Shown here: in pieces, positions 1 to 33,354 of the stretch
Layout of the letters: each line of letters starts with the position of its first letter
Numbering within the stretch: the stretch's first letter is position 1
Assembly (NCBI RefSeq): GCF_009828775.2
Contig: NZ_WTSY02000024.1
Span: forward strand, 1 to 33,354
DNA length: 33,354 nt
Direction of reading: 5' to 3'
Source: Erysipelothrix aquatica
GTDB lineage: Bacteria > Bacillota_I > Bacilli_A > Erysipelotrichales > Erysipelotrichaceae
Position numbers and translations under genes: made by a program
Notes under the pieces: generated by a model
Database searches by the model: none
What the model was told of the DNA's origin: nothing
What the model saw: only the letters and a program-made list of their open reading frames with translations

Positions 1-1582
1 CATTGATTGATACAAGCTCTATCGGTGGTTCAATTTTCGTATTTGTAATATCGAGTCCTGTTTGGGATGTTTGATAACCCGGTACCGCATCTTCTGTAAC
101 GGTATAGGTAATTTCTTTACCTTCATGGATTTTCGGAACATCCTTAAACGTATAAGTCCATACATCACCTGCTTTAGTCCAGATTGGTGTAACATTCGTT
201 ACTTCAGTACCGTCTGCATACAAGCGTACAATAATTGCTTCAGGGCGTAGTGGACTTTGACCATCAACCCATGTTTTGGTTCCATATATCGATATTAGCT
301 CTATCGGTGGTACAATTTTCTCGTTCTCCACCGTCAATTCGTAGACCCCGTTAGCAATCAGAAAATCATTCGGTATCGCAATCGAGCTTTCCGGAAGCAA
401 ATAACCTTCTGGCGCAATCGTTTCATCGATTGTATAATCATCCTTCAGTAAATCCGAAAAAGCCACGATGCCATCCGCGTCTGAAGTGCCTGTTGCTACG
501 ATTTGGTTCGTACGATCTCGAGTTAGTGTAAACGTTGCACCTTCAAGTGGATTACCTTGCATATCAACTTTAAGAAGTTTAATTCCATGGTTATACCCAT
601 TTGCACCACCACCGCCAGCATAATAAACCGTCTTTCGAATCTCTTCTTTAATGATGACCTCTGTATCCTCAAGTTTGGCGTAGTTTTCGAATTTTTCTTC
701 CGACACAGGCTGATAAGAAATCGCAGTGATGTATTGAACCATGTACTCATCCGAGTTCATAATCTTACCAAAATCAATACTAAAAGAGCGCTTGTCTTTT
801 CCCATATTTACCGTGAAGTCTGCCGTCACATCAACACCATTATCCATTCGCCAAATGCCTTGAGAATCCAGAATCCAATCTCCCTTTAAAATTTTGAACG
901 ATGTCAGATCGTACTCTAGACCGTCAGTGCGCAATTCATCATAGACAACAGCAGCATTAAAAGTCCCACCCGATGGATTAATCCGTAGAATGTTTTGAAT
1001 TTGAGTTCCCGCTTCGTTTAAGAACCAATTGTACTTTGAGAATTTTTCGTTTGGATCGTCGCTATTATGTTCGATATCAATCGTGCCTCCAGAAATAACC
1101 GTGCCGTTAATATCAATATCGATCTGAACCGTTTCACCTACTTGAGTTGTGGTCGTGTCGATTCGTGTAAGAAATTCCAATGATCCTGCAATATTCGAAT
1201 TCTTTTCGATATAATCTGTATAAACGAGCTCCGCAGTCTTTGTTAGTGGATTGACGGTGGCATACGCAACGATATTCCCAAGACTATCCTTCACCTCAAA
1301 TTTATTGTTTCCTTCGAATTTAAGGGCATCTGGCAAGGTGATGTTTGTGTAGTCACCTTTCTTTCCGATATTGTTAGGAATTTTAAAGTCAAGTGCAAAC
1401 TTAATAACTGTATATTGATTTGCTGAACCAATGACATCCCCTTTTTCATTGGTTACTTCTGCATTCAGTATTTCTAACGCAATTTCATTTCGATCAGCCG
1501 CCCCAATCGGTTGAATCACTGGTGCGAGTGACAGCATAATACTGACAGCAATCACCATAACAACACTTATTCTTTGTTTCAT
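1..1582 (-). CDS. Cna/SpaA-like collagen-binding surface adhesin, C-terminus outside window
   Basis: The minus-strand frame stays open from an ATG at 1582 to the left edge, giving about 527 residues and no stop. The start follows a strong ribosome binding site (GAAGGGGGA). Residues 1-28 form a signal peptide (basic MKQR, hydrophobic core, AA end). Residues about 30-315 resemble the Ig-like collagen-binding region of Cna-type adhesins. Residues about 330-422 are a prealbumin-like SpaA/Cna-B repeat (KLLKVDMQGNPLEGATF, then APEGYLL). Residues about 427-520 are a classical Cna-B module (GTKTWVDG, RPEAIIVRLYADG, YTVTEDAVPGY), and a further copy begins at the edge. Such proteins are normally exported and anchored to the wall through a C-terminal LPXTG, which would lie outside the window. 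The gene lies 107 bp downstream of a sigma-factor gene and has an ECF-type promoter. It could be a relative of known Erysipelothrix surface proteins, but the specific ligand is not shown. Confidence 0.88.
   Translation of the reverse strand, partial: MKQRISVVMVIAVSIMLSLAPVIQPIGAADRNEIALEILNAEVTNEKGDVIGSANQYTVIKFALDFKIPNNIGKKGDYTNITLPDALKFEGNNKFEVKDSLGNIVAYATVNPLTKTAELVYTDYIEKNSNIAGSLEFLTRIDTTTTQVGETVQIDIDINGTVISGGTIDIEHNSDDPNEKFSKYNWFLNEAGTQIQNILRINPSGGTFNAAVVYDELRTDGLEYDLTSFKILKGDWILDSQGIWRMDNGVDVTADFTVNMGKDKRSFSIDFGKIMNSDEYMVQYITAISYQPVSEEKFENYAKLEDTEVIIKEEIRKTVYYAGGGGANGYNHGIKLLKVDMQGNPLEGATFTLTRDRTNQIVATGTSDADGIVAFSDLLKDDYTIDETIAPEGYLLPESSIAIPNDFLIANGVYELTVENEKIVPPIELISIYGTKTWVDGQSPLRPEAIIVRLYADGTEVTNVTPIWTKAGDVWTYTFKDVPKIHEGKEITYTVTEDAVPGYQTSQTGLDITNTKIEPPIELVSIN
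2..313 (-). repeat. Tandem Cna-B repeat boundary (94-codon period)
   Basis: The coding sequence for PPIELISI (about 289-312) recurs as PPIELVSI at about 7-30, an offset of 282 bp or 94 codons. The shared stretch includes AGCTCTATCGGTGG on the plus strand at 297-310 and 15-28. This marks the junction of successive Cna-B modules, so at least one more module should continue to the left of the window. Confidence 0.7.
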
Positions 1583-1609
1583 GTTTTCAAGTCCCCCTTC
1601 TGATAGAAT

Positions 1610-1631
1610 TTCCATTATGCAGTAAATGGAA
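1610..1631 (-). other. Hairpin in the adhesin leader
   Basis: TTCCATT and AATGGAA form a perfect 7-bp stem with an 8-nt loop in the leader between the ECF promoter and the ribosome binding site. No T-run follows, so it is not a standard terminator. A role in mRNA stability or translation is possible but not shown. Confidence 0.4.
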
Positions 1632-1647
1632 GTGTCTCTCCCTTAAT

Positions 1648-1675
1648 ACAACGAATCAGTCGGCAAAAAGTTTCA
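1648..1675 (-). promoter_or_regulatory. Candidate ECF-sigma promoter of the adhesin gene
   Basis: On the minus strand TGAAAC (1675-1670) is followed by exactly 16 nt and CGTTGT (1653-1648). This matches the general ECF pattern (GAAAC -35, CGTC/CGTT -10, 16-17 nt spacer) much better than any sigma-A pattern in this gap. The predicted start of transcription is near 1641, giving a leader of about 60 nt before the adhesin ATG. An ECF-like sigma gene ends at 1690, immediately upstream. Confidence 0.7.
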
Positions 1676-1689
1676 AAAGTCAGAAAATA

Positions 1690-2697
1690 TTATTCCAGTC
1701 CGTTTACAAGATACTTCCGAGTTGCACTCACAGATGCGCTGACGTCATTTTGGTAGGTTATCGTGATTTCGACAAACGCATGATTACGAAGCTGTGTATT
1801 GGGCTTAATGTGTATCTGATTTTCGATTCCTTCACTATCAAAACAGGTGCCAGGAACAGCATATGCACGTCCATTCCCCGAGTGCCCAGTAAATGAAACA
1901 TCCAAACATGCGAAGAGTTCATCTGCACGACGATCCGCGACTTCAGAAACAGAGGGATTAATCGGAACATTCGTTACGTTCGAGGATAACTGAGTGGCTC
2001 CCGCAATAACCATTCCAATTCCAATTCCCCACACAATACGTTGTTTGAGGCGCTGCGACGAACCTTCTTGATACAACATTCGAATGAGAAGATATGAAGA
2101 AAAAATCGGAAAGACACCGAGAACCCTCGTGCCGTCTTTAGTTTTTTCATGAAGGATTTGCGCTAATTTCTTTTTGCCATAACGTAGATTACTCTTTACG
2201 GTATTTCGATTCAAATTCAATTCTTCGCCTATTTCCTTAATCGAAAGATCCTCAAAGTAAAATAGAACAATGCAAAGTTGCTGATCGTTTGGTAATTCTT
2301 GAATTGCATCATACAAAAGAGCATTCCGTTCTTGTAACATTGCTAGTTTGTCGGGATGTTCAAACCGGCTTTGATTCACGGAATCAAGACTTTCCGATTG
2401 CAACATTTCAATTGATTCCACAGATATATCTCGCGGTTTCTTTAGCGTATCAATGGCACAATTTCGCGCAATGGTCGCCACCCATGGACGGAAATTTTCA
2501 AGTGTTGGTGCTTCAAGTGTGTGTATGCGAGCAAAAGCACGCGCATACACATCTTGCACAATGTCATCCACATCATTTTGATTATTGGTAATTTTATAGA
2601 CGATACTGTATACCAAATTTACCGTTTCATCATACATTTCTGCGAAAAATTCATCGTATTTTGTTTGTTTCAAATCATTGCTTCTTGTGTTTTCCAT
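1690..2697 (-). CDS. ECF-type sigma-70 factor fused to a membrane anchor and extracytoplasmic tail
   Basis: The protein has 335 residues from the chosen ATG. Residues about 20-88 form sigma region 2 (DVDDIVQDVYARAF, then WVATIARNCAID). Residues about 126-182 form region 4 with its helix-turn-helix (LPNDQQLCIVLFYFEDLS, then NRNTVKSNLRYGKKKL). A hydrophobic stretch at 192-209 and a likely membrane segment at 221-237 follow. The last 98 or so residues look beta-rich and hold two cysteines (264, 285) that could form a disulfide outside the cell. An ordinary ECF factor ends near residue 180, so the tail is extra. The reading frame opens at 2754, but only the ATG at 2697 has a ribosome binding site (AGGGATAAAGG). 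The adjacent adhesin promoter fits an ECF factor. The tail domain is not one I recognise. No separate anti-sigma gene is visible. Confidence 0.85.
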   Translation of the reverse strand: MENTRSNDLKQTKYDEFFAEMYDETVNLVYSIVYKITNNQNDVDDIVQDVYARAFARIHTLEAPTLENFRPWVATIARNCAIDTLKKPRDISVESIEMLQSESLDSVNQSRFEHPDKLAMLQERNALLYDAIQELPNDQQLCIVLFYFEDLSIKEIGEELNLNRNTVKSNLRYGKKKLAQILHEKTKDGTRVLGVFPIFSSYLLIRMLYQEGSSQRLKQRIVWGIGIGMVIAGATQLSSNVTNVPINPSVSEVADRRADELFACLDVSFTGHSGNGRAYAVPGTCFDSEGIENQIHIKPNTQLRNHAFVEITITYQNDVSASVSATRKYLVNGLE

Positions 2698-2806
2698 AGC
2701 CTTTATCCCTGTACTCTGTGCTTCTGTGTGTACTATTACCATATCATTAATCAATTTGAAAGGTGTGAGAGGTTTATGTGTCCTACTTAAGATATCTTTT
2801 ACAGAG

Positions 2807-2829
2807 AAAAAAAGCGCGTTAGCGCTTTT
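2807..2829 (-). terminator. Intrinsic terminator of the symporter gene
   Basis: A perfect 8-bp stem (AAAAGCGC/GCGCTTTT, 4-nt loop) overlaps the symporter stop codon and is followed on the minus strand by a run of seven T. It separates the symporter from the sigma-factor gene. Confidence 0.85.
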
Positions 2830-4204
2830 AAGATTCTATTGATGGAGTCGGAGTTGCTTGAGCCTCCCACCCTTTGTGAAAGAGTGTTTCATCAACCATG
2901 TCTAGTTCATGAGCAACACATAACGCACTCACACCATCATCCATGACGTTTGCAGCGGTAACAAGCATTTCTACCGGACGGTTAATTGCGAAAATAAAAC
3001 TATAAGCTGCAAGTGCTTCCGGATTAACATAACCCATCCCACTAATAATTGTGAAGAGCAAGACTGCACCTGCACCTGGAGCCGCAGGAGTACTTATCGA
3101 TCCAATTACAACAAGCGCAATAATTGAAATCATTTGAACAAGGCCCACTTCATATCCTCCTACCGACGCTATGAATAACGTTGCGACAATTTGCATAATG
3201 GCTGTTCCTGTCATATTAATTGCAGATGCAAGTGGCACGATGAACGAAGCAATCGCTTCATCAACACCTAAATCATGCATTACCGTTTCTTGCGTTAAGG
3301 GTAATGTTGCTGCAGACGACGATGTTGAAAAACCAAACGCAATTACCTTATACATTTTCTTTAGGAAAATAACCGGAGATAACCCTGTACGTACCAACAC
3401 AATTAATGGGAAGACTACAAACATCAAGACCAGTAAGGTTAAGGATGTCAATACCATGTAGACCATTGCTGGCTGCAGATAGTTTGTTCCATAGGATGCA
3501 AGCGTTCTAACTAATAATGCAAAGATTGCGAATGGTCCAAACTTAACTATGACGACTTCAAGTAGTTTCATCGTAATAATGTAAACTTCGTTGATAAATT
3601 TACGCAAGATATCGATTTGATCGCGTACACTTTGCATGACAACACCAACGATAAGTGCAAAGACGACTACGGCAATGATATTTCCGTTATTTGAAAGCAT
3701 CGATACAAAGTTATTGTTGAAGGCATTTAAGACAATCATCAAAGGATTATTGTCGTTAACCGTTGTTTGAGCAAGCTCAATCGATTCTAGATTCGATAAC
3801 TGGAACCAACCCATACTGTAACCAAAGTAACCAACTGTTGTTCCAAGAATAACTGCAACAGTAAGAAGTAAAACAAAATTTTTAATACCTTTTGTTGCCA
3901 GCTTGTTGAGTAAGCTTGACTCACGAATATGATCAATTGCTTTAATAATAGAAGTAAAGATTAGTGGAACCAAAACAATTTGTAAGAGTCTCATAAAGAT
4001 TTGACTTACTATGTAGAAGATTCCGACTGCATTTTTATTACCTGGCGCACTGATATCGGCAAACAACAATTTGTCTATCGATGTCCAGAGTGCTTGATGA
4101 TTGGTTGATATTAAATACTCACGCAGAAAAATGAACCCAATTCCAACAATTAGGCCCAATGCGAGGGTGATGAGTATCTTACGTGTAAAATGATTCTTAG
4201 CCAT
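2828..4204 (-). CDS. Dicarboxylate/amino-acid:cation symporter (DAACS family)
   Basis: A 458-residue polytopic membrane protein that should import an acidic amino acid, dicarboxylate or cystine together with Na+ or H+. The family signatures are clear: the serine-rich reentrant hairpin SSSAATLPLT near residue 297, the cation-site motif NMTGTAIMQI near 328 and the second hairpin STPAAPGAGAVLL near 374. About eight hydrophobic helices are visible. The length is close to TcyP-type cystine symporters as well as GltP/GltT, so the substrate is open. The frame extends upstream to 4276, but the ATG at 4204 has an excellent GGAGGT at 7-nt spacing. The promoter is about 130 nt further upstream, giving an unusually long leader. 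The gene is monocistronic, with its own promoter and terminator. Confidence 0.9.
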   Translation of the reverse strand: MAKNHFTRKILITLALGLIVGIGFIFLREYLISTNHQALWTSIDKLLFADISAPGNKNAVGIFYIVSQIFMRLLQIVLVPLIFTSIIKAIDHIRESSLLNKLATKGIKNFVLLLTVAVILGTTVGYFGYSMGWFQLSNLESIELAQTTVNDNNPLMIVLNAFNNNFVSMLSNNGNIIAVVVFALIVGVVMQSVRDQIDILRKFINEVYIITMKLLEVVIVKFGPFAIFALLVRTLASYGTNYLQPAMVYMVLTSLTLLVLMFVVFPLIVLVRTGLSPVIFLKKMYKVIAFGFSTSSSAATLPLTQETVMHDLGVDEAIASFIVPLASAINMTGTAIMQIVATLFIASVGGYEVGLVQMISIIALVVIGSISTPAAPGAGAVLLFTIISGMGYVNPEALAAYSFIFAINRPVEMLVTAANVMDDGVSALCVAHELDMVDETLFHKGWEAQATPTPSIES

Positions 4205-4213
4205 GAAATGTAC

Positions 4214-4271
4214 CTCCGTATGTATGATCTGACTTTTCGAATCAAATAAGAACGTGAAAAGATATACGGAA
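4214..4271 (-). promoter_or_regulatory. Leader pairing that could hide the symporter ribosome binding site
   Basis: In the transcript TTCCGTAT (4271-4264) can pair with ATACGGAG (4221-4214) over 8 bp with one G-U pair. The second arm contains the GGAG of the Shine-Dalgarno sequence. This is a minimal sign of translational control. I do not recognise a known riboswitch or T-box in the leader. Confidence 0.35.
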
Positions 4272-4342
4272 AACATGACTAGTTTCTTAGTGTGTATGTT
4301 TCCTTATAAACATCTCTGTGCTTACTTAAAGGATTCGTATGT

Positions 4343-4371
4343 ATCTTACCAAAGTATCCTCTTTTATGCAA
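4343..4371 (-). promoter_or_regulatory. Sigma-A promoter of the symporter gene
   Basis: TTGCAT (4371-4366), a 17-nt spacer and TAAGAT (4348-4343) on the minus strand, with TG one base before the -10. Transcription should start near 4336, leaving a leader of about 130 nt. Confidence 0.6.
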
Positions 4372-4383
4372 CGATATTCCTCG

Positions 4384-4413
4384 AAAAAAAAACACATCAC
4401 GTGTGATGTGTTT
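4384..4413 (-). terminator. Intrinsic terminator of the glutamine synthetase gene
   Basis: An 11-bp perfect stem (AAACACATCAC/GTGATGTGTTT) lies immediately after the glnN stop, followed on the minus strand by a long T-run (complement of A at 4384-4392). Confidence 0.85.
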
Positions 4414-6492
4414 CTATGCATGAAATAATAAATCGCTATATGTTGGGAAAGGATACAATGATGCATCCATATATGTCTCTAATTGATCCGCATCAACACG
4501 AATCGACGCCAACAGTTTAACAACTTCTCGATCAAGCACAAGGCATTGTGCATCAAGGTCTTTATTTACCACGCCTTGAACCAACTGCTCCATTGCTTGG
4601 ATTTTCTCCACAATCCGGTCACTGAGATTTACAATTTGAGCATGACGCGTTGCTGCATAGTTCCCTGGTAGTATTGTACCGTTGGGTAACATCAATGCAT
4701 GAATTTGTTTCATCGCAGCAGGGAGTAATTGACGATTAATCATCTGAATTAAGGTTAAAGCTTCTGTTCGAACATCTTCTACATAGCGGTGACGAGCAAT
4801 TTCATAACGCGCCTCCAATTCTCGACGATTTAGGACACGTGTTTTCTCAAACATATTTTGCGACTTGTCCAAGAGCAATGAGTGCGTCGAATCAAGATAG
4901 GTCGTAACATTTGCAAGCCCTCTGCGGGACGCTTCTTCAATCCACGATTCATGATAACCGTCGCCACTAAATAAGATACGATGATGGGCTTGCACAATTT
5001 CTTGGCAAACTTCAAGCGCACGCTCGCGGCTTTCCTGAACATATTTGTATTGTTCCAATTCATCTGCAACTAATTCGAGCGACTCTGCCAGAATTGCACA
5101 CAATACAGTATTCACGAAAGCACTACAGATCGCAGAACCCGGCATACGGAACTCAAATTTGTTACCTGTGAACGCAAATGGTGATGTTCGGTTGCGATCG
5201 GCACCATCTTTACGCGTAGCCGACAAAGATGCTAAAGGACTAAAGTACTGATCATCTTTATTAAGCGTTAGCTCTTTCGTTTGCATCAATTGATTGAGAA
5301 TCGACTCCAAGGTTTGACCCACAAACATTGATATAATTGCGGGAGGCGCTTCACTTGCACCTAGACGATAATCATTACCCGGAGTTGAGGCCGCGAATCG
5401 GAGTAATTCTGCGTGTGTATCTACGGCACGAATCATAGCACTTACAAAAATCAAGAACCGTACATTTTCATGAGGACGATCGCCAGGATCGAAGAGATTG
5501 AGTCCAGTATCCGTGACAAGCGAAAAATTATTATGCTTTCCTGATCCATTAACCTTTGCGAATGGCTTTTCATGCAATAATGCATTCATATTATGTTTCA
5601 ACGCTACTCGCTCTAATGTTTCCATTACGAGCATATTCTGATCAATCGCTATGTTCGCCTCAGCATAGATTACAACAATTTCAAACTGTGCAGGGGACAC
5701 CTCATTATGCTCAACCTTTGCATGAATTCCTAATTTCCATAGTTCCTCATTGACCGCTTCCATGTAATCGATAACTTTCGCTGGAATCGCTCCAAAGTAA
5801 TGACCAACATGTTCTTGATCTTTCGGAATTTCATGACCAAGAAGGGTTCGTCCCGTAAATTTTAAATCATCGCGTGCCTGAAACGTTTCACTATTTACGA
5901 GAAAGTATTCTTGTTCTAAACCGACCATTGCACGGACTGAAGTGACGGACTTATCACCCAGTGCATGGACGACTCGAGTTGCTTGTTCACTCAATGCGTC
6001 CATTGCCTTAATTAATGGTGCTTTTTCGTCCAATGATTCTCCATGGTAAGCAATAAAAATTGAGGGAATGAAGAGAACATGGCCACGCAAGAATGCTGGT
6101 GAGGTCACATCCCAGTATGTATAACCACGAGCCTCGAATGTTTGACGAAGCCCACCATTCGGAAAACTAGAGCCATCGGTTTCGCCTTTGATCAAATTTT
6201 TTCCCGAAAAGCGGGTAATTGTTTCGCCACTTGGAGTGACTTCAATAAATGCATCATGCTTTTCGGCGCTAGAACCCGTCATAGGATGAAACCAGTGTGA
6301 GTAGTGAGTTGCACCATTTTCCATCGCCCAAACCTTCATCGCGTGCGCAATCGCGTCAGCAGTTTCACGATCCATTGGTTCTTCTTGACTTACCGACCGT
6401 TCCCATTTCAAAAAGACTGGCCGCGGCATATATTTGCGCATTTTTTCCGACGAAAAGAGTTTAGTTCCAAAATTTTCCATGATATTTGTCAT
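4414..6492 (-). CDS. glnN: Type III glutamine synthetase
   Basis: A 692-residue cytoplasmic enzyme that makes glutamine from glutamate, ammonia and ATP. The length is that of the GSIII family (about 690-730), far above the 440-470 of GSI. Family motifs are visible in order: TGSSAEKHDAF near residue 75, GGLRQTFEARGYTYWDVTSP near 110, EHNEVSPAQFEI near 260 (metal and glutamate site), and KPFAKVNGSGKHNNFSL near 315 (ATP site). The frame is open to 6573, but the promoter lies at 6515-6543 and the ATG at 6492 has AAGGAG at good spacing, so the short start is correct. It is a single-gene unit between two terminators. No GlnR-type operator was recognised. Confidence 0.95.
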   Translation of the reverse strand: MTNIMENFGTKLFSSEKMRKYMPRPVFLKWERSVSQEEPMDRETADAIAHAMKVWAMENGATHYSHWFHPMTGSSAEKHDAFIEVTPSGETITRFSGKNLIKGETDGSSFPNGGLRQTFEARGYTYWDVTSPAFLRGHVLFIPSIFIAYHGESLDEKAPLIKAMDALSEQATRVVHALGDKSVTSVRAMVGLEQEYFLVNSETFQARDDLKFTGRTLLGHEIPKDQEHVGHYFGAIPAKVIDYMEAVNEELWKLGIHAKVEHNEVSPAQFEIVVIYAEANIAIDQNMLVMETLERVALKHNMNALLHEKPFAKVNGSGKHNNFSLVTDTGLNLFDPGDRPHENVRFLIFVSAMIRAVDTHAELLRFAASTPGNDYRLGASEAPPAIISMFVGQTLESILNQLMQTKELTLNKDDQYFSPLASLSATRKDGADRNRTSPFAFTGNKFEFRMPGSAICSAFVNTVLCAILAESLELVADELEQYKYVQESRERALEVCQEIVQAHHRILFSGDGYHESWIEEASRRGLANVTTYLDSTHSLLLDKSQNMFEKTRVLNRRELEARYEIARHRYVEDVRTEALTLIQMINRQLLPAAMKQIHALMLPNGTILPGNYAATRHAQIVNLSDRIVEKIQAMEQLVQGVVNKDLDAQCLVLDREVVKLLASIRVDADQLETYMDASLYPFPTYSDLLFHA

Positions 6493-6514
6493 ATTTTTTC
6501 TCCTTGATTGCATT

Positions 6515-6543
6515 ATTTTAAAAAAATATCGGGAATATGTAAA
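6515..6543 (-). promoter_or_regulatory. Sigma-A promoter of glnN
   Basis: TTTACA (6543-6538), a 17-nt spacer and TAAAAT (6520-6515) on the minus strand. Initiation near 6508 leaves a leader of about 16 nt and excludes the upstream in-frame start codons. Confidence 0.6.
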
Positions 6544-6581
6544 TATTTTTGGAATAATTGCTGAAAAGTGCAAACATCCAC

Positions 6582-6608
6582 AAAAAAAGTGAACCCTTTC
6601 AGGTCCAC
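6582..6608 (-). terminator. Intrinsic terminator of the nrd operon
   Basis: GTGGACCT/GGGTTCAC forms an 8-bp stem with two G-U pairs and a GAAA tetraloop, followed by seven T on the minus strand, just after the redoxin stop codon. Confidence 0.8.
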
Positions 6609-6613
6609 TACTT

Positions 6614-6871
6614 TTATTGAATATGCTTTTCGAGGAAAGCCGTCACCTTTGAAGGTGCAACATCAAGAAGTACATCGCCATCCGCAATTAATGCAGGTGT
6701 AGCCATAATATCGTTATCTAATGCTAGCTTCATAAATGCCTCTGGATTATTTTCTTTTTTAACAACTTCAATATCGTCCGCATACTTGTTGCGAAGACCA
6801 AGTTCTAGAAATTGCTTTAAAGTAACACATTTAGCACAGTTGTCCTGTGTCAACATTTTTATTTTGCTCAT
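6614..6871 (-). CDS. nrdH: NrdH-like glutaredoxin/thioredoxin-fold redoxin
   Basis: An 85-residue thioredoxin-fold protein with a CAKC active site (Cys12, Cys15) and the cis-proline loop MATPALIADGD near residue 57. It probably supplies electrons to the class Ib ribonucleotide reductase encoded upstream. The ATG overlaps the nrdF stop by 4 nt (ATGA) and has no good Shine-Dalgarno of its own, so translation is likely coupled to nrdF. It is the last gene of the operon, before a terminator. The active site and its flank are not typical NrdH (CMQC is common), so 'NrdH-like' rests on context as well as fold. Confidence 0.75.
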   Translation of the reverse strand: MSKIKMLTQDNCAKCVTLKQFLELGLRNKYADDIEVVKKENNPEAFMKLALDNDIMATPALIADGDVLLDVAPSKVTAFLEKHIQ

Positions 6872-7953
6872 CGTTTAATTCTTGGAGCGTCAAATGAGAA
6901 ATCATCATCTTGAAGTGATTCTGATTTCATTTTTTGATACCCATTTCCTTTCATTGAGAAGTTATCCATTGTTTTTGTCTCGGTATTTAATCCATTCAAG
7001 ACGACCGGGTTTACCTCTTCGTAGTCAAAATATGGATCAAACCCTAAGTTCATCATCGCTTTGTTTGCATTATAACGCACAAAGATCTTAACATCATGGG
7101 ACAAGTCTACTGCATCGTAGATGGATTCAATTAATTCTACTTCTTCTCCATAGATTTCGTCAAGGTATGTTGTTAGCCATTGGTACAATTCAGCTTGAAG
7201 TGATTTATCAAACTTGTTATAAATTTCCATTGCCAAGTTTCCAACATAAAGCCCGTGAATACTTTCATCACGAAGGATCAAGTTAATGATCTCTCCAGCT
7301 TGCATAAGTTTTCCTTGTCCATAGAAATAAAGTGGGTAATAGAAACCACTGTAGAATAAGCACGATTCCAAAAAGACGGACGCAACCATCGCTTTCCACT
7401 GTGCGACATCAAATTCTAATGAATCAACAGGTGTCCCTAGATCATCATAGCGACGTTTATAAGTAAGTCGGTCCAAATCTTCATAATAACCAACAATCAA
7501 CGCAAGCAGTCGCTGCATGTTCTTATTGTTTTCTGTCCATGCAAACATTTCATCAATCTCGTCATTTTGCAGGTATGTCATAAAAATATTTGAGTATGAC
7601 TTCGCATGAACCGCATTTTCCATGGCGGCCATAAAGTTTAACACCGCCTTACGTTGATGGAAACGATCATCAATTGAGCGTGACACAACAGGCATCCCAA
7701 TATCTCCTTGATACGTATCAAGGAATGTTAAAACAGCAAGGTTTTGTGAGTAAGCTTTACGAACATCTTGAGGCAAGGTTGCCCACAAGTTCAAATCTGG
7801 CTGAAGACTGATGTCTTCAGGTCTCCAGAATTGACTTAGATTTTGTTCATAAAACGTTTGTGTAAAGTTATCTTCATTTTCGTTCCAGTTTGCACCATCG
7901 TAATGGCGAACTGCACTTTTTGCTTCAATTTCTTTTAGTAACATATCAATCAT
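6868..7953 (-). CDS. nrdF: Class Ib ribonucleotide reductase small subunit NrdF
   Basis: A 361-residue di-metal protein that holds the tyrosyl radical used by NrdE to reduce ribonucleoside diphosphates. The metal ligands can be read directly: Asp79, Glu112 and His116 (MENAVH), Glu196 (FLESCLFY), and Glu230 and His233 (RDESIHG). The radical tyrosine is Tyr120 (HAKSYS). NrdI is encoded in the same operon, as expected for a Mn(III)-tyrosyl cofactor enzyme. A GGGAGGG precedes the ATG at a short distance. An alternative start three codons downstream (ATG at 7944) has longer spacing. The protein is slightly longer than the usual 320-350 residues, with a hydrophilic C-terminal tail. Confidence 0.96.
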   Translation of the reverse strand: MIDMLLKEIEAKSAVRHYDGANWNENEDNFTQTFYEQNLSQFWRPEDISLQPDLNLWATLPQDVRKAYSQNLAVLTFLDTYQGDIGMPVVSRSIDDRFHQRKAVLNFMAAMENAVHAKSYSNIFMTYLQNDEIDEMFAWTENNKNMQRLLALIVGYYEDLDRLTYKRRYDDLGTPVDSLEFDVAQWKAMVASVFLESCLFYSGFYYPLYFYGQGKLMQAGEIINLILRDESIHGLYVGNLAMEIYNKFDKSLQAELYQWLTTYLDEIYGEEVELIESIYDAVDLSHDVKIFVRYNANKAMMNLGFDPYFDYEEVNPVVLNGLNTETKTMDNFSMKGNGYQKMKSESLQDDDFSFDAPRIKR

Positions 7954-7965
7954 TTCCCTCCCAAA

Positions 7966-10080
7966 TTAAACTGCACATGCGATACATTCTTCGATGCTCA
8001 ATTTATGTGTTCGTGTATAGTATAGTGTTTTAATTCCTTGGTAATGTGCGTATAAGTAGTATTTTTGCAAACTTCGTGTGGTTTCATCTGATGTAATGCA
8101 TAGTTCGAATGAAATTCCTTGGTCCACGTGTTTTTGTGCTGTTGCAATAACATCAATAACTTTATATTTGGCCATTGTATATGCAGATTCATACATAAAG
8201 CCCGCTACATCAGATGCCGGCATTGGGAAATATGTTTTCGAGTTCCCGTAAGTACGCTCTTCTACAATTTGTTTAATCGGTGTTAATGAAGGCGTTGCAC
8301 TCATAACATATGCAATTGAACCATTTGGAGCAACTGCTAGTCGGTTGGAGTTATAGAGACCAAATGTCATGACGTCATCTTTTAATTGTGTCCATTCTTC
8401 TTCTGTTGGAATATAAATATCTCTCATAATATCTTTAACTACATCCGTTTGTGCATGAACAGGTCCACGATCATTGAAGTATGACCCATCAGCATATTTT
8501 GAACGCTCAAAACCATAGAAACGAAGTCCTGTTTCACGTGCTTTCGTCATCGAGTGTTTCAAACTGTAGAAGTTAACAAGACTGAAGAATACATCAATTA
8601 AATCGATATCTTCATCGCTACCATAAGCAATATAATTTTCCGCAATATAGCCGTGGTGGCCCATAATTCCGAAACCAACAGAACGCATAATATTATTGGC
8701 ACGAGCAACTGCTGGTACATGAGCGATATTTGTCTTTTCAGATACAGAGTTCATAATGTCCATGGCAGCATATACTGTTTCTTCAATAGTATTGTTTTTA
8801 ATCATATTTCCCATGTGTCCACTTGCAAGGTTACATGAAATATCTAAACCAATTTGGTCTTTATCACGATTGTTGTAATCTGCATATGTCGAGACAACAG
8901 ATGGTTGCAGAATTTCTGTACATAAGTTAGAGAACTTAATTGGATCCGCAAGAGGGTTTTCTTTATTAACGTTATCAGCATACATGATATATGGATATCC
9001 GGATTCACCTTGTAATTGCGCAATCATATCGAAGAGTTTACGAGGGTTTATTTTACGCTTACGAACATTTGGATTTTCTACAAGTTTCTCATACCAGTTA
9101 TCCATATCAATTGCGATATCTGAGAACGGAATTCCATATTCTTTATAAACAGTATGTGGATAGAAGACATACATATCTTTGTCTTCGCGTGCTAATTCAA
9201 TCATCTTGTCAGGCATAACCACACCCATCGATAATGTTTTAACACGAACATCGTCATCCGCATTCAACTTTTTAGTTGAGAGGAAATCTTCAATATCACT
9301 GTGGAATACGTTTAGGTAAACAGCACCCGCACCTTGACGTTGTCCCATTTGATCAGCATAGCGGAACGCATTATCAAGAAGTTTTGCTACTCCCACGACA
9401 CCTTTAGCGACTCCTGGGATGTCTTTAATGGTTTCACCTTTCGCACGAAGATTAGTTAAGTTAATCGACACTCCACCACCCAGTTTTGAAAGTTGCATCG
9501 CAAACTCTTGAACACGCGCAATGTCATTTAAAGAATCATCTACTTCCAATAAGAAACATGAGACAAATTCGCCACGTTTTTTCTTCCCTGTATTGAGTAG
9601 TGTGGGTGTTGCTGGCGTAAAGTCTTGGGCAATAAGTGATTTGATAAGACGACGTGCTGTCTCTACATCACCATCCGCATGGTAGAGCGCAATAATGGAA
9701 AGTCGATCTTCATAACGCTCTAGGAATACACGGCGTTCATCATTTGACTTCATTGCATAATCGTTATAGAACTTGAATGCACCCATATATGTCGGGAATC
9801 TAAACTTCGCATCATAGGCTATATCATAAACTGATTCAATTTCTTCAAATGTATACTTATCCAAAAATTCTTTCTCGTAATACTCATTCTCAATCATGTA
9901 ATCGAGTTTTTCACGTAAAGAATGGAAAAACTGTGTATGTTTGTTTACATAATTTAAAAAATAAGAACGAACCGCTTCTTTATCTTTATTAAGATCTTTA
10001 ATATTTCCATCACCATCAAGGATCTGATTATTGAGAATGACCCACTCAGGAATTTGATTTGTTTTTGTTTGCGCTGTCAT
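7966..10080 (-). CDS. nrdE: Class Ib ribonucleotide reductase large subunit NrdE
   Basis: A 704-residue catalytic subunit that converts ribonucleotides to deoxyribonucleotides. The active-site cysteines can be read: Cys175 (VSCFL) and Cys416 (ISCNLASG) form the redox pair, and Cys387 in the NLCTEI motif is the thiyl-radical residue, with Asn385 and Glu389 beside it. The C-terminus ends in ECIACAV, the CxxC tail (Cys699, Cys702) reduced by the redoxin. An AAGGAGG at good spacing supports the start, which overlaps the nrdI stop by 4 nt. There is no N-terminal ATP-cone, as is usual for class Ib. The gap to nrdF is 12 nt. Confidence 0.97.
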   Translation of the reverse strand: MTAQTKTNQIPEWVILNNQILDGDGNIKDLNKDKEAVRSYFLNYVNKHTQFFHSLREKLDYMIENEYYEKEFLDKYTFEEIESVYDIAYDAKFRFPTYMGAFKFYNDYAMKSNDERRVFLERYEDRLSIIALYHADGDVETARRLIKSLIAQDFTPATPTLLNTGKKKRGEFVSCFLLEVDDSLNDIARVQEFAMQLSKLGGGVSINLTNLRAKGETIKDIPGVAKGVVGVAKLLDNAFRYADQMGQRQGAGAVYLNVFHSDIEDFLSTKKLNADDDVRVKTLSMGVVMPDKMIELAREDKDMYVFYPHTVYKEYGIPFSDIAIDMDNWYEKLVENPNVRKRKINPRKLFDMIAQLQGESGYPYIMYADNVNKENPLADPIKFSNLCTEILQPSVVSTYADYNNRDKDQIGLDISCNLASGHMGNMIKNNTIEETVYAAMDIMNSVSEKTNIAHVPAVARANNIMRSVGFGIMGHHGYIAENYIAYGSDEDIDLIDVFFSLVNFYSLKHSMTKARETGLRFYGFERSKYADGSYFNDRGPVHAQTDVVKDIMRDIYIPTEEEWTQLKDDVMTFGLYNSNRLAVAPNGSIAYVMSATPSLTPIKQIVEERTYGNSKTYFPMPASDVAGFMYESAYTMAKYKVIDVIATAQKHVDQGISFELCITSDETTRSLQKYYLYAHYQGIKTLYYTRTHKLSIEECIACAV

Positions 10081-10442
10081 AGACGTGCCTCCTTATATTC
10101 TTGAATCCATGTTTTTACATATTCAACATCTTTACTAAAGCCTGAACCTTCAAATTTTAATACGAGTTCAATGTTGTATTGATCACTAATTTTCTGTCCG
10201 GCTGCTCCAAAGTTTGTACCCCAATTACGATTGCCACTTACTGCTAGGCCTACCACTTTATCTGCATATGTTTCAAGAAACTCCGCAGCTTCATCGGTAA
10301 CTTTCCCAAAGTCCCATGAACGTGTTATCAAGAATAATTCACTACCCTCACCGTCATAGTCTAAGATATCTATAGTATTTTGTTCGAGTTTTGATGCAAA
10401 TCTTGCACCTTGACCCGTCAAACTATCAAAAACGACTAACAT
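10077..10442 (-). CDS. nrdI: Flavodoxin-like ribonucleotide reductase assembly protein NrdI
   Basis: A 121-residue flavoprotein that supplies oxidant to assemble the manganese-tyrosyl cofactor of NrdF. The sequence shows the FMN phosphate-loop region near the N-terminus (VVFDSLTGQGARFA) and the loop VSGNRNWGTNFGAAGQKISD near residue 80, typical of NrdI. The frame extends to 10460, but the ATG at 10442 fits the GGTGG ribosome binding site. It is the first gene of nrdI-nrdE-nrdF-nrdH and overlaps nrdE by 4 nt. Confidence 0.92.
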   Translation of the reverse strand: MLVVFDSLTGQGARFASKLEQNTIDILDYDGEGSELFLITRSWDFGKVTDEAAEFLETYADKVVGLAVSGNRNWGTNFGAAGQKISDQYNIELVLKFEGSGFSKDVEYVKTWIQEYKEARL

Positions 10443-10465
10443 ACATTCACCACCCTTCAAATCTA

Positions 10466-10494
10466 ATAGTATTAAAACACAGATTTTTTTTACA
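10466..10494 (-). promoter_or_regulatory. Candidate nrd operon promoter
   Basis: TACTAT (10471-10466) is a fair -10 and TGTAAA (10494-10489) a weak -35 with a 17-nt spacer on the minus strand. Initiation near 10459 would give a short leader to nrdI. A repeat element sits in the spacer. Confidence 0.45.
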
Positions 10495-10544
10495 TGTGAG
10501 TCCTTGACACAGATTTTCGTTTGTTTTTAAGAAATGAAAATCTG
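10477..10544. repeat. Repeated operator-like element upstream of nrdI
   Basis: ACACAGATTTT occurs at 10477-10487 and again at 10507-10517, exactly 30 bp apart, roughly three helical turns. A third, inverted copy of the core (GAAAATCTG) is at 10536-10544, forming an inverted repeat with the second. One copy lies inside the nrd promoter spacer. NrdR sites are paired at about three turns and begin with ACAC, but these copies match the 16-bp NrdR consensus only partly. Confidence 0.45.
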
Positions 10545-10664
10545 AAACATAAAATATTTAATGATTGTCGTTATGTCAGAGTGTGTGAACGCCTTAACAA
10601 CATAAATTTTCTTCATAAATTACACCCACAAAATTAAACATAGTGGTTTGCTAGGTCATTCTTC

Positions 10665-10693
10665 TTGCACTCTATTTTTTGATTCGTTATGAT
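10665..10693 (+). promoter_or_regulatory. Sigma-A promoter of the dioxygenase-like gene
   Basis: TTGCAC (10665-10670), a 17-nt spacer and TATGAT (10688-10693). Initiation near 10700 rules out the in-frame upstream ATG at 10689, which overlaps the -10. Confidence 0.7.
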
Positions 10694-10736
10694 TGCATTA
10701 TCAACAAGGCAGTACATGCCAGAAGGAGCAACATAT

Positions 10737-11702
10737 ATGAAAACTATATCAGGATGGCATCATATCACCAATATCGCAAGTGATGCACAAAAAAACTATG
10801 AATTTTATACCGAAGTTCTCGGAATGCGTTTATTAAAGAAAACCGTTAACCAAGATGATATTTCTGCATACCATACATTCTTTGGAGATGAAGAAGCATC
10901 AGCTGGGAATGATTTAACGTTCTTTGATTTTCCTGGAATTAGCAAAGCCGTTCGAGGAACCAACGCTGTAACCTCTGTTGGACTCCGTGTTCCAAGCGAT
11001 GCAGCACTTGAATACTGGATGCAGCGTTTTGACGAAAAAGGTGTTAAACACGATGCTATTGATGAACTCTTTGGTGTTAAAGGTCTTCGTTTTGAAGATA
11101 TTGATGGTCTCCGTTTACGTCTTGTCTCAGACCAGACTGGCGGCGGTTTCCCAGCTGGAAAACCAAACCAATGGAGCGATGTACCAAACGAGTTCGCAAT
11201 TGTTGGACTCGGAACTATCGAAATCACGGTCCGTCATATTGATACCCAAGAACAATTCTTAGTGGATGCTTTAGGTTTCACAAAAGTTGGTATTGAAGAT
11301 GGTGCAACACGATTTGAAACGGGTCCAGGTGGAAACTCATCATCCATACATGTTCGCGTCGATCAATCTTCTGCAGATGAGTACCAAGGTTATGGTGCAG
11401 TTCACCACATTGCGCTTCGTGTTGAAACAACCGAAGACCTCAAAGATCGTATTGACCAAATGACCCGTAGCATGTATCCAAACTCTGGTTTCGTAAACCG
11501 TCACTACTTTGAATCTCTTTACACACGAGTTGGTCGTATCCTTTACGAATTCGCTACCGATACCCCCGGATTCACAGTTGACGAACCAATTGAAACATTA
11601 GGAGAAAAACTAAGCCTTCCACCATTCCTCGAACCACAACGCGACCGCATTGAAGCTGAAGTCCGTCCATTTGACACGAAACGAATTAACTACCGGAAAT
11701 AA
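10737..11702 (+). CDS. VOC-family ring-cleaving dioxygenase-like protein (MhqO/MhqA type)
   Basis: A 321-residue protein with two glyoxalase/bleomycin-resistance-like (VOC) modules. The first begins GWHHITNIASDAQKNYEFY, and the second includes VHHIALRV near residue 223 and YEFATDTPGF near 270. The conserved His, His and Glu would bind a metal as in extradiol dioxygenases. Firmicute relatives (MhqO, MhqA) are tied to quinone and hydroquinone detoxification. The ATG at 10737 follows AGAAGGAG at 8-nt spacing, and the promoter position supports this start. No MhqR-type regulator gene is adjacent. The exact substrate cannot be read from sequence. Confidence 0.85.
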   Translation: MKTISGWHHITNIASDAQKNYEFYTEVLGMRLLKKTVNQDDISAYHTFFGDEEASAGNDLTFFDFPGISKAVRGTNAVTSVGLRVPSDAALEYWMQRFDEKGVKHDAIDELFGVKGLRFEDIDGLRLRLVSDQTGGGFPAGKPNQWSDVPNEFAIVGLGTIEITVRHIDTQEQFLVDALGFTKVGIEDGATRFETGPGGNSSSIHVRVDQSSADEYQGYGAVHHIALRVETTEDLKDRIDQMTRSMYPNSGFVNRHYFESLYTRVGRILYEFATDTPGFTVDEPIETLGEKLSLPPFLEPQRDRIEAEVRPFDTKRINYRK

Positions 11703-11708
11703 GGGATT

Positions 11709-11726
11709 CTGTGTTAATACACACAG
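11709..11726. promoter_or_regulatory. Inverted repeat upstream of the CoA-binding protein gene
   Basis: CTGTGT and ACACAG form a perfect 6-bp inverted repeat with a 6-nt centre just after the dioxygenase-like gene and about 20 bp before a likely -10 (TATACT, 11745-11750). No T-run follows, so an operator is more likely than a terminator. No binding protein is identified. Confidence 0.35.
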
Positions 11727-11774
11727 TCTTCAAAAACTGTATGCTATACTTAGCTTATGAAAAGGGGTATATTT

Positions 11775-12170
11775 ATGGACAAATCATATGAGATTTTATC
11801 AACAAACAGCAATTATGCAGTAATTGGCATGACCGATGATCAGAAAAAATTTTCCTATAGAATTTACACTTTACTGAAAAACAAAGGCAAAATTACACGC
11901 GGCATTCACCACCGACTTACCGAAGTTGAAGGCGAACGTATTTATAACTCAATTGAAGCAATTGAAGATCCAATTGATGTTGCAGTCTTTGTTGTTAATC
12001 CAACGATTGGGATCAACTATCTTGAACCCATCAAAGCGAAAGGCATTTCGACCATTTGGCTCCAACCTGGAACCGTTAGCGATGAACTCGTTGCCAAAGC
12101 AAATGATTTGGGACTGAACGTTGTTGAAGATTGTGTTCTTGCAACCTATGCCCGAAACGAATCGAAATAA
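11775..12170 (+). CDS. CoA-binding-domain protein (YccU-like)
   Basis: A 131-residue protein with one Rossmann-like CoA-binding domain of the succinyl-CoA-synthetase alpha type. The characteristic order is visible: NYAVIGMTDD near the N-terminus, an IDVAVFVVNP strand-loop in the middle, and TIWLQPGTVSDE followed by GLNVVEDCVLATY at the end. Members of this family bind CoA or acyl-CoA, but their cellular role is poorly defined. The ATG at 11775 has AAAAGGGG at 8-nt spacing. The earlier ATG at 11757 lies at the ribosome binding site itself and is unlikely. A shared terminator follows. Confidence 0.85.
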   Translation: MDKSYEILSTNSNYAVIGMTDDQKKFSYRIYTLLKNKGKITRGIHHRLTEVEGERIYNSIEAIEDPIDVAVFVVNPTIGINYLEPIKAKGISTIWLQPGTVSDELVAKANDLGLNVVEDCVLATYARNESK

Positions 12171-12174
12171 TCAT

Positions 12175-12207
12175 AAAAAAAAAGCCAGTTCATCGAACTG
12201 GCTTTTT
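12175..12207. terminator. Bidirectional intrinsic terminator
   Basis: AAAAAGCCAGTT and AACTGGCTTTTT form a 12-bp perfect stem with a 5-nt loop between two convergent genes, with T-runs on both strands. It can end both the CoA-binding gene and the membrane-protein gene. Confidence 0.9.
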
Positions 12208-12711
12208 CTAACTATAACTGTATGCATTGATGGCGTTTTGCATGTCTTGATAATCCATGATGCACAAATTCATGACCACATGGCCAATGACCCCAGCAGC
12301 AACCGCAGAAGCTCCCGCTTTTATAAAGAGTCCAATTGCATGGTTAATCTCAAACGCCCCTAGAACCTGAGGTATCGGCATAAATAACGGATAAATACAT
12401 GTTATCACTACAACTGTCAAGAACGCGATACGCCCAAGGAACGTTTTTGGGAGTTTTCGATATACTGGTCGTACATGATACGCTTCAATGTCATATTTAC
12501 AATTTTGTAAGTCTCGCTTTGTGTTATAAAAACCAAATCCCGAACATAATACACCCAGCCAAATAAGCCCCACCAACAAATCCGATTGGACATTCACCAT
12601 CGTTAGTGCACCCTTGTGTGTGCTGAATGCTACAAAGTAAAAGAACCCATTTATGAGTATATTCATAAACACAAAATCGAACATTATTTTTCGAAACATA
12701 TAGAAACGCAT
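12208..12711 (-). CDS. Small polytopic membrane protein of unknown function
   Basis: A 167-residue protein with about four hydrophobic segments: residues near 8-28, 42-62, 90-110 and 118-142. A basic, cytoplasm-like loop (NTKRDLQNCKYD, then PVYRKLPKTF) separates the second and third. I do not recognise the family and assign no function. The frame opens at 12729, but the ATG at 12711 has GGGGGA directly upstream. A possible extended -10 (TGCTAAAAT) lies about 60 bp upstream. It is monocistronic and converges on the CoA-binding gene. Confidence 0.7.
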   Translation of the reverse strand: MRFYMFRKIMFDFVFMNILINGFFYFVAFSTHKGALTMVNVQSDLLVGLIWLGVLCSGFGFYNTKRDLQNCKYDIEAYHVRPVYRKLPKTFLGRIAFLTVVVITCIYPLFMPIPQVLGAFEINHAIGLFIKAGASAVAAGVIGHVVMNLCIMDYQDMQNAINAYSYS

Positions 12712-12844
12712 GCTTTCCCCCACAACCATTTCTGGAACTTGTCTTTAATATAGTGTTAACTCAACATTTCCATTTTAGCATATTTAAATTTATTTTAAAG
12801 ATACTCTCTTATGATTTCACAAAATATAGCATGAGTGGTTATAG

Positions 12845-13192
12845 TTACATCGATACTTTATGATGAACTTTAAGAATGCGGTCATGTTTAACCAATGCAT
12901 CACACCATGTGTCATCATACATCAAGACTCTCAACGAGACCCACTCATCATCAATATCCATAAACTGTACTACCTGTAATCCACCCTCTACTGTCTTCTT
13001 TTTTAGCGCGTATAACGCCTCCAATTCAACAGCGAGTGTCTCACCTAAGTACTTTCGCAGATGGTTCTCAATATAATCTTTTTCATTTGTAAGTCGCGCA
13101 AGCATGGTACGAACTGCGCGATTTTCTTTTAGCGATTCACTTTGGGCATATGCGATATAGATTAAGATAATTAAAACAACATACTCCATCAT
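12845..13192 (-). CDS. Small membrane-anchored protein paired with an XRE regulator
   Basis: A 115-residue protein. Residues 3-17 are a short hydrophobic N-terminal anchor, 18-66 look helical and charged, and 72-112 look beta-rich (VVQFMDIDDEWVSLRVLMYD). The last part resembles the C-terminal domain of the neighbouring XRE regulator (VTDMDQQWIVLQLDKG). It starts 2 nt after the regulator stop and has a strong GGAGG, so the two are co-transcribed. The family is not recognised. One reading is a membrane partner that pairs with the regulator through the related domain. Confidence 0.7.
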   Translation of the reverse strand: MMEYVVLIILIYIAYAQSESLKENRAVRTMLARLTNEKDYIENHLRKYLGETLAVELEALYALKKKTVEGGLQVVQFMDIDDEWVSLRVLMYDDTWCDALVKHDRILKVHHKVSM

Positions 13193-13194
13193 CT

Positions 13195-13593
13195 TTAACG
13201 TCCCTCCTTAGCAACAACTGCACCAACACCCTCAAGATTAATAACCTTTGATTCATTGCCTTTATCCAATTGCAGCACAATCCATTGCTGATCCATATCT
13301 GTGACAGTTCCACTTAAAACCACACCACTAAGATATTCAACATCAACTCGTTTTCCAATCCATTGTGATACAACACTTCGACTCTTGACAGTCTGCGTAT
13401 CACCCTCAATCAAGTCGTATAAACTTGTTTGATACAACAACGCCAATGCATGTAATTTATCCAGAGACGGCGCTACATGGCCTGTCTCCCAATTTGAAAC
13501 AGTCTGACGGGTTACTTCCATTTCTTGAGCAACATATTCTTGCGTTAGTCCTTTTTCTTTCCGACAATTTGCCAGACGATCACCTAGTTTCAT
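13195..13593 (-). CDS. XRE-family transcriptional regulator with C-terminal beta domain
   Basis: A 132-residue protein. Residues 3-62 are a Cro/C1-type helix-turn-helix (RKEKGLTQEYVAQEM, then TRQTVSNWETG). Residues about 78-128 look like a small SH3- or Sm-like beta barrel (KRVDVEYLSGVVLSGTVTDM). The reading frame begins at a GTG at 13608, but the ATG at 13593 sits 8 nt after GGAGG and is preferred. An imperfect palindrome (CAAATATTGTTTG, 13643-13655) lies about 50 bp upstream and could be its own operator. It heads a two-gene operon with the small membrane protein. Target genes are unknown. Confidence 0.85.
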   Translation of the reverse strand: MKLGDRLANCRKEKGLTQEYVAQEMEVTRQTVSNWETGHVAPSLDKLHALALLYQTSLYDLIEGDTQTVKSRSVVSQWIGKRVDVEYLSGVVLSGTVTDMDQQWIVLQLDKGNESKVINLEGVGAVVAKEGR

Positions 13594-13642
13594 ATCAACT
13601 ACCTCCACCCTTACTTTAACGAATTCATCATTGTTTATCTAT

Positions 13643-13655
13643 CAAATATTGTTTG
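13643..13655. promoter_or_regulatory. Candidate autoregulatory palindrome
   Basis: CAAATATTGTTTG is a 13-bp near-palindrome (5 of 6 pairs) between the pepF terminator and the XRE regulator gene, a usual place for an XRE operator. It is supported only by position and symmetry. Confidence 0.25.
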
Positions 13656-13665
13656 CACCCTTCGC

Positions 13666-13703
13666 AAATAAAAACTCCATGCACTAAATTAGCGCTTGGA
13701 GTT
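13666..13703 (-). terminator. Intrinsic terminator of pepF
   Basis: AACTCCA and TGGAGTT form the outer stem and GCGCTAA/TTAGTGC the inner one, followed on the minus strand by TTTTTATTT, just after the pepF stop. Confidence 0.8.
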
Positions 13704-13710
13704 ACTTTTT

Positions 13711-15510
13711 TTACTTAATAATTAGAGTACGGAGCTCTTCCATACGTTTTCCAAAAATTTCAAGTGTTGTATCGATTGCTGTTGTCTCATGCATATCAAC
13801 ACCTGCTTTTTTCAAGACATTAATCGGATAGTCGCTACTTCCTGATTTCAAGAAGTTTAGATACGGCTCAACGTCGCCTCCATTATAAATGGTTTCTGCA
13901 AAGAGCGTTGCTGCACTGAACCCTGTAGCATATTGGTAAACATAATAATTGTAGTAGAAGTGTGGAATTCGTGCCCACTCATACCCAATTTCTTGAGTAG
14001 ATACTGCTTCGCCATAGTAAAATTTATTTAGTGCGTAGTAAGTATCAATTAGGTAATCCGCTGTTAATGCAGTACCTTCTTGGTCCGCTACGTGAATCAT
14101 ATGCTCAAACTCTGCAAACTGCGTTTGACGGAAAACCGTACCCTTGACGGTATCAAGGTAATGGTTTAATAAATAAGCACGTACTTTTGGATCTTCGTAT
14201 TGATCAAGAAGATAGTTAAGCAATAAATTCTCATTTGTTGTTGAAGCAACTTCTGCCACAAATATTGAATAATCTCCGTAAATGTACGGTTGGTATTTAC
14301 GCGTCATATAGGAGTGGACAGAGTGTCCTAATTCATGAGCCAAGGTAAACATGTTATCAATGTTTTCTTGCCAGTTTAGAAGGATATACGGATCGGTTCC
14401 GTATGATCCGGATGAATATGCGCCCGAGCGCTTCCCTTTATTTTCGACGACATCAATCCATCGGTCATCAAAAGCACGCTTCAACACCGAACGGTACTCA
14501 TCACCAAGCACCGATAATGCTTCCAGAATAATTTCTTTTGCCTCTTCATATGTAAACTTCAAATCAACATCCTCAACCATCGGCACGTACATATCGTACA
14601 TTTGAATATCTTCAAGTTGTAATGCATCATTACGTAGCGTTACATAATCATGAAGCATATTAATGTTTTTATGAATTCCATTGATCAGGTTTTCATGAAC
14701 ATTTTCATCAATATCATTGCCAAAAAGGGCTGCTTCACGCGCTGATTTGTATCCACGAATATTTGCATTGAAGTTATGAATTTTAACATTTCCAGATAAG
14801 GTACTTGCAAGAGTATTTTTAAGATTTCCGTATGTTTCTTGCATCGCTTTAAACGCACGCTCACGAACTTCACGATTTGGATTTTCCATAAACAAGGAAT
14901 AGCGACCATGTGACAACTGAACTTCATTACCATTCTCATCTTTAATTGATGGGAACTGAATATCTGCATTGTTAATCATTCCGAACGTTGTGGATGGAAC
15001 ATTGAAAATTTCTCCTGCAGAAGCAAGGACACGTTCCTCTTTATCACTCAAAATATGAGCACGTGATTTAAACAATCTCTCAAAGTCATGCGTATATAGT
15101 TTTAATGCGTCGTTTGATTCAATATAATCACGAATGGTGGATTCATCCACAGCAAGGATTTCAGTATTGTAAAAAGAAAAACTTGAGCTGAATTTTGCAG
15201 CCAGTGTTTGTACACGACCATTCATTGCTTGATATGTTGGATTGGTTGTATCAACATCAAAACTTAGATGTGCATAAATATAGAGGACTTCCAAACGGAA
15301 ACTCAATTCATCTCTAAACTTTAGGCCTGCTAAGAGTGCTTCAGCACTTTTGCCTAAGGTTCCTTGGTATGACGCAACTTCTTCTAATTGTTTTTCGATA
15401 GCACTGTATTCTTCATTCCACGCTGCATCGCTTTCAAACATTGGTTTTAAATTCCATGTATCTTTTTCTGCGACTTCTGAACGAAGTGGTAATTCATAAT
15501 GATCTGACAT
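13711..15510 (-). CDS. pepF: Oligoendopeptidase F (M3B zinc metallopeptidase)
   Basis: A 599-residue cytosolic peptidase that cleaves short peptides. The zinc site HELGH (His392, Glu393, His396) is present, followed by GDYSIFVAEVASTTNE, which carries the third zinc ligand. The length is normal for PepF (about 600). The start is supported by AGAGGTG. An extended -10 (TGATAAAAT, 15561-15553) lies upstream. It stands alone between the tRNA terminator and its own terminator. Confidence 0.95.
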   Translation of the reverse strand: MSDHYELPLRSEVAEKDTWNLKPMFESDAAWNEEYSAIEKQLEEVASYQGTLGKSAEALLAGLKFRDELSFRLEVLYIYAHLSFDVDTTNPTYQAMNGRVQTLAAKFSSSFSFYNTEILAVDESTIRDYIESNDALKLYTHDFERLFKSRAHILSDKEERVLASAGEIFNVPSTTFGMINNADIQFPSIKDENGNEVQLSHGRYSLFMENPNREVRERAFKAMQETYGNLKNTLASTLSGNVKIHNFNANIRGYKSAREAALFGNDIDENVHENLINGIHKNINMLHDYVTLRNDALQLEDIQMYDMYVPMVEDVDLKFTYEEAKEIILEALSVLGDEYRSVLKRAFDDRWIDVVENKGKRSGAYSSGSYGTDPYILLNWQENIDNMFTLAHELGHSVHSYMTRKYQPYIYGDYSIFVAEVASTTNENLLLNYLLDQYEDPKVRAYLLNHYLDTVKGTVFRQTQFAEFEHMIHVADQEGTALTADYLIDTYYALNKFYYGEAVSTQEIGYEWARIPHFYYNYYVYQYATGFSAATLFAETIYNGGDVEPYLNFLKSGSSDYPINVLKKAGVDMHETTAIDTTLEIFGKRMEELRTLIIK

Positions 15511-15552
15511 ATTGCACCTCTATTCTATTGTGGGTAATGACCCAATGCTTAT

Positions 15553-15561
15553 ATTTTATCA
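15553..15561 (-). promoter_or_regulatory. Extended -10 promoter of pepF
   Basis: TGA-TAAAAT on the minus strand, about 45 bp before the pepF start. I see no clear -35, so the support is modest. Confidence 0.4.
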
Positions 15562-15605
15562 TAAATTTACTAATATGCTTTATGTAATCATTTTCATTAC
15601 TCGCA

Positions 15606-15633
15606 TAAAAAAACTCACTTCATTGAAGTGAGT
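15606..15633 (-). terminator. Intrinsic terminator of the tRNA pair
   Basis: ACTCACTTC and GAAGTGAGT form a 9-bp stem 12 bp after tRNA-Glu, followed by a run of seven T on the minus strand. Confidence 0.85.
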
Positions 15634-15645
15634 GTTATTTACAAT

Positions 15646-15721
15646 TGGTGACCCGTACGGGATTCGAACCCGTGAATGCATGCGTGAAAGGCATGTGAGT
15701 TAACCGTTTCTCCAACGGGCC
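15646..15721 (-). tRNA. tRNA-Glu (anticodon TTC)
   Basis: A 76-nt cloverleaf with encoded CCA. The acceptor GGCCCGT pairs with ACGGGTC. The anticodon loop reads CTTTCAC with anticodon TTC, and the T-arm contains GGTTCGAATCC. It is the second gene of a tRNA-Asn/tRNA-Glu transcript. Charged Glu-tRNA is also a substrate type relevant to the GatCAB genes nearby. Confidence 0.95.
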
Positions 15722-15727
15722 AATAAA

Positions 15728-15803
15728 TGGCGCTTGTTGCAGGACTCGAACCTGCGACCCACTGGTTAACAGCCAGTTGCTCTACCGACTGAGCTAAACA
15801 AGC
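15728..15803 (-). tRNA. tRNA-Asn (anticodon GTT)
   Basis: A 76-nt cloverleaf with encoded CCA. The acceptor GCTTGTT pairs with AACAAGC. The D-arm is GCTC/GAGC and the anticodon stem ACTGG/CCAGT encloses CTGTTAA. It is the first gene after the promoter, 6 nt before tRNA-Glu. Confidence 0.95.
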
Positions 15804-15821
15804 ACTGCTTAGTGCTTATAA

Positions 15822-15850
15822 AATATACCATACAAGATATCGGAACGCAA
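15822..15850 (-). promoter_or_regulatory. Sigma-A promoter of the tRNA pair
   Basis: TTGCGT (15850-15845), a 17-nt spacer and TATATT (15827-15822) on the minus strand, with TG upstream of the -10. It lies about 20 bp before tRNA-Asn. Confidence 0.75.
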
Positions 15851-15892
15851 GCCTTTTCTTTAAATAAATATTTATTATCTTTTGGAATAGAA

Positions 15893-15916
15893 AATACGGC
15901 TATTTAAAGCCGTATT
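15893..15916 (-). terminator. Intrinsic terminator of the O-antigen-ligase-like gene
   Basis: AATACGGCT and AGCCGTATT form a 9-bp perfect stem with a 6-nt loop immediately after the stop codon. On the minus strand it is followed by a short T-run (TTTTC counting the stem end). Confidence 0.7.
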
Positions 15917-15917
15917 C

Positions 15918-17096
15918 TTAGAATTTATTGCGATTCGGAATGCAGAAAACAACCGCAAACAGTAAGATTGTTTGAATGTAATATATCGGAATATCGAAGA
16001 CACCATAAACTAAAAATGCCACGAGTAAAGAGATTGCGAGTGGATAGTCTAAATAGTATGCATTGTTATAGACATCAACTGCTCTTTCTATAATAAACAA
16101 CGTTAAGATACCCGTTCCTACAATACCAAGACTTAATAAGCTTTCGATAAAGATATTATGAGCATGAGTATTGTCAAACAACAAAGCATATGAAAATAGA
16201 CCGTGACCCCACCATGGTTCTTTAATTATGGCATCCATTGCATTATCCCAAATATGGAAGCGAATGGATGAATGATCGGCAACTTCCATGAACCGAGGAA
16301 AAATGGAAGGGTTGTTCATAATAAAGATCCCAACGATGCAGCCAATAAACACCAGAATTTTGAGTTGTGTCCATTTCCTTTGTACCAAAATAACCCCTAC
16401 AAGCCCCACAGCAAGACCTAAAAGGATGGATCGAGTTCCGGTTAGGAATAATGCGTATGTATTGATTAGGAATGCTCCAGCGTAAAAGAGGAGCAACTTA
16501 TAGTTCTTAAATGTAAGTTGAAATTGAATTTGGTTAAAGCAAACTAATAGAACAATTAGCAAAATGAAGGCATAGAAGTTGGGGTTATCAAATGTTGAAT
16601 AAGCACGATAGTAACCATCTCCATAAGGAGGAAGTTGCCACGCCGGCATATGTCCAACATTAAACCACGTCATCACCTTCGTCGCAAGGTCCGAAAACCA
16701 TTGCGGACGGTACTTAATAAATATAAAGAAAAAGTTAAACAGTGAACTCCACACAATATAGTATTGCATTTTCATGTAGTTACGCGGCGTTATGCGCCGT
16801 TTAACCGCACCGACATACGCGATTATGTAAAGCATAAATATTGCTGCTAGAAGCCCCAAAACGTTGTTATTAACATATGCTACGACGATTAGGTAAGCAA
16901 TTAGTGGCCAAATGAAACTTTTAAAACTAATGTCTTTAAATTTCACCCATTCATATGCAACATATGCTCCCAATGCAATGAGACTTGGATACATAACATA
17001 GTTCGGTAAGAACAACACAAAAATCAAGAGGAATAGTAAATTCTCTTGAAATTGTTGATTTAATCTTTTACCAATTGTCATTATGTCTGTCATCAT
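15918..17096 (-). CDS. O-antigen ligase/Wzy-like polysaccharide polymerase membrane protein
   Basis: A 392-residue integral membrane protein with about ten hydrophobic helices. It has the family core: the large periplasm-facing loop with YRAYSTFDNPNFYAF, then the arginine motif FLTGTRSILLGLAVG near residue 220, and the C-terminal WWGHGLFSY followed by HAHNIFIESLLSLGIVG. Such proteins join lipid-linked sugar repeats (Wzy) or transfer glycans (WaaL). In a Gram-positive, a capsule or wall polysaccharide is the likely substrate. No other glycan genes surround it, which is unusual. None of the possible starts (17096, 17093 or the third in-frame ATG at 17081) has a ribosome binding site. Confidence 0.8.
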   Translation of the reverse strand: MMTDIMTIGKRLNQQFQENLLFLLIFVLFLPNYVMYPSLIALGAYVAYEWVKFKDISFKSFIWPLIAYLIVVAYVNNNVLGLLAAIFMLYIIAYVGAVKRRITPRNYMKMQYYIVWSSLFNFFFIFIKYRPQWFSDLATKVMTWFNVGHMPAWQLPPYGDGYYRAYSTFDNPNFYAFILLIVLLVCFNQIQFQLTFKNYKLLLFYAGAFLINTYALFLTGTRSILLGLAVGLVGVILVQRKWTQLKILVFIGCIVGIFIMNNPSIFPRFMEVADHSSIRFHIWDNAMDAIIKEPWWGHGLFSYALLFDNTHAHNIFIESLLSLGIVGTGILTLFIIERAVDVYNNAYYLDYPLAISLLVAFLVYGVFDIPIYYIQTILLFAVVFCIPNRNKF

Positions 17097-17100
17097 AGTT

Positions 17101-17109
17101 ATTTTACCA
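17101..17109 (-). promoter_or_regulatory. Extended -10 promoter of the O-antigen-ligase-like gene
   Basis: TGG-TAAAAT on the minus strand ends 5 bp before the first ATG, so transcription would begin at or next to the start codon. No Shine-Dalgarno sequence is present. A leaderless mRNA is possible. Confidence 0.4.
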
Positions 17110-17111
17110 CA

Positions 17112-17145
17112 AGAAAAAGTGACAACTATAACAATAGTGTCACTT
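17112..17145 (-). terminator. Terminator of the pcrA-ligA-camS-gatCAB operon
   Basis: On the minus strand AGTGACACTAT and ATAGTTGTCACT form an 11-bp stem with one bulged base and a 4-nt loop, followed by TTTTTC. It lies 13 bp after the last operon gene. Confidence 0.8.
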
Positions 17146-17157
17146 CATGCTATTCAA

Positions 17158-17838
17158 TTATTCTGTTCCTTCTTCTGAAGGTACATCATTACCAGATTCT
17201 GTATCTGTAGCAGCTTCTTTTTGTTCGCCTTCTTTTGATTCAGACTCTCTTAGTTTTTCTACAAATTCTGGTGCTGTTGCTTCACTTACAAGTTTTCCAA
17301 CAGGTGATTCTTGTTTGGATGATTTTGAGTAAATATAGTAGATAAAGTTTGGTCTTTGTTCTTCAGTTGGTTTGACCATATTGTAGACATTAATTTCAAT
17401 ATCATACATTTTCTTGGAATCGGAAGCTGTGAAATACTCTCCCACAGGCAGTGTTGCTACGGTAGTTTCATAGACTTGATTCGCAATTGACGCAATGGCA
17501 TCTTTGTCAGTACCTTCAGCAACTTTAACGTTGATACGTACTGTTGCAGTCTCGAGTTCATATTTTACACTTTCAGCGACTCCTAATGCTTCGACATTTT
17601 TCTGTATCGTTTCAAGGGCAGTAGTTTCAATAGCTGGTGTTAAATCACCATCAAAGCGATTTCCAATAATTGGTTCACCGCGTACTCCAGTTGCAGATAA
17701 GATTGTATATCCGAGGAATACTGTTGGAATTGCAATAAGAACAAGGCACACTATGATTGCATAGAATGACCAGTCATGTTTCTTTTTAGTTTTATTTTTT
17801 GGTTGTTTAATTTTTGGATCTTGTTTTTGAGTCATCAT
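17158..17838 (-). CDS. Single-pass membrane protein of unknown function, end of the gatCAB operon
   Basis: A 226-residue protein. The first 23 residues are lysine-rich and cytoplasmic (KNKTKKKHDW), 25-48 form one membrane helix, and the rest should lie outside the cell. Residues about 60-175 look like an alpha/beta domain and residues 185-226 are an acidic, low-complexity tail rich in Glu, Ser and Thr. An AAGGAGG precedes two adjacent ATGs (17838, 17835); the second has the better spacing. It follows gatB by 36 nt and ends the operon. I do not recognise the family. The tail may span the wall. Confidence 0.75.
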   Translation of the reverse strand: MMTQKQDPKIKQPKNKTKKKHDWSFYAIIVCLVLIAIPTVFLGYTILSATGVRGEPIIGNRFDGDLTPAIETTALETIQKNVEALGVAESVKYELETATVRINVKVAEGTDKDAIASIANQVYETTVATLPVGEYFTASDSKKMYDIEINVYNMVKPTEEQRPNFIYYIYSKSSKQESPVGKLVSEATAPEFVEKLRESESKEGEQKEAATDTESGNDVPSEEGTE

Positions 17839-17874
17839 GATCCTCCTTATTATTTAATATAAATTGTATACGAT

Positions 17875-19293
17875 TTATATTTTCTGCGCAAGCACACGTA
17901 ATACAAGTTCATTGGTTAAGCGTGGATTTGCTTGTCCTTTAGAAATTTTCATAACTTGACCAACGACAAATTTAATTGACTTATCCAGCCCATTTTTATA
18001 GTCTTCAATAACTTGTGGATTTGCTTCCAGTACAGATTCAATCCAAGCTTCAATAGCACCTTCATCGTTAACTTGAACCATTCCAGATTTCTTGATAACT
18101 TCTTTTGGAGATTCTCCTTCAACCATTTTTGCAAAGACATCTTTTGCTTGTTTTGATGAAATAGTATTGGAATGAATTGCTTCTATAAAGTCATTAAAAT
18201 ATGCAGGTTTAATCCATGATTCTAAGCTTTGTTCGCCTTTTTTATCAAAGACGGCAAGGATATCTTGTGTTAACCAGTTAACAATTAATTTTGCTTGTGA
18301 ATTTAAGGCACTGACTGTATCAAAATAATCTGCAATTTCTTGATTACGAACAAGAACGGTTGCATCATACATACTTAATCCTAAATCATTGTGGTATCGC
18401 ATGACACGCGCAACAGGTAGTTCAATAATGTCTTGGTTGAGCATAGCTTCTGGAATACGGATTGGCGCGATATTCGGTTCGGTAAAGTAACGGTAATCGA
18501 CAGCACTTTCTTTGGTACGCATCCCGACTGTCGCTTGTTGTTTTTCATCAAAACGACGTGTCTCAGTCACGACTTTGTCACCACTTTCGATCACATTTCT
18601 TTGACGTTCAATTTCAAACTCTATGGATTTTTGAACGTTGCTGATAGAGTTTAGGTTCTTAATTTCAACTTTAGTTCCAAACGCTTCTTGACCTTCAGGT
18701 CGGATTGAAATATTCACATCGCAACGAAGTGACCCTTCATCCATACGACCATCCGAAATTCCTAAATAGATTACTAAAAGACGTAGTGCATCAACATAGG
18801 CTGCTGCTTGTTCTCCAGTACGGAAATCTGCCTCAGTAACGATTTCGAGTAGCGGTGTCCCGGCACGATTAAAGTCAATTAGTGTATTTTCACCTTCATG
18901 GAATTGCTTAGCTGTGTCTTCTTCCATATGGAGTCGATTAATTCGTACCGTCATTATCTCTTCGTTTACAAGAATATTAAACAATCCGTTTTGTCCGAGT
19001 GGGTAGAATTGTTGCGTAATTTGGAAACCTTTCGGCAAATCTGAATAAAAATAGTTTTTGCGGTCAAAACGAACTAAATCATCAATTTCGCAATTAAGCG
19101 CCTGAGCTAACTTAACGCCATATTCAACCGCCCGTTTATTAACTTGTGGTAACGTTCCAGGCATGCTCAGATCAATTTCATTGATTGCTGTATTTGGTTT
19201 TAAACCATAGCCTAAGGGAGCTCCTGAGAACATTTTAGATTGTGTCTTGAGTTCACAGTGAATCTCAATACCGATAACTGCTTCGTAATTCAT
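17875..19293 (-). CDS. gatB: Asp-tRNA(Asn)/Glu-tRNA(Gln) amidotransferase subunit B
   Basis: A 472-residue protein that activates and transamidates misacylated Glu-tRNA(Gln) (and Asp-tRNA(Asn)) using ammonia from GatA. Typical GatB stretches are visible: VIGIEIHCELKT near residue 5, FDRKNYFYSDLPKGFQITQ near 78, HMEEDTAK near 122, and the C-terminal tRNA-binding helical YqeY-like domain from about 325. The length matches the family (about 475). The ATG overlaps the gatA stop by 1 nt, with GAAAGGGG upstream. Confidence 0.96.
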   Translation of the reverse strand: MNYEAVIGIEIHCELKTQSKMFSGAPLGYGLKPNTAINEIDLSMPGTLPQVNKRAVEYGVKLAQALNCEIDDLVRFDRKNYFYSDLPKGFQITQQFYPLGQNGLFNILVNEEIMTVRINRLHMEEDTAKQFHEGENTLIDFNRAGTPLLEIVTEADFRTGEQAAAYVDALRLLVIYLGISDGRMDEGSLRCDVNISIRPEGQEAFGTKVEIKNLNSISNVQKSIEFEIERQRNVIESGDKVVTETRRFDEKQQATVGMRTKESAVDYRYFTEPNIAPIRIPEAMLNQDIIELPVARVMRYHNDLGLSMYDATVLVRNQEIADYFDTVSALNSQAKLIVNWLTQDILAVFDKKGEQSLESWIKPAYFNDFIEAIHSNTISSKQAKDVFAKMVEGESPKEVIKKSGMVQVNDEGAIEAWIESVLEANPQVIEDYKNGLDKSIKFVVGQVMKISKGQANPRLTNELVLRVLAQKI

Positions 19294-20627
19294 TAGAATG
19301 CCCCTTTCCAGTTAATGAGTGATTCAAATGCATTTGCATAAGCAAACATCGTTGCTTCTGCAAATGGTTTAGTGCTGATGTTAATACCAATTGGCATCGC
19401 ATCAACTAATGCCAATGGCATTGTCATACTTGGGTAACCACTAAAGTTGTTGATGACCATGTGGTTTTCTGAGATAAGTGATTGATCGGATTTTTCATCA
19501 AGGAATGGGCCTTCAATTTTCGGTGCAATTTGTGTTGACGCAAGGGCAACAACAACATCCACATCTTCAAAGAATTTTGCATAAGCATCCACGATAACAC
19601 GACGTACACGTTTGGCTTGATTAAACACTTCTTCTTGATTTTTATCATCGAGTGCATATGCACCAAAAACAAAGCGACGTTTAATGGTCTCACTGAACCC
19701 CAATGTACGCGTACGTTTCATAATTTCTTCGAGAGAATCACCTTCTTTTGCGACCCCATAACGAACACCGTCAAGGTCAGCATGATTCGCAACAGCTTCT
19801 GAGTTTGAAATAATCGAGTAGACTGGAAGTACAGCACGTAAAAGTGTTTCGTCCATTTTTTTGTCAACTAAGATAGCACCTTTTGCTTCAAGTTGGTTTG
19901 TGAATTCTTGGAAAGACTTTTTAATTTCACCTTCAGGCATGTAATCCTGGATTGATGAGAAAATACCAATTCGTTTGCCTTCAAGATCCATGTCTAATAA
20001 TTCTGAATATGCAGGTACTGGTTCAAATGAACTCGTCATATCTTTATTATCACGACCAGCAAGAACTTCAAGCATTATTGCTGCATCTTTTACTGATTGT
20101 GTAAAATAACCAACATGATCCAATGACGATGCATACGGAATGACACCATATCGAGAAATTCGCCCATAAGTAGGCTTGACTCCAACCGCTCCAACGTAAG
20201 CCGCTGGCTTACGAATGCTATCTCCTGTATCAGACCCTAATGCAACACGGACTGCTTTCGCTCCAACTAGAGCTGCACTCCCTCCAGATGATCCACCAGA
20301 AATGCGTGATGTATCGTAAGGGTTACTTACGGGTCCTGTAATGGCACTTAAATTTGTACCACCCATTCCCAATTCGTCCATTGATGTCTTAGCGACAATG
20401 TTAGCTCCTGAGGCTAACAGAAGGTCCGTAACATGCGCGTTATAGATAGATTTATGATTGCTCAACAGCTGGCAACTTGCAGTTGTCAACGTTCCTATCA
20501 TATTGAAGTTGTCTTTGAGAGCAATATCCCATCCTACGAGTTTTCCTTCTGATGCAGGTTGGTGCTCGACATAACTTACAATTGCATTTAGTGATTCATT
20601 TGCTTTTTTTAGTGTATCAATTGACAT
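19293..20627 (-). CDS. gatA: Amidotransferase subunit A (amidase)
   Basis: A 444-residue glutaminase subunit of GatCAB that releases ammonia for GatB. The amidase triad can be placed: Lys38 (ALKDN), Ser113 (GGSSGGSA) and Ser137, with the 24-residue gap between the serines as in other GatA proteins. The protein is about 40 residues shorter than the usual 485, mostly at the N-terminus. The signature reads SDTGDSIRKPAAYVG rather than the common SDTGGSIRQPAAFCG, so Asp replaces Gly next to the nucleophile. This form is found in Mollicute-like GatA proteins and is probably functional. It overlaps gatC and gatB by 1 nt each. Confidence 0.95.
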   Translation of the reverse strand: MSIDTLKKANESLNAIVSYVEHQPASEGKLVGWDIALKDNFNMIGTLTTASCQLLSNHKSIYNAHVTDLLLASGANIVAKTSMDELGMGGTNLSAITGPVSNPYDTSRISGGSSGGSAALVGAKAVRVALGSDTGDSIRKPAAYVGAVGVKPTYGRISRYGVIPYASSLDHVGYFTQSVKDAAIMLEVLAGRDNKDMTSSFEPVPAYSELLDMDLEGKRIGIFSSIQDYMPEGEIKKSFQEFTNQLEAKGAILVDKKMDETLLRAVLPVYSIISNSEAVANHADLDGVRYGVAKEGDSLEEIMKRTRTLGFSETIKRRFVFGAYALDDKNQEEVFNQAKRVRRVIVDAYAKFFEDVDVVVALASTQIAPKIEGPFLDEKSDQSLISENHMVINNFSGYPSMTMPLALVDAMPIGINISTKPFAEATMFAYANAFESLINWKGAF

Positions 20628-20923
20628 TATTTATTAACCACCTTAACTATTTCAAAATAATCGCCTTCTATTCTTGGCGCATTTTCGAATGCTAATTCTT
20701 GCGAAATAACATGTGTTGGCTCGTCTTCACGAAACCAACTTGTTTCAATTTCAAATGGATAAGACATTGCCTCCACACCTGATGTATCGATGTTTTGCAA
20801 TACCGAAATTTGATTCAAGAATGTTTTAGATATTTCTTCGATATGTGTAATTTCTTGGGGTTGGAGCTCAAGCATCAGATCGGATGCTAATTTTTCGATA
20901 AGCTCTTTGTTTAGTTTTTCCAT
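20627..20923 (-). CDS. gatC: Amidotransferase subunit C
   Basis: A 98-residue protein that wraps around GatA and stabilises the complex. It has the family pattern: an N-terminal helix with LASDLMLELQPQEITHIEEI, then the conserved tail with F.REDEPTH in the form WFREDEPTHVIS near residue 68 and NAPRIEGDYFEIVKV at the end. An AGGAGGT lies 3 nt before the ATG. It starts 8 nt after the camS stop and shares 1 nt with gatA. Confidence 0.92.
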   Translation of the reverse strand: MEKLNKELIEKLASDLMLELQPQEITHIEEISKTFLNQISVLQNIDTSGVEAMSYPFEIETSWFREDEPTHVISQELAFENAPRIEGDYFEIVKVVNK

Positions 20924-20931
20924 GTTACCTC

Positions 20932-22071
20932 CTATATAACAGTTATGACTGGATTGCTTCCCGGTTGATAGTTAATGACTGCACGTGTATTTTGGAAAAG
21001 TTTTATATTAACTACAACGGGTACTTGATTTGATTCAATACTACTAATTAACGTGCTAACATATTGGGTCAGTCCATGAAATTCAAGTTGTGTTTTTGCA
21101 CCCATTGTTATTTCAATGACATATTTTTTTACTTCATTATCAACTACAAATGCTTGACCAACCACGCCTACAGATTCATCAGCGATAAAATCTTGAACAC
21201 GACGTTTGAAGATTTGGAAGTTGCTACTTGATTGAGGGAGTTGCTGGGTTGCAAGTGTTGAACCCATGTACATCCAACGTTCATTATTCGCGGTCAATGT
21301 TGGAATCGTCTTCGCATTATCGTAGTATGCATGACCAATAAAGTGACCTGGTAAGTATCGTCCATTCAATGTATCATCGACGCTGTCCTGAACGTAAAAC
21401 CCAATCATCATTGGCATTGTTTCCATACCTGGAATCTTACGCATGTACGATTCCAATCGAGGACTGATAATGTCATTTGCTATTTGGAAGAGCGACTCAT
21501 CGGTAATTGCTTGAGTGAGTCCCGTTTCACGATTAACTATCTGGTTACGATCTAATACAACACCAAGACTAATACCGTTAAGTTCCGCTTTGTCTTTGTT
21601 TTTATAGAAATTCATTTCATAAATACTGTGAACGAACATTGGATTTGGAATGGTTACAGTTTTTGTAACGATTCCTTTTTCATCTTTCACCTTTTCAACG
21701 TATGGTTCGGAACCATCACTGGGCGAGTTTAAAGAGTATGGATAATCATCACTTCGGCGATTAATGAGGTGCTGATAGTGCTCTTGTGTAATAATACTTC
21801 CCTCAGCAATATAATACGTACTTGGAGAAAAATACTCTTTCGACAACTCTTGCAAACGCGATCCAATCTCTATCGTATCAATTTCACGCATCGCCGTTGC
21901 ATAGCCTTGACGTAACGGTGAAGATGAATACGGAGTAATGATTGAGTACTCACCTTTCCCAGCACTGACGATTTGCGTTGTCTCGGTGGTTTCACTCGTT
22001 GATGTTTTGGGTCCTTGAATACAGCCAGTAAGAACCAATAGCGCTAATATTATTGTAAGTATTTTTTTCAT
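20932..22071 (-). CDS. camS: CamS-family lipoprotein
   Basis: A 379-residue lipoprotein exported to the outer face of the membrane. The N-terminus is a type II signal peptide (MKKILTIILALLVLTGC) with Cys17 as the lipidation site. The mature protein matches the CamS sex-pheromone precursor family in order and content: EYSIITPYSSSPLRQGYAT early, then GISLGVVLDRNQ, GRYLPGHFIGHAYY and a C-terminal ADESVGVVGQAFVVD. In other Firmicutes camS also lies between ligA and gatC. The released signal peptide is the source of the pheromone in enterococci and staphylococci; whether this one acts so is unknown. A GGGAGGTGG supports the start, which overlaps the ligA stop by 4 nt. Confidence 0.9.
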   Translation of the reverse strand: MKKILTIILALLVLTGCIQGPKTSTSETTETTQIVSAGKGEYSIITPYSSSPLRQGYATAMREIDTIEIGSRLQELSKEYFSPSTYYIAEGSIITQEHYQHLINRRSDDYPYSLNSPSDGSEPYVEKVKDEKGIVTKTVTIPNPMFVHSIYEMNFYKNKDKAELNGISLGVVLDRNQIVNRETGLTQAITDESLFQIANDIISPRLESYMRKIPGMETMPMMIGFYVQDSVDDTLNGRYLPGHFIGHAYYDNAKTIPTLTANNERWMYMGSTLATQQLPQSSSNFQIFKRRVQDFIADESVGVVGQAFVVDNEVKKYVIEITMGAKTQLEFHGLTQYVSTLISSIESNQVPVVVNIKLFQNTRAVINYQPGSNPVITVI

Positions 22072-24050
22072 GATGTTTCCACCTCCCTTATAAAGCGTGC
22101 TTCATCCCATGTCTCTACATTAAGTTGTTGGGCTTTTTCTAGTTTTGAACCTGCACTTTCACCATAGACTACCACGTCAGTTTTCGCACTTACGCTGCCA
22201 CTGACACTACCGCCTTGTGATTCAATTATTTTTTTAGCATCGGTTCGTCCCATTGTTTGGAGCGTTCCGGTTAAGACAAATTTCTTTCCACTAAATTTTG
22301 ATGATACAACTGTATTCGCAAAATCTGGTCTTAAGCCATAAGACAATAAATTGGCAACAAGTTGCTGATTCTCTTCTAATGAAAAGTATGTTGCTACAGA
22401 TTGGGCAATAACCACACCAATCTCAGGTATACTTTGCAGGGTTTCAACGTCTGCTTGGATTATATTTTCAATAGTGTTAAAATGTGCAGCTAGTACAGCT
22501 GATGTTTTTGCTCCAACATGACGAATCCCTAATCCAAAGAGCCATTTTTCTAACGAATTTTGTTTACTATCTTCAATTGCTTTTAGGAGTTTTTCAACAC
22601 TTTTCTCTCCCATTTTATCAAGGGTACCTAATGCTTCTTTATGATTTTTTAATGTATAAATGTCCGGAATTGTTTGGAGTAGTCCTGCATCATGAAGTTG
22701 ATAGACTCTTTTTTCGCCAAGGGTATCAATATTCATTGCTTCACGTGAGGCGAAATGTACCAAGGCTTCTGCAATTTTAGCTGGGCACTCCGAATTCACA
22801 CAGTAATGATCAGCTTCTCCAGCAAATCGAACCAAAACTTCACCACATACTGGACAATGCTTGGGGAATTCATAAGGGACTGCTGATGCACTACGCTTAG
22901 AAACATCCACACTGACGATCTCAGGAATAATTTCGCCAGCTTTTCGAACACTAACGGTGTCGTTTATTCGAATATCTTTATTTTTGATATAGTCTTCATT
23001 GTGTAATGTTGCATAGCTAACAAGGGACCCAGATATTTGTACTGGCGTAAGTTGCGCATTGGGAGTTATTTTCCCTGTCCGACCAACCGTTACAAAAATA
23101 TCTTCAACGGTACTTTTTACTTCTTCAGCTTTAAATTTGTAAGCTGTCGCAAAGCGTGGTGTTCTGACTGTAAATCCAAGAGCTTCTTGAATTGCGAACT
23201 GATTTACTTTAACAACTACGCCATCGATATCATATCCAAAGGTATCACGATTCTGTTCAATTTCCTGAATGCGTGCATACACTGCTTCAATTGTATCGAA
23301 TTTTTTCACTTCCGGATTAACTTTGAAACCTATTTTTTTCAAATAGTCTAACGCATCCGATTGGCTCAAAATCCCAAGTTCTTCTGCATTGACTAAGGTA
23401 TACCAAAATCCATCAAGACCCCGTTCACGAACTGTTTTCGGATTTAATTGCCGAATGGTTCCTGCAGCCGCGTTACGGCAATTGGCAAAGACATCTTCAC
23501 CCTGTTCAAGACGACTTTGATTAACACGGGTAAATGACGATACCGGCATAAACACCTCGCCACGAACTGTCACATCAACGTCTTCATTAAGTCGAAGTGG
23601 AATTGAGTCAATGACACGAATATTAGCAGTCACATCTTCACCAACACGGCCATCACCGCGGGTAACACCTTGCACAAATTGTCCATCTTCATAATCAATA
23701 GACATCGCAAGTCCATCAATTTTCAATTCTACAATGTATTCTACATTTGGAAATTGTGTTCGTATGCGTTGATCAAAAACTTCCAAATCTTCAAACGAAA
23801 ACGCATTTCCTAATGAATACATCGGAAAGCGATGTGTAATCTTATTAAATCCTTGAGCAATTACACCACCCACTTTTTGTGTGGGAGAGTTCGGATCAAA
23901 GAACTCGGGATGTTCTTGTTCAAGCGTCTGGAGTTTCTGAAACAATTGGTCATACTCAACATCTGAAATAGTCGGTGCATCGAGTGCATGATATTCATAG
24001 TTATACTGATGTAATTGTTTACGGAGTGTTTCAATTTCTTCTCTTATCAT
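22068..24050 (-). CDS. ligA: NAD-dependent DNA ligase
   Basis: A 660-residue replicative ligase. The adenylation lysine is Lys110 in ELKIDGLAMS. An OB-fold region, a four-cysteine zinc finger (CPVCGEV, then YCVNSECPAK, near 395-420), helix-hairpin-helix repeats (GLGIRHVGAKTS, IPEIGVVIAQS) and a C-terminal BRCT domain from about 585 (GKKFVLTGTLQTMGRTDAKK) follow in the usual order. The length is normal for LigA. The ATG overlaps the pcrA stop by 4 nt. Confidence 0.97.
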   Translation of the reverse strand: MIREEIETLRKQLHQYNYEYHALDAPTISDVEYDQLFQKLQTLEQEHPEFFDPNSPTQKVGGVIAQGFNKITHRFPMYSLGNAFSFEDLEVFDQRIRTQFPNVEYIVELKIDGLAMSIDYEDGQFVQGVTRGDGRVGEDVTANIRVIDSIPLRLNEDVDVTVRGEVFMPVSSFTRVNQSRLEQGEDVFANCRNAAAGTIRQLNPKTVRERGLDGFWYTLVNAEELGILSQSDALDYLKKIGFKVNPEVKKFDTIEAVYARIQEIEQNRDTFGYDIDGVVVKVNQFAIQEALGFTVRTPRFATAYKFKAEEVKSTVEDIFVTVGRTGKITPNAQLTPVQISGSLVSYATLHNEDYIKNKDIRINDTVSVRKAGEIIPEIVSVDVSKRSASAVPYEFPKHCPVCGEVLVRFAGEADHYCVNSECPAKIAEALVHFASREAMNIDTLGEKRVYQLHDAGLLQTIPDIYTLKNHKEALGTLDKMGEKSVEKLLKAIEDSKQNSLEKWLFGLGIRHVGAKTSAVLAAHFNTIENIIQADVETLQSIPEIGVVIAQSVATYFSLEENQQLVANLLSYGLRPDFANTVVSSKFSGKKFVLTGTLQTMGRTDAKKIIESQGGSVSGSVSAKTDVVVYGESAGSKLEKAQQLNVETWDEARFIREVETS

Positions 24051-26182
24051 GACATACTCTCTTTCCGGCGTATTCCTTTAAATTTGCGTGATAAAGTCTT
24101 AGTTCCATGTGGGAAATTAAACGCAACGCGAATGGTATCATCTTCCACGCGAATCACGATCCCTTCACCAAAATCATCATGAATGACGACATCAGCTTTC
24201 TTAAAATTATTTGTACGTGTTGCACGAACTTCTTCTTCAAATGTTGCAAGCGATGTTTGTGCCTCTTCCCGCATAACACTTGGATTGAATGGATTTGAAG
24301 GTTGATCCAGTAATCCCATTTCTTGAATAAATCGCGACGGTTTACCATAGCCACCTGATACGAAGCTATAACCAATATTATTGGTTACATAGAGTCGTTC
24401 TTTAGCACGTGTAATCGCAACATACATCAAACGTCGCTCTTCCTGAATTCCGCCACTCCCTTCTTGTATACTATTTTTATTGGGGAAAATGTTATCGGCA
24501 ACACCCATAATGATGACATTATCAAACTCCAATCCTTTTGCGGCATGAACAGTCATCAAACGCACATAGTCGCCTTCGACAACTGTTTCACGATCACCAT
24601 AAAGACTAACCATTTGAATGTAGGCCTCAAGGGATCCTTCATCATGGTTCTTTTCGAATGCCATCGCATCCGACACAAGTTCCTTTAGGTTCTCGATGCG
24701 TTCCATTTCTTGTAATTTTTCAAAATGTGACACAAGACCACTTTCTTTTAGGACATATTGCAGCACATATTCAATTGAATTTTCAGATGCAATAAGTTTA
24801 AAATCTTGAATCATTGCAACATACTTTCTTATTTTGGGATTCGCGAGACCGTTTTGGACATCATATTCCATACTTTCGTACATCGTCATCCCACGCTCTT
24901 GTGCTTGATCAAAAATGCCGTCTAACGTCTTATCACCAATACCACGACGTGGAATTGCAATACTACGACGTAATGCAAGATCATCTCCATGCGTAATCAT
25001 TCGTAAATAGCTCATCATATCTTTAACTTCTGCATGGTCATAGAAGCGAAGTCCACCATAAATCACATAGGGAATATGGCGTGCCATTAACGCTTTTTCA
25101 AGCGACCTAGAAAGGTAATTCGATCGATATAAAACGGCAGTATCAAGGTAATTGTCACTCTCATCGTGAAGTGTTTCTATTTGACGTGCAACCCAATATG
25201 CTTCTGATTCCGGATCATCCATACTATGGTACTCGACATCAAATTCACTTTCTTTGTTCGCAAACAAATCTTTCTTTGGTCGATCTTTGTTGTTTTCAAT
25301 CAACTGATTGGCTTTATTTAAAATATGTTGCGTCGAACGATAGTTTTGATTTAGGACAATCGTCTCGCTCTCGGTATATTTCTTTTCAAAGTTTACGATA
25401 AAATCAACATTTGCACCCCGCCACGTATAAATGGTCTGGTCAGGGTCTCCTACAACATATAATTCATTATCATTACCAACAAGACTATCAATAATCCCAT
25501 ATTGAATATGATCCACATCTTGAAACTCATCCACAAGAATGACACGGAAACGGCGTTGCCATTTATCACGCACGACTTCATTCTCTTTAAGTAGTTTATT
25601 AACAACTAAAAGGAGATCATCAAAATCTAATGCATAGAGCGCTTTAAGGCGCTTAACATAGAAATCATAGACATTCGCTTTTTTAGTTTCATGATAATTC
25701 GATCCTGCAAGCATCATCGCTTGATGGACGCTGACATTCGCAATTTTATTAGCTGAAATATATGATAATACTTCGCGAGGATTCAGTTCCTTGCGATCAT
25801 AATCAAAAAGTCGATATGCTTCACGCAAAATCGATTGTTGGTCAGATGTATCAATAATTGTAAAACTACGGACAAGCTCGACAGCTTCGTAATCTTCTCT
25901 TAAAATCCGAACACACAAAGAGTGAATGGTTGATGTATGCACTCGGATTGCATCCGAGTCCATTCGCTCCATTCTTTCTTTCATTTCATTCGCAGCTTTA
26001 TTCGTAAAAGTAATTGCACAAATCTTCGATGGATAGTATCCAAGGTCTTTGATAAGATGCACGATTCGAGTTGTCAGGACGCGAGTCTTCCCACTTCCTG
26101 CTCCAGCTATAACGCGGACGTATTTATTGCGGGTTAAAACCGCTTGTTTTTGTTCATTGTTTAATCCTTGTATGTAATCCAT
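24047..26182 (-). CDS. pcrA: ATP-dependent DNA helicase PcrA (UvrD/Rep family)
   Basis: A 711-residue superfamily 1 helicase for repair and rolling-circle replication. The helicase motifs are complete: Walker A AGAGSGKTRVL near residue 28, Walker B VDEFQDVDH near 220, VGDPDQTIYTWRGA near 245, LNQNYRSTQ near 282, VHAAKGLEFD near 562 and YVAITRAKERL near 602. The C-terminal tail ends with a Tudor-like segment (ADVVIHDDFGEGIVIR), as in PcrA that contacts RNA polymerase. It is the first gene of the operon. The start has a weak GGTGA. Confidence 0.96.
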   Translation of the reverse strand: MDYIQGLNNEQKQAVLTRNKYVRVIAGAGSGKTRVLTTRIVHLIKDLGYYPSKICAITFTNKAANEMKERMERMDSDAIRVHTSTIHSLCVRILREDYEAVELVRSFTIIDTSDQQSILREAYRLFDYDRKELNPREVLSYISANKIANVSVHQAMMLAGSNYHETKKANVYDFYVKRLKALYALDFDDLLLVVNKLLKENEVVRDKWQRRFRVILVDEFQDVDHIQYGIIDSLVGNDNELYVVGDPDQTIYTWRGANVDFIVNFEKKYTESETIVLNQNYRSTQHILNKANQLIENNKDRPKKDLFANKESEFDVEYHSMDDPESEAYWVARQIETLHDESDNYLDTAVLYRSNYLSRSLEKALMARHIPYVIYGGLRFYDHAEVKDMMSYLRMITHGDDLALRRSIAIPRRGIGDKTLDGIFDQAQERGMTMYESMEYDVQNGLANPKIRKYVAMIQDFKLIASENSIEYVLQYVLKESGLVSHFEKLQEMERIENLKELVSDAMAFEKNHDEGSLEAYIQMVSLYGDRETVVEGDYVRLMTVHAAKGLEFDNVIIMGVADNIFPNKNSIQEGSGGIQEERRLMYVAITRAKERLYVTNNIGYSFVSGGYGKPSRFIQEMGLLDQPSNPFNPSVMREEAQTSLATFEEEVRATRTNNFKKADVVIHDDFGEGIVIRVEDDTIRVAFNFPHGTKTLSRKFKGIRRKESMS

Positions 26183-26197
26183 TTTATCACCGTTATT

Positions 26198-26209
26198 ATT
26201 ATAGCATAG
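26198..26209 (-). promoter_or_regulatory. Extended -10 promoter of the pcrA operon
   Basis: TATGC-TATAAT on the minus strand gives a TGC-TATAAT extended -10 (TATAAT at 26203-26198). No good -35 is present. It lies about 15 bp before the pcrA start. Confidence 0.6.
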
Positions 26210-26247
26210 TCACTCCCTTTACTCTGTGAGATTTATTCGAGTTTTCG

Positions 26248-26261
26248 CGCAATAAATTGCG
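26248..26261. promoter_or_regulatory. Palindrome over the -35 of the plus-strand operon
   Basis: CGCAAT-AA-ATTGCG is a perfect 6-bp inverted repeat. It overlaps the plus-strand -35 and lies in the region shared with the divergent pcrA promoter. It may be an operator, but no binding protein is known here. Confidence 0.4.
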
Positions 26262-26285
26262 TCGTTACCACGCATGCCTTATAAT
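26257..26285 (+). promoter_or_regulatory. Sigma-A promoter of the hypothetical/methyltransferase/pseudouridine synthase operon
   Basis: TTGCGT (26257-26262), a 17-nt spacer and a perfect TATAAT (26280-26285). Initiation near 26292 leaves a leader of about 17 nt before the ATG at 26309. Confidence 0.75.
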
Positions 26286-26308
26286 GTCTTGTATATAAGC
26301 GAGGACCT

Positions 26309-26689
26309 ATGACTAATTATACAACCATTACAAATATAGTAACTTTATTGAACGAAACTGAAATGATGATTCCTGGTTTGCTAGTCGATGCCACTACATC
26401 CATTGATTCGAACTTTTTAAATACATTGGACAGCGTGACATTGCTTGTTCCACGCCGTTTTCAAAGCATGATGTTAACGGGATGGATGGAACGTCAAGGT
26501 TACATGTTAAACGATATATCGACGTATACTTTTAATGTTGACGGCACAAAAATATCCTTTGAGACATTTGAGCACTTTGACCCAAACTTTGAAACAAACG
26601 AATTAAACCACGAAATTTTCTTGATGGAAAATGCTGTTTTTTACCCGTTCTCAAACAGCACTACGGAGGTTCAAAATGCGCATCAGTAA
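26309..26689 (+). CDS. Hypothetical protein at the head of an RNA-modification operon
   Basis: A 126-residue soluble protein with no signal peptide or membrane segment. It is rich in Thr, Asn and Phe. I can see alternating short strands and helices but no motif I recognise. The promoter just upstream and the 14-nt overlap with the methyltransferase gene support it as a real translated gene. The Shine-Dalgarno is weak (GAGGA 3 nt before the ATG). Its partners modify nucleic acid, so a role near RNA modification is possible but unproven. Confidence 0.75.
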   Translation: MTNYTTITNIVTLLNETEMMIPGLLVDATTSIDSNFLNTLDSVTLLVPRRFQSMMLTGWMERQGYMLNDISTYTFNVDGTKISFETFEHFDPNFETNELNHEIFLMENAVFYPFSNSTTEVQNAHQ

Positions 26690-27536
26690 CCGATGGCAAG
26701 ACTTTGAAGTAATCGATGCCGGAAACGGCATGAAAACAGAACGCTATAAAGACATCGTTGTCCGTCGGCCTGACCCAGTTGCAACATGGAAACCAGTTGC
26801 TCCATCTATGGGCGTTGATGCCTTTTTCGACACTGAGTGGCATTTCAACAAAACACTCCCTGAGTCATGGACCCTTACATACGGTGACATGCTTCTAAAA
26901 GTCAGACCCACTTCATTTAAACACACCGGTGTTTTTCCAGAACAGGCCGTTAATTGGGATTGGATGCGCAACGTTATTCAATCCAGTTCTCAAGAAGTTC
27001 GTATCTTAAATTTATTTGGCTACACTGGTGCGGCAACCATTGCATGTGCTATGGAACCAAACGTCACTGAAGTCGTCCATATTGATGCCCTCAAATCATT
27101 GAACGAATGGACACGTGAGAATATTAGTTTGAATCAGCTTGATCATAAAATGATTCGGACAATTACCGAAGATGTCATGAAATTTTTAAACCGAGAAAAA
27201 CGCCGCGGCCGTACCTATCATGGAATTATCATGGATCCGCCAAGCTTTGGACGCGGCCCCAAAGGCGAACGTTGGAAAATTAAAGATCAATTAGCGCCCT
27301 TACTTCAATCAGCTGTTGAACTTTTAGATAAAGAAGCGTTATTTCTAAGTGTTAATACCTATACAACTGATTTAAAACCAGAAACCGTGCGACATAGCCT
27401 CGATGCAGTCTTACAAAGTGCTGGGTTCCCAACGACAACACATAGCGATGAAATTGGATTACCTATAACAACAATGGACCAAACGCTATTTGCAGGTGTA
27501 ACGACAAGGTGGTGTTATGATGAAAATCTTTTATGA
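26676..27536 (+). CDS. Class I SAM-dependent methyltransferase (RlmI-like, COG1092 type)
   Basis: A 286-residue enzyme, probably an RNA methyltransferase. The SAM-binding loop is LNLFGYTGAATIA near residue 112, the acidic ribose contact is VVHIDALKS near 138, and the catalytic-type motif MDPPSFGRGPKGE lies near 186. The frame opens at 26631, but the ATG at 26676 has CGGAGGT at 5-nt spacing. It lacks the N-terminal PUA domain of full-length RlmI, so the substrate may differ. It overlaps the upstream gene by 14 nt and the pseudouridine synthase by 20 nt. Confidence 0.85.
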   Translation: MRISNRWQDFEVIDAGNGMKTERYKDIVVRRPDPVATWKPVAPSMGVDAFFDTEWHFNKTLPESWTLTYGDMLLKVRPTSFKHTGVFPEQAVNWDWMRNVIQSSSQEVRILNLFGYTGAATIACAMEPNVTEVVHIDALKSLNEWTRENISLNQLDHKMIRTITEDVMKFLNREKRRGRTYHGIIMDPPSFGRGPKGERWKIKDQLAPLLQSAVELLDKEALFLSVNTYTTDLKPETVRHSLDAVLQSAGFPTTTHSDEIGLPITTMDQTLFAGVTTRWCYDENLL

Positions 27537-28176
27537 GGATAATCACATTATTGTTGTTGAGAAAAAACCAAATCAACCAACACAGGAAGATGCATCCAAC
27601 GACTATGATCTTCTTTCTGAAGTACGTGATTATATCAAAGTTACCTACAATAAACCCGGAAATGTTTTTGTTGGCCTTGTTCACCGATTAGATCGCCCTG
27701 TTGGTGGCGTCATGGTTTTTGCCAAAACATCCAAGGCCGCAAGCCGATTAAGCGACCAAGTTCGTACACACAAACTTGATAAAATCTATACCGCCGTCAT
27801 TCAAGGAGCTCTTGAGCCACAAACACTACGTGATTATATGCTTAAAAACCGCAAAACAAATATGTCGCGTGTCGTGTCCAAAAATACACCTGAAGCAAAA
27901 TACGCAGAGTTAGTTATCCTAAATAGCTTTTACAATGCTGAACACAATTTATCAACCGTCAATGTATCATTAATTACGGGACGATCACATCAAATTCGCG
28001 TACAATTTTCATCGCGAAATCATCCATTGTGGGGTGATGCCCGCTACAATCCGCAAGCAAAGGCTGGACAACAAATTGCCTTATGGGCAACAACGTTAAC
28101 GTTTGACCATCCAACAACAAAAGAACGTATGACTTTTGAAAGTCATACGCCCGATCGTTATCCTTTTACACTTTGA
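27517..28176 (+). CDS. RluA-family RNA pseudouridine synthase
   Basis: A 219-residue enzyme that converts uridine to pseudouridine in RNA. The catalytic aspartate is Asp59 in VHRLDRPVGGVMVFAKTSKA. The second family motif is ITGRSHQIRVQF near 152. There is no N-terminal S4 domain, so it is the short RluA type and the target site cannot be predicted. AAGGTGG precedes two adjacent ATGs (27517, 27520). It is the last gene of the operon. Its 3' end overlaps the oppositely oriented patatin-like gene by 19 bp and contains a minus-strand terminator-like hairpin. Confidence 0.9.
   Translation: MMKIFYEDNHIIVVEKKPNQPTQEDASNDYDLLSEVRDYIKVTYNKPGNVFVGLVHRLDRPVGGVMVFAKTSKAASRLSDQVRTHKLDKIYTAVIQGALEPQTLRDYMLKNRKTNMSRVVSKNTPEAKYAELVILNSFYNAEHNLSTVNVSLITGRSHQIRVQFSSRNHPLWGDARYNPQAKAGQQIALWATTLTFDHPTTKERMTFESHTPDRYPFTL
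28116..28149 (-). terminator. Terminator of the cls/patatin operon inside the pseudouridine synthase gene
   Basis: CGTATGACTTT and AAAGTCATACG form a perfect 11-bp stem around TG (28126-28149). On the minus strand it lies 8 nt after the patatin stop and is followed by TTCTTTTGTTGTTGG. On the plus strand no T-run follows, so it should act only on minus-strand transcripts. Confidence 0.7.
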
Positions 28177-29024
28177 TAAAAACTGATTATTTCATCACGT
28201 CGTGCTTCACAGTCACGATGTGCAATTTCAAATAGATTCTCAAACTGGTCTTTTGACCCCTTAAAGCGCCCTATTCCTAACTCTTCTGTTGGGTACATAT
28301 AGAGTGCTTTTTCTTCGTCTACAAGTGAATCAATTAGCTTCCGTTCGCGATAGTAGACATCAACACGATCTGAAAAGTCATTCACTAATTTCGGATATTT
28401 ACGGTAGATGATTTTTAACATACTACTTGACACAAAACCCTGTGGCTTACGGACATAGTCTTTCGACTTTGTCGTTACAATCATATGTTTCACACAACCT
28501 GCATCGATACTTCGTTGAACAGGAATCATCGTCGTGATTCCTCCGTCCATATAGTCACGACCCTCAATAGATACACGACGACCAACTATTGGTAATGTAC
28601 ACGCAGCTTGGATATAACGAGGATGCTTCGCAATCTCATACTTGTCTTTCCAAACTGTTTGCTCACCTTCAATATCATAGACACCAATTTCAATATCACC
28701 AGGAATTGTGTCTATACTTTCCAATGGGTAATCGAGTTTACGTGTAACTGCATCATACAAGAACTCATAACCAACAATTGTGCGTTCTTTCATCAAGGGT
28801 TTTACCCCCACATTTCGTGTATCTGCAGCAACATCAATAGCAGCTTGCTTAAGGGTTTCCGGTTTATCCAAAACATACATCCCAGCATACAAGGCTCCGG
28901 ATGATATCCCTACTACATAATCAAAATGCAAATCATTTTTCAACAGCCAGTTTAAAACTCCAGCGGTATACGCACCTCGCATGCCGCCTCCTTCAAGAAC
29001 CAAGCCAATTTTATCCTTTGTCAT
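28158..29024 (-). CDS. Patatin-like phospholipase (RssA-like)
   Basis: A 288-residue serine acyl hydrolase. The oxyanion loop is LEGGGMRGAYTAG near residue 10, the nucleophile Ser41 is in GISSG, and the catalytic aspartate Asp160 is in MDGGI. This is the patatin Ser-Asp dyad. It likely releases fatty acids from phospholipids or lysophospholipids, at the membrane or in the cytosol. It follows cardiolipin synthase by 17 nt and is probably co-transcribed. The start has an AAGGTTGGAAG purine stretch upstream. The 3' end overlaps the pseudouridine synthase gene tail to tail. Confidence 0.9.
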   Translation of the reverse strand: MTKDKIGLVLEGGGMRGAYTAGVLNWLLKNDLHFDYVVGISSGALYAGMYVLDKPETLKQAAIDVAADTRNVGVKPLMKERTIVGYEFLYDAVTRKLDYPLESIDTIPGDIEIGVYDIEGEQTVWKDKYEIAKHPRYIQAACTLPIVGRRVSIEGRDYMDGGITTMIPVQRSIDAGCVKHMIVTTKSKDYVRKPQGFVSSSMLKIIYRKYPKLVNDFSDRVDVYYRERKLIDSLVDEEKALYMYPTEELGIGRFKGSKDQFENLFEIAHRDCEARRDEIISFYQSVKG

Positions 29025-29041
29025 ACTTCCAACCTTTTCTT

Positions 29042-30568
29042 TTACATGAGTCCGCTGAAGACGCGAACAACCGATCTAAAAACACGTACAATGAATGGTG
29101 TTTTTAGGGCTTCTTCTAGTGTAATTTCAATACAGTGATTATTGATTGTATCAATTGAGTCTTCATAACATTTTGTCACTGTTTCACTATCCATAAATAG
29201 AATACTACATTCGTAGTGCAAATAGTAACTGCGATAATCCATATTTGTTGTTCCAATCATTGCAATTTCATCATCAACAACAACTGTTTTTGAGTGAACA
29301 AATCCTGGTTCATATTCAAAAATACGAACGCCATGCTCAAGTAAATCTTGATAATTTGATTTGGTCACTTGGTTCACGACTACTTTATCAGGAATATGTG
29401 GTACAACTATCCGTACATCAACACCCGAACGAGCAGCCATTTTCAATGCCATAACCATTTCATATCCAATAATGAGATATGGTGTCTGAATATAGATGTA
29501 GCGACGGGCATTATTGATCATATACATATGAGCATCCAATCCCATATCTACATCATCGGTTGGCGCATCACCAAACGGTAGCACATACCCTACATTTTCC
29601 TCGAGTTGAGGGAAAGTGTATTGAAAATCCAACGGATCTTCAATGCGCTCCGAATAGTATCGCCAAAATTGAAGAAACATCATCGTCAAAGAGTGAACAG
29701 CATCACCTTCAATCATAACTGCAGTATCTTTCCAATGTCCAAATTTACTGCCAATATTTATGTATTCATCCGCAAGGTTCATACCACCAACAATTCCCAC
29801 ACGGCCATCCACCACGCATATTTTACGGTGATTTCGGTTGTTCATTTGAATTGCCAGTTGGGCGATTAGCGGGTTAAAGGCAATTGCTTGAATACCTGCG
29901 TCATCACATTGTTGTTGCAAATCTTTAAAAAGCGCACAACCCCAATCATCATACATCAACCGTACATCAACGCCTTCCGCGACTTTTTCTCGCAGTATTT
30001 CATAGATTGATTGCCACATCAAACCGTCTTTAATAATAAAATACTCCAAGAAGATGTACGATTTAGCACTTCTTAACGCTTCTTTCATTGCTTCAAATTT
30101 CACTTCACCTGACTCCAAATATACGGACTTTGTATTCGTGTAAAGCGGGTAGTTTGTTGTGTTCACAATGTAGCGTAGCATTCGATTCCAGTGCGGATTT
30201 TTTGCTTCTGCATTATTCATTATGACTTCATAATCCAAATCTAAGAACGAATTTTCAGAATAAGCATCTGTAATCTTTTCTCGTAGTTTCCGCGGCACCT
30301 TCTTTCCGCCAAACGACAAGTAAAGAACTGCACCAATTGGTGGAAAGACAAGAATCACAATCGTCCATGCCAAACGATATACTGGATTATCATTCCGATT
30401 AATAACATAAATAACCAACAATACCGCCAAAAACATTAAGATTGAGTAAATCGTTGCATAGTTTAGCGATAAATTCCATACTAAATACAGGAGTAACCAT
30501 AGTTCCGCAACAACGATGATTCCCACGACAAATATTTTATTTGTAATTATACGTAATAGTGTCTTCAT
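29042..30568 (-). CDS. cls: Cardiolipin synthase
   Basis: A 508-residue membrane enzyme that condenses two phosphatidylglycerols to cardiolipin. Two N-terminal membrane helices (about residues 7-28 and 36-56) are followed by a short PLD-nuclease-like N domain and the two HKD catalytic motifs: HRKICVVDG with His247 and HSKTVVVDDE with His425, each followed by the GG/GTTN pattern. The length is typical (about 480-510). The frame begins at a GTG at 30574, but the ATG at 30568 is preferred, with GAGGTGG close upstream. The promoter is at 30588-30617. Confidence 0.95.
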   Translation of the reverse strand: MKTLLRIITNKIFVVGIIVVAELWLLLYLVWNLSLNYATIYSILMFLAVLLVIYVINRNDNPVYRLAWTIVILVFPPIGAVLYLSFGGKKVPRKLREKITDAYSENSFLDLDYEVIMNNAEAKNPHWNRMLRYIVNTTNYPLYTNTKSVYLESGEVKFEAMKEALRSAKSYIFLEYFIIKDGLMWQSIYEILREKVAEGVDVRLMYDDWGCALFKDLQQQCDDAGIQAIAFNPLIAQLAIQMNNRNHRKICVVDGRVGIVGGMNLADEYINIGSKFGHWKDTAVMIEGDAVHSLTMMFLQFWRYYSERIEDPLDFQYTFPQLEENVGYVLPFGDAPTDDVDMGLDAHMYMINNARRYIYIQTPYLIIGYEMVMALKMAARSGVDVRIVVPHIPDKVVVNQVTKSNYQDLLEHGVRIFEYEPGFVHSKTVVVDDEIAMIGTTNMDYRSYYLHYECSILFMDSETVTKCYEDSIDTINNHCIEITLEEALKTPFIVRVFRSVVRVFSGLM

Positions 30569-30587
30569 ATCCACCTCACTTGAGGAA

Positions 30588-30617
30588 ATTATACTTGATT
30601 ACGCTTGATTATTGCAA
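30588..30617 (-). promoter_or_regulatory. Sigma-A promoter of cls
   Basis: TTGCAA (30617-30612), an 18-nt spacer and a perfect TATAAT (30593-30588) on the minus strand, about 20 bp before the cls start. Confidence 0.7.
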
Positions 30618-30625
30618 GTTATCAC

Positions 30626-30654
30626 TTGCTTATGACCCTTTGAGTCGCTATGAT
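30626..30654 (+). promoter_or_regulatory. Sigma-A promoter of the CofE-like gene
   Basis: TTGCTT (30626-30631), a 17-nt spacer and TATGAT (30649-30654). Initiation near 30661 excludes the open frame that starts at 30559 and supports the ATG at 30682. It is divergent from the cls promoter with about 10 bp between the -35 elements. Confidence 0.75.
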
Positions 30655-30681
30655 TATAAAGTACAGAAGGGAAGCATTTGT

Positions 30682-31386
30682 ATGACTATAAAAGCGAATG
30701 AAAATAAAGCATTAACCGTATGCGTTAATGGACAAGAATATGAGCGTTTACCAATTAAAACCAAGTTGGTAATGCCAAATGATAAGATTGATGCTGTTGT
30801 GGGTGAGTTCGCAACACCATTCCTTCAAGATGGCGATATTTTATTTGTAACTGAGAAAATTGTTGCTATTACGCAAGGCCGCGCCTATCCTATTAAAGAT
30901 GTGAAACCACGTAAACTTGCATACACTCTTTCAAACTATGTAACAAAAACACCGCACGGAATTGGTTTGGGTATGCCTGAAACCATGGAGATGGCATTGC
31001 GTGAATGTGGAACACCACGCATCATTTTTGCTGCTGGCGTTGCCGCTATTACGAAAGTTTTTGGGCGTAAAGGTGACTTCTACCGCGTCGCTGGATATAA
31101 AGCACGATCAATTGATGGTCCCACATCACATACAATTCCACCATACAATGAATATGTTGTCCTAGGACCTGAACGTCCAAACGAAGTTGCCAAAGAACTT
31201 AAAGCACTTTTCGATAAGGACATTGACGTCATTGTTGTTGATATTAATGATTTAGGCGGAAATATTCTTGGATCAAGCAATTCTGCAATTGACCTGGACC
31301 AAATGGTTAAAATATTAAAAGATAATCCCCTTGGGCAACAGTCGCAATCGACACCCTTAGGAATTATCCGTAAAGTTAAAGCTTAA
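30682..31386 (+). CDS. CofE-like (F420-0:gamma-glutamyl ligase family) protein
   Basis: A 234-residue protein of the family that adds glutamate to coenzyme F420. The sequence shows the family pattern: GDILFVTEKIVAITQGRAYP near residue 52, GIGLGMPETMEMAL near 93 and VVDINDLGGNILGSS near 180, with acidic residues that would bind metal. AGAAGGG precedes the ATG. Low-GC Firmicutes of this type are not known to make F420, and no cofC, cofD, cofG or cofH gene is nearby, so the real substrate is unclear. It is monocistronic. Its 3' end overlaps the acetyltransferase gene by 11 bp and contains a likely minus-strand terminator. Confidence 0.8.
   Translation: MTIKANENKALTVCVNGQEYERLPIKTKLVMPNDKIDAVVGEFATPFLQDGDILFVTEKIVAITQGRAYPIKDVKPRKLAYTLSNYVTKTPHGIGLGMPETMEMALRECGTPRIIFAAGVAAITKVFGRKGDFYRVAGYKARSIDGPTSHTIPPYNEYVVLGPERPNEVAKELKALFDKDIDVIVVDINDLGGNILGSSNSAIDLDQMVKILKDNPLGQQSQSTPLGIIRKVKA
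31309..31368 (-). terminator. Terminator of the membrane-protein/acetyltransferase operon inside the CofE-like gene
   Basis: On the minus strand GATAATTCC (31368-31360) pairs with GGGATTATC (31329-31321) over 9 bp with one G-U, enclosing an inner GGG/CCC and GTCG/CGAC stem. TTTTAATATTTT follows directly. No T-run follows on the plus strand. Confidence 0.6.
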
Positions 31387-31786
31387 CAGTATATATTTCT
31401 TTTTGAGTTTCGCCCATGTGGTATAACTCGTGGTCTGTATCCACATCCACCGTTTCTACATAAGTGCCACTCAATCGTCTAATAATTTTCTGTGATGCTA
31501 TATTATCCGGATTGCATGTAAGAATAACTTCATGCACATCCGGTTTTTTTATTGCCAAAATATCAAAGAGAGCTAGCGTTGCCTGATAAGCAAGATTCTT
31601 TCCACGGTAAGGGGGATAAATCACATATCCAATATTACCGTAGAAACGAAGATCGCGGCCTGTTTCATTTCGAAATTCACACCGTCCAACGAAGCGTGAC
31701 ATTTCAGGAACGAAAATATCATACAAAAACGTTTCGACGCCTTGATGATCATATTCATCTGTGATATCAATTAACTCGATTTTCAT
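31376..31786 (-). CDS. GNAT-family acetyltransferase
   Basis: A 136-residue acyltransferase that uses acetyl-CoA. The acetyl-CoA binding motif A is YPPYRGKNLAYQAT near residue 60, preceded by a GNIGYVIYP strand. A TCNPDNIASQKII segment follows in the place usual for GNAT motif B. Its N-terminal half is related to RimJ/RimL-like or aminoglycoside N-acetyltransferases only in a general way, so the substrate is not known. The ATG at 31786 has AAGAAGG 4 nt upstream. An ATG one codon earlier (31789) is also possible. It overlaps the end of the membrane-protein gene. Confidence 0.85.
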   Translation of the reverse strand: MKIELIDITDEYDHQGVETFLYDIFVPEMSRFVGRCEFRNETGRDLRFYGNIGYVIYPPYRGKNLAYQATLALFDILAIKKPDVHEVILTCNPDNIASQKIIRRLSGTYVETVDVDTDHELYHMGETQKEIYTVKL

Positions 31787-32541
31787 CATGCCTTCTTGAT
31801 AAATAACTCTTGGTACAGTTTATATCCAACGAAAGCCGCAAACGCAAATCTTAGGATTTCGGTTACGATTGGCATGTTTAGATTAAACAACAATCCCGTA
31901 ATTGCAACGTTAATAAAGACGAGTACAAGTGCAATTGCTGCATTAGGCAAGAGTTTATCTTCACGTACCCCACGAATGATTAATGCAAATCCTGCCGTAT
32001 AAATGATGTACTCATAAATTCGAGATAGTAATATGTTTGCGTAATAGAAGTTAGGATTATTAACAACTTCGTTCACCAAATTCGCAACCTGTTCTGGTGT
32101 AAATGATGGGTTTAAAACAGTCGCAGCGGTTCCTTTATTAATCGCAAAACCAAACATAAAGATATTTGTAAGTGTACTTAACGTAGATGCAACAAAGAAA
32201 ATCATCAATCCAAAAGAAAGATGGGTTGTTGTCCACTTGGTAAATTTAAATTTCTTATATGCAATTGGGACAACAATAATAGAAGCAAGCGTGAATGCAA
32301 CTGCACTCATTATTCCCCAGATCATGCCGTACTGCGGGCCAAATGTCATTTTTGTGATGTCCCCAAATGGTATTTGAGCAACCGCAAAAATAATGTTCAT
32401 AAGGAAGTAACTCAATACTCCCCACATAACGCCTTTAACGATTGTTTCTTCTTTTCTCATTTTGATGTAGTATCCCAGTAACCAGCCTAACAATGCAAGA
32501 ATACTGAAACCTAGAATTACAAATTTTAGTGGTGATACCAT
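31786..32541 (-). CDS. Polytopic membrane protein, YhfC-like
   Basis: A 251-residue integral membrane protein with about seven hydrophobic helices. The overall layout and the YANILLSRIYEYIIYTAGFAL region recall YhfC-type proteins, which are related to CAAX-like intramembrane proteases, but I do not see a clear catalytic motif. The frame opens with a TTG at 32553, but the ATG at 32541 follows GGAGG directly. A TATAAT lies upstream. It is co-transcribed with the acetyltransferase gene (stop and start share sequence). Treat the family name as tentative. Confidence 0.65.
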   Translation of the reverse strand: MVSPLKFVILGFSILALLGWLLGYYIKMRKEETIVKGVMWGVLSYFLMNIIFAVAQIPFGDITKMTFGPQYGMIWGIMSAVAFTLASIIVVPIAYKKFKFTKWTTTHLSFGLMIFFVASTLSTLTNIFMFGFAINKGTAATVLNPSFTPEQVANLVNEVVNNPNFYYANILLSRIYEYIIYTAGFALIIRGVREDKLLPNAAIALVLVFINVAITGLLFNLNMPIVTEILRFAFAAFVGYKLYQELFIKKA

Positions 32542-32568
32542 AATTTCCTCCAATATTTACTAATAGAT

Positions 32569-32574
32569 ATTATA
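32569..32574 (-). promoter_or_regulatory. -10 element upstream of the YhfC-like gene
   Basis: A perfect TATAAT on the minus strand about 27 bp before the ATG. No clear -35 is present. Confidence 0.45.
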
Positions 32575-32610
32575 ATCTAAATTCTGATAGAATGCGACTT
32601 TCTGTCCATT

Positions 32611-32639
32611 AAAAAACAGTAACCGAAGTTACTGTTTTT
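32611..32639 (-). terminator. Intrinsic terminator of the cold-shock gene
   Basis: AAAAACAGTAAC and GTTACTGTTTTT form a 12-bp stem with a CGAA loop, with T-runs on both strands. It lies 11 bp after the cold-shock gene stop. Confidence 0.85.
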
Positions 32640-32650
32640 GGCTAAACTAA

Positions 32651-32851
32651 TTAGATAGCTCTAACGTTTGCTGCTTGCTCTCCGCGTGGACCTTCAACGA
32701 CATCAAAGCTAACTTCTTGACCTTCTTCTAAAGATTTGTATCCGTCTGCTTCGATTGCTGAATAATGAACGAAAACGTCTTGCCCACCTTCGATAGTAAT
32801 GAATCCGTAACCCTTCTCAGCGTTAAAGAATTTCACTTTCCCTGTACTCAT
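32651..32851 (-). CDS. Cold-shock protein (CspA family)
   Basis: A 66-residue single-stranded nucleic-acid-binding protein that acts as an RNA chaperone. It is a complete cold-shock domain with RNP1 (KGYGFI) and RNP2 (VFVHY). The length is typical. A frame extends upstream to 32995, but the ATG at 32851 follows AGGAGGT at 7-nt spacing. The promoter lies about 125 nt further upstream, giving the long leader typical of cold-regulated csp mRNAs. Confidence 0.95.
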
Positions 32852-32982
32852 GCTAGTACCTCCTATCAGAAATAAGTTGTACTCAAACGTAAATTTCAAA
32901 CTATGGTAAACAGTTTTTAACACACATTGAGTTCCTACGATATAATTCTTACAAATTACAATCATATTCTTATTACAATTTG

Positions 32983-33011
32983 ATATTATCATCATTATAG
33001 AAGTGTGTCAA
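32983..33011 (-). promoter_or_regulatory. Sigma-A promoter of the cold-shock gene
   Basis: A perfect TTGACA (33011-33006), a 17-nt spacer and TAATAT (32988-32983) on the minus strand. Initiation near 32976 leaves a leader of about 125 nt. A second -10-like TATAAT lies within the spacer. Confidence 0.7.
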
Positions 33012-33354
33012 TCCATTTTCGGATTTGTGAAGCGTTTTCAAAGCCATTCCATTAATCATCAAAATACATACTTTTTATTTAGGTGTATTTTTCGTAGATA
33101 TGCACTGTTAAAGCCCTTGATACCACTTACCGTCATTCTGAAAACCTGTTTCATGATTGATGATTTTTACCGTATTTTTCACAAGCAAACGGTTAAATTA
33201 TGACCACCCCAGTCCGTGTATCTTGAAAAGTCAAGAAAAATTTTTTAAAAAATCATACCGTGCAAACACTGTCAAATTTGTGGCGTGAATATATCATCCT
33301 TTCCAAAAGAATATTTAGTACTTTATATATAATAAGGATACTATCTATTTAAGG
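33012..33354. other. AT-rich right-end region without a convincing gene
   Basis: About 340 bp. It holds the cre-like site, a TGAAA/TTTCA inverted repeat, a short hairpin TCTTGA-AAAG-TCAAGA at 33221-33236 followed by A/T runs, and an AT-rich stretch with a TATAAT near the right edge. The 66-codon plus-strand frame at 33003 has no good ribosome binding site and an unconvincing composition. It probably lies upstream of a gene beyond the window. Confidence 0.5.
33027..33040. promoter_or_regulatory. cre-like sequence upstream of the cold-shock promoter
   Basis: GTGAAGCGTTTTCA matches 11 of 14 positions of the catabolite-response consensus TGWAARCGYTWNCA; the last 11 positions match fully. A second, looser TGAAA/TTTCA inverted repeat occurs at 33139-33153. 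Regulation by CcpA is not established. Confidence 0.3.

Follow-up and report, generated by a model that had tools for sequence, protein, structure and literature searches.

The window, by which we mean the whole stretch of 33,354 nucleotides from Erysipelothrix aquatica analysed here, carries on its minus strand a gene for an ECF sigma factor with its own membrane anchor, a gene for a surface adhesin directly downstream and an ECF-type promoter in the gap between them. In the direction of transcription, the features of the locus are as follows.

2810–2829, minus strand: terminator-like hairpin behind the upstream transporter gene (sequence scan)
1690–2697, minus strand: ECF sigma factor with a C-terminal membrane anchor, 335 aa, ATG at 2697 (Pfam Sigma70_r2 and r4_2; AF2 model)
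2437–2637, minus strand: sigma region 2, residues 21–87 (Pfam)
2449–2451, minus strand: codon of Asp83 (W72+11), predicted reader of promoter base -11 (invariant W72 and D83; equivalence with sigmaH N92, PMC6411747)
2164–2319, minus strand: sigma region 4, residues 127–178, expected reader of the -35 (Pfam)
1984–2055, minus strand: transmembrane helix, residues 215–238 (AF2 secondary structure; hydrophobicity of the ortholog)
1693–1983, minus strand: extracytoplasmic ectodomain of about 97 aa, predicted to be five-stranded beta (AF2 model, pLDDT 55–77)
1648–1675, minus strand: ECF-type promoter of the adhesin, with -35 TGAAAC at 1670–1675, N16, -10 CGTTGT at 1648–1653, then ATTAAG
1592–1597, minus strand: ribosome-binding site of the adhesin, GGGGGA (sequence; E. 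anatis has AGGGGA)
2–1582, minus strand: adhesin with signal peptide, Ig-like head (Big_8), SpaA-type domain and Cna_B repeat(s), incomplete at the end of the contig (Pfam)

Upstream of the sigma gene lies a sodium:dicarboxylate symporter gene (2828–4276, minus strand) with a terminator at its end, which adjoins the pair in E. anatis too.

The tethered sigma factor, the promoter and the adhesin

The sigma protein contains sigma2 and sigma4 domains only, without sigma1 or sigma3, and its score against TIGR02937 (104.5 bits for a cut-off of 42.9) places it among the sigma70-ECF proteins. The same polypeptide continues into a C-terminal transmembrane helix and an outside domain, a fused and membrane-anchored plan that bears out the first-pass annotation of a membrane-tethered sigma gene. 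The AF2 model (mean pLDDT 75, pTM 0.37, domain packing uncertain) adds a predicted helix at residues 196–210, between sigma4 and the membrane. SigW, which the sigma domain resembles most, is the closest protein with a solved structure. A Foldseek search with the model returned sigma domains among the matches listed and no match to the ectodomain, for which no Pfam family was found at threshold either. The HxxxCxxC zinc-binding anti-sigma motif is absent between sigma4 and the membrane in the translated protein, and no separate anti-sigma gene adjoins the sigma gene, whose neighbours are the symporter and the adhesin. The E. anatis ortholog is 79% identical. Real relatives were met in E. anatis and E. 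inopinata only among the named genomes scanned, and a search of plasmids gave distant ECFs only, with no match at 80% coverage.

The contig ends at position 1, inside the adhesin gene; the complete ortholog in E. anatis counts 745 aa and carries an LPETG motif. Translation probably starts at ATG 1582, behind GGGGGA, rather than at the first in-frame ATG (1615). The adhesin has Cna_B stalk domains as repeats and a head similar to clumping-factor N2; its match to SdrG_C_C is weak. With an Ig-like head, a repeat stalk and an LPXTG anchor, seen in the E. anatis ortholog as the window copy is truncated, the protein has the build of the MSCRAMMs (Cna B region, ClfB N2). The protein had first been described as a collagen-type adhesin, a name that is only partly right and too specific, given these domains and the absence of the collagen-binding domain PF05737 at threshold.

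The gap between the sigma stop codon (1690–1692) and the adhesin start measures 107 bp. A motif search of the window identified in it TGAAACTTTTTGCCGACTGATTCGTTGT, an exact match at 1675–1648 on the minus strand, 65 nt 5' of the adhesin ATG at 1582. This motif combines an AAC-type -35 and a CGT-type -10 about 16–17 nt apart, as expected of promoters of ECF sigma factors. By chance 0.03 matches would be expected in the window, and 3 of 100 shuffles gave at least one. Over the whole genome (2.15 Mb, 96 contigs) matches to the 6+6 pattern are not uncommon, with five against two for the reversed control; four of the five fall within ORFs, on the opposite strand, and the sole intergenic copy is that at 1675–1648. 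A single target therefore fits better than the regulon of surface proteins that had been envisaged. The near-consensus AAAC-N16-CGTTGTATTA was found with zero mismatches only at the window site and its E. anatis ortholog. No matching site precedes the sigma gene itself, which would thus not be auto-amplified. The Bacillus ECFs of the SigW, SigM and SigX type also use a TGAAAC -35 and a CGT-type -10, but differ from the window sigma in being autoregulated, in having separate anti-sigmas and in controlling broad regulons.

The window and E. anatis share 80% identity over the sigma–adhesin gap as a whole. In this alignment CTGATTCGTTGTATTAAG, the -10 half, is unchanged, and TAAAAC stands at the -35 in E. 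anatis. Conservation in E. anatis was rejected as proof of a promoter, the identical run of 18 bases being not significant alone (P=0.20). In E. inopinata, TAAAAC-N17-CGTTATATTAG lies upstream of the tethered sigma gene.

Pairing of tethered sigmas with surface proteins in Erysipelotrichales

The genome containing the window encodes two tethered sigmas, each adjoining a surface protein, and no ECF of ordinary length was found in it. The second tethered sigma (587 aa) neighbours an LPNTG surface protein of 1644 aa. The conserved upstream block of this second Erysipelothrix pair ends with CGTCTATTTAATG; it has no clear AAC -35 and hence was not counted as a promoter. ORFs of about 50 aa, unrelated by eye, precede the sigma gene in the second pair (L036/L038) and in E. 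inopinata (L039). In E. inopinata the surface protein neighbouring the tethered sigma is divided between two ORFs of 371 and 1270 aa (L039:2417–7359), possibly by a frameshift.

The plan of a large surface protein encoded directly next to a tethered ECF sigma, in either gene order, recurs across Erysipelotrichales (Erysipelothrix, G053, G080, G081 and G128–G133). Sortase-anchored neighbours accompany 38 of 74 tethered sigmas, many of these loci being cut by edges, versus 0 of 20 control loci with ordinary ECFs; the lone 'canonical' ECF with an anchored neighbour (L147) is in fact a tethered sigma truncated at the locus edge. The anchored class provides the cleaner test, as the criterion of a large protein with a hydrophobic start also catches membrane transporters near ordinary ECFs (6/20 controls). 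In a sample of 393 genomes from the phylum, long tethered matches are confined to Erysipelotrichales, and the matches elsewhere in the class are short ECFs. The ectodomains vary by genus: beta in Erysipelothrix, with an Ig-like ending in G053, and a small helical domain in g46.

The pairing reaches its greatest extent in genus g46 (G128–G132), whose genomes of 2.1–2.8 Mb hold 22–28 sigma matches each, at most one per genome not being tethered. In G130, 25 of the 27 tethered sigmas are followed directly and on the same strand by a secreted protein; one of the two exceptions lies at a contig end and the other has its surface protein on the other side. The partners are mostly of 1.7–1.8 kaa and end in A-x-TGD anchors. 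Among the surface proteins, mean pairwise identity is 56–61% for stalk and anchor and 25% for the heads. The roughly 25 surface proteins of G130 (L099, L101, L160 and others), with a shared stalk and anchor bearing DGDGxPDxN-type repeats and with divergent heads, form a repertoire resembling antigen families.

Other members of the order present variations. The 4.3-Mb Erysipelotrichaceae genome G080 (L085–L091) gave 93 sigma candidates at first look; the eight that were scored each encode a tethered sigma of about 440 aa with a surface protein as neighbour, and the gaps are often only tens of bases long. Genus g45 is an exception, its tethered sigmas standing in tandem clusters with ectodomains of up to about 1.1 kaa and mostly without a sortase-anchored neighbour. 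These clusters (L105 and L106 in G085, L107–L109 in G127; ORFs of 560–1363 aa) are a different use of the tethered-sigma plan.

Promoter sequences and sigma region 2

Aligned gaps of g46 orthologs display conserved islands of the form GAAC-N16-xxNNC in which the -10 differs between pairs (GTGTC, GGAGC, GTGGC, TTGTC, ACGAC, GGTTC, GCATC, CGTTC and others). With an extended search that demanded C at -9 and left -11 free, a conserved xAAC-N16-xxNNC promoter was recovered in 19 of the 27 sigma-to-adhesin gaps of G130, the other 8 having no clear promoter. Upstream of the sigma genes themselves, their own -10 was found in 1 of 19 cases, the same as in controls, which sets them apart from typical autoregulated ECFs.

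Promoters for the covariation analysis were chosen automatically and blind to the sigma. Similarity between -10 elements tracks sigma region 2.3–2.4 (Mantel r=0.52, p=1e-4); for sigma4 no such relation is seen (r=-0.07, p=0.70). The sigma paralogs compared are not fully independent, but have a median identity of 32%. The best window of eight residues spans W+6 to W+13. Among the 19 promoters of the extended search, Asp or Asn at W+11 goes with G at -11 in nine of nine pairs and other residues in none of ten (Fisher p=1.1e-5), and Arg goes with T in five of five. W+11 has no association with positions -13 and -10 and a weak one with -12. In the complex of Mycobacterium tuberculosis sigmaH, the -11 pair is touched by W81+10 and +11 (I91, N92), and the flipped base is the one at -9 (PMC6411747). 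Since W+11 corresponds to N92, the rule found blindly falls on a known contact.

Asp occupies W+11 in the window sigma (Asp83), in E. anatis, in the paralog of the same genome and in E. inopinata. Judging from the sequence, Asp83 and CGTT would obey the rule if GTT represents -11/-10/-9 as for sigmaH, a fit that needs a shift of one base, the spacer being one shorter than in g46, where -9 is C. The exact motif in the gap, taken with the covariation of sigmas and promoters in relatives, supports the first proposal of an ECF promoter reading into the adhesin. The case for the window sigma being the one that uses it is strong.

A probable transmembrane switch, its alternatives and its known counterparts

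These observations lead us to consider it likely that the locus works as a one-target transmembrane switch, in which a tethered ECF sigma is released and drives the adjacent adhesin. The sigma's own C-terminal helix, in place of a separate anti-sigma, would keep it at the membrane, and a small sensor domain would lie outside. Sensing of a cue by the ectodomain would lead to the sigma part being cut free, most likely through site-1 and site-2 (M50) proteolysis, and the freed sigma would guide RNA polymerase to the adjacent downstream promoter, TGAAAC-N16-CGTT. The genome encodes two M50 site-2-type proteases and one sortase. Release by proteolysis is proposed with moderate confidence. The local switch suggested by the first-pass annotation gains support from the pairing throughout the order and from the covariation of W+11 with base -11; its starting point, a surface signal that releases the sigma, is plausible. 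A comparison of ectodomains with adhesins revealed no covariation between them, so direct sensing of the adhesin is without support.

Other explanations must be weighed against such a switch. The sigma might be active while tethered, or constitutively, with adhesin output set otherwise, as neither a cleavage site nor an anti-sigma domain was identified in it; but known fused ECF–membrane proteins, IutY among them, become active on being cut (PMC8999054) and M50 proteases are present in the genome. This reading is unlikely. We give still less credit to read-through, in which the adhesin would be expressed mainly from the promoter of the sigma gene on a shared transcript, the motif being weak or vestigial. 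It could draw on the lack of any terminator found between the two genes, on the G080 gaps, often too short for a promoter, and on the weaker -35 of E. anatis. However, the promoters in the G130 gaps are the conserved islands of these gaps and covary with the sigma, and simple read-through seldom goes with a gap of 107 bp that contains an ECF-type promoter.

A chance match, the adhesin being transcribed by another sigma, is the least credible reading and appears very improbable. What speaks for it is that the 6+6 pattern has five copies in the genome, against two for the reversed control; against it, the only intergenic and correctly oriented copy is the window site, the evidence from the whole family predicts a promoter in the sigma–adhesin gap, and no sigma-70-type promoter was found across 1560–2860.

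The separate parts of the proposed tethered switch, namely an ECF sigma, a fused membrane anchor and an MSCRAMM adhesin, are already known. ECFs with a fused C-terminal membrane anti-sigma include IutY (ECF243) and the groups ECF48, ECF52 and ECF53, such as SCO4117 (PMC8999054). Like the window sigma, they join sigma2–sigma4, a transmembrane helix and an outside domain in one protein, and the known ones are thought to be activated by proteolysis (PMC8999054). The window sigma differs in lacking the zinc-finger anti-sigma motif, which is defining on the ECF52 side; its family further differs in belonging to the Gram-positive Erysipelotrichales, in having sortase-type adhesins as partners and in having multiplied to 22–28 copies with separate promoters. 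The SigI/RsgI systems of Clostridium thermocellum are similar in their many paralogs per genome, outside sensor domains, distinct promoter specificities and surface-exposed targets (PMC10575876). SigI is nevertheless a different class of sigma with a separate anti-sigma, RsgI, and its specificity lies mainly in the -35 (PMC10575876), versus the -10 in the Erysipelotrichales tethered sigmas. The literature searched yielded no report of a dedicated pairing with surface proteins, of an expansion to 22–28 copies or of a paralog-specific -10 code; the tethered-sigma family may be listed in the current ECF classification.

A single genome offers about 20 natural sigma–promoter pairs and a rule linking one residue to one base, in agreement with the sigmaH structure; such a set would be useful for the design of insulated switches. 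More tentatively, and with the balance slightly against it, Erysipelotrichales might possess transmembrane relays in an expandable set, each insulated and serving one gene, with a separate tethered sigma and promoter code for every surface protein and its variable head. If so, a cell with 22–28 of them could pick, singly and by cue, the surface fibre to display. The pairing of tethered sigmas with surface proteins also suggests a way in which a group of bacteria associated with the gut and with animals may regulate large surface-protein families while using neither two-component systems nor separate anti-sigma factors.
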